Positions 1 through 64,000 of a DNA stretch of 64,000 nucleotides are shown in pieces. This DNA is from an uncultured Bacteroidia bacterium (GTDB taxonomy: Bacteria > Bacteroidota > Bacteroidia > Bacteroidales > UBA932): the NCBI GenBank assembly GCA_902801205.1, contig CADCHE010000002.1, positions 124,001-188,000 on the forward strand, in the 5' to 3' direction. Within the stretch, counting starts at the first letter, position 1; each line of letters begins with the position of its first letter. Below the pieces are notes generated by a model, which saw nothing but the letters and a program-made list of their open reading frames with translations, was not told the DNA's origin and searched no databases. The position numbers and the translations under genes were made by a program.

Positions 1-429
1 CCCGTCGTGTTCGGCATATCCCGCATTGAATCCAGGGAATCCGGCATGGTCGGAATGGTAATGGGAGAGCATCATGTAGTCGACCTCTTTGCCGTGTGGG
101 TTCACCCGCAGCACGTACCGGGCGATCCATTCGCCGGCGTGCCGGTCGGGGGAGGGCAGTACCGGGACGGCCAGTTTTCCCCGCCCGATGGCGTTGTGGT
201 CGCCGCAGTCGAGCAGCATCGTGGTCCCGTCCGGGAAGATCAGGAACATCGATTCCGCGACGCCGGTATAGATGAAATGCACCTGGAAGTGTCCTTTCTT
301 CCAGCCTTTCCAGGCGCGTCCGACGGCCTTGTCGGAGCGCCCCGCCGCCCAGGCGGTCTCCCCCCAGACGCCCAGCATCGCGGCGCCGGATGCGATGGCT
401 GTTGTTTTCAGAAATGTCCTTCTGTCCAT
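1..429 (-). CDS. Tat-exported metallo-beta-lactamase-fold protein, 5' part only
   Basis: The reading frame starts at the ATG whose complement is at 427-429 and runs off the left edge after 143 codons with no stop. The N-terminus MDRRTFLKTTA is a twin-arginine signal (RRTFLK) followed by a small-residue hydrophobic stretch, so export in folded form is likely. The segment SHYHSDHAG near residue 130 is the HxHxDH metal-binding motif of the metallo-beta-lactamase superfamily. The rest of the active site lies outside the window. Two other Tat-MBL proteins (32274 and 33217) have the same layout but are clearly different in sequence. Substrate unknown. It has its own promoter and points away from the transposase locus. 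Confidence 0.85.
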   Translation of the reverse strand, partial: MDRRTFLKTTAIASGAAMLGVWGETAWAAGRSDKAVGRAWKGWKKGHFQVHFIYTGVAESMFLIFPDGTTMLLDCGDHNAIGRGKLAVPVLPSPDRHAGEWIARYVLRVNPHGKEVDYMMLSHYHSDHAGFPGFNAGYAEHDG

Positions 430-438
430 GGAGAAATG

Positions 439-460
439 GGATGACCGCTGATGGTCATCC
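439..460. promoter_or_regulatory. Perfect 8-bp inverted repeat in the leader of the Tat-MBL gene
   Basis: GGATGACC (439-446) and GGTCATCC (453-460) are exact reverse complements around a six-base loop. The repeat starts right after the predicted transcription start, so it could be a stem-loop at the very 5' end of the mRNA or an operator just downstream of the promoter. The sequence does not decide between these. Confidence 0.45.
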
Positions 461-464
461 ATGA

Positions 465-472
465 CAAAGATA
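465..472 (-). promoter_or_regulatory. -7 promoter element of the Tat-MBL gene at 1-429
   Basis: On the minus strand this reads TATCTTTG, an exact match to the Bacteroidetes -7 consensus TAnnTTTG, 35 bases upstream of the start codon. No convincing -33 TTTG is seen at the usual distance. Confidence 0.55.
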
Positions 473-488
473 GGAAAATCTTCCGATC

Positions 489-506
489 GGCCGCTCCTTC
501 GCGGCC
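489..506. other. GC-rich hairpin (GGCCGC / GCGGCC)
   Basis: A perfect 6-bp stem (489-494 with 501-506) closes a loop of TCCTTC. It lies between the Tat-MBL promoter and the first 73-bp repeat. There is no T-run, so it is not a standard terminator. It could mark the left boundary of the transposase-associated element. Confidence 0.35.
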
Positions 507-538
507 CTTGCGCGGATCTGCCGGGCGTTTTGCCATTC

Positions 539-641
539 ATTGCGCACGGTTACCGGCGGTTGAGGGGCCTGGGAAGGCATCCGGTGTGCCTACCGGTGTC
601 CGGTTGAGGGCATTGCGCACGGTCACCGGCTTCTCAATGGC
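539..641. repeat. Two left-flank copies of the 73-bp direct repeat (second partial)
   Basis: Copies begin with ATTGCGCACGGT at 539 and 612, a 73-base step. The first is full length and closely matches the array at 1868-2232. The second keeps only about 20-30 bases (GCGCACGGTCACCGGC) before diverging at about 630-642. Both have the same orientation as the right-hand array. With the hairpin at 489-506 and the promoter at 676-711, they account for the gene-free stretch from 430 to 744. Confidence 0.85.
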
Positions 642-675
642 CTATACGTACGAATGGTGTGACCAATGAGCAAGT

Positions 676-711
676 TTTGTTTTATTATTCCCTAGAACAT
701 CGCTATATTTG
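676..711 (+). promoter_or_regulatory. Promoter of the RAYT transposase gene
   Basis: TATATTTG at 704-711 matches TAnnTTTG exactly. A TTTG at 676-679 could be the -33 element, but its spacing of 24 bases is longer than usual. The element matters for start choice: a TTG start at 709 would fall inside the -7 box, so translation more likely begins at the ATG at 745. Confidence 0.5.
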
Positions 712-744
712 GACGAGCAGCCACATGAGGCGGTTGATTTGAAG

Positions 745-1707
745 ATGAAGATACAGGGTGCTTTATTAGCGCAGATTCGGCGCGACCTGTCCATGGACGT
801 TCCGTATGTCCGAGGGGAAGACCTTCCGGTCCGGCGGTGCTGGCATTTCTATTCAGATGGCAGGGGGCTTGACGCAATGTTCCTCAATGACCGTGAATAT
901 CAAGATGGAATGAATCGGATTTTCTTGATATTCAACGATTTGCCGATAGTCTTGCTGGCTTTTTCATTAATGGATACGCATTTCCATTTTATCCTTTATG
1001 GCGATTTTGATACCTGTTGCGGCGCCATCCACGAATATGTGCGTCAGACGTCGAGGTACATTGCGATGAACCGCGATGAACGCAACAAACTGAAGCATGT
1101 CCCCATCAATCATCAGCGCATCACGGACAAGCGTTACTTGAAAACCGCCATCTGTTATACCTTGCGGAACGCTCCTGTCGGTGGAATCCCTTTCAACGCT
1201 TATGATTATCCGTGGTCCAGCGGTCCGTTGTACTTCCGCCGGACGGGACTGTGGAGTTCTCCGGCGTGGACGATCGACGGACTGGTTCAGAAGCCCTCGT
1301 TGAGTGCGCGCCGGCGATATGCCGTTTTCAAGACCAGGAATCCGGCCTTCCGGGAGGCCCTTACGGTAGGAGATCTTGTTTTCCCGGGGGAATATGTTGC
1401 TTTCGAAATCGTCGAGGAACTGTTCAAGACGTGCAAGGCGTTTCATTATTTCATGTGCTCCACGAAGGAGGAGACTGTCGAATCCAGGGGAGGCCAACTT
1501 CTTTCCCTGTCAATCCCGATCCAGGAATTACGGCAGCACCGTGATGAGATCTGCCGTGAGATGTTCGGGGAAGTCCGGGTCGGCGGTTTGGATGCTGCGC
1601 AACGCTTCAGGCTCGCAAGGGTGATCCGGAGCCGATATCTCTGCTCTCCAAAACAGATTGCCCATCTGTGTGGATTGAAGGAGGACGAGTTGGAGCCGTT
1701 GTTATAG
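745..1707 (+). CDS. REP-associated tyrosine transposase (RAYT, Y1/HUH family)
   Basis: A 320-residue protein of the IS200-like Y1 transposase superfamily, RAYT branch. Visible signatures are the HUH motif DTHFHFIL (His79, His81), the CYTLRNAP segment near residue 139, which corresponds to the YIxxNPVRA block of RAYTs and carries the likely nucleophilic tyrosine, and DYPWSS near 154-159. The C-terminal region (CSPKQIAHLCGLKEDEL) looks like a helix-turn-helix. RAYTs are single-strand DNA endonucleases tied to REP elements; most are domesticated single-copy genes flanked by the repeats they act on. Here 73-bp direct repeats lie on both sides. The frame opens earlier at a TTG (709), but that codon sits in the promoter. 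The gene looks intact. Confidence 0.85.
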   Translation: MKIQGALLAQIRRDLSMDVPYVRGEDLPVRRCWHFYSDGRGLDAMFLNDREYQDGMNRIFLIFNDLPIVLLAFSLMDTHFHFILYGDFDTCCGAIHEYVRQTSRYIAMNRDERNKLKHVPINHQRITDKRYLKTAICYTLRNAPVGGIPFNAYDYPWSSGPLYFRRTGLWSSPAWTIDGLVQKPSLSARRRYAVFKTRNPAFREALTVGDLVFPGEYVAFEIVEELFKTCKAFHYFMCSTKEETVESRGGQLLSLSIPIQELRQHRDEICREMFGEVRVGGLDAAQRFRLARVIRSRYLCSPKQIAHLCGLKEDELEPLL

Positions 1708-1867
1708 GCCGGCGACGGGGAAACTGCAAGCAGAGCCGGTCAAGGCCCGTGACGGCGGGTTGGCAGGAGGGGGGAATGGCTCGCCAGGGTAGGATTATGG
1801 GATCGGGTCTTCTCAGGAAACGTGATGGCGATTCGGCCGGCGCGACAGGCGTGACAGGCGGGGGAGT

Positions 1868-2232
1868 ATTGCGCACGGTTGCCGGCAGTTGAGGGGCCTG
1901 GGAGGGCATCCGGTGTGCTTACTGGTGTCAGGTTGAGGGCATTGCGCACGGTAGCCGGCAGTTGAGGGGCCTGTGAGGGCATCCGGTGTGCTTACTAGTG
2001 TCCGTTCGGGGGTATTGCGCACGGTTGCCGGCAGTTGAGGGGCCTGTGAGGGCATCCGGTGTGCTTACCGGTGTCCGTTCGGGGGTATTGCGCACGGTTG
2101 CCGGCAGTTGAGGGGCCTGGGAGGGCATCCGGTGTGCTTACTGGTGTTCGATTGGGGGCATTGCGCACGGTAGCTGGCAATGGAGCGGCCTGTGGATGGG
2201 ATGCGTGTTGCCAATGGCCGGGGGGCCGGGAG
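1868..2232. repeat. Right-flank array of five 73-bp direct repeats beside the RAYT gene
   Basis: Units begin with ATTGCGCACGG at 1868, 1941, 2014, 2087 and 2160: exactly 73 bases each time, with no spacers. The first four are nearly identical; the fifth decays after about 30 bases. Each good unit holds GTTG or GTAG followed by CCGG, about 24 bases, then CCGG and GTGC, which can pair with the upstream CCGG and GCAC. A foot tetranucleotide plus an imperfect stem is REP-like. Bases 1708-1867 hold no gene, only one GGGAATGGC unit (1772-1780) and a short ACAGGCG duplication near 1850. Confidence 0.85.
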
Positions 2233-2235
2233 GCA

Positions 2236-2350
2236 GGGAATGGCTGGGGGTGCGGGAGTCGCCGGGAATGGCTGGGGGGGCCGGGAGGCCGGGAATGGCT
2301 GGGGGGTGCGGGAGTCGCCGGGAATGGCCGGGAATGGCCGGGATGGCAGG
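2236..2350. repeat. GGGAATGGC satellite between the 73-bp array and uvrA
   Basis: GGGAATGGC begins at 2236, 2264, 2291, 2320 and 2330, with a decayed unit at 2340. The first units are 27-29 bases apart, separated by alternating GGGGTGCGGGAGTCGCC-like and GGCCGGGAGGC-like fillers; the last are 10 bases apart. The array is strongly G-rich on the plus strand and ends about 45 bases before the uvrA stop codon. A related unit lies left of the 73-bp array (1772). No gene is supported in 2233-2393. Confidence 0.75.
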
Positions 2351-2393
2351 AATCGCCGCCAATAGCCGGGGATGCCCTGGGGTGGGGAGCCGC

Positions 2394-5213
2394 TTACAGG
2401 ACGTCGGCGAGGAAGGGACCGGTGACGGAAGCGGGGTCGGCGGCGAGTTGTTCGGGCGTGCCCTGGGCGACGATGCGGCCGCCTTTCTCCCCGCCGTCGG
2501 GGCCGAGGTCGAAGAGGTAGTCGACGCTCTTGAGGATGTCGAGGTTGTGCTCGATGATGAGGACGGTATTGCCCTGGTCGACCAGCCGTTGGAGAACATC
2601 CAGAAGCACCTTGATATCGTCGAAGTGGAGGCCGGTCGTGGGCTCGTCGAGGATGTACAGGGTGTTGCCCGTGGCCTTGCGGAAGAGTTCCGCCGCCAGT
2701 TTCATGCGCTGGCTTTCGCCGCCCGAAAGGGTCACCGCCGACTGGCCGAGGTGGACGTAGCCGAGGCCGACGTCGACGAGCGCCTTCAGTTTCTGGGCGA
2801 TCTTCGGGATCGGAGCGAAGAAGTCGTAGGCCTCGCTGACCGGCATCTCGAGGACTTCGCTGATGTCCTTCCCCTTGTAGTGCACCGCCAGCGTGTCTTC
2901 CTTGTAGCGCCGTCCGCGGCATTCGTCGCAGGTGACGTGCACGGAAGGCAGGAAATTCATTTCGATGACCTTGATGCCGGCGCCGTTGCAGGCCTCGCAG
3001 CGCCCGCCGGGGACGTTGAAGGAGAAGCGGCCGGCCTTGAAACCGCGGACCTTGGCGTCCGGCGTCTCCTCGAAGAGGTTCCGGATGTCGCCGAACACGC
3101 CGGTGAACGTGGCCGGGTTGGAACGCGGCGAACGGCCGATCGGGCTCTGGTCGATCTCGATCAGTTTGTCGATGTTGTCAATCCCTTCCAGGTCGTCGTA
3201 CGGAAGCGGCTTGAGGGCGGCACGGTAGAACTTGTTCTTCAGGATGGGCATCAGCGTCTCGCTGATGAGCGAGGACTTGCCGCTGCCGCTCACGCCGGCG
3301 ATGCCGACGAAGCAGCCCAGCGGGATCTCGATGTCGACATGCTTGAGATTGTTCCCGCGGGCACCGTGCAGGGCGAGCGTCAGTCCGTTTCCGCGCCGGC
3401 GCATGGCCGGGACAGGAATGCGCTTGCGCCCCTGTAGGTAGTCCAGCGTGATGGAAGGACCGAAGATGCAGCGGGACGCGACCTCGGGGGCGAGTCCGTC
3501 GGGGATGCCGTCGCGGGCGGGGTCGTAGGCCATCAGGGCCTTCGTAGGGGCGTTCAGGCAGATCTTCCCGCCTTTCTCGCCGGCCCCGGGACCGACATCC
3601 ACGAGCCAGTCGGCGCTGACCATCGTCTCCAGGTCGTGCTCGACGACCATCACCGAGTTGCCCTCGTCGCGCAGTTCCTTGAGCGAAGCGATCAGCTTGC
3701 GGTTGTCGCGCTGGTGCAGGCCGATGGACGGCTCGTCCAGGATGTAGAGCACGTTCACGAGCTTGGACCCGATCTGGGTCGCCAGGCGGATGCGCTGGCT
3801 CTCGCCGCCCGACAGCGAGGCCGTAGGGCGGTTGAGCGACAGGTAGTCCAGGCCGACGTCCAGCATGAACTGTACGCGGTCGACCAGCTCCTTGACGATG
3901 TCGCGGGCGATACGGCGCTCGCGTTCCTCCAGCCGGTCGGGAAGTTCCTCCAGCCAGCGGCGCAGCTGGGTCATCTCCATCGCGGCGACTTCCGAGATGG
4001 TCTTCCCGTCGATCTTGAAGCAGTTCGTCTGCTCCGCGAGCCGCGTTCCGTGGCAGACGGGGCATACGATCTTGTCGTCGATGTCGTCAACGATGCCGCT
4101 GAAGCCGACCATTTCGGAGAGGTTCCCCTCGCCGACCCGGAAAAGTTCGTCGCTGCCGAAGATGATGTGCGACACCGCTTCCTTGGGCACTTCGTCCAGC
4201 GGGTCGAACAGGGAGAAGCCGTATTTGCGCGCGATGGCGCGGATGATGTCGAATTTCTTGGTCTCGCGCACCTTGCCCAGCGGGACGATGCCGCCGTCGG
4301 CGATGGAGCGCTTCGGGTCCGGGATGATGGCGTCCATGTCCACGTTCACGATCATGCCAAGGCCCTTGCAGTGCGGGCAATAGCCTTCCGGCGAGTTGAA
4401 AGAGAACGTATGGGGCGCCGGCTCCTGGAAGGAGAGGCCCGTGTCCGGGTCTACCAGGTGCTTGGAATAGTGGATCAGGTCGTCCTGCCCGTTTTCCAGC
4501 ATGGCGACGGAGCCCTTGCCGAGGTTCAGGGCCGTCATCACGGAGTCGCGGACGCGCCGCTCGTCGCCCGGCGAGGGCTTGAGCTTGTCCACGACCAGCT
4601 CGATGAAGTGGGCCTTGTAGCGGTCCAGGGCATCGACTTCGGAGAGCGGATGAATCTCCCCGTCGATCCGCACGTCCGTGTATCCGCGGCGGCGGAGCTG
4701 GTCGAAGAGTTCGCGGTAATGCCCCTTGCGGCCGCGGACCAGCGGCGCGAGCAGGTAGCATTTCTTGCCGGCGAAGCGGCTCATGATGAGCGAGACGATC
4801 TGCTCGTCGGTGTAGCGGACCATCTCCTTGCCGGTGGCGGGGGAGTAGGCCTTCGAAGCGCGTGCGTAGAGCAGGCGCAGGAAGTCGAAGATCTCGGTGA
4901 TCGTGCCGACGGTCGACCGCGGGTTGTTGCCGGTGGTCTTCTGTTCGATGGCGATGATGGGGCTCAGGCCGTCGATGCTCTCCACCTCCGGCTTCTCGAG
5001 AATGCCCATGAAATGCTTGGCGTACGTGGAAAGGGTGTCCATGTAGCGGCGCTGCCCTTCCGCGTAGATGGTGTCGAAGGCCAGCGAAGACTTTCCGCTG
5101 CCGGAAAGCCCCGTGACGACGACGAACTCCCCGCGCGGAATGTCCAGGCTCACGTTGCGCAGGTTGTGGGCCCGTGCGCCGCGAATCTCGATGTAGTCTT
5201 TCTTGATCCCCAT
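2394..5213 (-). CDS. uvrA: Excinuclease ABC subunit A
   Basis: UvrA recognises bulky DNA lesions in nucleotide excision repair as a dimer that loads UvrB. The 939-residue protein shows both ABC ATPase modules: Walker [10 protein letters not shown] near the N-terminus, a second GVSGSGKSS in the C-terminal half, and two LSGGESQR signatures. Four CxxC pairs (CPHC, CPVC, CEAC, CDEC) form the zinc modules. Length is normal. The chosen start ([10 protein letters not shown]) follows a -7 box by only six bases; the frame extends 25 codons further but would run through the promoter. It lies 19 bp downstream of the GH78 gene but has its own promoter, so co-transcription is optional. Confidence 0.97.
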
Positions 5214-5219
5214 AGGGTG

Positions 5220-5227
5220 CAAAGATA
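5220..5227 (-). promoter_or_regulatory. uvrA -7 promoter element, nearly leaderless
   Basis: TATCTTTG on the minus strand lies in the 19-bp gap between the GH78 stop and uvrA, with only six bases between the box and the uvrA ATG. The predicted transcript therefore has a 5' leader of zero to a few bases. Confidence 0.55.
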
Positions 5228-5232
5228 CGAAA

Positions 5233-7365
5233 TTACCGCGGGAAACGGTGGTGTCCCGCCCCGGCCGTAATGCGTTTTTCGCCGCCATCGCGCAACGGGA
5301 CGGAGATGTCGGCGGTCATCCCTGCGGGGATCGTGACTTCCATCGCTTCCGGCTGCAGCGAGACGGTGATGTCTCCCTTGATGGTGGGAACGGTCACCTC
5401 CGCCGTCTGCAGCCGCCCGGGCTGCGGGGCGATACGGGCCTTCGTCCAGCCGGGTTCCAGCGGGCGGACGCCCATCAGGCGGAAGGGGATGATGTTGCCC
5501 GGTGCGGCGCCCCAGATGTGGTTCCAGTCCTGGTTCGGCTTGAAGGAATCGTCCCAGGCCTCCAGCGAGATGGTCGCTCCGACCTTCAGCATGTTGTACC
5601 AGCTGGGTGTCGACCGCGCGGTCATCAAGGCGAGGGCGGCGTCTCCCGCCCCGGCTTCGTACAGGGCCTCGAGCAGGAACTGCGCGGCATATACGCCGCA
5701 TGACATGCCCTTCGAGACGATGTACTCCGTCACCCGGCCGACGGCCTCCTGCGGCACGAGCCCGAAGGCGAGGGCGAACACGTTGGCGTGCAGCGAACTG
5801 TGCTCCGTGCCGATGCCGTCGCGGACACGGGCGTTCCCCGCATCGAAGAAGGCCTGCAGGAAGGCTTCCTTCACCCGCGCGGACGCTGCGGCGAAATGCG
5901 CAGCGTCCGCCTCTTTGCCAAGCGCCCGGGCGATGCGTTCCATGTCGCAGAGGGCGCGGTAGTGGAAGGCGTTGACCACGGCGTTGAAGTCGGTGAACAC
6001 GAACCCGTCGGTGCCGCCCTGGATCCCGTCCACTTCCGGCACCTTCTGGGGCCAGTCCACGATGTCGCGGATGGCCTCTTTCCGGCGGATGGAGGCGAGG
6101 AATTCCGGCGTCTGACGGCCGGTGCGCGTGCTGATGAGCCCGTTCTCTTCCGTCAGGGCCTCCAGGCAGTGGGCTTTGAGAAGGTCGTACTGCTGCGCGA
6201 TGAGGCGCTTGTCGCCGGTGAAGAGGTAGTCGTTCCAGGCGATCATTACGCTCTGCAGGATCCACTCCGTGGGCCAGGTGGGATGCGCCAGCAAGTGTTC
6301 CAGCGAGCGCCGCGAGAGGGTGTACTCACGGTCTGCGGCGTAGTGGCAGAGCTGGCCGATCAAGGCGTCCGCTTCATAGGGGATCCGTTCGCGGTCGCCG
6401 TCGACGAAGTAGCCGGTGAAGGAGGTCGCCTTCACCGAGTACAGGCAGAGGTCCCAGATGTCGTTCAGCAGGTCATCATCGCACCGGAAGGAGGCTGCGT
6501 CGGTGTTTTGCGGGTAGTGGACGTCGCGCCGGTAGATGTCGCGCGGCTCGAGGGGCGGGCATCCGTCCAGCTCGACATAGCGGAACGGCATCACCTCGCC
6601 GACGCCCTCGGGCATCTTGATCGCTGCCGAGCCCGTATTGCGCCGGTCGGGCGTCACCGCCACGCGGTAGTGATGCAGTCCCTTTTTCAGGACCAGCTGC
6701 TGCCGCTGGTAGCGGACCGTCGTCGTCGGGTTGCGGAGGACATGGCCGTCCGCATCGAGCCGTTCGCCCAGGTGGACGATGACCGTGTCGCCGTCGCGGG
6801 CGCCGCGGATGTCCGCCTCCAGCCAGCCGAAGGCCGTCTTCCCGAAGTCGGCCCGGACCCCTTTTTCGTCGAAGCGGAGCACCGGCGGGTAGGTCAGGTC
6901 CTTGACGAGGGGGTAATGCGGCGTGGCGTAGGGTTCCAGCCGTTCCGCCGTCTTGAAGCGGCAGGGGGCGGACCAGGTGCACTTGCGCCCGCCGGTGACG
7001 ATGCCGACCTTCCACCAGTACTCCGTAGAAGGCTGCAGGGCCGCTCCGCCGTAAGGGACGGCGGTGGACTGCCCGCTCCGGACGAGGCCGCTGTCCCAGA
7101 GCAGGCCGCTGCCTGTCTCCAGGGCGCTCTCGGAAAGGCCGAGCAGGATCCGGTACCGGCGCTGCGGACGCTCGCCGGGAACGAGCCAGCCGAAATACGG
7201 AACGCTGGAGCGGATGAGGGTCTCTCCCGCGTCGGTCCGCAGTCCGGTCTGCGTCAGGAGGTCGGTCGTCAGCCCCGTGGGGGCGCCCGGGTCGGGCTGT
7301 GCACCGTCCGGAAGGGCCGGCAGCAGGATGGCCGCGATTGCGGCGGAAAGGAAGAATCGCTTCAT
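5233..7365 (-). CDS. Secreted GH78-type alpha-L-rhamnosidase
   Basis: A 710-residue protein with a Sec signal (MKRFFLSAAIAAILLPALP). It has the N-terminal FN3-like rhamnosidase domain (PYFGWLVPGERPQRRYRI), a beta domain, the (alpha/alpha)6 core with GDRERIPYEADALIGQ, which corresponds to the acidic catalytic block of GH78, and the late NQDWNHIWGAAPGNIIPF segment followed by a small C-terminal beta domain. GH78 enzymes remove terminal alpha-L-rhamnose from pectins, glycosides or gums. The start codon is 4 bp from the menA stop, so the two are probably co-transcribed. A second GH78 protein lies at 28460. Confidence 0.85.
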   Translation of the reverse strand: MKRFFLSAAIAAILLPALPDGAQPDPGAPTGLTTDLLTQTGLRTDAGETLIRSSVPYFGWLVPGERPQRRYRILLGLSESALETGSGLLWDSGLVRSGQSTAVPYGGAALQPSTEYWWKVGIVTGGRKCTWSAPCRFKTAERLEPYATPHYPLVKDLTYPPVLRFDEKGVRADFGKTAFGWLEADIRGARDGDTVIVHLGERLDADGHVLRNPTTTVRYQRQQLVLKKGLHHYRVAVTPDRRNTGSAAIKMPEGVGEVMPFRYVELDGCPPLEPRDIYRRDVHYPQNTDAASFRCDDDLLNDIWDLCLYSVKATSFTGYFVDGDRERIPYEADALIGQLCHYAADREYTLSRRSLEHLLAHPTWPTEWILQSVMIAWNDYLFTGDKRLIAQQYDLLKAHCLEALTEENGLISTRTGRQTPEFLASIRRKEAIRDIVDWPQKVPEVDGIQGGTDGFVFTDFNAVVNAFHYRALCDMERIARALGKEADAAHFAAASARVKEAFLQAFFDAGNARVRDGIGTEHSSLHANVFALAFGLVPQEAVGRVTEYIVSKGMSCGVYAAQFLLEALYEAGAGDAALALMTARSTPSWYNMLKVGATISLEAWDDSFKPNQDWNHIWGAAPGNIIPFRLMGVRPLEPGWTKARIAPQPGRLQTAEVTVPTIKGDITVSLQPEAMEVTIPAGMTADISVPLRDGGEKRITAGAGHHRFPR

Positions 7366-7369
7366 AATG

Positions 7370-8266
7370 TTACAGTAAAAAGCCGATGCCGGCGGTGACG
7401 GACAGCAGGAAAGTGGCGATGACCAGCAGCGGAAGAGCCGGGTCCAGCGCCTGCCCGGTCTGTGTCCGGACAATCTGCAAGTGTTTGGTATACAGTGGAA
7501 TCAGCACGACATAACAGAACCCCCAGGCGTTGTGGGCGGTCAGGGCCGAGAAGACCAGCAAGCAGGCCCATCCGAGGCCGATCAGGAAGAACTGGTATGC
7601 CTTGGCACGCTTCTCCCCGAGGCGGATGGCCACCGTCACACGGTTGGTCCGGTCCGTTTCCATGTCGCGGATGTTGTTGACGTTGAGGACCCCGATGCTG
7701 AAGGCCCCGATGGCGGAGGCGGGCAGCAGCAGGGCGGCGGAATCCAGGGTGCCGCGGCAGATGAAATAGCCGCCCAGGACGCTCGTCAGCCCGAAGAACA
7801 GGAAGACGAACAGGTCGCCCAGGCCCCGGTAGCCGTAGGGATTCCTGCCGAGCGTATAGTGCATGGCGGCCCAGATGGCGGCGGCGCCCAGCGCCATCAG
7901 CGCGAGCGACACCGGCTTCATGAGGCTGCCGGTCGAGAAATAGATCATCAGGGCACCGAAGACCAGGCACAGGCCCGCGAAAAGGCGGATCAGTCCCCGG
8001 AGGTCTCCCGCCGTGAGCGCTCCGCTCTGCAGGCTGTACTGCGGCCCTTGCCGTCCGTCGCCGTCGGTCCCGCGGAGGAAGTCGCCGAGTTCGTTGGACA
8101 GGTTCGAGAGGATCTGCAGGCAGACGGTGGTCAGCAGCAGGAAAACGAGCGTCGGGGCGTGCAGCGGTCCGCTGCGTGCGGCCAGCAGGCTTCCGAGGAC
8201 GACGCCCGCCAGCGAAAGGGGCAGGGTCCGCAGCCGCATGGAGCGGAGACAGGAGGAGAGGTTCAT
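7370..8266 (-). CDS. menA: 1,4-dihydroxy-2-naphthoate polyprenyltransferase (menaquinone biosynthesis)
   Basis: A UbiA-superfamily membrane prenyltransferase of 298 residues with about eight hydrophobic segments. The first aspartate-rich region NLSNELGDFLRGTDGDGRQG is the expected NxxxDxxxxxD prenyl-diphosphate site. This attaches the isoprenoid tail to DHNA in menaquinone synthesis at the inner membrane. Assignment to MenA rather than another UbiA member rests on this motif and on menaquinone being the usual Bacteroidales quinone. Its own promoter (TTTG, 20 bases, TAACTTGC) lies just upstream, back to back with that of the MBL hydrolase. Confidence 0.85.
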   Translation of the reverse strand: MNLSSCLRSMRLRTLPLSLAGVVLGSLLAARSGPLHAPTLVFLLLTTVCLQILSNLSNELGDFLRGTDGDGRQGPQYSLQSGALTAGDLRGLIRLFAGLCLVFGALMIYFSTGSLMKPVSLALMALGAAAIWAAMHYTLGRNPYGYRGLGDLFVFLFFGLTSVLGGYFICRGTLDSAALLLPASAIGAFSIGVLNVNNIRDMETDRTNRVTVAIRLGEKRAKAYQFFLIGLGWACLLVFSALTAHNAWGFCYVVLIPLYTKHLQIVRTQTGQALDPALPLLVIATFLLSVTAGIGFLL

Positions 8267-8286
8267 TGCCGTTTCTTTTTCTCAAT

Positions 8287-8318
8287 GCAAGTTATCGAAA
8301 AAAAACGGGGATTCCAAA
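8287..8318 (-). promoter_or_regulatory. menA promoter
   Basis: On the minus strand, TTTG (8318-8315), 20 bases, then TAACTTGC (8294-8287), followed by a leader of about 20 bases. The -7 box ends TTGC instead of TTTG, a variant also seen three times at 18.8-21.2 kb. Confidence 0.55.
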
Positions 8319-8333
8319 TAGGTGGAACTTTCG

Positions 8334-8341
8334 TATATTTG
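8334..8341 (+). promoter_or_regulatory. -7 promoter element of the MBL hydrolase gene, nearly leaderless
   Basis: TATATTTG ends six bases before the ATG at 8348. It is divergent from the menA promoter within about 80 bp. Confidence 0.55.
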
Positions 8342-8347
8342 CCGTAT

Positions 8348-9019
8348 ATGAACATCAAAGTCTTTCCTTGCAACCTTCTCCGGGAGAACGCGTGGCTGCT
8401 GTGGGACGGCACCGGGCACGGCGTCGTCGTAGATCCGGGCTTTGCCGGGCCGCAGGAGACCGGCGCGTTCCTGGACTACCTGCGCGCGGAGGGAATCGTC
8501 CTCGACGGCATCTGGCTGACGCACGCGCATCCCGACCACATCCTCGGCGCCGCTGCCCTGCAGCGTGCCTTCGACCTCCCCGTCCGGATGGACCCGGCGG
8601 AGCGCCTGAGCCTGGATGCCGCGGGCAAAATGGCCGGCGCTGTCGGGCTGGAAGTTCCTGATACATCGTTCCGTACGGAACCGCTGACCGAGGGTGAAAC
8701 GCTCCGCTGCGGAGACGCGACCTTCCAGGTCATCTCCACGCCCGGGCACTCGGCCGGCGGGGTCTGCTACCATGATGCGGCCGACGGCATCCTCCTGACG
8801 GGAGACACCCTCTTCGCCGGCAGCATCGGTCGCACCGACCTGCCGGGCGGCGACTACGAACGCCTGATCGTCAGCATCATGGACAAGCTGATGGGCCTGC
8901 CCGGCGATACCGACATCCTGCCCGGGCACGGCGTATATTCGTCCATCTCGCGGGAGCGCGTGGCGAATCCCTTCCTCGAGCCCTGGGGCGAAGCCGAAGA
9001 AGATTCGGACGCGTTTTGA
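8348..9019 (+). CDS. Cytoplasmic metallo-beta-lactamase-fold hydrolase (glyoxalase II-like)
   Basis: A 223-residue protein with no signal peptide. The metal-binding motif THAHPDH is at residues 58-64, followed by STPGHSAGG, LLTGDTLF and the C-terminal LPGHG, the standard order of ligands in the glyoxalase II/YcbL group of thioesterase-like MBL hydrolases. It probably hydrolyses a thioester or similar small metabolite; the exact substrate cannot be read from sequence. The start is set by the -7 box at 8334-8341. The next gene begins 37 bp downstream and may be co-transcribed. Confidence 0.85.
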   Translation: MNIKVFPCNLLRENAWLLWDGTGHGVVVDPGFAGPQETGAFLDYLRAEGIVLDGIWLTHAHPDHILGAAALQRAFDLPVRMDPAERLSLDAAGKMAGAVGLEVPDTSFRTEPLTEGETLRCGDATFQVISTPGHSAGGVCYHDAADGILLTGDTLFAGSIGRTDLPGGDYERLIVSIMDKLMGLPGDTDILPGHGVYSSISRERVANPFLEPWGEAEEDSDAF

Positions 9020-9056
9020 GAATCCATAATCGACGATAAAACTTGAAGATGACCCT

Positions 9057-11564
9057 ATGAGAAAGATGTTACCCATCGTGGTTTCCATGCTTGCGGCCGT
9101 CGCTGCTGCGGCACAACCCGCCGAACTGTTCCGACCGTACCGGACATCGGACCTCCGCATGCCCTCCGTTCCGGTTTTTGTCAATGACCCGTATTTCTCC
9201 GTCTGGTCGCCGTATGACCGCCTGACGGACGGCCCGGTCCGCCATTGGACCGGCAATGAGAAGACGGTCACGGGCCTGCTCCGTGTCGACGGCGCGCTCT
9301 ACCGCTTCATGGGGGCTGAACAGGCGTGCGTCCTCGATGCGGTGGCACCAGCGGCGGATGCGGGCCCTTGGAAGGGGCGTGTGCTCCGCACCGATCCGGG
9401 CGACGGCTGGGAGGCGCCGGCCTTCGACGATGCAGCATGGCCCGAGGAAACGGCCGCCTTCGGCACCAGTCCCGAGTACCCGCATGTCCGTTCGCGCTGG
9501 ACGCAGACGGGGTCCGATATCTATGTGCGGCGGACGGTGGAGGTGAGTGCGGAAGTCGCCGCCTCCGACCTGTATCTCTGCTATTCCCACGACGATGTCT
9601 GCGAGATCTACATCAACGGCGTGCAGGTGGTCAATACCGGAAATACCTGGAAGACGGGGCTCGTCCTCCGTCTGGACGGGGAAAGGAAGGGGTTGGTCAA
9701 GGCCGGCAGGAACGTGATCGCGGCGCATTGCCGCAACACCGTCGGCGGAGCCTACCTCGACTTCGGCCTCTCTAGGAACATCCGGGAACCTTTGCCGTAC
9801 GAAGTGAAGGATGCCGTCCAGCAATCCGTCGACGTGATGGCGACGAACACCTATTACACGTTCGCATGCGGCCCCGTCTTCCTGGACCTGGTGTTCACGG
9901 CCCCGATGCTCATCGACGACCTGGACCAGCTGTCCACGCCGGTCAACTTCGTCTCCTACCAGGTCCGCCCGGCGGACGGGAAACGGCATGACGTACAGTT
10001 CTACCTGGGCGTTTCTCCGGAGATGTCGGTCAACACCGTCAACCAGCCCACCGTGTCCTCCCTCCTGGACCGGAACGGGGTGCAGTATGCCCGGACGGGG
10101 ACGGTTGACCAGTCTGTCCTGGCCCGGAAAGGCGACGGGGTCTGCATCGACTGGGGGTATTTCTACCTGCCGGCGGTGAACGGCACCGTGAGCGTCGCCC
10201 CGGAGCGGGAGATGCTCGATGCCTTCGCACGGACCGGCCGTCCCGCTCCGTCTGCGGAGGAAATCGTGGCCCGCGCCCACCGGGAGATGCCCGTGCTCGG
10301 CTACGTACACGACTTCGGATCGGTGAAGAAGGCTGCGAGCTTCGCCCTGGTGGCGTACGACGAGATCTACGACATCGAGTACATGTACTACCGGTACAAG
10401 GGCTACTGGGCACGTGATGGGAAGACCATTTTCGAGGCCATGGCCGATGCCGCCCGCGACTATCCTTCCCTGATGATGCGGTGCCGCGCCCTCGACCGGC
10501 GTATCTACGACGACGCCTTCTCCTCCGGCGGGAAGAAATACGCCGAGCTCCTTTCCGGCGCCTACCGCCATGTGATGGCCGCCCACAAGCTGTTCGAAGA
10601 CAAGGACGGCAACCTGCTCTATTTCTCCAAGGAGAACAATTCCAACGGCTGCGTGAACACCGTGGATCTCACGTACCCGTCCGCGCCGCTCTTCCTGCTC
10701 TACAACCCCGAGCTCCTCAAGGGGATGATGACGTCGATCTTCGATTACAGCCTCAGCGGCCGCTGGACGAAGCCTTTCGCCGCGCACGACCTGGGAACCT
10801 ATCCGATTGCGAACGGGCAGGTGTACGGTGAGGACATGCCGCTGGAGGAAGCGGGCAACATGCTGACACTGACCGCGATGCTGACGATGATCGATGGGGA
10901 CGCCTCCTATGCCGGGCGCTTCATGCCCCTGCTCCGGACCTGGGCGGACTACCTGTCGGAACACGGCACGGATCCGGCCGACCAGCTCTGCACCGACGAC
11001 TTTGCCGGCCGCCTGGCGCACAACTGCAACCTGGCCGTCAAGGCCATCATGGGCGTGGCCGGTTTTTCGTTCATCTGCCGGTTCGCGGGGGATGCGGCTG
11101 CGGCGGACCGGTACATGGCGCGGGCCCGGGAAATGGCCGTGCAGTGGGAGAAAGATGCCCGCGACGGCGACCACTACAAACTGACGTACGACCGCCCGGG
11201 GACCTGGAGCCAGAAATACAACATGGTCTGGGACTTGCTCTGGAAGACGGACCTTTTCCCGAACGGCGCCATGGCGCGCGAAATGGCTTCCTACGCCCCC
11301 CGCCAGAACCGGTACGGCCTGCCGCTCGACAGCCGGGCGACCTTCGCCAAGAGCGACTGGATCATGTGGACGGCGGCGATGTCCTCCGACGCGGAGATGT
11401 TCCGCTCGTTCCTCGACCCGCTGTACGACTATGTCAACGAAACGCCTTCGCGGGTGCCGATCAGCGACTTGCACGACACGAACACCTCGCGGATGATCGG
11501 GATGTACGCCCGTTCCGTCATCGGCGGGTACTGGATGAAGGTCCTCGTGGACCGGATGCGGTGA
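9057..11564 (+). CDS. Secreted DUF4965/glutaminase A-family protein
   Basis: An 835-residue protein with a signal peptide (MRKMLPIVVSMLAAVAAAAQ). The opening block (PSVPVFVNDPYFSVWSPYD, then HWTGNEKTVTGLLRVDG) is the DUF4964 segment typical of this family. Residues of about 100-240 resemble a galactose-binding-like insert (DIYVRRTVEV, CEIYINGVQV). DUF5127, then DUF4965/DUF1793-type regions follow to the end (NGCVNTVDLTYPSAPLFLLY; WDLLWKTDLFPNG). Fungal relatives are called glutaminase A, but bacterial members sit among glycan genes and the (alpha/alpha)6-like core is also compatible with a glycoside hydrolase. The true reaction is uncertain. Confidence 0.75.
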   Translation: MRKMLPIVVSMLAAVAAAAQPAELFRPYRTSDLRMPSVPVFVNDPYFSVWSPYDRLTDGPVRHWTGNEKTVTGLLRVDGALYRFMGAEQACVLDAVAPAADAGPWKGRVLRTDPGDGWEAPAFDDAAWPEETAAFGTSPEYPHVRSRWTQTGSDIYVRRTVEVSAEVAASDLYLCYSHDDVCEIYINGVQVVNTGNTWKTGLVLRLDGERKGLVKAGRNVIAAHCRNTVGGAYLDFGLSRNIREPLPYEVKDAVQQSVDVMATNTYYTFACGPVFLDLVFTAPMLIDDLDQLSTPVNFVSYQVRPADGKRHDVQFYLGVSPEMSVNTVNQPTVSSLLDRNGVQYARTGTVDQSVLARKGDGVCIDWGYFYLPAVNGTVSVAPEREMLDAFARTGRPAPSAEEIVARAHREMPVLGYVHDFGSVKKAASFALVAYDEIYDIEYMYYRYKGYWARDGKTIFEAMADAARDYPSLMMRCRALDRRIYDDAFSSGGKKYAELLSGAYRHVMAAHKLFEDKDGNLLYFSKENNSNGCVNTVDLTYPSAPLFLLYNPELLKGMMTSIFDYSLSGRWTKPFAAHDLGTYPIANGQVYGEDMPLEEAGNMLTLTAMLTMIDGDASYAGRFMPLLRTWADYLSEHGTDPADQLCTDDFAGRLAHNCNLAVKAIMGVAGFSFICRFAGDAAAADRYMARAREMAVQWEKDARDGDHYKLTYDRPGTWSQKYNMVWDLLWKTDLFPNGAMAREMASYAPRQNRYGLPLDSRATFAKSDWIMWTAAMSSDAEMFRSFLDPLYDYVNETPSRVPISDLHDTNTSRMIGMYARSVIGGYWMKVLVDRMR

Positions 11565-11574
11565 AGCCCGCGGC

Positions 11575-12942
11575 TCAGGAGTATTTCCGCGGCAGGCGCA
11601 GCAGGATGGCCAGCAGGGCGACGGCGCCCAGGGCGAAGGGATAATACAGGTGGGGGATGATGGCCGTGGCGGCGATGCCGGCCAGGCCGGAAGCCATCAG
11701 CATCTGCGCCCCGTAGGGCAGGATGCCCTGCACCAGGCACGAGAAGGTGTCCAGGATGCTGGCCGTCTTGCGGGGGTCGAGCCCGAACCGCTCCGTGATT
11801 TCCTTGGCCAATGCTCCGCTCGTGATGATGGCGATGGTGTTGTTGGCCGTACAGACGTTCACCAGGCTCACCAGGGCTGCGATGGAGAGTTCCGCGCCCC
11901 GTTTCCCGGTGATGCGCCGCGTCAGGCCGCGGATCATCCATTCCAGTCCGCCGTCCTGCCGGATGAGTTCCAGCAGGCCGCCGGCCAGCATCGTCACGAT
12001 GATCAGTTCGCCCATCGAGGCGATACCGTCTCCGCACGCTTTCAGGAAGCCGATCCATCCGACGGATCCGCCCAGGATGCCGATCAGCGCGTTGGCGACG
12101 GTCCCCGTCACCAGCACGGCCAGCACGTCCATCCCGCAGACGGCCAGCACGATGACGAGCAGGTAGGGGAGGATGAGCAGGGGCTTGACGGCCTCTGCTG
12201 CGACAGGCGCCCCTCCGTCCCGGCCCAGGAAGAGATACAGCACCGTCACGGCCAGGGCGGCGGGCAGGGCGATCCACAGGTTGGCCTTGAATTTGTCCGC
12301 CATCGCGCAGCCCTGCGTCTTGGTGGCGGCGATGGTGGTGTCGGAGATGAATGACAGGTTGTCGCCGAAGAAGGCGCCCCCGACGATGATGCCCACCAGC
12401 AGCGCCGGCTCGGCCGCGGTCTGGGACGCGATGCCGGCGGCGATCGGGACGAGGGCGACGATGGTGCCGACACTCGTGCCCACTGCCATCGAGATGAAGC
12501 AGGCGGCCAGGAAGAGGCCGGCGAGGAGCATCTTTCCGGGCAGCAGCCGCAGCGTGATGCCCACTGTGGCGTCCACGGCCCCGATGGCCTTGGCCGATCC
12601 GGCGAAGGCGCCTGCCAGGATGAAGATCCACAGCATCAGTAGCACGTTCCGTTCGCCCGCCCCCTTGGAGAATGCGGCGACACGGTCCGGCAGGTTGCCG
12701 CCCCGGACCGGGCCGATGGCGACGGCATAGACCGACGCGATGAGGAAGGCGGCGGTGATGGGCACTTTGTAGAAATCGCCGGCGGCGACCGACGAGAGGA
12801 GGTACACCAGCAGGAACACCAGCAGCGGGCTGACGGCCATCAGGCCGCTGCCGTTCCCGCGCGGGGCGAAGGTGCCGTCCGAAAGGCGCCCTTTCAGGCC
12901 GGCGAACCAGTCGGAGATGTTTTTCCTGGATGTAAGTCCCAT
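11575..12942 (-). CDS. nhaC: NhaC-family Na+/H+ antiporter
   Basis: A 455-residue polytopic membrane protein with roughly ten to twelve hydrophobic segments. The segments ISMAVGTSVGTIVALVPIA and GGAFFGDNLSFISDTTIAA are characteristic of NhaC transporters, which exchange cytoplasmic Na+ for protons. The malate/lactate antiporter MleN belongs to the same family and cannot be excluded. The gene converges on the DUF4965 gene with a 10-bp gap and shares a 62-bp divergent promoter region with the first deoxynucleoside kinase. Eight bases separate the -7 box from the ATG. Confidence 0.85.
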   Translation of the reverse strand: MGLTSRKNISDWFAGLKGRLSDGTFAPRGNGSGLMAVSPLLVFLLVYLLSSVAAGDFYKVPITAAFLIASVYAVAIGPVRGGNLPDRVAAFSKGAGERNVLLMLWIFILAGAFAGSAKAIGAVDATVGITLRLLPGKMLLAGLFLAACFISMAVGTSVGTIVALVPIAAGIASQTAAEPALLVGIIVGGAFFGDNLSFISDTTIAATKTQGCAMADKFKANLWIALPAALAVTVLYLFLGRDGGAPVAAEAVKPLLILPYLLVIVLAVCGMDVLAVLVTGTVANALIGILGGSVGWIGFLKACGDGIASMGELIIVTMLAGGLLELIRQDGGLEWMIRGLTRRITGKRGAELSIAALVSLVNVCTANNTIAIITSGALAKEITERFGLDPRKTASILDTFSCLVQGILPYGAQMLMASGLAGIAATAIIPHLYYPFALGAVALLAILLRLPRKYS

Positions 12943-12950
12943 ACTCTCGG

Positions 12951-12958
12951 CAAATATA
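12951..12958 (-). promoter_or_regulatory. nhaC -7 promoter element
   Basis: TATATTTG on the minus strand, eight bases before the nhaC ATG, so the leader is very short. It lies back to back with the kinase promoter. Confidence 0.5.
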
Positions 12959-12992
12959 GTGACATTTCCGCAACGGAATCGGATTTTTTTGT

Positions 12993-13000
12993 TATGTTTG
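12993..13000 (+). promoter_or_regulatory. -7 promoter element of the first deoxynucleoside kinase gene, leaderless or nearly so
   Basis: TATGTTTG is followed by only four bases before the ATG at 13005. Transcription starting at the usual distance from the box would begin at or next to the start codon. Confidence 0.5.
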
Positions 13001-13004
13001 TTGT

Positions 13005-13628
13005 ATGCACATCGGAATCGCAGGAAACATCGGCAGTGGAAAGACCACGCTGACCCGGATGCTGGCAGAGCATTACGGCTGGACCCCTAAATACGAGTCG
13101 GTTACCTACAACCCCTACCTGGAGGATTACTACAAGGACATCCCCCGCTGGTCCTACAATCTGGAGACCTATTTCCTGGCCCAGCGCTTCAAGGACCTGC
13201 TGGAGATCTCCCGGAGCAAGGACGTGATCATCCAGGACCGCACCCTCTTCGAGGGCGTGCACATCTTCGTGGCCAACAACTATGCGATGGGCAACCTGTC
13301 TAAGCGCGACTACGAGACGTACATGGACCTCTTCGGCGTCATGGCCCAGATGGCCGGCGAACCGGACCTGCTGATCTACCTGCGCAGCAGCGTCCCCCAC
13401 CTGGTGTCGCAGATCCAGAAACGCGGCCGCGACTACGAGCAGAGCATCAGCCTGGAGTACCTGAAAGGGCTTAACGACCGCTATGAGCAGTGGATCGCCG
13501 CTTACAAGGGCCGGGTGCTCACCGTCGAGACCGACACCCTCGATTTCCAGAACCGCCCGGAGGACTTCGCCCTGATCACCGACCGGATCGACGCGGAACT
13601 TTATGGCCTGTTCCCCTTGGAAAAATAA
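13005..13628 (+). CDS. Deoxynucleoside kinase (dAK/dGK type), copy 1
   Basis: A 207-residue dNK-superfamily kinase that phosphorylates deoxynucleosides for salvage. Visible are the P-loop GNIGSGKTT, the catalytic/base-binding block VIIQDRTLFE, and the arginine-rich lid QIQKRGRDYE. The length fits bacterial deoxyadenosine/deoxyguanosine kinases; base specificity is not readable. The next gene is a close paralogue with the same motifs, and paired kinases of this type are known in other bacteria, where two related subunits can differ in specificity or form a heterodimer. Its promoter is almost on top of the start codon. Confidence 0.88.
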   Translation: MHIGIAGNIGSGKTTLTRMLAEHYGWTPKYESVTYNPYLEDYYKDIPRWSYNLETYFLAQRFKDLLEISRSKDVIIQDRTLFEGVHIFVANNYAMGNLSKRDYETYMDLFGVMAQMAGEPDLLIYLRSSVPHLVSQIQKRGRDYEQSISLEYLKGLNDRYEQWIAAYKGRVLTVETDTLDFQNRPEDFALITDRIDAELYGLFPLEK

Positions 13629-13647
13629 GGCGGTATGACTATTTTTG
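13616..13647 (+). promoter_or_regulatory. Promoter of the second deoxynucleoside kinase gene
   Basis: CTTG (13616-13619), 20 bases, TATTTTTG (13640-13647), overlapping the end of the first kinase gene and leaving a 27-base leader. The second kinase can therefore be expressed independently of the first. Confidence 0.45.
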
Positions 13648-13674
13648 TGAAATTCTACTAAATCAACAACGGAT

Positions 13675-14310
13675 ATGCACATCGCGGTAGCAGGAAATAT
13701 CGGCAGCGGAAAGACGACGCTGACCAAGATGCTGGCGGCCCATTTCGGGTGGACCCCGAAATTCGAATCGGTCGATTTCAATCCCTATCTGTCTGATTTC
13801 TATGCAGATATGGAACGCTGGTCCTTCAACCTCCAGATCTACTTCCTGAACAAGCGGTTCAAGGATGTGGTGGATATCTCCCGCTGCGACGACATCATCA
13901 TCCAGGACCGGACCATCTACGAGGACGCCCGGATCTTCGCGCCGAACCTGCACGCCATGGGCCTGATGAGCACCCGTGACTTCGAGAATTACTCCGACCT
14001 CTTCGACCTGATGATGTCGCTGGTGAGCAAGCCGGACCTGATGATCTATCTCCGCTCCTCGATCCCGAATCTGGTTTCGCAGATCCAGAAACGCGGCCGC
14101 GAGTACGAAAAGAGCATCCGGATCGACTACCTCACCGGGCTGAACAAGCGCTATGAGGACTGGGTCGCCGGTTACGACGGGAAGCTCCTCGTCGTGAACG
14201 TCGACGAGATCAAGTTCGAGAACCGCCCCGAGGATTTCCAAACCGTGACGGACCGCATCGAGGCCGAGCTCTTCGGCCTGTTCCCTTCCGTTGAAAAAAT
14301 CGACCAATAA
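13675..14310 (+). CDS. Deoxynucleoside kinase (dAK/dGK type), copy 2
   Basis: A 211-residue paralogue of the preceding kinase. P-loop GNIGSGKTT, IIIQDRTIYE and lid QIQKRGREYE are all conserved, and the two proteins align over nearly their whole length. Differences cluster in the middle helices (SRCDDI versus SRSKDV; FAPNLHAMGLMS versus FVANNYAMGNLS), where substrate or partner choice could change. The stop is 3 bp from the acyl-CoA synthetase start, implying co-transcription. Confidence 0.88.
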   Translation: MHIAVAGNIGSGKTTLTKMLAAHFGWTPKFESVDFNPYLSDFYADMERWSFNLQIYFLNKRFKDVVDISRCDDIIIQDRTIYEDARIFAPNLHAMGLMSTRDFENYSDLFDLMMSLVSKPDLMIYLRSSIPNLVSQIQKRGREYEKSIRIDYLTGLNKRYEDWVAGYDGKLLVVNVDEIKFENRPEDFQTVTDRIEAELFGLFPSVEKIDQ

Positions 14311-14313
14311 GAC

Positions 14314-16215
14314 ATGAATGAAAGACCGACCCTGATTGAATTCGTGGACAAATACACCCGCGAATTCGCTTCCCATGTGTTCCTCCGCGAGAAGGTGGAC
14401 GGCACCTGGACGGAAACGACGTTTGACCAAACCCGCAAGGAAGGCCTCCGGATCGCCGCAGGCTTGATGTCGATGGGCATCCGGAAGGGGGACAAGGTGT
14501 CCCTCCTCTCCGAAGGACGCAATATGTGGATCCTCGCCGAACTGGGCATCCTGTATGCCGGAGGCGTGAGCGTTCCGCTCTCCATCAAGCTGGAAGAGAG
14601 CAACGACCTGACTTTCCGCATCCGGCATTCCGAATCGCGGTTCGTCATCGTTTCGGGCCAGCAGCTGCCGAAGATCCGCCGGATCGCCGCGCAGCTGCCG
14701 GAAGTCGAGAAGATCATCGTCCTTGACCCGCAGCCCTCCTACGAGACGCGCGAAGTCCCCATGGAGTGGGTGCAGGCCGTCGGCGACAGCTTCCTGTTCG
14801 GCAACCGCGGCAAGGTCGAGGAACGCGCTGCGTCCATCGGCCCCGATGACTATGCCACCATCACCTACACGTCCGGGACGACGGCCGACCCGAAGGGCGT
14901 CCTGCTGACCCATCGCAATTATACCGCGAACGTCGAGCAGGCCCATTCGGTCATCAGCATAGAACCGGATTCCACGATGCTCATCATCCTGCCGCTTGAC
15001 CACTGCTTCGCCCATGTGGCGGGATTCTATACGATGATGTCGTACTGCGGCAGCATCGCCACCGTGCCGGTGGGGGCGAACCCGATGGCCACGCTCCGCA
15101 ACATCCCCATTGCCATCAAGGAGGTGCGTCCCCACGTGATGCTGTCCGTGCCGGCCCTGGCCCGCAGCTTCAAGAAGAACGTGGAGGCGACGATCAAGAA
15201 GCAGGGCCCGAAGGTGGAGCGGCTCTACAACTTCGCGCTCAAGCTCGCGATCTCCTACAACAAGGAATACTACAACCGCGGCGGCTTCTTCCAGCTCTGG
15301 AAGAAACCCCTCATCAGCCTGTTCGACCGGCTGATCTTCCGGAAGGTGCGGGAAGGCATGGGCGGCCGCATGAAGTTCTTCGTGGGCGGCGGCGCCTTGC
15401 TCGACATCGAGATGCAGCGCTACTGGTGCGCCGTCGGCATCCCCATGTTCCAGGGATACGGCGTCTCCGAGGCGACCCCGGTCATTTCCTCCAATTCGGA
15501 AGGGCATGCGATGTTCGGCTCGTCCGGACGGGTCGTCAAGCCGCTGGACATCAAGATCTGTGACGAGGATGGCAACGAGGTCCCGCTCCGCACGAAGGGC
15601 GAGATCGTGGTCCGCGGCGAGAACGTGATGGCGGGCTACTGGAAGAACCCCGAGGGCACGGCCGAGGCCCTGCGCGACGGCTGGCTCCACACGGGCGACA
15701 TGGGGTACATGTACGACGACGAGTTCCTCTATGTCGTGGGCCGCTTCAAGTCGCTGCTGATCTCTTCGGACGGCGAGAAATACAGTCCGGAAGGCTTTGA
15801 GGACTCCTTGACCGACGGGTCGAAGTACATCGAGCAGGTGATCCTGCACAACAGCCAGGACCCGTACACGATGGTGCTGATCGTGCCGGCGAAGGACGCC
15901 CTGCGTGAATATGCCGCCTCGAAGGGGCTGGATCCCGATACCCGCGAGGGCAAGGTGGAGATGCTCCGCAAGATCCAGGCGGAGATCGACGCCTACAAGA
16001 AGGGAGGCACGCACGAAGGGATGTTCCCGGAGCGCTGGCTGCCTGCCGCCGTGGCAGTGCTGCCCGAAGCGTTCACGGAGCAGAACGGCCTGGTCAACAG
16101 CACGATGAAGATCGTGCGCGGCAAGGTCGAGAAGCGCTGGGCCGACCGCATCGCCTACGCCTACACGCCCGAAGGGAAGAACCTCCTCAACGAGCAGAAC
16201 CTCGCGAGCGTCTGA
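14314..16215 (+). CDS. Long-chain acyl-CoA synthetase (AMP-forming)
   Basis: A 633-residue ANL-superfamily adenylating enzyme that activates fatty acids to acyl-CoA via acyl-AMP. The AMP-binding motif YTSGTTADPKGV is near residue 187, QGYGVSEATPV is the adenine/acyl-AMP motif, and TGDMGYMYDDEFLYVVGR is the hinge/ATP motif. A region of about 80 residues (YNKEYYNRGGFFQLWKKPL) between them is typical of bacterial FadD15-like long-chain enzymes. No signal peptide. It follows the kinases at 3 bp; the grouping has no obvious pathway logic. Confidence 0.9.
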   Translation: MNERPTLIEFVDKYTREFASHVFLREKVDGTWTETTFDQTRKEGLRIAAGLMSMGIRKGDKVSLLSEGRNMWILAELGILYAGGVSVPLSIKLEESNDLTFRIRHSESRFVIVSGQQLPKIRRIAAQLPEVEKIIVLDPQPSYETREVPMEWVQAVGDSFLFGNRGKVEERAASIGPDDYATITYTSGTTADPKGVLLTHRNYTANVEQAHSVISIEPDSTMLIILPLDHCFAHVAGFYTMMSYCGSIATVPVGANPMATLRNIPIAIKEVRPHVMLSVPALARSFKKNVEATIKKQGPKVERLYNFALKLAISYNKEYYNRGGFFQLWKKPLISLFDRLIFRKVREGMGGRMKFFVGGGALLDIEMQRYWCAVGIPMFQGYGVSEATPVISSNSEGHAMFGSSGRVVKPLDIKICDEDGNEVPLRTKGEIVVRGENVMAGYWKNPEGTAEALRDGWLHTGDMGYMYDDEFLYVVGRFKSLLISSDGEKYSPEGFEDSLTDGSKYIEQVILHNSQDPYTMVLIVPAKDALREYAASKGLDPDTREGKVEMLRKIQAEIDAYKKGGTHEGMFPERWLPAAVAVLPEAFTEQNGLVNSTMKIVRGKVEKRWADRIAYAYTPEGKNLLNEQNLASV

Positions 16216-16242
16216 GCCGCTGAAAAATCCCCATAAATGAGG

Positions 16243-16274
16243 ATTGCGATTTCCTCGCGGCCGCTGTACCTTTG
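16243..16274 (+). promoter_or_regulatory. feoAB promoter
   Basis: ATTG (16243-16246), 20 bases, TACCTTTG (16267-16274), then a 21-base leader to the ATG at 16296. An upstream in-frame TTG at 16272 lies inside the -7 box and is rejected as a start. Confidence 0.55.
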
Positions 16275-16295
16275 CAGTGGTTAAAAGATTCGTGT

Positions 16296-18671
16296 ATGTT
16301 CCTTTCTGACCTGAAGACAGGAGAGCGCGCCGTGATCGCCAAAGTGGCCGGTCACGGCAGTTTCCGCAAGCGCTTGATCGAGATGGGGTTCATCCAGGGC
16401 AAGACCGTCCGCGTCGTGCTCAACGCCCCGCTGAAGGACCCGGTCGAGTATGAGATCCTGGGGTACAAAGTGTCGCTCCGCCGCGAGGAAGCCGCGCGCA
16501 TCGAAGTCATCAGTGAAGAGGAGGCGCGGGAACAGATCCACCAGCATGAGGATTTCCACGTGGATTTCGACGCCTCCCGCGAGGAGGACTACCTCGAAAA
16601 GGCGATGGAGCACATCGCCACCGAGCGCCACAACGTGATCCGCGTCGCCCTGGTGGGCAATCCCAACTGCGGCAAGACGTCCCTGTTCAACATCGCTTCC
16701 GGCAGCCACGAGCACGTGGGCAACTACAGCGGCGTGACGGTGGACGCCAAGGAAGGGACTTTCGAACATGGCGGCTACCGGTTCATCCTGGTGGACCTGC
16801 CCGGAACCTATTCGCTCTCAGCCTATTCCCCGGAAGAACTGTACGTGCGGAAGAACCTCGTCGAGCAGGTGCCCGATGTCGTCGTCAACGTGGTGGACGC
16901 CTCCAACCTGGAACGCAACCTCTACCTGACCACCCAGCTCATCGACATGAACCTCCGGGTGGTGATGGCGCTGAACATGTACGACGAACTGGAGAAGAAG
17001 GGCGACCGCCTCGACATCGACCAGCTGGGCCGGTTGCTCGGCATGCCGGTCTGTCCGACCGTCGGCCGGGACGGAACCGGCGTCGACGCGTTGTTCGATA
17101 CCGTCATCAAAGTCTATGAGCGCCACGAGGACGTCGTGGCACGCCACATCCACATCAACCACGGCGCCGAACTGGAAAAGAGCATCGTCCGGCTGCGCGA
17201 CCTCATCTGGCGGAACGAGCGGATCCGGAGCCATTATTCCTCCCGCTACCTCGCCATCAAGTACCTCGAGGGCGACAAGGACATCGAGGCCGTCGTGGCG
17301 GCATTGCCGAACCGGGCCGAACTCGAAGCGGCGCGCGCCGAAGAACAGAAGCGCATCGAGTCCCTGTTGAAGACGAACGCCGAATCGGGCATCGTGGACG
17401 CGAAATATGCCTTCATCCAGGGCGCTTTGGCGGAGACCTACCAGCCGCATGCGGAGTCGCGCGGGAAGAAGACGGTCACGGACAGGATTGACGCCGTCGT
17501 CACGAACAAGTGGCTGGCGTTCCCGATCTTCGTCGTCCTGCTCTTCCTGATCTTCGAGGCGACGTTCACGCTGGGCCAGTATCCGATGGACTGGATCGAC
17601 GCCCTGGTGAGCTGGCTGGGCGACAAAGTGGCCCTGCTGATGAAGGACGGCTGGTTGAAAGACCTGGTGGTGAACGGGGTGATCGCCGGCGTGGGCTCCG
17701 TCCTCGTCTTCCTGCCGAACATCCTCATCCTCTATTTCTTCATCTCCCTGATGGAGGATTCCGGGTACATGGCGCGGTCCGCCTTCATCGTGGACAAGCT
17801 GATGCACCGGATCGGGTTGCACGGCAAGTCGTTCATCCCGATGGTGATGGGCTTCGGCTGCAACGTGCCGGCCATCATGGCGACGCGCACCATCGAGAGC
17901 CGCAAGTCGCGCCTGATCACGATCGCCCTCGTGCCCTTCATGTCCTGTGCGGGCCGTCTGCCGATCTTCGTGCTCCTGTGCGGCGCCTTCTTCGCCAAGG
18001 GAGCGGCCCTTGCGCTGCTGTGCATCTACCTGCTGGGCATCCTCCTGGCCATTGTCACGGCATTGCTGTTCAGTAAGTTCGTGAAGGATGACGACCTTCC
18101 CTTCGTGATGGAACTGCCGCCGTACCGGATTCCGACCGGCAAGGCCATCTGGCGCCATACGTGGGAGAAGGGAAAGCAGTACCTGCAGAAGATGGCGACG
18201 ACGATCCTGATCGCGTCGGTGGTGATCTGGTGCCTGGGGTATTTCCCGCGGAGCAACGATCCGGCCACGCAGCAGGAGAACTCCTATATCGGCCAGATCG
18301 GCAAGGCCGTCGCTCCGGCGATGGCGCCGATGGACTTCGACTGGCGGCTGGACGTGGGCCTGCTGACCGGCGTCGCCGCGAAGGAACTCGTCGTCAGTTC
18401 GCTGGGTGTGATGTATGCGGGTGAGCCGGCGGAGACGGTGGACGAGAACGATACCCAGTTGCAGGCGGCGCTGGCCGCGTCGGTGTCCTTCCCTTCGGCC
18501 ATCGCGTTCATGATCTTCGTGCTGCTGTATTTCCCGTGCATCGCTACCTTCGTGGCCATCAAGAACGAGACGGGTAAGTGGAGCTGGGCCATCGGCATCT
18601 GCGCCTACACGATCGTCGTCGCCTGGCTGACCGCCTTCATCGGTTTCCACATCGCCGCCCTGCTGGTCTGA
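16296..18671 (+). CDS. feoB: Ferrous iron transporter, FeoA-FeoB fusion
   Basis: A 791-residue inner-membrane Fe2+ transporter. Residues 1-75 are a FeoA (SH3-like) domain (KVAGHGSFRKRLIEMGF). A linker leads to the FeoB G domain: G1 GNPNCGKTS (121-129), G2-region NYSGVTVD, G3 DLPGTYSL (167-174), G4 NMYD. The C-terminal half holds the gate repeats and about eight to ten membrane segments (GFGCNVPAIMATR; FMSCAGRLPIF). FeoA-FeoB fusions are common in Bacteroidales, so the fusion is ordinary. No Fur box is evident. A weak hairpin plus T-run follows the gene. Confidence 0.95.
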   Translation: MFLSDLKTGERAVIAKVAGHGSFRKRLIEMGFIQGKTVRVVLNAPLKDPVEYEILGYKVSLRREEAARIEVISEEEAREQIHQHEDFHVDFDASREEDYLEKAMEHIATERHNVIRVALVGNPNCGKTSLFNIASGSHEHVGNYSGVTVDAKEGTFEHGGYRFILVDLPGTYSLSAYSPEELYVRKNLVEQVPDVVVNVVDASNLERNLYLTTQLIDMNLRVVMALNMYDELEKKGDRLDIDQLGRLLGMPVCPTVGRDGTGVDALFDTVIKVYERHEDVVARHIHINHGAELEKSIVRLRDLIWRNERIRSHYSSRYLAIKYLEGDKDIEAVVAALPNRAELEAARAEEQKRIESLLKTNAESGIVDAKYAFIQGALAETYQPHAESRGKKTVTDRIDAVVTNKWLAFPIFVVLLFLIFEATFTLGQYPMDWIDALVSWLGDKVALLMKDGWLKDLVVNGVIAGVGSVLVFLPNILILYFFISLMEDSGYMARSAFIVDKLMHRIGLHGKSFIPMVMGFGCNVPAIMATRTIESRKSRLITIALVPFMSCAGRLPIFVLLCGAFFAKGAALALLCIYLLGILLAIVTALLFSKFVKDDDLPFVMELPPYRIPTGKAIWRHTWEKGKQYLQKMATTILIASVVIWCLGYFPRSNDPATQQENSYIGQIGKAVAPAMAPMDFDWRLDVGLLTGVAAKELVVSSLGVMYAGEPAETVDENDTQLQAALAASVSFPSAIAFMIFVLLYFPCIATFVAIKNETGKWSWAIGICAYTIVVAWLTAFIGFHIAALLV

Positions 18672-18672
18672 G

Positions 18673-18696
18673 CCCGTCCTGAACGGTTCTTTTTTT
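18673..18696 (+). terminator. Possible terminator after feoAB
   Basis: A short CCGT/ACGG stem (18674-18677 with 18683-18686) followed shortly by seven T (18690-18696). The stem is only 4 bp, so support is weak. Confidence 0.35.
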
Positions 18697-18741
18697 GCGT
18701 GGTCGCCTGGCGCTGCCACGTGTCTCTTTCGTTCCTTCGGT

Positions 18742-18773
18742 CTTGATTTTAAAAAAACAATTGCCTATCTTGC
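18742..18773 (+). promoter_or_regulatory. Promoter of the YD-repeat stub gene (TATCTTGC type)
   Basis: CTTG (18742-18745), 20 bases, TATCTTGC (18766-18773), then exactly 22 bases to the ATG. The box and the following leader recur almost unchanged at 19615-19644. Confidence 0.5.
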
Positions 18774-18795
18774 CGGAAATCTAAAGATACACACA

Positions 18796-19467
18796 ATGGA
18801 AACCAAAACCTATATCACGCTTTCCCGGCTTGCAGTGCTGCTGCTTTTCCTGTCATGCGGTATTTCGTTGCCCGCCCAGACGGTAAACTACACCTATGAC
18901 AACGCGGGCAACCGGACGGGAAGGACCGTCTCCCCGGCGGCGAATGCCGCTCCGTCGCCCGTTGCCTTCACTGTCGATACCGCCCTGCTCCGTCAGGCGG
19001 CTTCGGCACGGCAACCGGCTCAAACTTTTAATTTGTCAAAAAGTCATAATGTATCACCTTATCCGCCACTGATAGTATTGGATGGGCTTGAAATCACCCG
19101 AGAAGAAATTGAAGAATGGGGAATTGAAAAAAAGGTTATCAAGAGAATTAAACTTGATTCAGAGAGCGAATGCTCATCACGTGGGTACTGTGGAATAATT
19201 CGGCTATATTCAAAAATGTTGATTTCGTTGGATGGCAGCCTGCTTGTAAACAGTAAAGAAAAAGAAGACTCTCTGTCAAAGATTAAGCGAGAAGACATCT
19301 CATTAATCAAGATGATTGATAAGCAAGAGGCAGTAAGGCAGTATGGGAAAAAAGGGAAATATGGCGCCCTGCTGATACAAACCGAAAATCCCTGCCGCGG
19401 GCGCGCGAGGGGCACCACCTGTAGCGCTCAAATAGGTACCGGCTGCGGCGGGCCGTCTCTTCATTGA
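18796..19467 (+). CDS. Secreted protein with YD-repeat stub and TonB-plug-like C-terminal half
   Basis: A 223-residue protein of unknown function. Residues 1-27 are a signal peptide (LAVLLLFLSCGISLPAQ). The mature N-terminus YTYDNAGNRTGRT is a single YD (RHS-type) motif. Residues of about 92-195 (PLIVLDGLEIT; VRQYGKKGKYGALLIQT) resemble the PLyiVDG and YGsrGANGVilitT ends of a TonB-receptor plug. Composition is mosaic: the first 75 codons and the last 28 are GC-rich, the middle is AT-rich, as if a foreign segment had been joined to an older 5' end. A copy of its promoter and signal peptide lies 849 bp downstream. Confidence 0.6.
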   Translation: METKTYITLSRLAVLLLFLSCGISLPAQTVNYTYDNAGNRTGRTVSPAANAAPSPVAFTVDTALLRQAASARQPAQTFNLSKSHNVSPYPPLIVLDGLEITREEIEEWGIEKKVIKRIKLDSESECSSRGYCGIIRLYSKMLISLDGSLLVNSKEKEDSLSKIKREDISLIKMIDKQEAVRQYGKKGKYGALLIQTENPCRGRARGTTCSAQIGTGCGGPSLH

Positions 19468-19590
19468 CCGATCCCGCACGTCACCGCGGCGGGAATCGTT
19501 CTTTTCAAAAAGATGTTTTTCATCGTCATACGTTTTTTGGTTATCTTCCGGCAAAGTGACGAAGATACGGCTCTTACACAAGACTATTGT

Positions 19591-19622
19591 TTTGACGGTT
19601 GCCGATTTTTTCATTATCTTGC
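19591..19622 (+). promoter_or_regulatory. Duplicate of the TATCTTGC promoter
   Basis: TTTG (19591-19594), 20 bases, TATCTTGC (19615-19622), with a 22-base leader nearly identical to that of the 18796 gene. Confidence 0.5.
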
Positions 19623-19644
19623 CGGAAATCTAAAGATACATACA

Positions 19645-19782
19645 ATGGTAACCAAAACCTATATCACGCTTTCCCGGCTTGCAGCGCTGCTGCTTTTCCT
19701 GTCATGCGGTATTTCGTTGCCCGCCCAGACGGTAATCTATGCTGGATACGGTGGAGCGAGAATTGGATATAACAGCGAATAA
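19645..19782 (+). pseudogene. Truncated copy of the 18796 gene (signal peptide only)
   Basis: A 45-residue frame whose first 31 residues (KTYITLSRLAALLLFLSCG and onward) repeat those of the 18796 protein with two or three changes, including the -7 box and leader. After TV it diverges and stops after about 15 mature residues (IYAGYGGARIGYNSE). It looks like a gene whose 3' part was replaced or lost; a tiny secreted peptide is possible but less likely. The next 135 bp (19783-19917) are AT-rich with no supported gene. Confidence 0.55.
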
Positions 19783-19917
19783 ACATTAGGGGGCCAATAC
19801 AAAATGGGTTTCATAACTTGTTTCAATACCCTCATTTTGAAATACAGGATATTGCTGACAAATTCTATTTTGGTTATTACTCCATACTTGTTTTATTGAC
19901 GTAATAATACTACTTAA

Positions 19918-20382
19918 ATGAGAACGTATGACTTTATATTGTTAGTCTTTGTTATTGTTTTATTTAACAACAGCAGTTGCGAAAGAGAGTACCATTCACT
20001 CACAAAAAACAATCAGTATTCTCTTACTGTAAAGAACAATTCAGCAGAAACAATCCTTTTTGAGTATCACCTCAACGCTCAACTTGATTCCTTTTGCTTT
20101 AAAACAGAGAACACAACAAAAATGGAATTTCGAACTTTAGTCCATGAACTATATGTAAATCCATTTTCAACCAGAGACTTTGGGATTGACTTTATAATTA
20201 GAAAGTTACAAGCAGAAGCCAATGCGACATGGACCGTTCAGGTATTTCACCTTTCTGACATAGAAACTATGCCGTGTGAAGAATTCAATCAGAAGCCCCC
20301 GATTAAAAAAGAAAAGATATTTACTTTAGCTGATTTCCCCGATCTGGAAACGCGCAATAACTGGACGTTCGTCTATCCTTGA
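19918..20382 (+). CDS. Small AT-rich putative lipoprotein, unknown function
   Basis: A 154-residue protein with an N-terminal hydrophobic segment ending in FNNSSC, a plausible lipoprotein signal. The mature part is rich in Asn, Thr and Phe with no recognisable domain. Base composition is strikingly AT-rich against the GC-rich surroundings, pointing to recent acquisition. It lies just after the truncated signal-peptide copy. A role as partner or immunity protein of a neighbouring secreted protein is conceivable but only a guess. Confidence 0.5.
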   Translation: MRTYDFILLVFVIVLFNNSSCEREYHSLTKNNQYSLTVKNNSAETILFEYHLNAQLDSFCFKTENTTKMEFRTLVHELYVNPFSTRDFGIDFIIRKLQAEANATWTVQVFHLSDIETMPCEEFNQKPPIKKEKIFTLADFPDLETRNNWTFVYP

Positions 20383-20412
20383 CTTTTATTCCAGCTACCG
20401 ACGCTCGCTCTA

Positions 20413-21129
20413 ATGAATGGCAAAGGCGGGATAAAATGCAGTATGTTTACCGTAACAACAATATTTCTTTCACTCCTGCTGCCATTGCAGTTGTTCTTCA
20501 ATTTTTCCCCTGCCGCCCGGATTGACGGTTTGGGGGAACTGGAGCAGCACATGATCCGTCCGACGCAAGTCTCCTGCAGGGACTCGGTCCTTCTGCTGGA
20601 GCAGTACCCCGTAGCCGATGCGATTGCCGGTTCACTGATTGACAAGGAGATTGTATATCCCTGGAGGCGCCCGCCGAAGGACCCGATGGGGCCAGACTAT
20701 GAATCCTTCCTGCATCGTACCTACAGGGAGAATCTTCACTTCACCTATTGCGGGGATTTGCTTCTTTCCTTAAAATACAGGTCCATCCTCCTCCTTCTAT
20801 CAGATCATCAGATGAAGTCCAAGACGCGTTTGATCCTCATCAACGCAAATCAGGACGAAATTCTTTCCCGCGTATTCCTCATTCCCGATCTGGAAACAAG
20901 TACGATAACCGTCGATCCCGGTAATTACCTGTTCCACATAGAAACGACGGAAGAGGACCGCTTCTACATCGAAAAGACATTGCAGACACTGCTCATCAAC
21001 CCCGTCTCCGGCCAATTCTCCGAGGTGTATGTCCCCCGGATCACCAAAACAAGGAAGGAAAAAACAAAACGCGTCTGGATGCCATTGAAAGAATCCCCGC
21101 CGGACGAGGACCCCATCATCATCGATTGA
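20413..21129 (+). CDS. Secreted or membrane-anchored protein, unknown function
   Basis: A 238-residue protein with one N-terminal hydrophobic segment (TTIFLSLLLPLQLFF). Two starts are possible: 20413, or the ATG at 20443, which would place the hydrophobic stretch directly at the N-terminus and looks more natural for a signal. The middle (KTRLILINANQDEILSRVF, ITVDPGNYLFHIET) alternates beta-like segments; the tail is charged and acidic (ESPPDEDPIIID). No family recognised. Intermediate GC. It starts 30 bp after the AT-rich lipoprotein gene. Confidence 0.5.
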   Translation: MNGKGGIKCSMFTVTTIFLSLLLPLQLFFNFSPAARIDGLGELEQHMIRPTQVSCRDSVLLLEQYPVADAIAGSLIDKEIVYPWRRPPKDPMGPDYESFLHRTYRENLHFTYCGDLLLSLKYRSILLLLSDHQMKSKTRLILINANQDEILSRVFLIPDLETSTITVDPGNYLFHIETTEEDRFYIEKTLQTLLINPVSGQFSEVYVPRITKTRKEKTKRVWMPLKESPPDEDPIIID

Positions 21130-21158
21130 TCTCAGAGACTCACTGCCAAAAGTCCGGT

Positions 21159-21189
21159 TTTGCTTTTTGAAAGCGATTGCGTATCTTGC
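21159..21189 (+). promoter_or_regulatory. Promoter of the lipoprotein gene at 21212 (TATCTTGC type)
   Basis: TTTG (21159-21162), 19 bases, TATCTTGC (21182-21189), then 22 bases to the ATG. Third occurrence of this exact -7 box and leader length within 2.4 kb. Confidence 0.5.
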
Positions 21190-21211
21190 CAGTGATTAAA
21201 AAGGGAAACGT

Positions 21212-22309
21212 ATGAGAAAAACGATGCTTTTGTCGGCAGGACTGGCCTTAGCCGCCCTGCTTTCAGCGTGTCTTGCGAACCGGAAAGAGGGAACAGGTAC
21301 GGAGAAAGGATATGTCTCTTTGATGCAGGATCGTTTTTTCAAACGAGGATTCAATGTCTGGGGCATGGGATTGCCGATCTATGGTGATGAAATCGAGCTT
21401 TATGGCGGCGATTATGAAAAACAAACCAGCGTCAACTTCGATTATGACATCGCTCAGGCGGAGAAGCCGGTCTGGAAACTGCAGCAATGGGCGACCCGCT
21501 ATCCATTCCATGACAAAGAGAATACGGCCGACCCGTTCGATTATCGTTTCACGGTTGCAGGCGATGGAGAATACCTGTATGAAAACCGCTCCAAAACCGT
21601 GGCGGTAAATACGAATACAAGCGAATTCAGACTGGCTTTAAAGGCGAGCGAGTGTTACAAAAGGCCGCGGGAAGAAAACCAGGAATGGCCCCATCTGCTG
21701 CTCAGCCAGGATTTCGGCACGGCCGCTGAACCGACAAGGCAGATGATCGTATCCAATGCGCGTTCCCTGAAAGTGAAGCTCGACATGAAGATGAATTCAT
21801 TTGTCGACCATATGGGCGAAAGCGCCGATCCGGCCCTTCACGCTGCGATCTGCATGCTGTACCTGTTCGTCCAATACCAACCGGAAGGAAGCAACGGGTA
21901 CAAAGACATGATCTGGCTCGGGATGTCGCTGTTCGACAACAGGGTAGCCTATCCGGAAGGGATGAGCAGGATCGATGGCGGGAAAGCCAGCGCCAGCGGG
22001 AAATGGATCTATAACATCGACACGCGCCATTTCCTGAATCCGGAGAACAATATCTATGACGCCGAAGGGAACATCCAGTATGATAAATGGGTGACGGTGG
22101 ATTTTGAAATCCTGCCGTTCATCGACCAGGCGCTGAAGGAAGCGCAGGCCGGCGGGTGCATGCAAGGCGCCACTTGGGCCGACTTGCAGATCAGCGGGAT
22201 GTATATCGGGTTCGAGCTGCCGGGTACATACGATATCGACATGTCATTCAGGAATTTGGATATCGCCGCCCGCCCGGCCCGGGTCAGTCGCCGAGCGAGA
22301 GGAAGGTGA
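21212..22309 (+). CDS. Lipoprotein of unknown function, possibly carbohydrate-related
   Basis: A 365-residue protein with a clear lipobox (LAALLSAC). I do not recognise the family with confidence. The body is aromatic-rich and beta-like with repeated Trp/Tyr/Gly patterns (FNVWGMGLPIYGDEIELYGG; GTYDIDMSFRNLDI), consistent with a lectin-like jelly roll. Normal GC, unlike its left neighbours. The last residues (PARVSRRARGR) come from DNA antisense to the end of the GH51 gene; the two stop codons overlap tail to tail by 26 bp, so the C-terminus may be a recent read-in extension. Confidence 0.55.
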   Translation: MRKTMLLSAGLALAALLSACLANRKEGTGTEKGYVSLMQDRFFKRGFNVWGMGLPIYGDEIELYGGDYEKQTSVNFDYDIAQAEKPVWKLQQWATRYPFHDKENTADPFDYRFTVAGDGEYLYENRSKTVAVNTNTSEFRLALKASECYKRPREENQEWPHLLLSQDFGTAAEPTRQMIVSNARSLKVKLDMKMNSFVDHMGESADPALHAAICMLYLFVQYQPEGSNGYKDMIWLGMSLFDNRVAYPEGMSRIDGGKASASGKWIYNIDTRHFLNPENNIYDAEGNIQYDKWVTVDFEILPFIDQALKEAQAGGCMQGATWADLQISGMYIGFELPGTYDIDMSFRNLDIAARPARVSRRARGR

Positions 22310-23801
22310 CGGAGTGGGCCGGAATGGTGACGGCCCCGCCTTTCACCGGAAGCGCCTTGTCATAGGGCTTGACCCTGTCCTCGTGACCGATATCGTTGAA
22401 GTCGTCGGGGGAACTGCCGGAAAGGATCCGCGCCTGGACCTTCCTGGGCGTTTTCAGCCCCAGCCCTTGGAAGTCGAGGGTCAGGGACTGGTCGTTCTCC
22501 GGGTCCTTGTTGGCGACGGCATACACGAACCGCTTCCCTTCTGCATCGGCGGTGAGGATGACATCCAGCACCCCGGTCGACCGGTCCCCGTTGGTCAGTT
22601 TCCCGACCGTTTCCTCCGTCGGGACCACGTAGGGCAGCAGCCCGTTGGAGTACATCTGAAGGGCGTAGTAGATGACCCGCTTGACGATGCCTTCCGGGTG
22701 GACGAAGATGGCGCCACGGGTGTTGACGATGGTGGAGAAGCAGGTGAAATCAATCACGTCGCAGTGGCGCAGACAGGTGTTCAGGAAGCAGGCGGCATAG
22801 ACCGCATCCGAAAGGGTGTAGGTGGACGGGATGTCGTTCTCCCGCCTGGAAGCGAAGTCGAAGCCGTGCTTCGGGTCTCCCATGCCGCGGTGGATCCAGC
22901 CGCGGAGCTGCCACTCATCGATGACCAGTTTCATCTTTCCTCCGCCGTATCCGGCTTCTTCCAGGATGGACAGGGCGGTGGAAATCTGCGCTTCGGGCAT
23001 GCCGGTCTCCATCATGATCTCGAGGAAGGACTTTCCGGTTCCCTCCCAGCCGCAGTGGAAGGCGATGAAATCGAGGAGGTGTCCGGCATTCTGGAGAAGC
23101 GGGAGCATGGCCTCCCGGGTGGTCAGGGAAGAAGCCCCGATCCGGATGTCCTTGTCTGTCACCAGCATCATCTTTGCGCCTTCGCGGACCAGGGGCCCCC
23201 ATTCCTGGGGCGTCTTGAACTGCATTTCCCAGGGCGCGAGATTCTCATTGCCGATGCACCAGTATTTGACATGATGCGGCTCTTGGAAGCCGTTGGCGAT
23301 GCGCTGCCGGCCCCAGTAGCCGATGTTCAGGTTGCAGTACTCCACCCAGTCGCTCATCTCTTCCAGGGATCCTGTACCGGCGTTGGTGATGATGTAGGGC
23401 TCACACCCGATCTTGCGGCACCATTTGATGAATTCGTCCGTGCCGAAAGTGTTCGGCTCCTCGACCCCCCAGGTCTTGTCGAAGGCGGGACGACGCGTTG
23501 CCCCGATGGCGTCTTTCCAGTGGTAGGTAGAGGCGAAGCAACCGCCGGGCCACCGCATGACCGGGACCTTCAGGGCCTTGACCGCTTCAATCACGTCCGT
23601 CCGGAAGCCGTCCTCGTCGGAGAGGGGATTTCCCGGATCGTAGATGCCGCCGTAGATCTGGTTGTCGAAATGTTCGATGAACTGGCCGAACATCATCGGG
23701 TTGTAAGGGAGGGCTTTGGCGCCGCTTTTGACGATCGTCGTATTCTGGGCGGAAAGCAGGGTGCCCGCCAGCAGCAGGAAGGGGAGGATGAGCCTTTTCA
23801 T
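22284..23801 (-). CDS. Secreted GH51 alpha-L-arabinofuranosidase
   Basis: A 505-residue protein with a signal peptide (MKRLILPFLLLAGTLLSAQ). The GH51 TIM barrel shows RWPGGCFASTYHW near 83-95, the acid/base GNEN with Glu186, and the nucleophile VIDEWQLRG with Glu296. A beta-sandwich follows to the C-terminus. These enzymes remove alpha-L-arabinofuranose side chains from arabinan, arabinoxylan or rhamnogalacturonan I. The start was set at the Met that opens the signal peptide; 16 upstream codons are in the leader. It has its own promoter just past the terminator of the sugar operon. Confidence 0.92.
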   Translation of the reverse strand: MKRLILPFLLLAGTLLSAQNTTIVKSGAKALPYNPMMFGQFIEHFDNQIYGGIYDPGNPLSDEDGFRTDVIEAVKALKVPVMRWPGGCFASTYHWKDAIGATRRPAFDKTWGVEEPNTFGTDEFIKWCRKIGCEPYIITNAGTGSLEEMSDWVEYCNLNIGYWGRQRIANGFQEPHHVKYWCIGNENLAPWEMQFKTPQEWGPLVREGAKMMLVTDKDIRIGASSLTTREAMLPLLQNAGHLLDFIAFHCGWEGTGKSFLEIMMETGMPEAQISTALSILEEAGYGGGKMKLVIDEWQLRGWIHRGMGDPKHGFDFASRRENDIPSTYTLSDAVYAACFLNTCLRHCDVIDFTCFSTIVNTRGAIFVHPEGIVKRVIYYALQMYSNGLLPYVVPTEETVGKLTNGDRSTGVLDVILTADAEGKRFVYAVANKDPENDQSLTLDFQGLGLKTPRKVQARILSGSSPDDFNDIGHEDRVKPYDKALPVKGGAVTIPAHSVTFLSLGD

Positions 23802-23819
23802 GATGTGTGGGTTATGGAA

Positions 23820-23850
23820 CAAAGATAATAAAAAAACGGCCCGCAGCAAC
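23820..23850 (-). promoter_or_regulatory. GH51 promoter overlapping the upstream terminator
   Basis: On the minus strand, GTTG (23850-23847), 19 bases, TATCTTTG (23827-23820), then an 18-base leader. The -33 element lies in the loop and right arm of the terminator hairpin of the preceding operon. Confidence 0.5.
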
Positions 23851-23857
23851 GGGCCGT
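23830..23857 (-). terminator. Rho-independent terminator of the aldolase operon
   Basis: A perfect 8-bp GC-rich stem (ACGGCCCG 23836-23843, CGGGCCGT 23850-23857) with a six-base loop. On the minus strand it is followed by seven T (positions 23836-23830), 22 bp after the class II aldolase stop. A few T on the other side make it partly bidirectional. Confidence 0.8.
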
Positions 23858-23879
23858 CTTTTAAGAGGAAGGGGATCGC

Positions 23880-25178
23880 CTACACGTGGAAGGCCACGCG
23901 GAGTTCCTCGATCTCCTTGTCGGTGATCGGCTTGAGGTTGCCCAGCGGGGCGGCCATGACGAGGGAGCGGGCGCTGAAGTCGGCCACCTCCAGGCGGTCG
24001 AACGTGTTGATCAGCTTGTCGCCCGTCACCACCACGCCGTCGTTCGCGATCAGCACGCAGGGCTTCTGGCGGAACTCCTCGGCAAGGTTGTTCAGGTCGT
24101 CGTACTGGCTTCCGAACGGGAAGATCGGGATGTCCTGCAGGAAGATCCAGGCCTCCGGGATCGTGCGCACGTCGAACTTGACGCCTGTCGTGCAGAACGC
24201 CATCAGCGAAGGGGACTGCGTCATGATGATGCTGTTCACCTTCGGGTTGCGGCGGTAGATCTCGTAGTGGAGGGCGACGGCCCGCGAGGCCATCTTGCCG
24301 GCTTCCACCATGCCGTCCTTCACCTGGACGATGTCTTCCGGATCGAGGTCCCAGCGCTGCACGTTGGAAGGCGTGATCAGGAAGTCGTTGCCGCGCCAGC
24401 GGACGGAGGCCGTACCGTACGAGCTGCACATCAGCCCCTGGGAGCAGGCCCGGCGGACGATGGTGCAGATCTCCGAACGGATGGCCCGCTCATCGGACGG
24501 ATGCTTCACGCCCATGAAGTGCTGGAACGGCGTATTGATCGCCTGCTCGTGCTTGAGGATCTGCTCCTGGGTCAGGAAATTGGGCTTGCCGAGCGTCTTG
24601 GCGTTGAGGATGGTCCGGGCGCAGAGCTCCAGCGTCTCGAAGCGCTGGTATGCGTCGGCGATGTCTTCGCCCATCAACACCACGCCGTGGTTCTCCATGA
24701 TGACCGCCTTGTAGTCGGGGTTGCTCTTGAATTCCTTGACAATCATTTCGCCGAGCTTCTCGCTGCCCGGCAGGGCATACGGCGCGAAGCCGACGGGTCC
24801 GCAGACGGCCCGCGCCTGCGGCAGGATGCTCGTGTCCGGCACCTTGTGGACGACACTGAACGTGACCAGTCCCGGCGGATGGGCGTGGATGACCGACCGC
24901 ATGTGCGGATACATCTTGTAGATGGCCCGGTGGAACGGGTATTCCGACGAAGGACGGTGGGGGCCGACGATGGTCCCGTCGGCCTTCACGCACATGATGT
25001 CGGAAGGCTTCAGGGACCCTTTGTCGATGCCCGCAGGGGTGATCCAGATGTCGCCGTTTTCATCCATGATGGAGACGTTCCCGCCGGAGGTGGTCGTCAT
25101 TCCGCTCCGGTAGATCCGGCCGATGATGATGGCGATCTGCTCGGCGGGGTGCATCAGCGTTACATCCAGTTGTTTCAT
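23880..25178 (-). CDS. Double class II aldolase/adducin-family protein
   Basis: A 432-residue protein made of two class II aldolase domains. The N-terminal half (about 1-200) has GGNVSIMDENGDIWITPAG, the zinc ligands HAHP and the later MENHGVVLMG, so it looks catalytically competent. The C-terminal half (about 225-432) keeps the fold signature (GTASVRWRGNDFLITPS) but has MTQSPS in place of HxHP and ANDGVVVTG in place of NHG, so it has lost its metal ligands. These aldolases split sugar-1-phosphates such as fuculose- or rhamnulose-1-phosphate, or act as epimerases. Last gene of a three-gene minus-strand operon (22-bp gap). Confidence 0.8.
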   Translation of the reverse strand: MKQLDVTLMHPAEQIAIIIGRIYRSGMTTTSGGNVSIMDENGDIWITPAGIDKGSLKPSDIMCVKADGTIVGPHRPSSEYPFHRAIYKMYPHMRSVIHAHPPGLVTFSVVHKVPDTSILPQARAVCGPVGFAPYALPGSEKLGEMIVKEFKSNPDYKAVIMENHGVVLMGEDIADAYQRFETLELCARTILNAKTLGKPNFLTQEQILKHEQAINTPFQHFMGVKHPSDERAIRSEICTIVRRACSQGLMCSSYGTASVRWRGNDFLITPSNVQRWDLDPEDIVQVKDGMVEAGKMASRAVALHYEIYRRNPKVNSIIMTQSPSLMAFCTTGVKFDVRTIPEAWIFLQDIPIFPFGSQYDDLNNLAEEFRQKPCVLIANDGVVVTGDKLINTFDRLEVADFSARSLVMAAPLGNLKPITDKEIEELRVAFHV

Positions 25179-25200
25179 GATTTGCTTGATTTAAATGACG

Positions 25201-27159
25201 TTATGCCAACATGACCTGGCCGCCGGAGATCGGAATCGCCTGGCCGGTTTCGTTGGTCTGCTCGATGGCGTAGAGGATGGCCCGGCAGACATCCACCGGG
25301 TTGCAGCCCTTGCGCATCGGCACCTGGGCGAGGTAGAAGTTCTTCACGTCCTCGACCGTCTTCGCGCCGGGCACCTTGCCGGCGTTCAGGTACTGGATGA
25401 ACAGGCCGTTGACCGGGTCGCTCCACAGCGGACCGTCGTAATAGTTGCCCGGGCACACGCTGTTGACCTTCACGCGGAAGGGCGCGAGTTCGAGGGCGAA
25501 GGACTGCGTCAGGCCGATGCCGCCGAACTTGCCGCCGGCATAGGCGAAGTTCGCCTTGCTGCCGCGCAGGCCGCTCTTGGAGTTGACCTGGACGATGTCG
25601 GCGAAGTACTCGGGATCGGCCGCCGTCTCGATCTTCATGATGTGCGAGGCGACCTTGGCGCAGAAGAAGTAGGCTTCGTAGTTGATCTTGGTGACGAACT
25701 CGAAGTTCTGGGGCGTCATCTCCTCCAGACCGCCCGCGCGGACGACACCGGCGTTGGAGACGAACACGTCAAGGGCGCCGAAGTTGACGATGGTCTCCTT
25801 CATCAGGTTGGCCAGCGAGTCGAGGTCGGCCACGTTCGTCTTCACGAAGATGGCCTTGTTGCCCTTGGCGATTTCGTTGAAGGAGGCGGCGGTCTTTGCG
25901 CCCACCACGTCGTTGAGGTCGGCCACCACGATGTTGGCGCCCTGGGTCATCAGTTCACGCGCGATGCCCTCGCCGAAGCCCTGGGCGGCGCCGGTGACGA
26001 TGATGGTCTTGCCCTCGGCGCGGCCCTTCGCACCGGTGGCAGCCACCTTGCGGCGGTAGTTCTCCACCTCCCAGTTGTCGATGAAGTTGATCCAGGCCGG
26101 CTCCATGGCGTGCTCGCCGCCGAAGCCCTGGGCGTAGAAGGCCACCTTCATCGCGTCGTAGAAGACCTCGGTGATGATCTGGGCGTTCTTGGCGTTGTCG
26201 CCCACGGCCACGAGGCCGATGCCGTTGATGAGCAGCACCTTGGGGGTGTAGCCCTTGCGTGCGACGAAATCTTCGATCTTCTGCTCGGCTTCCTTGCATT
26301 TCTCTTCGGGCGTCTCGGCGCCGATGTAGATGTACTCGCTCTTGCAGTAGACGATGATGTCCGGGGTGAACGGCTTCCCGACTTTGGCCGCGGCGGCCTC
26401 GTCGGCGATGAACTTGTCCACCAGGGCATCCTTGGTGACCTTGAGGGTCTTCAGGCCGCGGCCGCTGCGGGACAGGAACTGGCGGATGGCCGGGATGACC
26501 TCGGTGACACAGTCGCAGACGGGAGACTCGCCGGCGGGGAGTTCCTCCGTGCGGGCGAGGATCTTCTCCAACACCTCGGCGTAGATGGCGTCGATCTCCT
26601 CGGTGGTGTCGGCGGCCACGAAGATGCCGTGGTTCTGCAGGAAGATGACCTGCGGCTCGGCGCCGTTGGCGGTCTTGTAGGCCTGGATGCGGTCATAGAC
26701 CTTCTTGAAGAGGGTGTAACCCGGGTCGGTGTATTCGATGTACAGGGCCTTCGGGAAGAGTTCCTTGCAGGTGGCTTCCGCCTGGGCGGAGCACATCAGG
26801 CCGTTGACCGCCGTCGGGTGCAGGTGCACCACGTAGGCGAAGTTCATGCAGTTGTGAAGAGACGTCTCGACGGAAGGACGGCGGTCCTTCGTGATGCACG
26901 CGGCGGCGAGGTCGTTCTTGACCTGCTCCTCGCGCAGGGCCGTGTCGGTGCTGTAGACTTTCTCGCCCATCGGGTTGAGGAGGGCACGGTCGAGGACCGC
27001 GAATCCGTCTTCGGTGATGGTGGCGAGGGCGTGGCCGCTGGCCTTCACCCACAGTTTCTCGGCATTCTTGTAAGAGGTGTTTCCGCCTCCGGCAATGACA
27101 AAGCGCGCGTCGCACCCGTATTTGCGGGAGACGGCAACCAGATTCTCAATCTCTTTCAT
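25201..27159 (-). CDS. Bifunctional class II aldolase / short-chain dehydrogenase
   Basis: A 652-residue cytoplasmic fusion. The N-terminal half is a class II aldolase (GGGNTSYKN; HLHPTAVNGL; FLQNHGIFV with zinc-ligand histidines). The C-terminal half, from about residue 385, is an NAD(P)-dependent short-chain dehydrogenase (TGAAQGFGEGIA nucleotide-binding motif, YAGGK catalytic Tyr/Lys). This layout matches bifunctional rhamnulose-1-phosphate aldolase/dehydrogenases, which cleave the sugar phosphate to DHAP and lactaldehyde and oxidise or reduce the latter. The sugar (rhamnose, fucose or another) is inferred; rhamnose fits the GH78 genes nearby. No kinase, isomerase or permease gene is present here. 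Confidence 0.82.
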   Translation of the reverse strand: MKEIENLVAVSRKYGCDARFVIAGGGNTSYKNAEKLWVKASGHALATITEDGFAVLDRALLNPMGEKVYSTDTALREEQVKNDLAAACITKDRRPSVETSLHNCMNFAYVVHLHPTAVNGLMCSAQAEATCKELFPKALYIEYTDPGYTLFKKVYDRIQAYKTANGAEPQVIFLQNHGIFVAADTTEEIDAIYAEVLEKILARTEELPAGESPVCDCVTEVIPAIRQFLSRSGRGLKTLKVTKDALVDKFIADEAAAAKVGKPFTPDIIVYCKSEYIYIGAETPEEKCKEAEQKIEDFVARKGYTPKVLLINGIGLVAVGDNAKNAQIITEVFYDAMKVAFYAQGFGGEHAMEPAWINFIDNWEVENYRRKVAATGAKGRAEGKTIIVTGAAQGFGEGIARELMTQGANIVVADLNDVVGAKTAASFNEIAKGNKAIFVKTNVADLDSLANLMKETIVNFGALDVFVSNAGVVRAGGLEEMTPQNFEFVTKINYEAYFFCAKVASHIMKIETAADPEYFADIVQVNSKSGLRGSKANFAYAGGKFGGIGLTQSFALELAPFRVKVNSVCPGNYYDGPLWSDPVNGLFIQYLNAGKVPGAKTVEDVKNFYLAQVPMRKGCNPVDVCRAILYAIEQTNETGQAIPISGGQVMLA

Positions 27160-27189
27160 TTTATAGATACTTGATTATGAATTGTTTCC

Positions 27190-28299
27190 TTACTCTTCCA
27201 CCGCTTTCTCGATGAGTTCGGCACCGGCGTCCGCGCCTTCCAGGCCGGCCTGGTGGGCGGCCACGATGCACGCGCCGCGGTAGTTCGTCGCGCGGAGTTT
27301 CTCGGACAGGCCTTCCGCGTGGTCGCGGGTCCGCAGGCGGATCGGCTCCAGGGCGGGCGTGTTGTGCTCGGACCCGAAGGTGACGGTGAAGCCCTCGTCC
27401 TGGAGATAGTCGGAATACTGCTCGAGCACGGCGGTCGTGTTGCGGGTGGTGATGAACTCCACGGAGGTGAAACCGCGCTTCTTCAGCGTGTCGGCCGCTT
27501 TCTGCAGGTCGCCTTCGAAGTCGGTGAAATTGCCCTTGGCGTCGTCGGCGAGGAACGGATAGGTGGGGATGCCGCCGGCGGCCTTGATGATGTCGCAGAC
27601 CGTCTCCATCGGCAGGAATGCCTTCGGATCCTCGGGAACGAAGGCCGCGCCGCCGCTCTTGAGGAGCTTGCTGCGGATCTCGTTCTCCACGGCCGCGTTG
27701 TTGTCGAGGGAGGACTTCAGCGGGTTGCCGCCGAAGACCTGCTCGTAGAGTGACAGTTTGTCAGCCTCGGTCTTCGCCTTGGCGTCGACCGCCATGCGCA
27801 GGGCCGTGGCGAGGTGACGCTCGCGGACCGAACCGCGGGTGAGGTCCTTCACGACGGCGGCGAAGTCGATGTGCAGGCCGGACCCGATGGCGGCCAGATG
27901 GTCGTTCAGCTTCGCGCACATCCGCTCCACCTGGGCGTTGGACTCGGCCTTGACGGCGGCCAGCTGCCGGGCGGGCTCGCCCTTCAGGATCACCGGGTAG
28001 GCGAGACCCTTGCCGCTGAGGTAGGTGCGGCCGGGGTTGTTGGGGTCGTTGACCCGCAGGCCGGCGGCCTGGTCTTCGCTGTTGAGGGAGATGAATTCGA
28101 TGTTGAACAGGGGATAGAGCTTGCGTTCGGCGCATTTCTCCTTCCATTCTCCATAACCGTCAAGGCTATAGAAGTCATTGATACCTACCACCTTGACACC
28201 TTCTTCCCGGGCCATGTCGAGGGCCTGCTTCACATCTTTGAAAGCACTGAAGGAATACGGGGTGTGCAAATGGGCGTTGACATCAAAAATCTTTTTCAT
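27190..28299 (-). CDS. PHP-domain-like protein heading the aldolase operon
   Basis: A 369-residue protein. The N-terminus FDVNAHLHTPYSFSAF resembles motif 1 of PHP phosphoesterases (HxH). The second motif is altered (INDFYSLDG in place of the usual TDH), EFISL corresponds to the conserved Glu strand, and FGSEHNTPALEP near 310 resembles a late histidine motif. A helical insertion of about 130 residues fills the middle. It may be a metal-dependent hydrolase or phosphatase with reduced ligands; its step in the pathway is unknown. It is first in the operon (30-bp gap to the next gene), which suggests a dedicated role. Confidence 0.6.
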   Translation of the reverse strand: MKKIFDVNAHLHTPYSFSAFKDVKQALDMAREEGVKVVGINDFYSLDGYGEWKEKCAERKLYPLFNIEFISLNSEDQAAGLRVNDPNNPGRTYLSGKGLAYPVILKGEPARQLAAVKAESNAQVERMCAKLNDHLAAIGSGLHIDFAAVVKDLTRGSVRERHLATALRMAVDAKAKTEADKLSLYEQVFGGNPLKSSLDNNAAVENEIRSKLLKSGGAAFVPEDPKAFLPMETVCDIIKAAGGIPTYPFLADDAKGNFTDFEGDLQKAADTLKKRGFTSVEFITTRNTTAVLEQYSDYLQDEGFTVTFGSEHNTPALEPIRLRTRDHAEGLSEKLRATNYRGACIVAAHQAGLEGADAGAELIEKAVEE

Positions 28300-28382
28300 A
28301 TGAATAGCTTTAAATGATCATTCGCAGTAAGTGTCTGCTGCAATCTTCGTTCCGCAAAAACGCGGGTGCCGCAAAACGTCTT

Positions 28383-28390
28383 CAAAGTTA
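28383..28390 (-). promoter_or_regulatory. Promoter of the aldolase operon
   Basis: TAACTTTG on the minus strand, with TTTC about 21 bases upstream as a weak -33 element. The leader to the ATG at 28299 is about 83 bases, much longer than at most other promoters here, leaving room for leader control. Confidence 0.45.
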
Positions 28391-28423
28391 CTAAATATTC
28401 CACCTATTTTAGAAAATAATTCG

Positions 28424-28431
28424 TAAGTTTG
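28424..28431 (+). promoter_or_regulatory. Promoter of the GH78-LRR-MBL operon
   Basis: TAAGTTTG on the plus strand, 28 bases upstream of the ATG at 28460 and divergent from the aldolase operon. The two -7 boxes are 33 bp apart, so one factor bound between them could control both units. Confidence 0.5.
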
Positions 28432-28459
28432 TAAGAAATGCAATAACACTTTTTAGAAA

Positions 28460-30199
28460 ATGAACCCCATGAAACGCTTCTTTGTTCTCGCGCTGAGCGC
28501 CTTGGCGCTGGTGCAGGCCGTTTCCGCACAGCCCGCCGACCCGAAGGTCCAGCGGAAGGAGACGGAGTTTGTCAACGATTACATCACCCCGACCCGCATC
28601 GTCTGCTCCTCCGGATCGATCAAGGGACAGGAGAACCTCCTGAACCCCTATGTCGGCCAGGTGTCCACTTCCGAGCCGAAGGTGACCGTCTTCCGGTCCA
28701 CCGCGGACAAGAAGAGTTCCATCCTGCTGGACTTCGGCAAGGAGATCCAGGGCGGCATCCAGATCGTCCAGGCCATTGCCGGCAACCAGAAGGCGGTCCG
28801 TTTCCGCCTCTGCCTGGGCGAGTCCGTCAGCGAGGCCCTGAGCAGCGTGGACGAGAAGGGGACGACGGCTACCAACGAGCACTCCGTCCGTGACTTCGAA
28901 ATCTCCGTGCCCTGGCTGGGCGCCGTCGAATACGGCAACAGCGGCTTCCGCTTCGCCCGTCTCGACCTGCTGGACTGCGACATCGATGTCCCGATCCTGG
29001 CCGTCCGCGCCATCGCCCGCTACCGCGATATCCCGTACCTGGGCTCCTTCAAGTGCAATGACGACCGCTTGAACCAGATCTGGCAGACGGGTGCCTACAC
29101 CGTCCACCTCAACATGCAGGACTACCTGTGGGACGGCATCAAGCGCGACCGCCTTGTCTGGATCGGTGACATGCATCCGGAAGTGATGGCGGTGAACACC
29201 GTCTTCGGCAACCACAAGGTGGTCCAGAAGAGCCTCGACTACGTGCGCGACGGGACGCCCGTCTCCAGCTGGATGAACGGCATCTGCTCCTACTCCCTCT
29301 GGTGGATCATCATCCATCACCATCTCTACGAGTGGTACGGCGACAAAGCGTACCTCAAGGAGCAGCAGGCGTACCTGACCGACCTGCTCCACAATGTGAT
29401 GAAGAACATGGACGGCACGAAGGAGGCCTATTCCGCCGGCCGTTTCATCGACTGGCCTTCCAACGACAAGCCGGCCGTGATCCACGCCGGCCTGCAGGCC
29501 CTCTCCGTCCGCGCCCTCGAAGCGGGTGCCGACATGGCGGGCTGGCTCGGTGACAAGGCGCTCCAGAAGGAGTGCAAGATGGTCGCCAAGCGCCTGCGCA
29601 AATACGTTCCGGACAACATGGGCAACAGCCAGGCGGCCGCCCTGCTTTCCATCCAGGGCATGCTCGACGCGAAGAAGGCTTCGAAGATCATCATCGACAA
29701 CGGTGCCGACCAGTGCACCTCCTTCATGGGCTACTACCTGCTCGAGGCCCTCGCCAAGAGTGGTGACTACCAGGCCGCGATGGACCTGATCTCCGAATAC
29801 TGGGGCCGCATGCTCGACCTGGGCGCCACCACGTTCTGGGAGGATTTCAACTATGTGAACGCCAAGAATGCGGGCCGCATCGACGAGATCGTCCCCGAAG
29901 GCAAGTTCGACATCCACGCCGACGGCGGTGCCTACTGCTACGTCGGCCTGCGCCACAGTTTCTGCCACGGCTGGGCTTCCGGTCCCACCACCTGGCTGAG
30001 CCGCCACGTCCTCGGCATCGAGCCGGTCGAAGCCGGCTTTGCCAAGGTCCGGATCGAACCGCACCTGGGGAACCTGACCTGGGCGGAAGGTACCTTCCCG
30101 ACGCCGAAGGGCGTCATCAAGGTGTCCCACAAGAAGGGCGCCGACGGCAAGGTCGTCTCCACGGTCGAGGTCCCCGAGGGCATCGAGGTGGTGAAATAG
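28460..30199 (+). CDS. Secreted GH78-family alpha-L-rhamnosidase
   Basis: A 579-residue protein with a signal peptide; the Met at 28469 (MKRFFVLALSALALVQAVSA) may be the true start. It has a short N-terminal beta domain (about 30-190), then the (alpha/alpha)6 core with GIKRDRLVWIGDMHPEV, the acidic catalytic block of GH78, and HSFCHGWASGPTTWLSRHVL near 500, followed by the small C-terminal beta domain. It lacks the long N-terminal modules of the GH78 protein at 5233-7365, so the two probably have different substrates. First gene of a tightly packed plus-strand operon and divergent from the aldolase operon. Confidence 0.88.
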   Translation: MNPMKRFFVLALSALALVQAVSAQPADPKVQRKETEFVNDYITPTRIVCSSGSIKGQENLLNPYVGQVSTSEPKVTVFRSTADKKSSILLDFGKEIQGGIQIVQAIAGNQKAVRFRLCLGESVSEALSSVDEKGTTATNEHSVRDFEISVPWLGAVEYGNSGFRFARLDLLDCDIDVPILAVRAIARYRDIPYLGSFKCNDDRLNQIWQTGAYTVHLNMQDYLWDGIKRDRLVWIGDMHPEVMAVNTVFGNHKVVQKSLDYVRDGTPVSSWMNGICSYSLWWIIIHHHLYEWYGDKAYLKEQQAYLTDLLHNVMKNMDGTKEAYSAGRFIDWPSNDKPAVIHAGLQALSVRALEAGADMAGWLGDKALQKECKMVAKRLRKYVPDNMGNSQAAALLSIQGMLDAKKASKIIIDNGADQCTSFMGYYLLEALAKSGDYQAAMDLISEYWGRMLDLGATTFWEDFNYVNAKNAGRIDEIVPEGKFDIHADGGAYCYVGLRHSFCHGWASGPTTWLSRHVLGIEPVEAGFAKVRIEPHLGNLTWAEGTFPTPKGVIKVSHKKGADGKVVSTVEVPEGIEVVK

Positions 30200-30219
30200 C
30201 TTTTAGATGATGACGCCGG

Positions 30220-32241
30220 ATGGTACGCAGGTGGTTGATATGGCTTTGCGCGGGAATCGCCCTGATGGCGGCGCTGCCCGGCTGCTTCCCGGAGAAGGCA
30301 CCGGTGGAAGCGGCGGGCACATTCCCCCTGAGCGCCGGCCTGACCGCCTATCTTGCGGACCATCCGGACGCCTTCCCCGGCACGCTGCACCTCAACATCC
30401 TGCCGGACGGCCGCATCGCGAAGCAGGGGTCGACGCTCTCGCTCGTTACGCGGCTTGTCATCCGTGATCCGGAGAACAAGTACGGCATTACGCAGCTGGA
30501 CGACCTGATGGGGTATCTTTCCTCGCTGCAGGAAGTGACGGTCGAAGGGACCGGCATCCGCAGCCTCCCGCTGGCGGGGCGAGGGGAACTGACCCGCGTG
30601 GAATGCGCGGGCAGCCATTCCCTGACCCGCCTGGATTTCTCCGGCTGCGCGAAGCTCCTCTCTCTGAAGGCTACGGACTGTGCGCTGGAACAGGTCGTGC
30701 TGGGTTCCCATCCGCTTTTGGGAACCGTGCACCTGGCGGGCAACCGTCTGGAAAGCCTGGACCTTTCCGGCTGCCCGGCCTTGTGGAACCTCGATCTGTC
30801 CCGCAACCGCTTGTTGCAGCTGGATATCTCCTCTTTCGAGGGGCTGTCGGCCTGGGACGTGACCGGGCAGGCTTCTGCGGAGCTGCATCTCCGGCTCCGG
30901 CACGACCAGCTGGGCGAGGGCGGAAAGATGGACGGGAACGTCCGCCGTTCCTATTCGGATGTGGATTTCCTGCAGACGGAATGGGTGGGAAGTGTCTCCG
31001 CCACCGATGCGAGGGTCTGGGTCAAGGTCTCGTCCATGCCCGGCGCCGTGCGGGAGCGCGGGGTCTTTTTCTCCAAAGAGACGGATGATCCGTATGTCGG
31101 GAACGGCATCCGGGTGAAGGCGTCGCAGGAAAAGGAGCGCTTCCTGTGCTGGCTGGACGGGTTGGAACCGGAAACGACGTACCACGTCAGGGGCTATCTC
31201 TCCGTCCTCGTGCAGGATGTTCCGACTTATTACTACGGCGAGGTTCTGTCATTTACCACGGCCAGCACGGCCGCTCCCGCCCTGCCGGATGGGGAACGGC
31301 TCATTTCCTTTGCCGACGAGGAGGTCAGGAAGATCTGTGTCGGGCACTGGGATGCGGACGGGGACGGGGAACTGTCCTTCGCGGAGGCATCGGCCGTCTC
31401 GGATATTTCGGAGGCCTTCCAGCGGCAGTCGATCCGTTCCTTCGAGGAATTGCGCTTCTTTACCGGCTTGAAACGGATCCCTCCCTATGCCTTCGAGGCA
31501 TGCACTTCCCTGTCGAAGATCGCGTTCCCGTCCTCCCTCGAATCCATCGGGGAGTATGCGTTTGCCGGATGCTCCTCTTTGAAAATGCTGGACATTCCCC
31601 CGCTGGAAACGATTGAAAGCGGTGTGTTTGCAGGAAGCGGGCTGGTATTTGCGGACGTTCCCGAGGGGGTGAAGGCCCTTGCATCCTTCGTCTTCGACAA
31701 CTGTCGGGAACTGGGGAGCGTCCATCTCCCTTCCAGCCTTGAAAGCATTGGTAAGAATGCGTTTTACGGGTGCGTTGCCTTGAACGACGTGCAGATGGGC
31801 GACCATGTCCGGGAAATCGACGACCATGCCTTCGATGGCGCGGCGGTCCTCGCTTCCATTGCGCTTCCCGGCTCCTTGCGGAGGCTGGGCCGGTGCGTCT
31901 TCAGCGACTGCATGTCCTTGCGCGGACTTGCGCTGCCGGAAGGAATGGAAGAATGGGGCCGCAGTTCCGTCTATCATTCCGGAATCGAGACCATTACGCT
32001 GCCCGCTTCGTTGCAGCGGATTTCCTCTTTGGCTTTGGAAGGATGTCGCGGGCTGAAGACCCTCACCGTGAGAGCGAAGACTCCTCCCGTTGTTTTCCAA
32101 GAAACCGAAGCCGCCATGGACAGCTCCGCCCAGGACCAACCGCTGGGAGCCCCCGAAACGCTCGAAAAGGTAAAGGTCCCGGATCTGTTTGCCTATCAAC
32201 ATGCCGTCGGCTGGGCGGATTTCGCCCATAAACTGCACTGA
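30220..32241 (+). CDS. Leucine-rich-repeat surface lipoprotein with EF-hand-like loop
   Basis: A 673-residue lipoprotein (lipobox ALPGC, Cys22). Order: a short N-terminal segment ending in VIRDPENKYGITQLDDL; LRR-type repeats (about 95-220: LTRLDFSGC, LESLDLSGC, LWNLDLSRN); a FN3-like beta domain (about 250-350, ETTYHVRGYLSV); a Ca-binding-type loop DADGDGELSFAEA near 375; and BspA-type LRR_5 repeats (IPPYAFEACTSLSKIAFPSS) to the end. Such proteins usually bind surfaces or ligands. Paralogue of the 34152 protein, which it brackets with two MBL genes. Gap to the rhamnosidase gene is 20 bp. Confidence 0.82.
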   Translation: MVRRWLIWLCAGIALMAALPGCFPEKAPVEAAGTFPLSAGLTAYLADHPDAFPGTLHLNILPDGRIAKQGSTLSLVTRLVIRDPENKYGITQLDDLMGYLSSLQEVTVEGTGIRSLPLAGRGELTRVECAGSHSLTRLDFSGCAKLLSLKATDCALEQVVLGSHPLLGTVHLAGNRLESLDLSGCPALWNLDLSRNRLLQLDISSFEGLSAWDVTGQASAELHLRLRHDQLGEGGKMDGNVRRSYSDVDFLQTEWVGSVSATDARVWVKVSSMPGAVRERGVFFSKETDDPYVGNGIRVKASQEKERFLCWLDGLEPETTYHVRGYLSVLVQDVPTYYYGEVLSFTTASTAAPALPDGERLISFADEEVRKICVGHWDADGDGELSFAEASAVSDISEAFQRQSIRSFEELRFFTGLKRIPPYAFEACTSLSKIAFPSSLESIGEYAFAGCSSLKMLDIPPLETIESGVFAGSGLVFADVPEGVKALASFVFDNCRELGSVHLPSSLESIGKNAFYGCVALNDVQMGDHVREIDDHAFDGAAVLASIALPGSLRRLGRCVFSDCMSLRGLALPEGMEEWGRSSVYHSGIETITLPASLQRISSLALEGCRGLKTLTVRAKTPPVVFQETEAAMDSSAQDQPLGAPETLEKVKVPDLFAYQHAVGWADFAHKLH

Positions 32242-32273
32242 TTTTTTGAATGGATTGATTTAAAACCGATCAT

Positions 32274-33197
32274 ATGGACAGAAGAAACTTTTTGAAGGCA
32301 ACGGGCGCCGCTGCGGCGGGCCTGGCCGTCGCGGGCCTCGCGCCCGAGGCCGCCGCTTGGAGCAAACAGGAGAAAGCCCTGTTCGGACCGAAGATGAAGG
32401 GACACTTCACGATGAAGCAGATCTCTTCGGTCACCGACACCATCGGCAACTCCTATCTTTTCCGTACGAAAGGCGGGAAGGTAATCATTGTCGACGGCGG
32501 CTTCGAGACCGAGTCCGACAACCTCCGGAAAAACATCGCCGAGGCAGGCGGGCACGTGGACTACTGGTTCATCACGCATCCGCATCAGGACCACATGGGG
32601 GCCTTCGACTCCATTTTGCGGGACCGGCGGGGCCTCACCATCGACAAGCTCGTGTACTCCCGTGTTCCGGACGCCTTCCTGGACTGTGAACCGAGCAATG
32701 CCGCCGACGCACGGCGGTACTACCGGACCATCGACGACACGACTTCGGGCATCGACTTCATCGACCTGCACACCGACGGTCACCGCTTCGACATCGACGG
32801 CATCGGGATCATGGTCCTCTGCGTGGCCCATCCGGAAATGGAACGGAAGCACTACAACAACATGTCGATGATCATCCGCTTCTGGGACGACAAGAAGAGT
32901 GTCGTGATGCTGGGCGACGCCGGCGTGGAATGCGGTGACCAGGTCCTGGCGAAGTATCCGAAGGAACTCAACTGCGACTACATGCAGATGGCCCACCACG
33001 GCCAGAGCGGCTGCTCCGAGGCCTTCTACAAGGCCATCGACTTCCGTGCGTGCCTGTGGCCTACGCCCTCCTGGGTATGGGACCCGGCCCCGCAGCATAC
33101 CCACCTGAAGACGCGTGACACCCGTCGCTGGATGGACGAGAAGGGCATTACCGAGCACCACGTGAGCTGCTTGGAGAAGGACTGGATCCTGCTTTGA
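32274..33197 (+). CDS. Tat-exported metallo-beta-lactamase-fold protein, copy A
   Basis: A 307-residue protein with a twin-arginine signal (DRRNFLKAT, then an Ala-rich stretch). The metal motif HPHQDHMGAF is near residue 101, followed by VMLGDAGVE (Asp ligand) and MAHHGQSGCS (His ligand), the arrangement seen in ComEC/Rec2-like MBL domains. All main ligands are present, so hydrolytic activity on an exported substrate is plausible; the substrate is unknown. The neighbour at 33217 is a close paralogue, and the N-terminal fragment at 1-429 is a more distant Tat-MBL protein. Confidence 0.85.
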   Translation: MDRRNFLKATGAAAAGLAVAGLAPEAAAWSKQEKALFGPKMKGHFTMKQISSVTDTIGNSYLFRTKGGKVIIVDGGFETESDNLRKNIAEAGGHVDYWFITHPHQDHMGAFDSILRDRRGLTIDKLVYSRVPDAFLDCEPSNAADARRYYRTIDDTTSGIDFIDLHTDGHRFDIDGIGIMVLCVAHPEMERKHYNNMSMIIRFWDDKKSVVMLGDAGVECGDQVLAKYPKELNCDYMQMAHHGQSGCSEAFYKAIDFRACLWPTPSWVWDPAPQHTHLKTRDTRRWMDEKGITEHHVSCLEKDWILL

Positions 33198-33216
33198 CCT
33201 CTTTACCCAGGCTGTT

Positions 33217-34137
33217 ATGGACAGACGCGATTTCCTGAGGGTAGGGGCGGCCTCCGCCGCCGCCCTCGCCTTTCCCGGTGCGGTGCAGGCTGCTCCGCGC
33301 GGCAACGTGGCCGGTCCCGACGGTGACCGGATGCGCGGGCATTTCTCGATGACGCAGATCTCCTCCGTGCTGAATACGCACGGGAATGCCTACCTGTTCC
33401 AAACCCGGGGCGGGAAGGTCGTCATGGTCGACGGCGGCTTCGAGGCGGAAGCGGGCCATGTGCGTGAACTGCTCTGGAAGGCGGGGAACCATGTCGACCT
33501 GTGGTTCATCTCACATCCGCACCGCGACCACATGGGCGCTTTCGACGAGATCCTGAAGGACCCGCAGGGGATATCCGTTGACAAGGTCGTCTATTCCCGG
33601 GTGCCTGACAGCTACCTCGACCTGGAGGGCGAGGCCGGCTATGCCCGCGGCTATTACCGGACGCTCGACTCGCTGCCCGCCGGTTCGACCGATGTCGTGA
33701 ACCTGCACAATACCGGCCAGCGCTTCGACATCGACGGTATCGGCATCAAGGTCCTCGGCGTCTCCAATCCGGAGATCCGGGTCAATCCCTACAACAACCA
33801 GTCGGTGGTCATCCGCTTGTGGGACGACAGCAAGTCGGTCGTCCTGCTGGGCGATGCGGGCATCGAGGCCGGCGACAAGCTGCTTGCCTCGCCGCACCGT
33901 GCCTGGCTGGACTGCGACTACATGCAGATGGCCCACCACGGCCAGAGCGGTTGTTCGGAGGCCTTCTACAAAGCCATCGACTTCCGCGCCTGCCTGTGGC
34001 CGGCACCGATGTGGCTCTGGGAACCGGCGCCGCAGCATGCGCACCTCAAGACACGCGAAACCCGCCGCTGGATGGACGAGAAGGGAATCACCGAACACCA
34101 TGTCGCCTGCCTGGAAGTCGACTGGGTATTGGAGTAG
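33217..34137 (+). CDS. Tat-exported metallo-beta-lactamase-fold protein, copy B
   Basis: A 306-residue tandem paralogue of the preceding protein. Tat signal DRRDFLRVG; metal motif HPHRDHMGAF; VLLGDAGIE; MAHHGQSGCSEAFYKAIDF identical to copy A. The C-terminal segment (LKTRETRRWMDEKGITEHH) is also nearly unchanged, while residues of about 120-160 differ, where substrate specificity may lie. The 19-bp gap implies co-transcription. Two exported hydrolases side by side between two LRR lipoproteins is an unusual layout. Confidence 0.85.
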   Translation: MDRRDFLRVGAASAAALAFPGAVQAAPRGNVAGPDGDRMRGHFSMTQISSVLNTHGNAYLFQTRGGKVVMVDGGFEAEAGHVRELLWKAGNHVDLWFISHPHRDHMGAFDEILKDPQGISVDKVVYSRVPDSYLDLEGEAGYARGYYRTLDSLPAGSTDVVNLHNTGQRFDIDGIGIKVLGVSNPEIRVNPYNNQSVVIRLWDDSKSVVLLGDAGIEAGDKLLASPHRAWLDCDYMQMAHHGQSGCSEAFYKAIDFRACLWPAPMWLWEPAPQHAHLKTRETRRWMDEKGITEHHVACLEVDWVLE

Positions 34138-34151
34138 TTTTTTCTGTTTCC

Positions 34152-37100
34152 ATGAACTGGAGAAACATCCTCTTGCTGCTGATCCTGCTGGTCGCGGGCT
34201 GTTCACAGGGGCGTGAACAGCCGCTTCCTGATCCGGAACCGGAACGCCCGGCGGGCAGCATCTATCCCCTCCCTGCCAGCCTGACGTCGTATTTCCGGGA
34301 CCATCCCGACGCGCTGCAGAACGTGGGAAGTACTGTCGAGATCAATCCTGACGGAACCATTCCCCGCCATAAGAACGTTCCGCACGCCACCTTGATCCGG
34401 ATCAAGGATCCGGAGAATCAGTACGGCATCGACAGCATCGACGAACTAATCGCGCTCTTTCCGGACGTCGAGCTGCTTGAATTGAAAGGGACTGCCGTCC
34501 GTGCCTTCCGGGGCAATGTCCCATCCCTGATGTCCCTCAGATGGGACGGTGCCTCCTGCCTGACCGAACTGGACCTCTCGTCCGCAAAGGAGAAACTCCG
34601 CCTGCTTTCGATCAGCGGGGCGCCGCTGAGGAAGTTGGATCTTTCCGGCTTTTCTTCGCTCGCGGACCTTTCGGTCGCCGATGGCGGGCTGACGGAGTTG
34701 AACCTGGAAGGCGCGAGCAGCTTGTGGTCTCTTTCCCTTTCCGGTCTCCCGTTGGAGAGGCTGGATATTTCTGACTGCGACCCGCTCCAGCGGGCCGATC
34801 TGTCCGGACTGGCCAGCCTGCAGACGCTTCGCTTGCTGCTGCCTCAAGAGCCCGTCGTGCAACTGGGCGAGAACCGGACGGTGCAACTCCAATTCGCCGA
34901 CCTGACCGGTGTGCAGACGCGGTCGGTCCTGACGCGTTCCGCCCAGAGCGTGGAAGTCAGGGTGGAAGTGAGTCCGGCCCTGAGCCAGCCCCTCGAACAG
35001 GGCGTACTGCTCTCCTCCACCGATCCGAATCCCTCTTTCTCCTCGGCCGGTGTGACGGTCGTCAAGGCCGAAACCAAGGACAAGACCTTCTCGGTCCTGC
35101 TGGAAGGCCTCATGCCCGCGACGACTTACCATGTGCGGGGGTACTTCCGGCATATGGCGGGCGACAAGGTCGTTACGCTGTATGGGGACCTCCTTTCCTT
35201 CGAGCTCGACCTCCTGGACAGGGAGTCGATCGTTACGTCCTATGTCGACCTGGGCCTTTCCGTCATGTGGGCGGACCAGAGCATCGGAATGGGCAATCCG
35301 GACGGAACCGGTGAAACCTTGCCGCCGCTGACATATGCCTGGGGTGCCGCCTCGACAAGCGGGGCGCCGCTGCAAGGGTCTGTATCCGGCAATCTGGACC
35401 GGGACCGGGACGCTGCCACCGTACACTGGAAGGGGGGCTGGCGGCTGCCTACCCGCGAAGAGGTCCAGGAACTGCTGGACAATTGCGATTTCATTCCTTC
35501 CCATACCGTTTCCGGAGGATTCACCGTCCGGAGCCGCATCAACGGGAGGACGATCTCCCTTCCTCCCCGCTTCCCGGACGCTGCCTCTCCGGCGAAGGAG
35601 AGCGCTTTCTGGACCTCTTCACCGGCGTCGGATCCGGGGGAAGCCTTGGCCTTCCATGCGTCCTGGATGAATGCGAGCGCCCCTCCCTCCGTGGAATTGA
35701 TCCCGATGCCGCGTGAAACGGATCTGGAAATCCGGCCGGTCTACGGCCGCAGGCCCGGCGACCGTTTCATCGCTTTCCGGGATCCGGAAATCCGTCGGAT
35801 CTGCACGAAGCATTGGGATACCGACGGCGATGGAGAGCTTTCGGAGGAAGAAGCGGCCGCCGTCACGGATATCGGGCTGGCTTTCAAGGACAACATCTCG
35901 ATCACTTCTTTCGACGAGTTCGCTTTCTTCACGGGATTGAAATCCCTTCCGAGCGGCGCGTTCAGCGGCTCCAACCTTGTCACGGTCACCTTCCCTGCAC
36001 AAATCCAGCGGATCCCTGAGCAGGCCTTCGCACAGTGCCTGGACCTGCAGCGGGTCGAGCTCCCGGACCAGTTGACGGACATCGGTGCGGAAGCTTTCTC
36101 CGGTTGTGGCTCCCTGGAGGCCATCCAATTCCCGCCCGGACTTGATTTCATCGGTGCGGAAGCTTTCCGGGGATGCAGAACGCTGCAGGAGGTCATCCTG
36201 CCTTCTTCTACCACCCGTATCAGGAAGGGTACCTTCCAGGGCTGTTCGTCCCTGGCCGTCTGCCCCTTGCCGGAAACGGTCGTGGAAGTGGAGGAAGACG
36301 CCTTCCAGGCGTGTTCCAGCTTGAAAGCGCTGGATCTGCCTCCTTCCGTGCGCCGCATCGGGCCGTCGGCATTCTCCGACTGCAGTGAGCTGGCATCGCT
36401 GACCTTCTCCGGCCCGGTGGAGGAGATTGGTGAAAGCGCCTTCGCCCGATGCGGGAAAATCATTTCGTTCACCCTTCCGGCAGCACTGCGCGTCCTGGGC
36501 AACTATGCGTTCGCCGGGTGCCGTTCCCTCGGCTATCTCATGCTCCCCGGACTTGAATCCATCCCTACAGGCCTATGTGGCGGCTGCACCTCCCTTGAAA
36601 CCGTCTACTTCTCCGATGATACGCGCGTGATCGGTTCCCAGGCGTTCATCTCCTGCCCCAATTTGAAGACGGTGCTTTTCCCTAAGAACCTGGAGACAAT
36701 CCAGAATAAAGCCTTCTCCGGCACGTCGCTGAGCGTCGTTTCCCTGGGGGAGAAGATGGTTTCCATCGGAGAAAGTGCTTTCGAGTCCTGCGTGAGGCTG
36801 AAAACGCTGTCGCTGGCTCCCGTCAAGGAGGGCGCGGTGATCGGAAAGTCCGCTTTCTGCGGTTGCACGTCGCTTGGCGACATTTCCCTGGGAGAGGGAT
36901 GGAGGCAGATTGCCAACCAAGCCTTCTCCCGGTGCACTGCTCTCCCGGGCATCGTGCTTCCGGAGAGTGCGGTAGAGCTGGGACGAGGCGTTTTCGAAGG
37001 GTGCGTGGCGCTGACGTCCGTTCACCTTCCCGCACAGCTTTCACTCCTGAATGCCGAGTTGTTCAAGAACTGTTCGCTGACCGAGATCGTTTTGCCGAGC

Positions 37101-37424
37101 CGCCTGATCGCGCTGAGGGAGTATGCCTTGTCCGGCAACTCCATCGAACGCATCGTCATTCCGTCCAGCGTCATTTCTGTGGATGCCCATGGCTTGTATG
37201 GCCTGTCTTCCCTGAAGGAACTCGTCCTGCTTCCCAAGACACCTCCCGCCATACCCGCCGATCTGTACGATCCGAAGGACGGCCCTATGGTGACGGATGC
37301 GGCCGGACTGACCCGCGTCTATATCCCGAAGGGGACTCGGGAGACCTACCTGAAAGACAAGGGGTGGGGGCATTTTGCGGCTCTCTTTTCCGAGGGCGTA
37401 CCCTCGTGGTATGAAGAACCATAG
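34152..37424 (+). CDS. Large multi-domain LRR lipoprotein with FISUMP-like insert
   Basis: A 1090-residue lipoprotein (lipobox LVAGC, Cys17). The N-terminal half follows the 30220 protein: IRIKDPENQYGIDSIDEL, LRR-type repeats, and a FN3-like domain (TTYHVRGYFRH). A module absent from the paralogue follows (about 358-535, YVDLGLSVMWADQ, WRLPTREEVQELLDNC), resembling the FISUMP/DUF1566 modules of Bacteroidetes surface proteins. Next comes an EF-hand-like loop (DTDGDGELSEEEA, near 555) and some twenty BspA-type LRR_5 repeats. The start is the Met opening the lipoprotein signal, 14 bp after the MBL stop; the frame itself extends upstream. Probably a surface adhesin or ligand binder. Confidence 0.82.
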   Translation: MNWRNILLLLILLVAGCSQGREQPLPDPEPERPAGSIYPLPASLTSYFRDHPDALQNVGSTVEINPDGTIPRHKNVPHATLIRIKDPENQYGIDSIDELIALFPDVELLELKGTAVRAFRGNVPSLMSLRWDGASCLTELDLSSAKEKLRLLSISGAPLRKLDLSGFSSLADLSVADGGLTELNLEGASSLWSLSLSGLPLERLDISDCDPLQRADLSGLASLQTLRLLLPQEPVVQLGENRTVQLQFADLTGVQTRSVLTRSAQSVEVRVEVSPALSQPLEQGVLLSSTDPNPSFSSAGVTVVKAETKDKTFSVLLEGLMPATTYHVRGYFRHMAGDKVVTLYGDLLSFELDLLDRESIVTSYVDLGLSVMWADQSIGMGNPDGTGETLPPLTYAWGAASTSGAPLQGSVSGNLDRDRDAATVHWKGGWRLPTREEVQELLDNCDFIPSHTVSGGFTVRSRINGRTISLPPRFPDAASPAKESAFWTSSPASDPGEALAFHASWMNASAPPSVELIPMPRETDLEIRPVYGRRPGDRFIAFRDPEIRRICTKHWDTDGDGELSEEEAAAVTDIGLAFKDNISITSFDEFAFFTGLKSLPSGAFSGSNLVTVTFPAQIQRIPEQAFAQCLDLQRVELPDQLTDIGAEAFSGCGSLEAIQFPPGLDFIGAEAFRGCRTLQEVILPSSTTRIRKGTFQGCSSLAVCPLPETVVEVEEDAFQACSSLKALDLPPSVRRIGPSAFSDCSELASLTFSGPVEEIGESAFARCGKIISFTLPAALRVLGNYAFAGCRSLGYLMLPGLESIPTGLCGGCTSLETVYFSDDTRVIGSQAFISCPNLKTVLFPKNLETIQNKAFSGTSLSVVSLGEKMVSIGESAFESCVRLKTLSLAPVKEGAVIGKSAFCGCTSLGDISLGEGWRQIANQAFSRCTALPGIVLPESAVELGRGVFEGCVALTSVHLPAQLSLLNAELFKNCSLTEIVLPSRLIALREYALSGNSIERIVIPSSVISVDAHGLYGLSSLKELVLLPKTPPAIPADLYDPKDGPMVTDAAGLTRVYIPKGTRETYLKDKGWGHFAALFSEGVPSWYEEP

Positions 37425-37446
37425 TTTAAACATATCATACAATCCA

Positions 37447-38691
37447 ATGATCAGAACAATGAATCGAACCTGCAAACTGGCCCTGGGTGCGCTGCTGGCC
37501 ACGGTCGTCCTCTGCGCCGTTTCCTGCGCCGGTCCGCAAGAGAAGAAGAACGAAGAAAAGACGTACGTCTGTGCCTACGTCTGGCCTTCCTGCCATGATG
37601 ACCCGCTGGCCCATAAGTGGCTCTGGGAAGAGGGTATCGGCGAATGGGAGGTGATCAAGCAGGGAGACAAGCGTTTCCCCGAACACTACCAGCCCCGCCA
37701 GCCGCTCTGGGGGTATGAAATGGACAACGACCCTGTCGTGGTGGAGAAGTGGATCCAGACCGCCCTCAAGTACGGCATCAACACCTTCATCTACGACTGG
37801 TACTGGTACAACGACCCGGAAGGATACAGCGGCCCGTATCTCGAAAGCGCGCTGAACGACGGTTTCCTGGGCGCACCGAGCCACAGCAAGATGAACTTCT
37901 ACATCATGTGGGCCAACCACGACGTGAAGTACAACTACTGGAACTATCACAAGTGGGGCGACAACGAAGAGCGTCTCTTCAACCCCGACGTGGACTGGGA
38001 CCAGTTCAAGAAGGTGGTCGCCCGCGTCATCTCCCAGTATTTCACGCAGCCCGAGTATGTGAAGATCGACGGCTGCCCGGTGCTGGGCATCTTCTCGATC
38101 GGCAACTTCATCCGCAGCTTCGGCTCCCTGGACGAGGCGGCCAAGGCGATGGCGTACTTCCGTGAGGAGGTCAAGAAAGCCGGTTTTCCGGACCTGCACC
38201 TGCAGGAGATCCAGGGCGGCGGCTACCGCATGTCCGATGAGACCATCCGGCGGATGCAGCAGAACATCGCCGCGCTGGGCATCAACAGCGAAGCGCTGTA
38301 CAACATGGGCGGCTTCCACGAGGACTACCTGCTCTACGGCAAGGAATCGATCGAGATCCGCAAGCAGTGGGACGCGGCGTTCGACGTGCCTGTCTTCCCG
38401 TGCGTCTCGATCGGCTGGGACGACACGCCCCGGTTCCCGGGCAAGGGTCCTGGCGACTGCTCCCGCTACAACCAAACCCCGCAGGCGTTCGCTGCGTTCC
38501 TGGCCAAGGCCAAGGAGTACATGGACGCGCATACCGACCAGCCCCGTTTCATGATGATCAACGCCTGGAACGAATGGGTGGAGGGCAGCTACCTCCTGCC
38601 GGACCGCATGCACGGCTTCGGATACCTGCAGGCCGTCCGCGACGTCCTTGACGGGAAGTACGACAATCCCACGCCGGAAGCGGGCCGCTGA
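37447..38691 (+). CDS. GH99/WbsX-like lipoprotein
   Basis: A 414-residue lipoprotein (CAVSC lipobox); a second Met at 37459 is equally possible as start. The body matches the GH99-like/WbsX fold: an early YVCAYVWPSCHDD block, INTFIYDWYWYND, and the C-terminal MMINAWNEWVEGSYLLPD, where a Trp-Asn-Glu-Trp signature holds the likely catalytic acid. GH99-type enzymes are endo-mannanases or endomannosidases; the WbsX branch is less well defined and rhamnose-linked substrates have been proposed for some members. Last gene of the GH78-LRR-MBL operon, ahead of a strong terminator. Confidence 0.78.
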   Translation: MIRTMNRTCKLALGALLATVVLCAVSCAGPQEKKNEEKTYVCAYVWPSCHDDPLAHKWLWEEGIGEWEVIKQGDKRFPEHYQPRQPLWGYEMDNDPVVVEKWIQTALKYGINTFIYDWYWYNDPEGYSGPYLESALNDGFLGAPSHSKMNFYIMWANHDVKYNYWNYHKWGDNEERLFNPDVDWDQFKKVVARVISQYFTQPEYVKIDGCPVLGIFSIGNFIRSFGSLDEAAKAMAYFREEVKKAGFPDLHLQEIQGGGYRMSDETIRRMQQNIAALGINSEALYNMGGFHEDYLLYGKESIEIRKQWDAAFDVPVFPCVSIGWDDTPRFPGKGPGDCSRYNQTPQAFAAFLAKAKEYMDAHTDQPRFMMINAWNEWVEGSYLLPDRMHGFGYLQAVRDVLDGKYDNPTPEAGR

Positions 38692-38721
38692 CGCGCGGCG
38701 CACTTTCCGGAAACGCTTTTC

Positions 38722-38757
38722 CCGGAGCCCGTTTTCCGAAGCGGCGCTCCGGTTTTT
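38722..38757 (+). terminator. Rho-independent terminator ending the GH78-LRR-MBL operon
   Basis: CCGGAGC (38722-38728) pairs with GCTCCGG (38746-38752), extended inside by CCG/CGG with one bulge, and is followed by five T. It lies 30 bp after the GH99-like stop and isolates that operon from the PUL promoter. Confidence 0.8.
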
Positions 38758-38776
38758 CCTTTTCATCCGTTTTTTT

Positions 38777-38792
38777 CTGCAATCGTTTGCAG
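38777..38792. promoter_or_regulatory. LacI-type operator 1, overlapping the PUL -33 element
   Basis: CTGCAATCGTTTGCAG is a near-perfect palindrome centred on CG, the standard LacI/GalR-family operator form. The -33 TTTG (38786-38789) lies inside it. Its 14-base core is the exact reverse complement of operator 2. Confidence 0.75.
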
Positions 38793-38816
38793 AATTGATA
38801 AAAAGTTATATATTTG
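38786..38816 (+). promoter_or_regulatory. PUL promoter
   Basis: TTTG (38786-38789), 19 bases, TATATTTG (38809-38816): both elements match the Bacteroidetes consensus at consensus spacing, the best promoter in the window. The leader to the ATG at 38860 is about 40 bases. Confidence 0.75.
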
Positions 38817-38843
38817 CGAAAAGGGTTTTATTTTACGGGTAAA

Positions 38844-38857
38844 TGCAAACGATTGCA
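38844..38857. promoter_or_regulatory. LacI-type operator 2, just before the first PUL start codon
   Basis: TGCAAACGATTGCA ends two bases before the ATG. It is the exact reverse complement of the core of operator 1, with centres 66 bp apart, so the promoter is bracketed by two equal sites. The LacI gene at the end of the same gene string is the obvious candidate binder. Confidence 0.75.
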
Positions 38858-38859
38858 AA

Positions 38860-40089
38860 ATGGATATGAATCGCTTCAGATATTCAGGCGGATGGCTCCT
38901 TTTCGTAATGGGAGTCCTGCTTATGTCGCTGTCGGCGGGCTGTTGCGTCCAGCGCCGGATCGTGGTTTCCAATCCGAGTGATTTCGACCGCTTGGGCGAA
39001 ATGGTGGAAGTTCCCGTGGAGGGGCTCGGCCTTCCCGCCGGAAGGACGTTTTCCCTGCAGGACGGCGAAGGCGGCGCGGTTCCGTTCCAGCTGACCTATG
39101 ACGGAAAGCTGATCTTCCAGGCCGACGTGCCTGCCGGCGGAAAAGCGGCCTACCGGCTCGTCTGCGACAAGGCCGGCGATCCGGCTCCGGTGTTCGACAC
39201 CGTGGCCTGCGGCTCCCACCGCGACGACCGGCTGGACGACATCGCCTGGGAAAACGACCGGACGGCCTTCCGGGCGTTCGGTCCCCGGCTCCAGGCTTCC
39301 GGCGCCCGTTCGTTCGGGTACGACGTGTTCACCAAGAGCGTCCGCTACCCGGTGGTGGACGAGCGCTACCGGCTCCAGCGCAAGGGCAAGAGCATCCATG
39401 CAGACAACGGAAACGGCATGGATGTGTACGAAGTGGGCCCGACGCTGGGCTGCGGGACCTCCGCCCTGCTGAATGGCGGAGAGATCGTCTATCCCTGGTG
39501 CTACAAGGAGTATGAAATCCTCGACAACGGTCCGCTCCGTTTCACCGTCCGGCTGACGTATGGCCCGGAAACGGTGGGGAGCGACACGGCGGTCGTGGAG
39601 ACCCGGCTCCTGTCCCTGGACGCCGGCTCTTATTTAAATAAGGTGGTCGTCCGTTATGACGGCCTGTCGTCGGGCGCGACGGCGGCGGCGGGCATCGTCG
39701 TCCACAAGGAGAACCCGGACGACGGCTTCATCGACGCAGGGGAGGGAATCCTGGCCTATCCCGACCTGGGCGGCAGCGCCGACCGGCGGCACGGCCTCAT
39801 CTTCTGCGGCGTCTTGCGTCCCGGCGGTTTCGACCGGGCGGCTTACGTGACGCTCAATCCGGACGGCAGTCCGATCTCGGACGGAGCCACCGGCCATCTG
39901 CTGGGCTCCTGCGCCTATGCGCCCGGCTCGGAATTCACCTACTGGTTCGGCAGCGGCTGGACGAAGGCCCTGCCTGCGGAGAAGGGAGGGAATACCCCCG
40001 TAAAGGATTTCGAGGCGTGGAAGGCGGTCCTGCGTGACGCCGCCCGGCGCATCGCGCAGCCGCTGGTGGTTGAGGTATCCGGCCGCTGA
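38860..40089 (+). CDS. DUF4861-family lipoprotein, first gene of the PUL
   Basis: A 409-residue lipoprotein (LSAGC lipobox). It opens with VVSNPSDFDRLGEMVEVPV, a wall-side beta domain typical of DUF4861, and continues with AFGPRLQASGARSFGYDVFT and YPWCYKEYEILDNGPLRFTV, the long beta-sandwich that defines the family. DUF4861 proteins occur in PULs for uronic-acid-rich glycans such as ulvan; a member from an ulvan locus has, as I recall, been described as an oligosaccharide dehydratase. Activity here is unproven. It is directly downstream of the operator-flanked promoter. Confidence 0.78.
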   Translation: MDMNRFRYSGGWLLFVMGVLLMSLSAGCCVQRRIVVSNPSDFDRLGEMVEVPVEGLGLPAGRTFSLQDGEGGAVPFQLTYDGKLIFQADVPAGGKAAYRLVCDKAGDPAPVFDTVACGSHRDDRLDDIAWENDRTAFRAFGPRLQASGARSFGYDVFTKSVRYPVVDERYRLQRKGKSIHADNGNGMDVYEVGPTLGCGTSALLNGGEIVYPWCYKEYEILDNGPLRFTVRLTYGPETVGSDTAVVETRLLSLDAGSYLNKVVVRYDGLSSGATAAAGIVVHKENPDDGFIDAGEGILAYPDLGGSADRRHGLIFCGVLRPGGFDRAAYVTLNPDGSPISDGATGHLLGSCAYAPGSEFTYWFGSGWTKALPAEKGGNTPVKDFEAWKAVLRDAARRIAQPLVVEVSGR

Positions 40090-40120
40090 CATCCGGCCCG
40101 GCCCGCTGATACCCGCTGTT

Positions 40121-40128
40121 TATGTTTG
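40121..40128 (+). promoter_or_regulatory. Possible internal PUL promoter
   Basis: TATGTTTG in the 63-bp gap before the BACON gene, without a -33 element at the right distance. This is the longest gap in the PUL after the first gene. Weak support. Confidence 0.3.
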
Positions 40129-40152
40129 AGAACCTGAAATGTTGTTTATCAT

Positions 40153-42000
40153 ATGAAAAAAACGATTCAATGTCTTGCCGCCGGGGCCCTGCTTGTACTG
40201 TTGCCCGGCCTTCTGGCGACCTCCTGCATCCGGGAGGATAACAATGCCGTCAGGCTGCAGGTCAAGGATTTGCCGGAGACGGTGACTTTCGCGGCCGTCC
40301 CTGCGGCCCCGGAAGCGTTCACCATCGATGCGAAAGAAATCTGGGTCATCCGGAAAAAGGGTCTGGACTGGATTTCCGTCGATCCGGGGAGCGGTGGCAG
40401 CGGAACGTATCCGATCCACCTGTCGTCGGACGTCAATGAGTGGGAGTTCCCCCGAGAAGGGGAGCTGATCATCGCCTCTCCTTCCTTCACCAAGACGGTC
40501 AAGGTCGTCCAGGAAGCCGCCGTCATCATCGGTGCGGTGGATTTTTCCGGATTTGAAGGGGAGACGTTCCGGATTCCTTCCATGGAAGGATCCTATTCTT
40601 TTGAAATGACCGCCAACCTGGAGTGGACGGTATCCCTCCGCGACCTTCCTTGGGCAACGTTCTCTCCGACGGAAGGCGTGCGGAAGACGCCGACGGCGGT
40701 TACCGTTTCCGCGCAGGCGAACGAGGTGACCGAGCCGCGTACCGGCTACATCGACTTTACGATGCCCGACGGAACGGTCGTGACGCTGGCCGTCGAACAG
40801 GAAGCGTTCGATGCGGAGCTCTCGCTGTCCGTGAATTCCGTGACGGCCTCGGCATCCGGCACCGTCGAGCCGGAAACCGTCATCCTTTTCTCCAATGCCG
40901 AGTGGACCTCGTCTTCCGATGCCGACTGGCTGTCGGTGGAACCTGCGAGCGGTGAAGCCGGCGAAACCCCGGTGAAGATCATCGCCGGAAGCAATGCGAC
41001 GGCAAAAGACCGGGAGGGGAAGGTCGTGTTCGACAACCATGGCAGGAAAATGGAATTGACCGTCACCCAGTATTGGGAGCGCCTGGACCTGTCCGCCGAA
41101 ACGGTCGCATTGAATCCGCAGGGAACCGGATCCGCCGCGGACGGCGAGCCCTGCCAGGTCGACCTGCAGGCCAGCGGCCCCTGGACGGTCTCGGCTCCGG
41201 ACTGGATTACCGTCTCTCCGGCGTCCGGTGACGGAGATGCCGTCCTTACGGTGCGTGCGACGCAAAACGACATCGACGACCGTCAGGGCGAGATAACGGT
41301 GACTTGCGGCCGCCTGACGGGCGTCATCACCGTCAGCCAGGAGTACGGTTCGCCCGATTTCATCGATCTGGTCAAGGAACAGGAACTGGTCTGGCCGACG
41401 AAGGATACGAAGGCCGCCGTCGAGGCATATTCTCCGGAGTGGGTCTCGAAGGGCATCGGCCGTCCTTCTACGCACGCCGATCTCGCCTATTGCCAGTGGG
41501 TCGCCTGCGAAGCCAGCCTGGCGATGGGATTCAATCTGCTGTATGTCATCGCCAGCAACGGCAACCTCGTGAGCCGCAACAACTGGACGGACGACGCCCT
41601 GGTCTTCCATATCCCCGTGCTTTCGCTGCCGGCCGGGAAGACGGTCCGTTTCCTCTTCAACATGCAGGGCCTCGGCGGCCAGCCTGCCTATTGGGCGGCC
41701 GAAATCAACCTGGACGGGACCTGGGTCATGATGGATACCGGGGCGACATACCAGTCCCCTAACCTTCAGGCGCCGGCGAACCTCTTCTTGAGCGTGACGG
41801 GATCCCTGCCGTTCGAAGCGAGGTATGTCGTGCCGGAAACCATCAAGAAGAAAGAAATCCAGCTTCGGATCCGTGTCGCTGACGGAACATTCGCCATCAA
41901 CGGCACGACGATTTCGACGGTGGCCGGCAAGAGTTCGTCCCTGCGTTTCCAGGCCAACAGCAATTACGGCGGACAGGGAATGACCGTCCGGGTCGAATAG
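40153..42000 (+). CDS. BACON-repeat surface lipoprotein
   Basis: A 615-residue lipoprotein (ATSC lipobox). About four BACON-like immunoglobulin repeats cover residues 30-400, each with the W(I/L)SV-P-SG core (WISVDPGSG, WLSVEPASG, WITVSPASG) and a closing VxQE strand. The C-terminal 215 residues (WPTKDTKAAVEAYSPEWVS; LVFHIPVLSLPAGKTVRFLF) form a different beta-rich domain without a family I recognise, possibly the glycan-binding part. BACON arrays usually act as spacers that hold a functional domain away from the cell surface. Position in the PUL suggests a surface glycan-binding or handling role. Confidence 0.78.
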   Translation: MKKTIQCLAAGALLVLLPGLLATSCIREDNNAVRLQVKDLPETVTFAAVPAAPEAFTIDAKEIWVIRKKGLDWISVDPGSGGSGTYPIHLSSDVNEWEFPREGELIIASPSFTKTVKVVQEAAVIIGAVDFSGFEGETFRIPSMEGSYSFEMTANLEWTVSLRDLPWATFSPTEGVRKTPTAVTVSAQANEVTEPRTGYIDFTMPDGTVVTLAVEQEAFDAELSLSVNSVTASASGTVEPETVILFSNAEWTSSSDADWLSVEPASGEAGETPVKIIAGSNATAKDREGKVVFDNHGRKMELTVTQYWERLDLSAETVALNPQGTGSAADGEPCQVDLQASGPWTVSAPDWITVSPASGDGDAVLTVRATQNDIDDRQGEITVTCGRLTGVITVSQEYGSPDFIDLVKEQELVWPTKDTKAAVEAYSPEWVSKGIGRPSTHADLAYCQWVACEASLAMGFNLLYVIASNGNLVSRNNWTDDALVFHIPVLSLPAGKTVRFLFNMQGLGGQPAYWAAEINLDGTWVMMDTGATYQSPNLQAPANLFLSVTGSLPFEARYVVPETIKKKEIQLRIRVADGTFAINGTTISTVAGKSSSLRFQANSNYGGQGMTVRVE

Positions 42001-42027
42001 AATGAGATAACATAAAAGATAACCATC

Positions 42028-43458
42028 ATGAAAAAAGCATTCTTCACCATCTGCATCCTCCTGGCAGCCTGGAGCCTTCCCGCCCAGGAGCCCGGCGTAC
42101 TCAATAACACGAAGGTGGACGGTTTCCGTCCGATCTGGTTCGATCTCGGCCAGAAGAGCGAGTACGGTTCCAAGTACATCGGCGCCTTCGGTACCTATAC
42201 GATGAAGCATCGTCCGCTGGCCATCTACAGCGCGGAGGTGGACAAGACCTTCTTTGTCTTCGGCGGGACGACGGAAGAAAAGCAGCGGCACCTGCTGTGC
42301 ATGATCAGCTGCTACGACCACAAGACCGGGATGGTACAGAAGCCGACGGTCGTCTACGACAAGGGAAAGGTCAACGATCCACATGACAACCCGGCCCTCC
42401 TGATCGACCCGGACGGCTATCTCTGGGTGTACGTGGCCGGCAGAGGCAACCACCGGATCGGATTCCGCTATCGCTCGGTCCGGCCGTTCGATATCTCCGC
42501 TTTCGAGGAAAAGGGCGGCGGCATCATGGCCTATCCCCAGCCGTATTATGTGGAAGGGAAGGGACATTTCCTGTTCGAGACGCGTTACGACGGTGTCCGC
42601 CGGCTGTTCTATCAGACTTCGCCGGACGGTGTCCACTGGTCTGACTACCACCCGATCGCCAGCATCATCGACCCGGCGCTGGGCGAGACCAAGTCCGGCC
42701 ACTACCAGATCACGGGCCGTTGCGGCGACAAGCTGGTGACGGCGTTCAACCGGCACCTGGATGGCAACTGCGACACCCGGACCAACATCTACTTCCTCCA
42801 GACGACCGATTTCGGCGAGCACTGGACGCTGGTGGACGGCACGCCCGTCTCCCTTCCGGTCACCGACAGGAATGCTCCGTGCAAGATCCTCGACGTGGAA
42901 CACAACGGACAGAACTGCTACATCAAAGATGTCAACTTTGACACGGAAGGGAATCCGATCATCCTCTATGTGACCAGCTACGGCCACCAGCCCGGCCCGA
43001 AACAGGGTCCTCGGGAATGGTACACGGCGCACTGGACGGGGAAGAAGTGGGACTTCCGTTTCATCACCACATCAACGAACAATTATGACTCCGGCTCCAT
43101 CTGGGTCGACGGGAAAACGTGGACGGTCATCGCACCGACCGCGCCCGGCCCGCAGAAGTGGGGCCAGGGCGGAGAGGTGGAATCCTGGGTCAGCCGCAAC
43201 AACGGGAAGACCTGGAAACTGGCCATCCGGTATACCGCCAATTCTCCGTTCAACCACTGCTATGTCCGCCGTCCGGTCGACTGCAAGGATCCGTTCTGGT
43301 GCTTCTGGGCTGACGGCAATTCGGACGTGTTCTCGATTTCTCATTTCTTCTTCGCCGATTCGAAGGGGAATGTCTTCCGGCTTCCTTACGAGATCGCTCC
43401 TGACGAGGAATGGGTGAAGCCCGAGCCGGTGACGTTCGATTTCGACGCTCCGCTGTAG
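42028..43458 (+). CDS. BNR_4-type seven-bladed propeller (GH145/PL24/PL25-like)
   Basis: A 476-residue secreted protein (signal MKKAFFTICILLAAWSLPA). It carries the BNR_4 signature: DPHDNPALLIDPDGYLWVYV with paired His/Asn, HYQITGRCGDKLVTAFNRH near 230, and repeated Asp-box-like strands (SPDGVHWSD). Its relatives include ulvan lyases PL24/PL25, the rhamnosidase family GH145 and rhamnose-glucuronate lyases, all acting at Rha-GlcA linkages. Lyase or hydrolase cannot be decided from sequence, but this is the best clue that the PUL targets a rhamnose-uronate glycan. Confidence 0.75.
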   Translation: MKKAFFTICILLAAWSLPAQEPGVLNNTKVDGFRPIWFDLGQKSEYGSKYIGAFGTYTMKHRPLAIYSAEVDKTFFVFGGTTEEKQRHLLCMISCYDHKTGMVQKPTVVYDKGKVNDPHDNPALLIDPDGYLWVYVAGRGNHRIGFRYRSVRPFDISAFEEKGGGIMAYPQPYYVEGKGHFLFETRYDGVRRLFYQTSPDGVHWSDYHPIASIIDPALGETKSGHYQITGRCGDKLVTAFNRHLDGNCDTRTNIYFLQTTDFGEHWTLVDGTPVSLPVTDRNAPCKILDVEHNGQNCYIKDVNFDTEGNPIILYVTSYGHQPGPKQGPREWYTAHWTGKKWDFRFITTSTNNYDSGSIWVDGKTWTVIAPTAPGPQKWGQGGEVESWVSRNNGKTWKLAIRYTANSPFNHCYVRRPVDCKDPFWCFWADGNSDVFSISHFFFADSKGNVFRLPYEIAPDEEWVKPEPVTFDFDAPL

Positions 43459-43488
43459 TCGTCATTGGATTAACTTACGATTTTACCT

Positions 43489-46400
43489 ATGATTGCAAAA
43501 AAACTATTGACCAGGCTTCTTGCCGCGGCCCCGCTGCTGCTCCTGCTCTCCGTCCTGGCCGCCGGCCAGACGAAGACCATCGTGGCGAACGGTGTCATCG
43601 TGGACGAAGAGGGCTTGCCTGTCATCGGTGCGGCTGTCTACCTGCCTGAAACGCCGTCCGTCGGTACTTCGACGGATGAAAAGGGCCGTTTCTCGCTGAA
43701 GGTGGCGGAAGGCGCCGTCCTCGTCGCTTCCTCGACGGGATATGAGGATGTCCGTTTCACGGCGGGTACGAACTTGAAGATCAGGATGAAGTTCTCCGTC
43801 ACGATGCTGAATGAAACGGTCGTCGTCGGCTACGGCGTCCAGCGGAAGGAGTCCGTGGTCGGCGCCATCTCCCAGATCGAGACCGAATCGATCGTCAATT
43901 CCGGTCTGACCAACGTGACCCAGGCCATTGCCGGTAAACTCTCCGGCGTCGTGACCCTGCAGTCTTCCGGCGCGCCCGGAAGCGACGACGCTTCCATCTA
44001 TGTCCGTGGCGTTTCCAGTTGGAACGGTTCCTCTCCGCTGGTCATGGTCGACGGTGTGGAACGTGCCTTCAACACCCTGGATCCCAACGAGATCGCAACG
44101 GTTTCCGTCCTGAAGGACGCCTCCGCGACCGCCGTGTTTGGCGCCAAGGGGGCCAACGGTGTCATCCTGGTGACGACCCGCGGCGGGCAGAAGGGGAAAC
44201 CGACCCTGAGCGCATCCGTCGCCCATGCCTTCAAGTTCACCGCCCTGATTCCCGAGCACCAGGACGCCTACACGACGGTTTCGGGCTTGAATGTTGCCTA
44301 CAAGAACAACCAAAGCTGGTCGCAGCTGGTATCGGACTATGACCTCGAACAGTTCAGGCATCCGTCTTCCGATATCAATTCTATCCGGTATCCGGACAAC
44401 AACTGGTACGACCTGCTGATGCGGGACGTCGCCCACTCGACCAACGGGAACTTGAACATGTCCGGCGGTACGGACCGGACACGCTACTTCGTCTCGCTCG
44501 GGTACAAGCACGACGGATCGATCTTCAAGAAGCAGAAGTTCGACAAGACCAACTACAACTTCCAGCGCCTGAACTACCGCGCGAACCTGGATTTCGACGT
44601 GACGGACTATACGACGATTTCTTACCGGGTCGGCGGCAGCATCGGTATCCGCAATGTGCCGGGCTCCTCCCCGATTTCGTCCCTCTTTTCATCTTCGACC
44701 GTTTCTTTCCCGGCGTATTATCCGGCCTGGGTGCTGGAGCAGATTCCCGACTGGGATTATCCCAATGCCAGCGGCGAGCGGATGGTGACGGCGGGGCAGG
44801 CGAGATGGACCACCTATTACGGCCATCCGTACAACAAACTGAACATCCCGACCTATGACGAGTATACGTCGACGAACCTCTTCACCGACCTGCTTTTCAA
44901 ACAGCGGCTGGACATGCTGCTCGAAGGGCTGTCGCTGTCGGGGAAATTCTCCTTCAGCACGGACATGACCCGTGTTTCGGAGTCGGTCAGCAAGTCGACG
45001 CCTACTTATTATCTGAACTGGGACTACTACGACAGCGGCCAGGTCAATCCCTGGATCTCCAGCGTGTCCGGCACCAATGTCGTTGAAGATACGCCGTTCG
45101 CGGCGACGCAGGGGGATGTCTCCAGCCATTCCTACAGCCTGTACTGGGAGGCGTCCGCCAACTACGACAGGACATGGAACAACCACCACGTCACGGTGAT
45201 GGGGCTCATCAACCAGCAGGAAAAAAAGAGCAACTACAGTTTCCCGTACCGGAGCATGGGCCTGGTCGGCCGCGTGACGTATGACTTCGCCCACAAGTAT
45301 CTCTTCGAAGGGAACGTAGGTTATACGGGGTCCGAGCAGTTCGCTCCTGCCAACCGGTTCGGCCTGTTCCCTTCCATGGCGGTGGGTTATATCGTTTCGA
45401 ATGAGAAATGGTGGAAGCGGGCCATGCCCTGGTGGTCCAAGATGAAAATGCGCTACTCCGACGGCTATGTCGGAAGCGATTCCGCCGCATCCCGGTGGCT
45501 GTACTACAGCTCCTATTCCAAGAGCGGGGGATACATCTACCAGGATTCCGCCGCCAACGAGGTCGCCCAGTGGGAAATGGCGCACAAGCGCGACATCGGT
45601 ATCGAAATGGGCTGGTTCAAGAACCGCCTGACCGCCGAGGTCGACCTTTTCGAAGAGCACCGTACGAACATGCTGGTGGATCCCGTCATCCCGTTCCTGG
45701 TCGGTGTCGACTACAAGCAGGTCAACAAGGGAGAGATGAAGAAGCACGGCTTCGAAGTGGAACTCAAGTGGTCGGACCGCCTGGCCGGCGGCCTGGGCTA
45801 CTATGTATCCACCATGCTCTCCTTCAATGAAAACCGGATCATCAACTATGAGGATCCTCCCTATCTCCCTGATTACCAGAAGGTGGCCGGAAAGCCTTAT
45901 GCAGGACAGCAGAGCGGCGTTTCCGTCGTCGACAGCGGTTACTACACCTCCGTGGACGATATCCATAACTACCCGTCATACGCCGCGGACTGGACGTATG
46001 TCCCCGTCGGCGCCTACAAGTACCTGGACTACCGGGCGGATGGCCTGTTGAACGTCAACGACCTCCATTCGATTCCGGGCAGCCAGTATCCGTCCACGCT
46101 CATGTCGCTGGGATTCGGCTTCAGCTGGAAAGGGTGGGAGTTCAATGCCCTCTTCTACGGAAACTACGGGAAATATGCGAATTACAACGCTTCCTATGAA
46201 GTCGATTTCGTCAAGGGAGACGTCCGCCTGAGCAAGTCGATGGCCGACTTCTGGAGCCCGACGAATCCCGATGCCGGTCACGCCACGCTGGTGTTCAACG
46301 GCTCCGCAGGTCACCCGATGTATTCCTGGGCCGGCATCACGGCCGGCCAGACGGTCCTGATGGGCCTGCAAGGCAGGACCTGGCGTCAGGTCGACTACCT

Positions 46401-46611
46401 GAACCTGCGGGACCTGTATCTGGGATACACGTTCGACAAGAATGTCCTCAAGTCGCAGATCGGAATCAATTCCCTGACGTTGTACCTGACGGGGAACAAC
46501 CTGCTCTATTTTACCGACCTGATCAGCGGAAATCCGGAACTGACCTCGTTCACGACCGGTGCGTACCCGCTGATGAAGACGGTTCAGTTCGGCCTCAAAG
46601 TCGGTTTTTAA
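43489..46611 (+). CDS. SusC-like TonB-dependent receptor 1
   Basis: A 1040-residue outer-membrane importer. Signal peptide, then a carboxypeptidase-regulatory-like domain (about 29-107, VDEEGLPVIGAAVYLPE), a TonB box region (VVVGYGVQRKESVVGAIS), the plug with VRGVSSWNGSSPLVMVDGVE and ATAVFGAKGANGVILVTTRG, and the beta-barrel ending in the aromatic FGLKVGF. It pairs with SusD1 (12-bp gap) to import oligosaccharides. Full length and intact. Confidence 0.95.
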   Translation: MIAKKLLTRLLAAAPLLLLLSVLAAGQTKTIVANGVIVDEEGLPVIGAAVYLPETPSVGTSTDEKGRFSLKVAEGAVLVASSTGYEDVRFTAGTNLKIRMKFSVTMLNETVVVGYGVQRKESVVGAISQIETESIVNSGLTNVTQAIAGKLSGVVTLQSSGAPGSDDASIYVRGVSSWNGSSPLVMVDGVERAFNTLDPNEIATVSVLKDASATAVFGAKGANGVILVTTRGGQKGKPTLSASVAHAFKFTALIPEHQDAYTTVSGLNVAYKNNQSWSQLVSDYDLEQFRHPSSDINSIRYPDNNWYDLLMRDVAHSTNGNLNMSGGTDRTRYFVSLGYKHDGSIFKKQKFDKTNYNFQRLNYRANLDFDVTDYTTISYRVGGSIGIRNVPGSSPISSLFSSSTVSFPAYYPAWVLEQIPDWDYPNASGERMVTAGQARWTTYYGHPYNKLNIPTYDEYTSTNLFTDLLFKQRLDMLLEGLSLSGKFSFSTDMTRVSESVSKSTPTYYLNWDYYDSGQVNPWISSVSGTNVVEDTPFAATQGDVSSHSYSLYWEASANYDRTWNNHHVTVMGLINQQEKKSNYSFPYRSMGLVGRVTYDFAHKYLFEGNVGYTGSEQFAPANRFGLFPSMAVGYIVSNEKWWKRAMPWWSKMKMRYSDGYVGSDSAASRWLYYSSYSKSGGYIYQDSAANEVAQWEMAHKRDIGIEMGWFKNRLTAEVDLFEEHRTNMLVDPVIPFLVGVDYKQVNKGEMKKHGFEVELKWSDRLAGGLGYYVSTMLSFNENRIINYEDPPYLPDYQKVAGKPYAGQQSGVSVVDSGYYTSVDDIHNYPSYAADWTYVPVGAYKYLDYRADGLLNVNDLHSIPGSQYPSTLMSLGFGFSWKGWEFNALFYGNYGKYANYNASYEVDFVKGDVRLSKSMADFWSPTNPDAGHATLVFNGSAGHPMYSWAGITAGQTVLMGLQGRTWRQVDYLNLRDLYLGYTFDKNVLKSQIGINSLTLYLTGNNLLYFTDLISGNPELTSFTTGAYPLMKTVQFGLKVGF

Positions 46612-46623
46612 TACATTGCTGCG

Positions 46624-48516
46624 ATGAAGAAGATTATCATTATACTATTCGCTTTTCTGGGGCTGGGAGCATGCTCATATTTGGACATTTCGCCGGATCT
46701 GGGCCTGTCCGAAGAGGACGTCTTCACCAAGGTCAAGGAGTACAAGGCCTTTCTGAACGCCGCCTATGACGGAACCGGAAAACGTGCCGGAACCAAGTCC
46801 GACAACGGGTATCTGAACCTGCTGTACGGGTCCTTCCCGCTGCGGATGGACGCAAACGCCTACCGTTATGCCTTCGTGACGATGACGGACATCGCCGACG
46901 CCGGCCGCCAGAACCTGCGTTCGCAGACCATCAAGCTGGGCGTTCTCGGTGAAAACAACGCCTTCGTCGATGACCGCATGCCGATTTTCCAGGCTATGTT
47001 CCGCTGCATCCGCGTAGCGAACATGTGCATCGAGAAGATCGACATGATCCAGGACGGGACGCCCGAAGAGATTGAAGACATTCTCGGCCAGTCCTACTTT
47101 ATCCGGGCATGGGCCCACATGACGCTCTGCAACTATTTCGGCGGGATGCCGTATCTGGACCATGCGCTCCGGGCGGATGAGGACTTCGACCTTCCGCGCG
47201 AGACGGCGGCTGAGACCTATATCCGTGCTGCCGCCGATTTCAAGGAGGCCTACGACCACTTCCAGCGCTGCGGCCGGGTCCGTCGCGACCCGGGTCCCGG
47301 CCAGGCCGGCCACTTGAGCCATTCGGAGCAGAACAAGCCGAACGGCGTGGCGGCGATGGCGCTCCGCGGACGCTGCCTGCTGTATGCGGCAAGTCCGCTG
47401 AACAACCCCTCCGGCGATGCCGCCCTGTGGAAGGAGGCCGCCGATGCCAACGCGGAGGCCCTTTCGATCGCCGCCCGATATGAGTACGATCTCCTTTCCT
47501 GGGAGCATTGGACGGACAATGTCTACGGCGTATCGTATACCAACGAACAGTTGTGGGCCTGGAATTTCGGCAAGTCCCAGGCCAGCGGCGGCTACGTGCT
47601 CAATTTCCTGGCGCACGGCATCCACAACAGCACGACGGGCGGCGGGGTGATGCCGACGCAGAACTGCGTAGACATGTACGAGACCCGCTGGGGCGATCCG
47701 CTCTTTACCGAAGCCGAACGTGAAGATGCCTACCGGCAGACCGGAGAAGGCGTCGCCGGCCCGGACGGGCAGCTCCATCATTACTATGAGCAGAATCCTT
47801 ATCAGAACCGCGATCCGCGGATGACGAAAACCATCATCTATGACGGTACGACCGCGTGGAGCGGCACGTCGGGGAAGCCCATCAACATCTATTACGACGG
47901 GAAGACCTGGCCGACGACTTCGCTGAACGGCAAGAACCGCACCTTCGGCGCGACCTGGAACTCCTTGAACCGCGCCGTCACCAGCACGGGTTACTACTGC
48001 GCCCTCCGGTGGGACGGAAACTACCTGGGCACGAGCTATCAGGTGACGGAGCCGCTCATCCGCCTGGCGGAGGTGTACCTGAACTACGCGGAAGCGACCA
48101 ATGAGGCCTTCGGCCCCACCGGAACGGCCGGGGGACAAGGCCTGACAGCCCTGGATGCAGTCAATGCGATCCGTTCCCGTGCCGGGATGCCGGACGTCCA
48201 GGAACGCTTTGCGGGCAGCAGGGAATCGCTGCGGGACAGGATCCGTAACGAACGCAATGTCGAGTTCATGTTCGAGGGGCACCATTATTACATCGATGAA
48301 CGCCGCTGGTGCATCGCGGAAAGCCGGATGAAGGCCCCGCTCATGGGCATGTTCATCGAGAAGACAGCCGTAGATGCCGTACATCCCAATGGAAAGGCGT
48401 ACACCCGCACCCCGATCCTCTTCCAGTCCAACTGGAAGAGCGCGATGAATTATTTCTTCCTTCCCAATGAGGAAGCCAACAAGCTCAAGAATTTTGTCAA
48501 CAATGAAATGTGGTAG
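46624..48516 (+). CDS. SusD/RagB-like lipoprotein 1
   Basis: A 630-residue outer-membrane lipoprotein (LGAC lipobox), the lid of SusC1. The helical TPR region begins early (AYKAFLNAAYDGTGKR), FIRAWAHMTLCNYFGGMPYL is the SusD core, and IRNERNVEFMFEGHHYYIDERRW is the conserved C-terminal RagB motif. Length and layout are normal. The stop codon is 7 bp from the next start. Confidence 0.95.
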   Translation: MKKIIIILFAFLGLGACSYLDISPDLGLSEEDVFTKVKEYKAFLNAAYDGTGKRAGTKSDNGYLNLLYGSFPLRMDANAYRYAFVTMTDIADAGRQNLRSQTIKLGVLGENNAFVDDRMPIFQAMFRCIRVANMCIEKIDMIQDGTPEEIEDILGQSYFIRAWAHMTLCNYFGGMPYLDHALRADEDFDLPRETAAETYIRAAADFKEAYDHFQRCGRVRRDPGPGQAGHLSHSEQNKPNGVAAMALRGRCLLYAASPLNNPSGDAALWKEAADANAEALSIAARYEYDLLSWEHWTDNVYGVSYTNEQLWAWNFGKSQASGGYVLNFLAHGIHNSTTGGGVMPTQNCVDMYETRWGDPLFTEAEREDAYRQTGEGVAGPDGQLHHYYEQNPYQNRDPRMTKTIIYDGTTAWSGTSGKPINIYYDGKTWPTTSLNGKNRTFGATWNSLNRAVTSTGYYCALRWDGNYLGTSYQVTEPLIRLAEVYLNYAEATNEAFGPTGTAGGQGLTALDAVNAIRSRAGMPDVQERFAGSRESLRDRIRNERNVEFMFEGHHYYIDERRWCIAESRMKAPLMGMFIEKTAVDAVHPNGKAYTRTPILFQSNWKSAMNYFFLPNEEANKLKNFVNNEMW

Positions 48517-48523
48517 TATCGCT

Positions 48524-51346
48524 ATGAAAAGAATGCTGAAACCATTGCTGCTGGCGGTTCTTGCCGGATTGTCGCCCTTCTCCGCGGCCTTGTCCGCGCA
48601 GGAGAGAGCCGGAACGGCGGTTGACAGTCTTCTGGCCGAGAAGGTGTACCTTCCGGTCGGCCGGGAAGGATCGAAGTACCTGACGACGGGCACCGCCCGG
48701 TCATGGTCGGGCGAGATAATCGAGAAATACCCGGGCGTAGATATCAAGAACTCCTTTACGGGCGTCATCCCGGGGCTGTTCGTCACCGAGAATACCGGCG
48801 CGACGGGCGTTCAGTTCGGCGCGTCCAACGTCGGCCTTCAGGTCCGGGGCTTCTCCGTAGGAACCTACATCGTCGACGACATCGTCATCCCCCATGCTTC
48901 GGAACTTCCGCTGAACCCGGAGGAGATCGAGTCCGTCACCGTCATATCCGACATCGTGGACAAGGCCCGTTTCGGTCCGGAAGCCGCCCGGGGAGTGGTC
49001 TATATCCGCACCCTCCGCGGCCTGAACAACACCCGGAAAGTCTATGCCGGCTACGAGCGTGGCGTCGATGTCGTCGGCCTGATGCCCGAGTGGGTGGACG
49101 GTGTGGAATACGTCCGCCTGAACAACTGGGCGCGTGAAGCGGCGGGTTACCCGACGCGGTTTACGGAGGAATCCTTCTCCGCGTACGCCCGGCGCAATCC
49201 GCTCGACTGGACTTATCCCAACGTGGACTACAAGGACCTGGTATTCAAGAATACCCGGGACTACCATAAGGGCTATGTTACGGTCCGCGGGGGCGGAGAC
49301 CGGGTCCTCTACAGCGGGAACCTGGGGTTCGTCAACCAGGGCGACATCTACAAAGTCGGCGATCCGTCGAACTACAACCGGTTCAACGCCAAGATGAACA
49401 TCGACCTGAACGTGACGCGGGAACTGAGCGTCAACTTCAGTTTCCTCGGCATCCTCTCGCTGCGCAACTCCCTGCTCTCCGCCTACGGCGAGGGGGGAAG
49501 CGCACAGTCTTTCGACAACATCTGGAGCCGGGTCCGGAACACGCCGCCCGTCGAGTACCCGCTGTACCTGGACGACGACGAGGACACCGGTAAGCGCAAC
49601 TATGCGGTGACCACCGCCTATCCGCACCATCCCTATGCCTCCGCGGCCGAGACCGGCCATTACAAGGAGCGCACGCGGGTCGGCGTGACGAAGGCCCTGA
49701 TCACCTATGACCTGGACCGTTTCATCAAGGGGCTGAAATCCGAGACCCAGATTTCCTACAACCTGGCTTACACCGTCCGTGGCGGCCAGGGGCAGGACTA
49801 CGTGGCCTGGCTTTTCAACCCGGCGGACAGCAGCCGCGCCGTGACGTCGCATACGGGGGTTTCCCAGTCGTCCGAGTCGGCCTATATCACGCCGATCTAT
49901 CTGCAGGGCATCCAGTTCCACGAGAAAGTGTCGCACGGGCTGTCCAGGCGGAATTTCGACTTGAACACCTCTTTCACCTATTACCGTTCCCGGACAGGCT
50001 ATTCCTCCGACGGCGCCTACCACAAGCAGCAGAACTACATCCTGACCGCCGACTGGCAGTATCGGAAGAAGTATGTCGCGGAACTTGCCGTCAACTATGC
50101 CGGCACTTCCGCCCGCAAGCGGGGTCACCGGTACGAACTCTTCCCGGCTCTCGGACTGGGATGGATCGTTACCGGCGAACCTTGGATGGAAGGCGCCCGG
50201 TGGCTGGATTATCTCAAGCTGCGGGCCCAGGCCGGTATCCTGGGATATGAGCCCTACGGGACGCAGTACTACTGGGAAAGTTACTACACGGCGACCGGAT
50301 CCATCTCGTATGGACCGTATTCCACCAACCAGTGGTTCGGAAGCGGTTCCTTCTCGGCGACCGGAACGAATGCGAACCGTATCGCCAACGAGAACCTGGG
50401 CTGGGAGAAGAACAAGGAATACAGCGCCGGCTTCGACGCCGTCCTTTTCGGCCGGCTTTCCGTGGGCTATACCCACTACAACAGCCTGCGTGACGGCATC
50501 GTGGTGGATGTCGCGAATGTCCTTCCGCTCTTCTACGGCGCGTCTTCGATGATGGACAACTACAACCAGATCTACTACCGCGGAGACGAGGTTTCCCTGA
50601 CCTGGGAGGACCGGGTCGGCAACGTCCGCTATCGCATCGGCGGGTTCCTCCTGCACGACGAAGCCCGTTACGGAAACTACAACGAGTCGACGTCCTTCGA
50701 CAACCTCCGGCACGCGGGGAAACCGGTCAGCGCCGTTTACGGGTACGACTACATCGGGAAGTTCATGACGCCGGAAGAGGCCTCCTCCTCCGTCCAGACG
50801 TTCGATTCCGAGACCCATGTCGGCGACTTGAAGTACGCGGATGTCACCGGCGACGGCTCTGTCGATTCCAACGACCGGACGATCATCGGCGACACGCGTC
50901 CGAAACTCCAGTACGCCCTGAACCTCTACCTGGCGTACAAGGGTTTCGACCTGACGGTGGTCGGCACCGGGAAGGCCTTGTTCGACAGATACCTGACGAA
51001 CGGGTACTTCTTCATGGGGTCCGGCGACGGCAACTACTCCAAGTTCATTTATGACGAGCGCTATCCGCGCCTGTCCTACGTCCATTCCTCCAACAATTTC
51101 GTCACGAGCAACTACTGGCGGGTGGACGGCGGTTTCTTCAAGATCCAGAATGCCGAACTCGGTTACAATATCCGGACGAAGATGAAGGGAGACTTCTCGC
51201 TCAGCGGGATCCGTCTCTTTGTCCGCGGCGCGAATCTCCTGACGTTCACGAATGTGCCTTACGTGGATCCCGAGAGCCCGTCTGCAGGTGTTTCCGAGTA
51301 TCCGCTGTTCCGGACCTTCACCGGCGGTGTCAAGTTAACTTTCTAA
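48524..51346 (+). CDS. SusC-like TonB-dependent receptor 2, lacking the N-terminal regulatory domain
   Basis: A 940-residue protein with a signal peptide (MKRMLKPLLLAVLAGLSP). It passes directly from the signal to the plug (IIEKYPGVDIKNSFTGVIPG, near 65) with no carboxypeptidase-regulatory-like domain. The plug is divergent: YIVDDIVIPHASELPLNPEE and ARFGPEAARGVVYIRTLRG replace the usual motifs. The barrel continues to FTGGVKLTF. The frame extends 19 codons upstream into the SusD1 end, but the start after its stop suits a signal peptide. Paired with SusD2. Confidence 0.92.
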   Translation: MKRMLKPLLLAVLAGLSPFSAALSAQERAGTAVDSLLAEKVYLPVGREGSKYLTTGTARSWSGEIIEKYPGVDIKNSFTGVIPGLFVTENTGATGVQFGASNVGLQVRGFSVGTYIVDDIVIPHASELPLNPEEIESVTVISDIVDKARFGPEAARGVVYIRTLRGLNNTRKVYAGYERGVDVVGLMPEWVDGVEYVRLNNWAREAAGYPTRFTEESFSAYARRNPLDWTYPNVDYKDLVFKNTRDYHKGYVTVRGGGDRVLYSGNLGFVNQGDIYKVGDPSNYNRFNAKMNIDLNVTRELSVNFSFLGILSLRNSLLSAYGEGGSAQSFDNIWSRVRNTPPVEYPLYLDDDEDTGKRNYAVTTAYPHHPYASAAETGHYKERTRVGVTKALITYDLDRFIKGLKSETQISYNLAYTVRGGQGQDYVAWLFNPADSSRAVTSHTGVSQSSESAYITPIYLQGIQFHEKVSHGLSRRNFDLNTSFTYYRSRTGYSSDGAYHKQQNYILTADWQYRKKYVAELAVNYAGTSARKRGHRYELFPALGLGWIVTGEPWMEGARWLDYLKLRAQAGILGYEPYGTQYYWESYYTATGSISYGPYSTNQWFGSGSFSATGTNANRIANENLGWEKNKEYSAGFDAVLFGRLSVGYTHYNSLRDGIVVDVANVLPLFYGASSMMDNYNQIYYRGDEVSLTWEDRVGNVRYRIGGFLLHDEARYGNYNESTSFDNLRHAGKPVSAVYGYDYIGKFMTPEEASSSVQTFDSETHVGDLKYADVTGDGSVDSNDRTIIGDTRPKLQYALNLYLAYKGFDLTVVGTGKALFDRYLTNGYFFMGSGDGNYSKFIYDERYPRLSYVHSSNNFVTSNYWRVDGGFFKIQNAELGYNIRTKMKGDFSLSGIRLFVRGANLLTFTNVPYVDPESPSAGVSEYPLFRTFTGGVKLTF

Positions 51347-51358
51347 GCAGCGATTGAA

Positions 51359-53155
51359 ATGGAAAAGAATAAGTTAGGAATGATGATGACGGGCCTGGCG
51401 GTCCTCTGCCTGCTGCTGCCGGGCTGCGAAAGTGTCCTGGATCCGATGCCGAACGGCCATTACACGGACGAGAATCTCTCGGAGTACCCGACCAAGCTGC
51501 GCGGCTTCGTCGACAAGGCCTATTCGCTGGCCAACGTGGAGACCTACCAGTCCAACGAGTACATCTACCTGGACTGCGCGACGGAGGACGGCGTGCTGAC
51601 GTCTCCCGGCGCCGCGCTCCGGAAGTTCGCGCAGGGGGCGATCAATCCCTCTGAAGATCCGTTCGACACGTTCTGGGAGCGTGACTATCAGGGAATCTAC
51701 TACTGCAACCGTTTCCTCAAGGACGACAAGGGCCTGAATACGCAGTACCTGATCTCGCACGAGGCAGACAGCCTGCTCCGTCACAACTACCAGGGCGACG
51801 CCTTCGCGCTGCGCGCCTGGTTCACCTATGACCTGCTCAGCAAGTTCGGCGGCGTCGACCTATCCGGCAACCTGTCGGGCGTTCCGATCATCGACGGTTA
51901 TTTCGAGCAGAGCGAAGTCGATCCGGCCAGCTGGAAGCGGCCGTCTTTCGACGAGTGCGTGCGGCAGATCCTCAAGGACTGCGACAAGGCGCTGGAATAC
52001 CTGCCGGTCGCCAACCGTGACTGGCTGGCCGTCAACACCCAGGTCCAGGGCGCCTGCCGCTGGCAGAAATTCGACAAGCAGTCCGTCACCGCGCTCAAGG
52101 CCTTGACGTACCTGCTCTGGGCGTCGGATGCGTTCAACCCCCAGCAGGACATGTCGCGGTGGGAAAATGCAGCCCGGTATGCCTGGGAAGCCATGCAGTT
52201 CAAGCTCAATGAAGACGGCTCGCACGGTTTCAATCCGCTTGCCGCCTATGATTTCCTGGATCCGAACAACAAGGATGCGCTGCTGATCTCCCGCAATTCC
52301 GGAAAGACGGCGACGATGGAAACGAGCCAGTATCCCAATGACTTCCGGGGAAGCGCCACCTATACGCCGAGCCAGAATCTCGTCGACGCGTTCCCGATGG
52401 CCAACGGGTATCCCATTTCCGATGCGCGGAGCGGCTATGACCCGCAGCATCCCTTCGACGGACGCGACCCGCGGTTCTATGCGGCCATTTTCTATCACGG
52501 CGCCACGGCCGACCGGAACGGGAAAGCCGGCGACGTGATGTACACCTTCGACATGGCGGGGAAGGACAAGGCGGGACTCCAGAAGAACGGCCTGACCAAC
52601 TACTTCCTCAAGAAGCACCTGTACATGGGGTGGAACGGCTCCGACCAGACGGTCCAGACGATGCCGCGCTGCGTCGTCTACATCGGCTGGCGGGACATGG
52701 TGTTCGCCTTCGCCGAAGCGGCCAACCGGGTCGGCGGACCTGCGGACGACCGGTTCGGCCTTTCCGCCAGGGACGCGCTTGCCTATGTCCGTTCCCGGGC
52801 GAGCTATGACGGCAAGCCGGGCCTGGGCGCCTCATCCGATCCCTATCTGGACGAGTGCGCGGCCAGCTGGGAGGCTTTCGAGCAGCTTCTGCGGAACGAA
52901 CGCCGAATCGAATTCTGTTTCGAAGGGAAGCGTTTCTCGGACCTTACGCGCTGGGGCGTTCCGCTTTCCGAGCGCAATGTCCCAGTCTACCGGGCGGAGG
53001 TGACCGCCGAGGCGGACGGAAGCGTCTCATACGGAAAATCACCCGTCTATACGCTCAACCTCCGTTCCCCTTACCTGCCCATCCCGTACGTGGACATGCA
53101 GCGGGCCGCCGGACTGGTCCAGAATGAAGGGTGGAGCAATTGGTCCAGACAGTAA
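51359..53155 (+). CDS. SusD/RagB-like lipoprotein 2
   Basis: A 598-residue lipoprotein (LLLPGC lipobox), partner of SusC2 (12-bp gap). Core motif ALRAWFTYDLLSKFGGVDL and the C-terminal LLRNERRIEFCFEGKRFSDL identify it. It is clearly different from SusD1, so the two SusCD pairs probably take up different fragments rather than being a recent duplication. Confidence 0.95.
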   Translation: MEKNKLGMMMTGLAVLCLLLPGCESVLDPMPNGHYTDENLSEYPTKLRGFVDKAYSLANVETYQSNEYIYLDCATEDGVLTSPGAALRKFAQGAINPSEDPFDTFWERDYQGIYYCNRFLKDDKGLNTQYLISHEADSLLRHNYQGDAFALRAWFTYDLLSKFGGVDLSGNLSGVPIIDGYFEQSEVDPASWKRPSFDECVRQILKDCDKALEYLPVANRDWLAVNTQVQGACRWQKFDKQSVTALKALTYLLWASDAFNPQQDMSRWENAARYAWEAMQFKLNEDGSHGFNPLAAYDFLDPNNKDALLISRNSGKTATMETSQYPNDFRGSATYTPSQNLVDAFPMANGYPISDARSGYDPQHPFDGRDPRFYAAIFYHGATADRNGKAGDVMYTFDMAGKDKAGLQKNGLTNYFLKKHLYMGWNGSDQTVQTMPRCVVYIGWRDMVFAFAEAANRVGGPADDRFGLSARDALAYVRSRASYDGKPGLGASSDPYLDECAASWEAFEQLLRNERRIEFCFEGKRFSDLTRWGVPLSERNVPVYRAEVTAEADGSVSYGKSPVYTLNLRSPYLPIPYVDMQRAAGLVQNEGWSNWSRQ

Positions 53156-53190
53156 GTGTGCGAGTTTAACCATCCTAATGATTTGACAGA

Positions 53191-54219
53191 ATGGAAAAGA
53201 TGAAAAAGATATTCCTGCTTCCGCTGGCGCTGTTCACCCTTGCCGGATGTTACGACGAATACGTGAAGGACTATGATTACTCGGCCGTCTATGTGGCCAG
53301 CCAGTATGACCTGCGTTCGCTCGTTGTCGGAGAAGGGATGAAATTCGATTTCGGTGTCGTGCTGGCCGGCGTGATGGACAATGCGGAAGACCGGACGGTC
53401 CGTTTCGTGCTGGATGACGAACTGGTTGCCGGAGACTTGTCCGCCTTCGGCGGCGACGAGTCGTTCACGGCCATGGACGGCATGAAAGGAAACGCTCCTG
53501 TCGGTACGCTCAGCCAGCGGTACGTGACGGATGCGGTGGCCGCGTCGGGCATTGCTTCCCTGACGCCGCTGCCGTCGACGCATTTCACGCTGAGCAGCAA
53601 CGGAAAGATGGTGATCGGCAGGGGGAACCATACGGGCACCGTCACCTTCAAGGCGGATTCGCTTGCCTTCCTGTCGGACGAGCATGCCGGCAAGGCGCCC
53701 TTCTATGCCATCGGATACCGTGTCGTGTCGGCCGACGCCGACACGGTGCTGCTGTCCAAGTCCTTCGGAATCATCGCCCTGCGGTGTGAAAACACCTTCT
53801 TCGGGTACTGGTACCATGGCGGCAAATGCCGTGTGACCTCCGCGGACGGCGAGGTGACCGAAGCGGCCTATCCGACGCGGATTCCTGCGGACGACAATAC
53901 CTCGAGCGTGTATGAACTGACGACGGATACACCGTATTCCGTTACGACGAACTACTTCCACAACCAGAAGGGCGCCGCCATGCTCATTTCGATGGAAGAC
54001 GGGCAGATCCGCGTGTCTTCCAACGACGGAAGCATCACCGACACCGGCTCCTCCTGGAACAGGAGCAAGCTCTTGCAAGGAAGGAAGCTGTTCCTCAACT
54101 ACACGTATTCCTCCCCGGACGGTACGGTGACGGAAGTGACGGACACGCTCACGTTCCGCAACCGCATCCGCGACGGCGTGAACGAATGGCAGGACGAAAA
54201 TCCCCAGCATTACAAATAA
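53191..54219 (+). CDS. DUF1735/DUF4361 surface glycan-binding lipoprotein
   Basis: A 342-residue lipoprotein (LAGC lipobox). Residues of about 30-175 form a DUF1735-type beta domain (RSLVVGEGMKFDFGVVLAG, FTLSSNGKMVIGRGNHTGTV) and the rest a DUF4361-type domain (NTFFGYWYHGG, SPDGTVTEVTDTLTFRN). Proteins of this layout follow SusD genes and act as surface glycan-binding proteins. A 14-bp tandem duplication (54216-54229 and 54230-54243) covers its stop codon and the gap to the next gene. Confidence 0.8.
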   Translation: MEKMKKIFLLPLALFTLAGCYDEYVKDYDYSAVYVASQYDLRSLVVGEGMKFDFGVVLAGVMDNAEDRTVRFVLDDELVAGDLSAFGGDESFTAMDGMKGNAPVGTLSQRYVTDAVAASGIASLTPLPSTHFTLSSNGKMVIGRGNHTGTVTFKADSLAFLSDEHAGKAPFYAIGYRVVSADADTVLLSKSFGIIALRCENTFFGYWYHGGKCRVTSADGEVTEAAYPTRIPADDNTSSVYELTTDTPYSVTTNYFHNQKGAAMLISMEDGQIRVSSNDGSITDTGSSWNRSKLLQGRKLFLNYTYSSPDGTVTEVTDTLTFRNRIRDGVNEWQDENPQHYK

Positions 54220-54249
54220 AGACGCATACATAAAGACGCATACCGCAAT

Positions 54250-55953
54250 ATGAAAAAGATCATCCTTCTTGCCGCCCTTCTCCTGCCGGCCCTGGCGGCT
54301 CCGGCCCAGACCTATTGGAACCAGCGCCTGAAAATCATCCCGTTCCGGGCGCCGGTCGGAGAGAACCCCGAATTCCTGGACCTCAACGGCGACGGCCGCC
54401 AGGACGCGGTGAAAAGCTACATCGCGGACGGCATTCCCATCCTGTGGCTGGACGATGACGGGAACATGAAGGAAGGCGCCCTGGAAGGCGACACCGTGAA
54501 CGACTGCCTGCTCGTCGACCGCGACAAGGACGGGGCGTACGACCTGATCGTCAAGTTCGCCGACCTGACGGGCAACGGTGTCACCGACCTGCAGCTGATC
54601 ATCGACTATCCCAAATTCGGGCGGAAGAACCCGAACTTCATGTATGTCTTCGACGATGACAAGGACGGCGTGTTCAACTACATCAACTGGTCGGACCTCA
54701 CCCTCCTCTGCTGGGAGAAGAACGGCCTGTCGGACTTCTACACCGACTACAGCGGCAACTCCACGTTCCTGAAGACGCATCGGATCCCGGATGTCCTCGA
54801 AGACCTGCGCTTTAACTGGGAGAATCCCTTCCTCTTCTATGATTACGACGGCGACGGCCTCACCGAGATGGCGGTGCGCTTCTGCGACAATCCCCTTCCC
54901 GACCCGGAAGCGGAGAAGGCGGGCTACGCCCTGTCGCAGCACCAGGGCTGGATGGGCTGGTTCTCGATGGGCATCGACATGGACAACGACAATGCCGCCG
55001 GCAACGACTTCGACTTCGACATGACCCTCCATTATTCGGCGAAGAAGGGCTTCGAGTATACCGACTGCGTCCATCCGCTCCGCAACATGCGCGGCCTTCC
55101 GGAGGCGGACCGCTTCTTCCCCGACCCGCGTTTCCGGCAGCTGACCGAGCTGATCTATCCGGACCGCTACCAGGCCTTCGACAAGGCCTTCTCCGGCCAG
55201 TGGACGTCCGCCCGCTTCACCTGGGACGAGGACGACGACTGCGGCCGCTGGGAACGCGTGGAACTGTATGAGGACCGGAATCCCTTCCCGATCGGTGCCG
55301 GCAAGGGCGGCGTCGACAACCACGGCCAGGCCGACGTGTCGGGCGACCGGGGCGAGTGGGACACGGACTTCTCCGGCGGCGGCGACATCTATGTCGGCCG
55401 GTTCGACGGACGCATCCACCTGTACGGCGCCGAGCGCGGTGTCTGGCGCATCGACCAGAACACGCTCTACTACCAGGGCTACAACCGGACCTTCCAGGGC
55501 ACGATGCCCAAGTCCTGCGCCACGGTGGAATACCTCGACGAGAACGAAAACGGCTTCCTGGACGCGGTCAAGTACGACCTGGACGGCGACAAGGAATACG
55601 AATTCGAGGTGTCGCTCTTCGAACTCGGCCTGGACGACAAGTGCGAGGTGCTGGATGTCTCGAAGATGAAGTACAAGGACTACACGAAGCTGTTCAAGAA
55701 GGTTGCGAACGGGATGTGGAAGCGGACGCAGGACGCCCTCAAAGTGGCCCGCGCCTACGACATCCCTGTGCTGTGGTACGCCAAGCTCCTGAGCCCGAAC
55801 ACGCTGCGCGAGCGCTACCACGACGGCTGGTGGTTCCAGTTCTATCTGTACAAGGACCTGGAGGACAAGTTCGTCCGGGAAGGGGACACCGCGTCGCTGA
55901 TGCGCCTGAACAAGGCGTACTACTCCGGCGACTGGAAACTGATGCTGCAATGA
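54250..55953 (+). CDS. Secreted protein with Ca-binding-type Asp/Gly loops, unknown function
   Basis: A 567-residue protein with a signal peptide (KIILLAALLLPALAAPAQ). It contains many DxDxDG-type loops (DLNGDGRQDAV, DRDKDGAYDLI, DDDKDGVFNYI, YDYDGDGLTEM, DLDGDKEYEFE), spaced as in VCBS/FG-GAP-like or other calcium-stabilised beta structures. The C-terminal part is more helical and aromatic (WYAKLLSPNTLRERYHDGWW). I do not recognise an enzymatic family. Its place as last effector gene of the PUL, with its stop overlapping the LacI start (ATGA), suggests a periplasmic or surface role in handling the same glycan. Confidence 0.7.
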   Translation: MKKIILLAALLLPALAAPAQTYWNQRLKIIPFRAPVGENPEFLDLNGDGRQDAVKSYIADGIPILWLDDDGNMKEGALEGDTVNDCLLVDRDKDGAYDLIVKFADLTGNGVTDLQLIIDYPKFGRKNPNFMYVFDDDKDGVFNYINWSDLTLLCWEKNGLSDFYTDYSGNSTFLKTHRIPDVLEDLRFNWENPFLFYDYDGDGLTEMAVRFCDNPLPDPEAEKAGYALSQHQGWMGWFSMGIDMDNDNAAGNDFDFDMTLHYSAKKGFEYTDCVHPLRNMRGLPEADRFFPDPRFRQLTELIYPDRYQAFDKAFSGQWTSARFTWDEDDDCGRWERVELYEDRNPFPIGAGKGGVDNHGQADVSGDRGEWDTDFSGGGDIYVGRFDGRIHLYGAERGVWRIDQNTLYYQGYNRTFQGTMPKSCATVEYLDENENGFLDAVKYDLDGDKEYEFEVSLFELGLDDKCEVLDVSKMKYKDYTKLFKKVANGMWKRTQDALKVARAYDIPVLWYAKLLSPNTLRERYHDGWWFQFYLYKDLEDKFVREGDTASLMRLNKAYYSGDWKLMLQ

Positions 55954-56960
55954 CACCCCGCAAACCGACCATCCGCGACATCGCGCGCCGTCTCGGTGTC
56001 AACGCCTCGACCGTGTCACGCGCCCTCTCCGGAAGCGAGCTGGTCAAGGAGGAGACCCGCAGGCGTATCCTGCGTGAAGCGAAGCAGTGCGGGTACGAAA
56101 ACAACCCGATCGCCACGTCGCTCCGGAAGGGGGTGACCGAGACGGTCGGCATCGTCGTCCCCAGGATCAACCGGCAGTTCTTCGCCAACGTGATCAGCCA
56201 CGCGGAGCGGGAACTCAACCAGGCCGGTTACAGCGTGATCATCTGCCAGACCTCCGAGCGGCTACAGGACGAGAAACGGGTGCTCAAGGCCCTGATCCGC
56301 AGCCAGGTCGCCGGCATCATCATGTCCCATTCCATCGAGGACCCGGACTCGTCGCACATCCGCGCCATCGTCCCGTCCCGGATCAAGCTGGTGCAGTTCG
56401 ACCGCGTCTTCTACGACCTCCCCGGCGCGAAGATCGTCAACGACAATTTCCGGGGCGGCTACGAAGCCACGCGCCACCTGATCGAGAAGGGATACCGGAA
56501 GATCGGGATGCTGGCCGGTTACATGAACACCGACCTGTACCGCGAGCGCCTGCGGGGCTACAAACAGGCCCTGCTGGACGCCGGCCGGCCCGTCGACGAA
56601 GACATCATCTTCCTGGACACGATCGTCCGCGAGACCGGGTTCGAGAACGGGCTGAAGGCCATCGACAAGGGCTGCGACGCCCTGTACAGCGCCGGCGACT
56701 TCTCCGCCCTCGGGGCCATCGAAGCCGCCCGGGAACGGGGACTCCGCTGCCCGGACCGCTTCGGTATCGTCGGGACGGCGAATGAAATCTTCGATGCGCT
56801 GATGTCCCCGTCCATGAGTTCGCTGGAACTCCACCCCGACATCCTCGGGCAGTTGGCCGCCCGGTCCTTCCTCGAAGCGGTCCGTACAGGTGGGGAACCC
56901 TCTTCCGCGACGGTGGAGGTGAACCTCAAAGTCCGCGAATCGTCATCGGGCTTCCGTTAG
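55950..56960 (+). CDS. LacI/GalR-family transcriptional regulator of the PUL
   Basis: A 336-residue regulator. Residues 6-28 (TIRDIARRLGVNASTVSRAL) are the LacI helix-turn-helix, followed by the hinge helix region (NPIATSLRKG) and a periplasmic-binding-protein-like sensor (TVGIVVPRINRQFFANVISH; GYRKIGMLAGYMNTDLYRERLRGY). Its ATG overlaps the upstream TGA by four bases. The likely targets are the two palindromes at 38777-38792 and 38844-38857. LacI control is less usual for PULs than hybrid two-component systems or ECF sigma/anti-sigma pairs. The 3' end overlaps the GH32 gene by 18 bp, convergent. Confidence 0.93.
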   Translation: MTPRKPTIRDIARRLGVNASTVSRALSGSELVKEETRRRILREAKQCGYENNPIATSLRKGVTETVGIVVPRINRQFFANVISHAERELNQAGYSVIICQTSERLQDEKRVLKALIRSQVAGIIMSHSIEDPDSSHIRAIVPSRIKLVQFDRVFYDLPGAKIVNDNFRGGYEATRHLIEKGYRKIGMLAGYMNTDLYRERLRGYKQALLDAGRPVDEDIIFLDTIVRETGFENGLKAIDKGCDALYSAGDFSALGAIEAARERGLRCPDRFGIVGTANEIFDALMSPSMSSLELHPDILGQLAARSFLEAVRTGGEPSSATVEVNLKVRESSSGFR

Positions 56961-58616
56961 CGGCCGGTCGTTCCAGATACTGTCTACCGTGTCTATGCGG
57001 AGGTCGGAGATGCTGATTTCCGTGCCCCAGAACCGGAATCCGCTCCGGTCCCCGTCGGTGCGGCGTTGCGCCGACCAGCTGAACAAGCCTCCGTCCAGGA
57101 AGACTTCCACGCCCGTGCGGTCGATGTAGACATCCATTTCCAAGGCCATGGATGCCGGGTCCTGCAGGCCGTAGAACCACCCGTTCACGGTGTCGTGGCT
57201 GGCATCGTACAGCACCAGGTGCTCGTTGTTCAGGATGAGCCCGGCGGATGTGGCGTATCGCAGGTGCAGCCGGGCATGGATGTGCAGGCCGTCCGCGGCG
57301 GCATACGCATTGAGTGCAGCGGAGGCTTCCGCTTCGTCCAAGGGCCTTTCCGCCGTGAACTGCCGGTGCAGGAGGCCTTCGACCTCGGTCACCGGCCGGC
57401 TGCAGAGGCGGATGCCGTCTTTCGTGGTGCGGAGCGTCAACTCCGTGGGCAGCTGCATCTGGCAGTTGAACGGCATGCCCGGCTGCTCGATCTGTCCCCA
57501 GCCGATTTGGATGCGCCGTCCGTCCGGGGTGTCGGAGAACGTCTGGCTTGCATAGATCTTCCCGGCGGTGTAGTGCCGCTTCGGCCCGTCCGGCGTGAAG
57601 GTCTTCCCGTCGAAATTGCCTGTCAGATAAGAACCGGAAGCACCGTACATCACCCATTTCGTCCGGGAAGGATCGCCGTCCACCGGCAGTTCGAAGAGGT
57701 CGGGGCATTCCCAGAAGCCCGGCAAGTGGCTCTGCCAAGCCCAGTTCCTGAGGTCTTGGGACGTGTAGATGGAATGCCCGCCGCGCTCGAAGAGCACCAT
57801 GACCCAGTGCTTCCCCGGCGCGTACCAGAGCAGGCGCGGGTCGCGGGTGTCACCGCTGTTCCAGCGGATGCCCGAGTCGATGACAGGGTTGCCTGCGTAT
57901 TTGACCAGGGTACGGCCGCCGTCGAGGCTGTAAGCCATGCATTGTGTCTGACGCGCCCCGTGGGCGGTGTAGGCGTAGACGATGGGCGGGTTTTGCGCGG
58001 TGCCCCAGCCGCTGGTGTTGTCCTTGTCCACGACCGCCGATCCGGAGAACATCGCGCCCAGCGCGTCCGGGAAGAGCGCATCGTCCAGTTCCTCCCAGTG
58101 CACCAGATCACGGCTCACGGCGTGCCCCCAGTGCATGTTTCCCCAGTCACGGTCGTACGGATTGTGTTGGTAGTAAAGGTGGTAGACCCCGTTATGACAG
58201 ACCAGCCCGTTGGGGTCGTTGGTCCAGCCGCGGCGTGTCGTGAAGTGGAACTGCGGGCGGAGGCGTTCACGGTACAGCGCCGCCTGTCCGACGATGGTGT
58301 CGGCCTGGAAGACCTTGTCCAGCGCCTCCTGCGTGCCGCCGTAGCGGAGGGTGAGGCGGCGGCCCTGCCAGGCGGACAGGTCCTTGAAGACCCAGTATTC
58401 GGGTTCGCCTTCCGCGATGCGCACTTCCACGTTCAGGACGGAACCGCCCTCAGGCTGCATCGACAGGGGAGCGCGCCCCACGGCGTGCGAAACGGGGATG
58501 TTCAGGTAGCGTTGCCGTACGGTCAGCGTCTTCTCTGCAGGGGTCTGGGCCTGCAATGCGCCCGTTGCTGCCAGGAGGAGGGCGGCGGTCAGGCTCGTTA
58601 ATGCAGTGTGGTGCAT
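56943..58616 (-). CDS. Secreted GH32 fructan hydrolase (levanase/inulinase type)
   Basis: A 557-residue protein with a signal peptide and a DUF4980-type N-terminal beta domain (about 25-118). The GH32 propeller shows the nucleophile WTNDPNG (Asp134), RDP (258-260) and the acid/base motif WECPD (Glu303), all intact. A C-terminal beta-sandwich follows. It hydrolyses beta-linked fructose polymers or sucrose; exo or endo cannot be told. It lies 4 bp after recO, so it may be transcribed with housekeeping genes, and there is no SusCD of its own nearby. Confidence 0.93.
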   Translation of the reverse strand: MHHTALTSLTAALLLAATGALQAQTPAEKTLTVRQRYLNIPVSHAVGRAPLSMQPEGGSVLNVEVRIAEGEPEYWVFKDLSAWQGRRLTLRYGGTQEALDKVFQADTIVGQAALYRERLRPQFHFTTRRGWTNDPNGLVCHNGVYHLYYQHNPYDRDWGNMHWGHAVSRDLVHWEELDDALFPDALGAMFSGSAVVDKDNTSGWGTAQNPPIVYAYTAHGARQTQCMAYSLDGGRTLVKYAGNPVIDSGIRWNSGDTRDPRLLWYAPGKHWVMVLFERGGHSIYTSQDLRNWAWQSHLPGFWECPDLFELPVDGDPSRTKWVMYGASGSYLTGNFDGKTFTPDGPKRHYTAGKIYASQTFSDTPDGRRIQIGWGQIEQPGMPFNCQMQLPTELTLRTTKDGIRLCSRPVTEVEGLLHRQFTAERPLDEAEASAALNAYAAADGLHIHARLHLRYATSAGLILNNEHLVLYDASHDTVNGWFYGLQDPASMALEMDVYIDRTGVEVFLDGGLFSWSAQRRTDGDRSGFRFWGTEISISDLRIDTVDSIWNDRPLTEAR

Positions 58617-58620
58617 GGGA

Positions 58621-59274
58621 TCAGTCGTTGAAAAGGTCGTGGAGGACATCCAGCGAACGGATGCGGATGGCCGATTCGGTGTGGTGCTCGAGGTAGGCGA
58701 GGACGGCGCGGGCGATCCCGCTTCGGTCTTCCCCGCGGAGCGGATAGAGCAGCGCCTCCTCGAACGGCAGCGTGAGGAGGGCGTCGATGTGCCGGAGCTG
58801 CCCGCCGGCGAAGGGGGCGAGCCCCCTGGGGTCGGCAGCGAATCCGAGGATGCCGCACAGCGACAGGAGGAAGAGCAGGTGAAAGTTGGAGAAATCGCTT
58901 TCCAGAGCGTTCAGCGTGAGGATCTGCTTCTTCAGCCAGTCCGCCAAGCCTTCTTCGTTCGTGTCTTCCTTCACCACCCGGTAGAGGACTTCGCTCATGA
59001 AGAGCGTCATCGAATTCTTGTACAGGTTCCTGCGGATGCCTTCCAGCGGGTCCAGGAGCGTGAAGCTGCCGGCGTGCCAGAGGGAGGAACGGGGATTGGG
59101 AGAGACCTCCGCTTCCACCAGGTTCAGCGGCAGGAAGAGGGTCATGGCGCTCTTCGGACCGACCCGCACCAGGAAACCCCGCCGTCCGTACGCCTGGCTG
59201 AGGGTGTGGAGGACGACGGAATGCTCCCGGAACTTGGTGTGGCCGAGGACGATCAGCTCAACTTTTTCCTTCAT
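58621..59274 (-). CDS. recO: DNA repair protein RecO
   Basis: A 217-residue recombination mediator that helps load RecA at gaps with RecF/RecR. The N-terminal OB-fold region (VLGHTKFREHSVVLHTLSQAYG; GRRGFLVRVG) and the following helical part (MSEVLYRVVKEDTNEEGL) match RecO of Bacteroidales, which are short and lack a clear zinc finger. The start overlaps the rdgB end by 17 bp, so translation is coupled. Confidence 0.88.
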   Translation of the reverse strand: MKEKVELIVLGHTKFREHSVVLHTLSQAYGRRGFLVRVGPKSAMTLFLPLNLVEAEVSPNPRSSLWHAGSFTLLDPLEGIRRNLYKNSMTLFMSEVLYRVVKEDTNEEGLADWLKKQILTLNALESDFSNFHLLFLLSLCGILGFAADPRGLAPFAGGQLRHIDALLTLPFEEALLYPLRGEDRSGIARAVLAYLEHHTESAIRIRSLDVLHDLFND

Positions 59275-59890
59275 GGAGGAAGGCGGCCATGGCCCGGAGG
59301 GCGTTCCCCCGGTGTGAGATTTCGTTCTTCTGCTCCTCGGTGATGTCGGCGGCGGTCTGGCCGGGATATGCGTCCGGGATGAAGACGGGGTCGTACCCGA
59401 AACCGCCCTTCCCGGAGCGCCGGAGGGCGATCCGCCCTTCCATCACGCCTTCGAAGAAATGCGGTTTTCCGCCGAGGATCAGCGTGACGACGCTGCGGAA
59501 CCGGGCCTTCCGGTCGACGCCGGGGGTGTGGAACCCGTAAGTCCGGGCGACGGCGGCCTCGCGTTCGCGGAGGGCCATCTCCCGCAGCAACTTGTCCATG
59601 TTCGCCCCGAAGTCCTTGCTCTCGCCGGCGTATCGGGCCGTGTGCACGCCGGGGGCGCCCCCCAGCAGGTCCACTTCCAGCCCCGTATCGTCTGCGAAGC
59701 AGTCGCAGCCGGTACGTTCATACAGATATTCCGCCTTCTGCAGCGAGTTTCCCTGCAGGGTGTCCGCCGTTTCGGGAATGTCTTCCGTGATGCCCATCCG
59801 GGCGGGCGTTACCAGTTCGAATCCTTCGCCCAGGATCTCCTGGGCCTCCCGCAGTTTGCCGGGATTGCCTGTCGCAAAGATCAGTTTCAT
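59258..59890 (-). CDS. rdgB: XTP/dITP diphosphatase (house-cleaning NTPase)
   Basis: A 210-residue Ham1/RdgB enzyme that hydrolyses non-canonical purine nucleotides to monophosphates. Motifs: FATGNPGKLREAQEIL at the N-terminus, CFADDTGLEVDLLGGAPGVHT in the middle, GFGYDPVF and the terminal EISHRGNALRAM. The start codon overlaps the stop of the preceding hydrolase (ATGA), and its end overlaps recO. Confidence 0.95.
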   Translation of the reverse strand: MKLIFATGNPGKLREAQEILGEGFELVTPARMGITEDIPETADTLQGNSLQKAEYLYERTGCDCFADDTGLEVDLLGGAPGVHTARYAGESKDFGANMDKLLREMALREREAAVARTYGFHTPGVDRKARFRSVVTLILGGKPHFFEGVMEGRIALRRSGKGGFGYDPVFIPDAYPGQTAADITEEQKNEISHRGNALRAMAAFLHEGKS

Positions 59891-61023
59891 AGATGCTCGT
59901 GAATGAATTTCCAGGCGGGTGCCTTGTAGTACCGGTGCCCGCCGTCGCCCACCGCCAGGGCGCAGGCGCCCTGTCCGGCCGCCTTGAAGATGGCTTCCGT
60001 CTTGCGGAACTCCGCCTTCGCAGCCTCCAGCGGGAAGATCGTGTCGTCCTTCCCCTGGATGATGAGCAGGTTCCGCCCGGCGACCAGGCCGGCGACGTCG
60101 CCCATGTTCCCCAGGTTCAGCATGCCCGGCAGGTAGTTGCACTCGCAATGGCGGATGTTTCCGATGCTGGCTTCATAGGAGGAGAAGGCGCCCGAGGGGA
60201 TGCAGATGGCGATGCGTGTGTCCACCGCGCCGGCATAGAGGGTGGCGGTGCCGCCGCCCGAATGTCCCGAGACGACGATCCGGTCCGGATCGGCCTGCAG
60301 GTCCGCCAGGGCCCAGTCGATGAGCTTCATGATGTCCCAGACGCGTTCGCCCACCGGCGTGCGTCCGATCAGCAGGTCGTGCAGCATGTAGTCGTGGCAG
60401 GAGCTGGTCGCATCGGCCTTCAGGTCCTGCCGTGTGCGGGTCTTCCCGAAGGCGCGGGCCGTCGGGGCGATGGCGAGGAACCCTTCGCGGACCGCCTGGA
60501 GCGCGATATTGCGTTCCCCGTCTTCCGCCAGGACGCGGTCGTTTTCATTCCAGTAGACCCCGGCGAACAGCTCCGTGTTCTTGGAGTGGCCGTGCGGGGT
60601 GATCATCAAGGGCAGCGGCCCCGTAACGCCGGCGGGCCGCAGGACGACGACGGGCAGCAGCACGTCCGGCTCCGTCCAGACTTCCCAGCGTTCGCGGGTC
60701 GCGAAGCCCAGGTCTTCGCTGTCGATCTGGCGGGCCGTCGGGACGAATCCTTTCATCTCGCTGCGCATCCGGTCGAGGCCGAGCGTCTTCTCCAGGTCGG
60801 AGCGGAACCGTTTCTGCCAGCGACGCACGCTGCCGTGCCAGTGTTCCCAGGCGTAGATGCCGTCGGCACGGCCGTACAGGGCGTTGAAATGGTCGTCGGC
60901 GAGCGGGAATTCCGCGTCTGCGGCATATGTTTTGCCGGAGGATGTCTTCGCGGGCGCCTGCGTCCGGGCCGGAACGGCCGGAAGCAGGAGCAGCAGGCAC
61001 AACAGGATACTGATTCTTTGCAT
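59887..61023 (-). CDS. Secreted alpha/beta hydrolase (carbohydrate-esterase-like)
   Basis: A 378-residue protein with a signal peptide (MQRISILLCLLLLLPAVPA). The nucleophile elbow VSGHSGGG holds Ser255; a DDTIFP segment gives the likely Asp and GDGGHRYY the His. The oxyanion-side segment ITPHGHSKN matches acetyl-xylan-esterase or dienelactone-hydrolase-like families. The likely role is removing ester groups from plant glycans. First gene of the operon leading into rdgB, recO and GH32. Confidence 0.82.
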   Translation of the reverse strand: MQRISILLCLLLLLPAVPARTQAPAKTSSGKTYAADAEFPLADDHFNALYGRADGIYAWEHWHGSVRRWQKRFRSDLEKTLGLDRMRSEMKGFVPTARQIDSEDLGFATRERWEVWTEPDVLLPVVVLRPAGVTGPLPLMITPHGHSKNTELFAGVYWNENDRVLAEDGERNIALQAVREGFLAIAPTARAFGKTRTRQDLKADATSSCHDYMLHDLLIGRTPVGERVWDIMKLIDWALADLQADPDRIVVSGHSGGGTATLYAGAVDTRIAICIPSGAFSSYEASIGNIRHCECNYLPGMLNLGNMGDVAGLVAGRNLLIIQGKDDTIFPLEAAKAEFRKTEAIFKAAGQGACALAVGDGGHRYYKAPAWKFIHEHL

Positions 61024-61045
61024 AGGCGGGAAGTGTTATCTTGTA

Positions 61046-61079
61046 CAAACCTACGAAAAAGTTTATATTTTTGCACAAA
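61046..61079 (-). promoter_or_regulatory. Promoter of the alpha/beta hydrolase-rdgB-recO-GH32 operon
   Basis: On the minus strand, TTTG (61079-61076), 22 bases, TAGGTTTG (61053-61046), then a 22-base leader. It interleaves with the divergent S41 peptidase promoter, so the two share about 30 bp of DNA. Confidence 0.5.
61066..61073 (+). promoter_or_regulatory. -7 promoter element of the S41 peptidase gene
   Basis: TATTTTTG, 15 bases before the ATG at 61089. The -33 candidate is a CTTG about 22 bases upstream. Confidence 0.5.
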
Positions 61080-61088
61080 TTCGGCGAT

Positions 61089-62708
61089 ATGAAAATGAGA
61101 AGATTTGTTTTGGCTGCGCTGGCCGCGCTGGCGGTGACCACTGCCTACGGCCAGTCGAACGGCTTCAAGCTCGGCAAATGGACGGAGATCCACAATGCGG
61201 TGCTCAAGGAGCTCAACCGCTCGTATGTGGATTCCCTGCCCGTCGACCGCATCAGCCTGGCGGGCATCGACGCGATGCTGGAAGAACTGGATCCATACAC
61301 CGTATATATTCCGGAAGAAGAGAATGAAAACCTCCAGATGATGATCGCCAAGACTTACGGAGGCATCGGCGCCATCATCTACAAGCCCGACCGGAACGGC
61401 TCCGTCATCATCGACGAACCCTATGCCGGGTCTCCGGCTGCCCGGGCCGGCTTGCGCTGCGGCGATGAGATCGTCGCCATCGACGGCGCGACGACGGCGG
61501 GACTCACCTCGCAGGAGTCTTCCGACCGGATGAAAGGAAAGCCCGGCACTTCCGTTACCTTCCGGGTGCACAAGGTGCGTACGGCCGACACCGTCGACGT
61601 CAAGATCACCCGGGAGCGGATCCATCTGCCCGACGTGGAATACGCCGGGATGCTGTCCGACGGAAAGACCGGTTACATCTACCAGAGCGGCTTCACCGAG
61701 AATGTCTCCGGTGCCGTCCGCGAGGCCTTCCTCTCCCTCAAGGCGCAGGGCATGGAGAAGCTGGTGCTGGATCTGCGCGGCAACGGCGGCGGCGTCCTGC
61801 AGGAGGCCGTCTCGATCGTCTCGCTCTTCGTCCCGAAGGGTTCCCTGGTCGTTTCCGCCCGGGGAAACAACTCCCTCGAGACCCGTGAATACCGCACCAC
61901 CACCCATCCCATCGACACGGAGATTCCGATCGTCGTGCTGGTCAACCGCTTCTCGGCTTCGGCTTCGGAGATCGTCTCCGGCGCCCTGCAGGACTTGGAC
62001 CGCGCGACCATCATGGGGCAGCGCACCTTCGGGAAAGGCCTCGTCCAGAGCATCCGGCCCCTGCCCTACAACGGGCAGCTGAAGGTGACGACGGCCAAGT
62101 ACTACACCCCGTCCGGCCGCTGCGTCCAGGCCATCGACTACGCGAACCGCGGCGAGGACGGCGAGGCGCTCCAGATTCCCGATTCGCTTACGCATGAGTT
62201 CAAGACGGCCGGGGGACGGACCGTCCGCGACGGCGGCGGCATCACGCCCGACGTCGTTCTGGAACCGCACACCTACAGCCGGCTCGCCCTGTCGCTGTTC
62301 AACTACAGCTCCGTCCCGAGCGAATACACGCTCCGGTACGTCCGCAGCCACCCCGAGGCCGATGCGGATTTCCGCCTCTCCGACGCGGACTATGAGGATT
62401 TCATCGCCTTCGCCAAGACGCAGGACTTCGACTACCGCTCTTCCGCCAAGGCCCTCTTCGACCAGATGAAGAAGGAACTGGAGGAGGACGGCCTGGCCGG
62501 CACGATGACCGAGCAACTGGATGCCCTGCAGAAGGCCATCGAAATGGACAAGGAGACGTACCTGCGCCTCAAGAAGGATGAGATCGTGCCCCTGCTCGAG
62601 GAACGGATCGCCGCCCGGTACCATTTCCAGGAGGCCGGGATCCGCGTCCGGCTGCGTTACGACGAGGAGCTGAAAGACGCGTTGACGCGCCCGCTCATCG
62701 CCCTGTAG
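61089..62708 (+). CDS. C-terminal processing serine protease (S41, CtpA/Prc type)
   Basis: A 539-residue exported protease (signal [21 protein letters not shown]). A PDZ domain (about 85-175, [20 protein letters not shown]) precedes the S41 core: [17 protein letters not shown], the catalytic Ser291 in RFSASASEI and Lys316 in FGKGLVQ, 25 residues apart as in Prc. These proteases trim C-termini of periplasmic or envelope proteins. The C-terminal helical extension is typical of Bacteroidetes members. Confidence 0.93.
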
Positions 62709-62726
62709 GAAGCTGTGATGATTTCC

Positions 62727-62757
62727 TTGCAGTTACCGTCCGAAATGCGTACATTTG
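62727..62757 (+). promoter_or_regulatory. purM promoter lying inside a terminator hairpin
   Basis: TTGC/CTTG at 62726-62730, about 19-20 bases, TACATTTG (62750-62757). The -7 box covers the loop of the hairpin at 62735-62770. Predicted transcription starts in the right arm of that hairpin. Confidence 0.5.
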
Positions 62758-62774
62758 CATTCCGGACGGTTTTT
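62735..62774 (+). terminator. Terminator hairpin of the S41 gene, overlapping the purM promoter
   Basis: ACCGTCCG (62735-62742) pairs with CGGACGGT (62763-62770); inside it AATGC (62744-62748) pairs with GCATT (62757-62761) across an eight-base loop. Four more T follow the right arm. The right arm can alternatively pair downstream with CGTCCG (62775-62780). Confidence 0.7.
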
Positions 62775-62780
62775 CGTCCG
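62763..62780 (+). promoter_or_regulatory. Alternative hairpin at the 5' end of the purM mRNA
   Basis: CGGACG (62763-62768), loop GTTTTT, CGTCCG (62775-62780). It uses the same bases as the right arm of the terminator, so the two stems exclude each other. In transcripts begun at the purM promoter only this stem can form, almost at the 5' terminus. Confidence 0.55.
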
Positions 62781-62794
62781 CAACGCACAGAACT

Positions 62795-63865
62795 ATGGCA
62801 GTCGATTATGAAAAGGCAGGCGTCAGCCTCGAGGCAGGCTACGACGTCGTACGGCGGATCAAGAAGCATGTGGCATCCACGGCCCGTCCGGGCGTGATGG
62901 GGAACATCGGCGCGTTCGGCGGGATGTTCGACCTCTCCTCGCTCGGCGTGAAGGAGCCGGTCCTGGTGAGCGGCACCGACGGCGTCGGGACGAAACTCAA
63001 GATCGCTTTCGCGATGGACAAACACGACACCATCGGTATCGACGCCGTAGCCATGTGCGTCAACGATGTGCTCGCACAGGGGGCGGAGCCCCTCTTCTTC
63101 CTGGATTATGTCGCCCAGGGCAAGACGCGGCCGGAGGTGGTGGAAGCCATCGTGGCCGGTGTCGCCGAGGGCTGCCGGCAGGCCGGATGCGCCCTGGTGG
63201 GCGGTGAGACGGCCGAGATGCCGGGCATGTACGCCGACGGCGAGTACGACATCGCCGGCTACACGACGGGCGTGGTCGAGAAGGCCCGCCTGATCGACGG
63301 CACCCGCGTGAAGGCGGGCGACGTGCTGCTGGGCATCGCATCCACCGGCGTCCACAGCAACGGGTTCAGCCTCGTCCGCAAGATTTTCTCCGACGCCGGG
63401 CTCGACCTGCACAAGGCCTATCCCGAACTGGACGGCTCCGTCTCGACGGACGGCGATCCTTCCGCACCCCGCACGGCGGGCGCCCCGCTCGGCCTGGTGG
63501 CCCTGACGCCGACCCGCATCTACGTGAAGCAGGTGCTGGATGTCATCCGCCACTGCGACGTACACGGCGTCGCCCACATCACGGGCGGCGGCTTCGACGA
63601 GAACATCCCCCGCATCCTGCAGGAAGGCCAGGGTATCGAAATCCAGGAAGGGACCTGGGAGATCCTCCCGATCTTCCGTTTCCTGGAGGCACAGGGCCGC
63701 ATCCCGCACCGCGAGATGTTCAATATCTTCAACATGGGTATCGGCATGGTCCTCGCCATGGACGCCGCGCAGGTTCCCGAGGCGCAGGAGCGTCTCGCCG
63801 CCTTCGGCGACCGGGCCACGGTGATCGGCCGCGTGACGGATCGTCCCGGCGTCGTGATCCTGTGA
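62795..63865 (+). CDS. purM: Phosphoribosylformylglycinamidine cyclo-ligase (AIR synthetase)
   Basis: A 356-residue enzyme of de novo purine synthesis that converts FGAM to AIR with ATP. Motifs: [57 protein letters not shown] and [14 protein letters not shown], all standard for PurM. Length is normal. Its stop overlaps the purN start (TGATG). The leader contains an 18-bp hairpin; no PurR-type operator is evident. Confidence 0.96.
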
Positions 63866-64000
63866 TGAAACGCCGGCTTGCCATATTCGCCAGCGGCGCG
63901 GGCTCGAATTTCGAGGCCATCGCCCGGGCGTGCGCCGACGGCACCCTGCCCGCGGAGGCGGTGCTGATGGTCTGTGACCGGCCCGGCGCGGCGGTCATCG
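63865..64000 (+). CDS. purN: Phosphoribosylglycinamide formyltransferase, 5' part only
   Basis: The frame begins at the ATG overlapping the purM stop and runs off the right edge after 45 codons. The N-terminus [20 protein letters not shown] is the typical PurN start (ASGxGSN phosphate-binding loop). PurN transfers a formyl group from formyl-THF to GAR, two steps before PurM in the same pathway. Confidence 0.9.
   Translation, partial: MKRRLAIFASGAGSNFEAIARACADGTLPAEAVLMVCDRPGAAVI

Follow-up and report, generated by a model that had tools for sequence, protein, structure and literature searches.

The REPINs described in Proteobacteria are pairs of inverted repeats with a fixed spacing, conserved ends and a free spacer, which also occur as tandem clusters; in P. 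fluorescens SBW25, 101 GI REPINs have been aligned (Bertels and Rainey 2011, PMC3116915). According to that description, a distinctive single-copy RAYT gene goes with each repeat class and has its own repeats beside it, and a REPIN is built from two 16-mers, with 71 bp from the first residue of one to that of the other. Among the TnpAY1 proteins, subclass 2.6 is composed of members from Bacteroidetes, with a median length of 179 aa, for which the classification (Quentin et al. 2018, PMC6006769) gives "atypical secondary structures", no GT[AG]G and flanking structures that are copied elsewhere in the genome. TIRYTs (subclass 2.1) and the TIRtrons that they form (De Nocera et al. 2013, PMC3733652; PMC6006769) combine a RAYT-like gene with flanking repeats that are not of the GTAG type, which can form dispersed families and of which some are doubly palindromic; these proteins carry an extra C-terminal domain, described as DnaA- or HTH-like in subclass 2.1.2 (PMC6006769). 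As far as these papers go, recognition of repeats by RAYTs has been studied mostly with GTAG-type pairs.

The locus described here is located in the window (the whole 64,000-nt stretch of Bacteroidales DNA that was analysed) and is composed of a RAYT-like gene with members of a palindromic repeat family on both sides (Table 1). With a probability of about 0.7, it belongs to a RAYT-REPIN-like system of unusual, strictly sized four-arm architecture, a reading that draws on computed results for the gene family, the geometry of the element, the covariation of its arms, the match of arms between genes and solitary copies, and one solitary copy kept in place in two species. The first-pass annotation, which had taken the locus for a Bacteroidales REPtron (a RAYT-type gene bracketed by its own repeats), was right in this respect.

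Table 1. Features of the locus, in window coordinates
Feature	Position	Strand	Description and basis
Left end element	529..674	+	146 nt, four-arm palindrome including units 539 and 612; R2 24.2 bits, E 4.8e-5 (64 kb)
RAYT-like Y1/HUH protein gene	745..1707	+	320 aa from ATG 745; 332 aa from TTG 709; 29-sequence alignment
Right end, expanded	1868..2159	+	four full 73-nt half-units (1868, 1941, 2014, 2087); unit identities, R2
Terminal divergent half-unit of right end	2160..2221	+	counterpart of 612-674; identity to unit 1941, weak R2 match

Like the RAYT-REPIN systems of Proteobacteria, this one has distinctive single genes with their own repeats beside them, paired inverted repeats at a fixed spacing, and tandem clusters; unlike them, it has elements of 147-149 nt with four arms in place of two 16-mers, arms that can differ completely between genes and between 2 and roughly 20 element sites in each of the six genomes that were searched in depth, without the high copy number typical of REPs (comparison with the account in PMC3116915). 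As with REPs and REPINs, the palindromes in relatives are dispersed, mostly extragenic and matched to a RAYT, although the host genome holds only two diverged copies. Subclass 2.6 resembles the present family in coming from Bacteroidetes, in lacking GT[AG]G and in having its flanking structures copied elsewhere, but its motifs are NH[LIV]H, WQ and YIH[QN]NP, whereas here proteins of about 320 aa show MDTHxHF and Y-x-x-[KR]-N-x-P, with no W before the Y in the window protein (by eye against Table 1 of PMC6006769). Subclass 2.6 could include a relative of the 148-nt family. The resemblance to TIRtrons lies in the RAYT-like gene, the non-GTAG flanking repeats, their dispersal and double palindromes, and an extra C-terminal domain, here a predicted one; the differences are that GGGGWSAS, the motif shared by TIRtron repeats (PMC3733652), was found in only 3 of the 114 elements searched, and that the flanks are here direct copies of one palindrome of constant length. 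No description of a 148-nt four-arm family was found in the literature searched, which left most subscription journals outside. What appears new is a REPtron-like pair whose element has a strictly constant size and whose arms, matched to the gene, change rapidly; the RAYT/REPIN kind of system is already known.

An alignment of 29 sequences (the window protein and 28 relatives) contains a HUH motif and a single catalytic tyrosine in a Y-x-x-x-N(P) context; H79, H81 and Y138 are invariant in all 29, confirming the HUH/Y transposase-type gene initially proposed, and N142 is present in at least 90% of them, the window protein having NAP where NP is expected. The W-Q/E motif is absent, as there is no W between H81 and Y138 in either the window protein or the 29-sequence consensus. 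The profile NF047646 (REP_Tyr_transpos) is matched by 21 of the 29 members and PF01797 (Y1_Tnp) by 18 (E<=0.1; best 4.2e-10 and 2e-5, respectively). The window protein itself matches neither at this threshold; searched alone, it gave no Pfam match at E<=1 and only one unrelated family in NCBIfam (E 0.12). A sequence-profile search of the PDB gave a single match, to a ribosomal protein (E 0.75), that was taken as chance. Aligned to E. coli K-12 RayT (TnpAREP) with hhalign, H79xH81 falls on HMH, Y138 on the Y of DYIYINP and DYPWSS on DWPFST, which is a weak match (p 0.021, probability 2%), and when 11 E. coli proteins are compared with the family profile, the same protein scores highest, also weakly (hmmsearch, 7.1 bits). 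It differs in having a WE motif, to whose W no W corresponds in the window protein, and in being half as long. Translation likely starts at ATG 745 rather than at TTG 709, as the relatives begin there too.

The C-terminal 66 aa are predicted with confidence to form four helices (pLDDT 85.5), and Foldseek matches this model weakly and without significance (E 3-4) to folds among which are DnaA domain IV and a small HTH protein; a Pfam search with 10 C-termini returned a few weak HTH matches and none above the curated cut-off, and the AlphaFold model of the whole protein, made with two sequences, was poor (pLDDT 39.8) and was set aside. Relatives are found at E<=1e-3 in 155 of 298 genomes, including the host (150 from the same genus, and five weak matches elsewhere). 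The host genome has three RAYT matches with very different scores, paralogs within G001, G036 and G096 are 68-73% identical at the DNA level, and near-identical copies within one genome do not appear among the matches listed. Among viral contigs, 40 stretches fit a pattern, none of which is a relative. Judged from these sequences, the family is apparently a divergent RAYT-like one made up of distinct single genes, not of amplified IS copies.

The repeat units start at 539, 612, 1868, 1941, 2014, 2087 and 2160, all on one strand and with neighbours exactly 73 bases apart, as originally reported: within 1868-2232, 244 of 292 bases match themselves at a lag of 73, against 66-94 at lags of 68-72 and 74-78; the best 73-base match at this lag (71 bases) was equalled in none of 1000 base shuffles; and TRF finds a 73-base unit in 4.5 copies at 1868-2194. 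The units are not, however, the exact repeats that they were thought to be. Five of them (539, 1868, 1941, 2014 and 2087) are real copies, with pairwise identities of 61-70 of 73 bases, whereas the outermost two, 612 and 2160, are identical to other units at only 38-44 of 73 positions, the likeness being concentrated in the first 20-35 bases (22 of the initial 30 between units 612 and 1941; 31 of the initial 35, and 44 of 73 overall, between units 2160 and 1941). These two are the divergent far halves of a longer element.

The nature of this longer element is evident from the relatives. Direct repeats spanning the gene (E<1e-4) occur at 20 of 30 RAYT loci, the window included, one of them being only 32 nt long and several of the 30 loci being cut by contig ends, and an alignment of 23 end elements, taken from 12 loci, spans about 148 columns with hardly a gap. 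The element in these same-genus relatives is a palindrome with four arms of about 10 nt that alternate in direction. After dropping duplicates and matches shorter than 115 nt (the element alignment, A4, took in 150 of 178 matches), 114 distinct elements were obtained, of which 108 measure 147-149 nt, a figure to be read with the preference of the covariance model for its own length, by which elements of very different length would be missed; arms of the same direction are 72-73 nt apart in 109. Each half is of the form arm-loop-arm', so that an inverted pair also reads as a tandem, and each 73-nt unit is half of a palindrome of about 148 nt. The earlier idea of a 73-bp tandem unit that stands in for the usual BIME pair has therefore to be replaced: the basic element is the four-arm palindrome, and its arrangement is paired and inverted, as in REPINs.

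Both ways of folding the element pair the arms well above controls, with 81.3% of arm cells pairing in a two-hairpin fold (53.5% in shuffled and 32-38% in slid controls) and 80.4% in an outer/inner fold (57.7% and 28-44%), and the latter fold also has pairing beyond the arms, in the outer flanks and at the centre. Despite this pairing, the sequence of the arms varies greatly from locus to locus. The loops have a weak, symmetric consensus (T42 in 92% and A35 in 73% of 77 elements) and no covariation, which indicates that the arms are kept complementary and the loops are not. The GTAG/GTTG-like foot that had been assigned to the unit is not a feature of the family, as GT[AG]G was found within the 14 outer positions at only 1 of the 228 ends of the 114 elements. 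Because subclasses without GTAG are described (PMC6006769), its absence excludes the GTAG type rather than RAYTs at large.

Complementary arms alone fit base pairing and repeated protein sites alike, and their covariation would equally arise from four repeated duplex binding sites. It could be argued, accordingly, that the element is a binding-site array of a domesticated DNA-binding protein, regulatory or chromosome-organising and not mobile, in which the C-terminal domain binds four boxes of fixed helical spacing and the HUH part is secondary. The near-constant length (about +-1 nt over fully different sequences in those 108 elements), the spacing of same-direction arms, close to seven turns, and loops that are symmetric without covarying, as protein contacts would make them, all agree with such an array, as does the predicted C-terminal four-helix domain with its non-significant DnaA- and HTH-type matches. 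We consider it quite unlikely, however, since the outer/inner pairing reaches the flanks and the centre, and single-stranded DNA of the ends from three relatives folds 5-9 sd better than shuffles (z -5.4, -8.3 and -9.2). Two-against-two arm differences point weakly in the same direction: of 29 such cases in 77 partly related elements (16 of cruciform, 8 of hairpin and 5 of direct type), 24 keep pairing in one fold, against 19 expected.

A reading of rather low probability would combine both ideas: the arms may be duplex boxes about seven helical turns apart in the same direction, read by the added C-terminal domain, with four RAYT units assembling on a duplex of about 14 turns before the HUH domain nicks, so that swapping the arm word would change specificity while the geometry stays frozen. 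If this were true, the genus would contain many protein-site pairs that are orthogonal to one another, and the tandem arrays would provide additional sites for assembly.

The strong folding of the relatives is not found in the window, where single-strand fold z was -1.1 for 529-674, -0.8 for 1868-1940 and 0.0 for 2014-2086, none of the three stretches folding clearly better than shuffled DNA. The imperfect stem initially described is therefore weak at the locus itself and strong in the ends of the three relatives. This difference identifies the window locus as a decayed or altered member of the family, with its right end expanded.

Two models built without the window differ in how they score its ends. 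R1, a covariance model trained on RAYT ends from 12 genomes, places them at chance level, with 10.4 and 8.3 bits, less than the 13.5 bits of a match that lies within uvrA. R2, a second model made from 90 matches (both strands) in 36 relatives' loci, does separate them when the 64 kb are searched: besides the left end it finds 1873-1991 (23.9 bits, E 5.9e-5) and 2019-2137 (18.3 bits, E 0.0026) in the right end, and the same window-end matches come out at E near 0.002 over the whole host genome. The match that reaches into the 2160 half-unit is weak (contig 126087-126215, that is window 2087-2215; 15.8 bits, E 0.54 over the genome). Applied to 298 genomes at E<=0.01 per genome, R1 matches 70, of which 69 are among the 180 same-genus genomes; at this threshold a few of the 70 may be chance, for example G253, from outside the genus (E 0.005), and as the scan scored at most 10 candidates per genome, its per-genome counts are minima.

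Elements also occur away from the gene. Among the stretches examined, 32 of the 114 distinct elements (33 genomes) lie within 400 nt of a RAYT and 82 do not. These solitary copies are depleted in ORFs: 18 of 52 (those of the 82 with 900 nt on both sides) are inside an ORF of at least 450 nt, versus 1440 of 2186 random points. In one case the position of a solitary copy is shared by two species, G003 and G149, whose left flanks are 91% identical over 857 nt and right flanks 68% over 691 nt; this copy was most likely inherited. Three solitary copies in G112 (L206, L207 and L210) share 184-205 nt of upstream flank, 98-99% identical and with inverted ends, indicating a larger composite repeat. At L192 and L193 in G149, two elements lie close together, separated by 14 and 27 nt, and differ in their arm words; the leading element at each of these places bears the arm word of the RAYT-flanking elements of G003, the other species.

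Whether the unit recurs in the host depends on which unit is meant. The exact 73-base unit was discarded as a dispersed repeat, since its six matches in the host genome are all at the window locus. Two diverged solitary copies of 148 nt were found by R2 on other contigs (55.1 and 42.5 bits), copies of this kind being common in relatives; the 55.1-bit one has two arms one mismatch from a window arm and is tied as the closest among the 114 elements.

Solitary copies can be compared with the gene-flanking elements by their arms. For nine genomes with both kinds of copy, the arms of 26 out of 32 solitary copies deviate at no more than 2 of 10 positions from a RAYT-flanking arm of their own genome and those of six do not match, compared with 48 of 512 comparisons to other genomes, and none of 10,000 permutations was as good. 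This count moves one element (L140, 497 nt from a RAYT) from solitary to flanking, without which it is 22 of 33. The arms of the 26 matched pairs are 0.90 identical, a value partly due to the selection of the pairs, and the loops 0.53, against 0.33 and 0.41 in unmatched pairs. Genomes with two (G061 and G001) or three (G096) RAYTs have separate arm words, each with its own matching solitary copies, although the match of the third RAYT of G096 depends on the reassignment of L140. As the solitary arm words mostly fit one gene copy, the pairs look like natural partners of enzyme and recognition site.

Across genomes, the expectation that the element tracks the RAYT is borne out in part. With cut-offs chosen by the authors (RAYT E<=1e-60, element E<=1e-10) and genomes read by hand from tables, strong elements are present in 18 of 23 genomes that have a close RAYT; the same-genus genomes that lack one number 157, and 22 of them have strong elements too. 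When the 12 genomes used for training R1 are removed, the figures become 6 of 11 and 22 of 157 (p 0.003). The five close-RAYT genomes with no R1 match at 1e-10 include the host; four of them have weaker matches and G015 has none. Conversely, G157 and G059, with at least 8 and at least 7 elements, have no RAYT among the matches listed; the bins are incomplete and several contigs end at repeats, and some of these elements are near contig ends, so that the gene may be missing through incomplete assembly or because the species itself has lost it.

Arms vary freely between genes, whereas the geometry is fixed. Over 17 loci, protein similarity and arm similarity were not correlated (Mantel r -0.01; 2371 of 5000 permutations as high), and the 12 listed protein pairs of 65-69% identity show 3-9 mismatches per 10 arm positions. 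This independence suggests that specificity changes quickly.

Gene and ends could also be a self-mobile, IS-like transposon with long terminal direct repeats, the gene and its two ends moving together and the solitary copies being "solo ends" that remain after recombination between the two direct repeats. In several loci, the ends of a given gene indeed resemble each other more than either resembles solitary copies (loop identities of 0.97 in L022, 0.87 in L215 and 0.84 in L087, against the mean of 0.53 for matched solitary copies), and the location in the window is not shared: no RAYT was found within 1,500 nt on each side of uvrA at 29 other loci, or of the upstream neighbour gene at 19. This neighbour (window 1-429, minus strand) has what we take to be a metallo-beta-lactamase-like HxHxDH motif, and is matched in 20 of 179 other genomes. 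A shared ancestral location beside either gene was thus discarded within 1,500 nt; as a result, neither an empty site nor a target site could be defined, and no empty site that would document movement was found at the loci examined. The IS-like explanation is nevertheless unlikely. Near-identical RAYT copies, expected of an active IS, are missing among the matches listed, with only the divergent paralogs mentioned above; some loci are inherited in place, as neighbouring proteins are 92-97% identical between L013 and L015 and 80-84% among L031, L032 and L034; and the left and right ends of L102 and L183 are as different as unrelated ones (loops 0.38 and 0.34). IS200/IS605 elements differ further in their ends, which are short hairpins and not direct-repeat palindromes of 147-149 nt.

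The 73-base array itself is a local expansion of a half-element, and thus a derived detail of the larger system. A G-rich, minisatellite-like stretch (periods 10, 27, 38 and 56 by TRF) occupies 2213-2374, directly after the array and before the end of uvrA. Given these neighbouring tandem repeats, the array might be taken for a common minisatellite whose position next to the gene is fortuitous, all the more since four RAYT loci have arrays of period 50-300 and three of these loci belong to the host, so that arrays may be a habit of one genome. This is very improbable, as the unit is present on both sides of the gene and R2 finds both ends; half-unit arrays with a step of about 72-78 recur at two places in G096 (C6 and C34), and arrays of period 50-300 are found at 4 of 32 RAYT loci but at 0 of 29 uvrA loci and 0 of 17 neighbour-gene loci. 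The other RAYT paralogs of the host (L218, 2557-3206, on C10, and L219 on C8) are beside arrays of other periods, about 124 nt with other arm-like words, and about 97 nt plus longer spacings.

Returning to the RAYT-REPIN-like reading, the HUH/Y1 protein would recognise an arm word of about 10 nt, present four times and in alternating direction in each element of 147-149 nt. The gene is flanked by two copies of the element, with solitary copies elsewhere, and each gene has its own arm word. By analogy with E. coli TnpAREP, the protein could bind and nick the element, as single-stranded hairpins or as a cruciform, and nicking could in turn copy the element to new places. At the window locus, the right end seems to have grown from two to five half-units and to have lost the strong hairpin of its relatives. 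Slippage or unequal exchange between the 73-base repeats would be the simplest route for this expansion, possibly helped by nicking; a single sequence fits slippage, unequal exchange and the RAYT-driven copying initially suggested alike.

One bacterial genus thus offers many gene-element pairs in which the geometry is frozen and the arm words are free, sometimes with several pairs in one genome. With so many pairs, and with solitary copies that show which word fits which gene, specificity and the choice between single strand and duplex become directly testable by arm swaps. The system extends REPIN-like biology, with an architecture of its own, into gut Bacteroidales.
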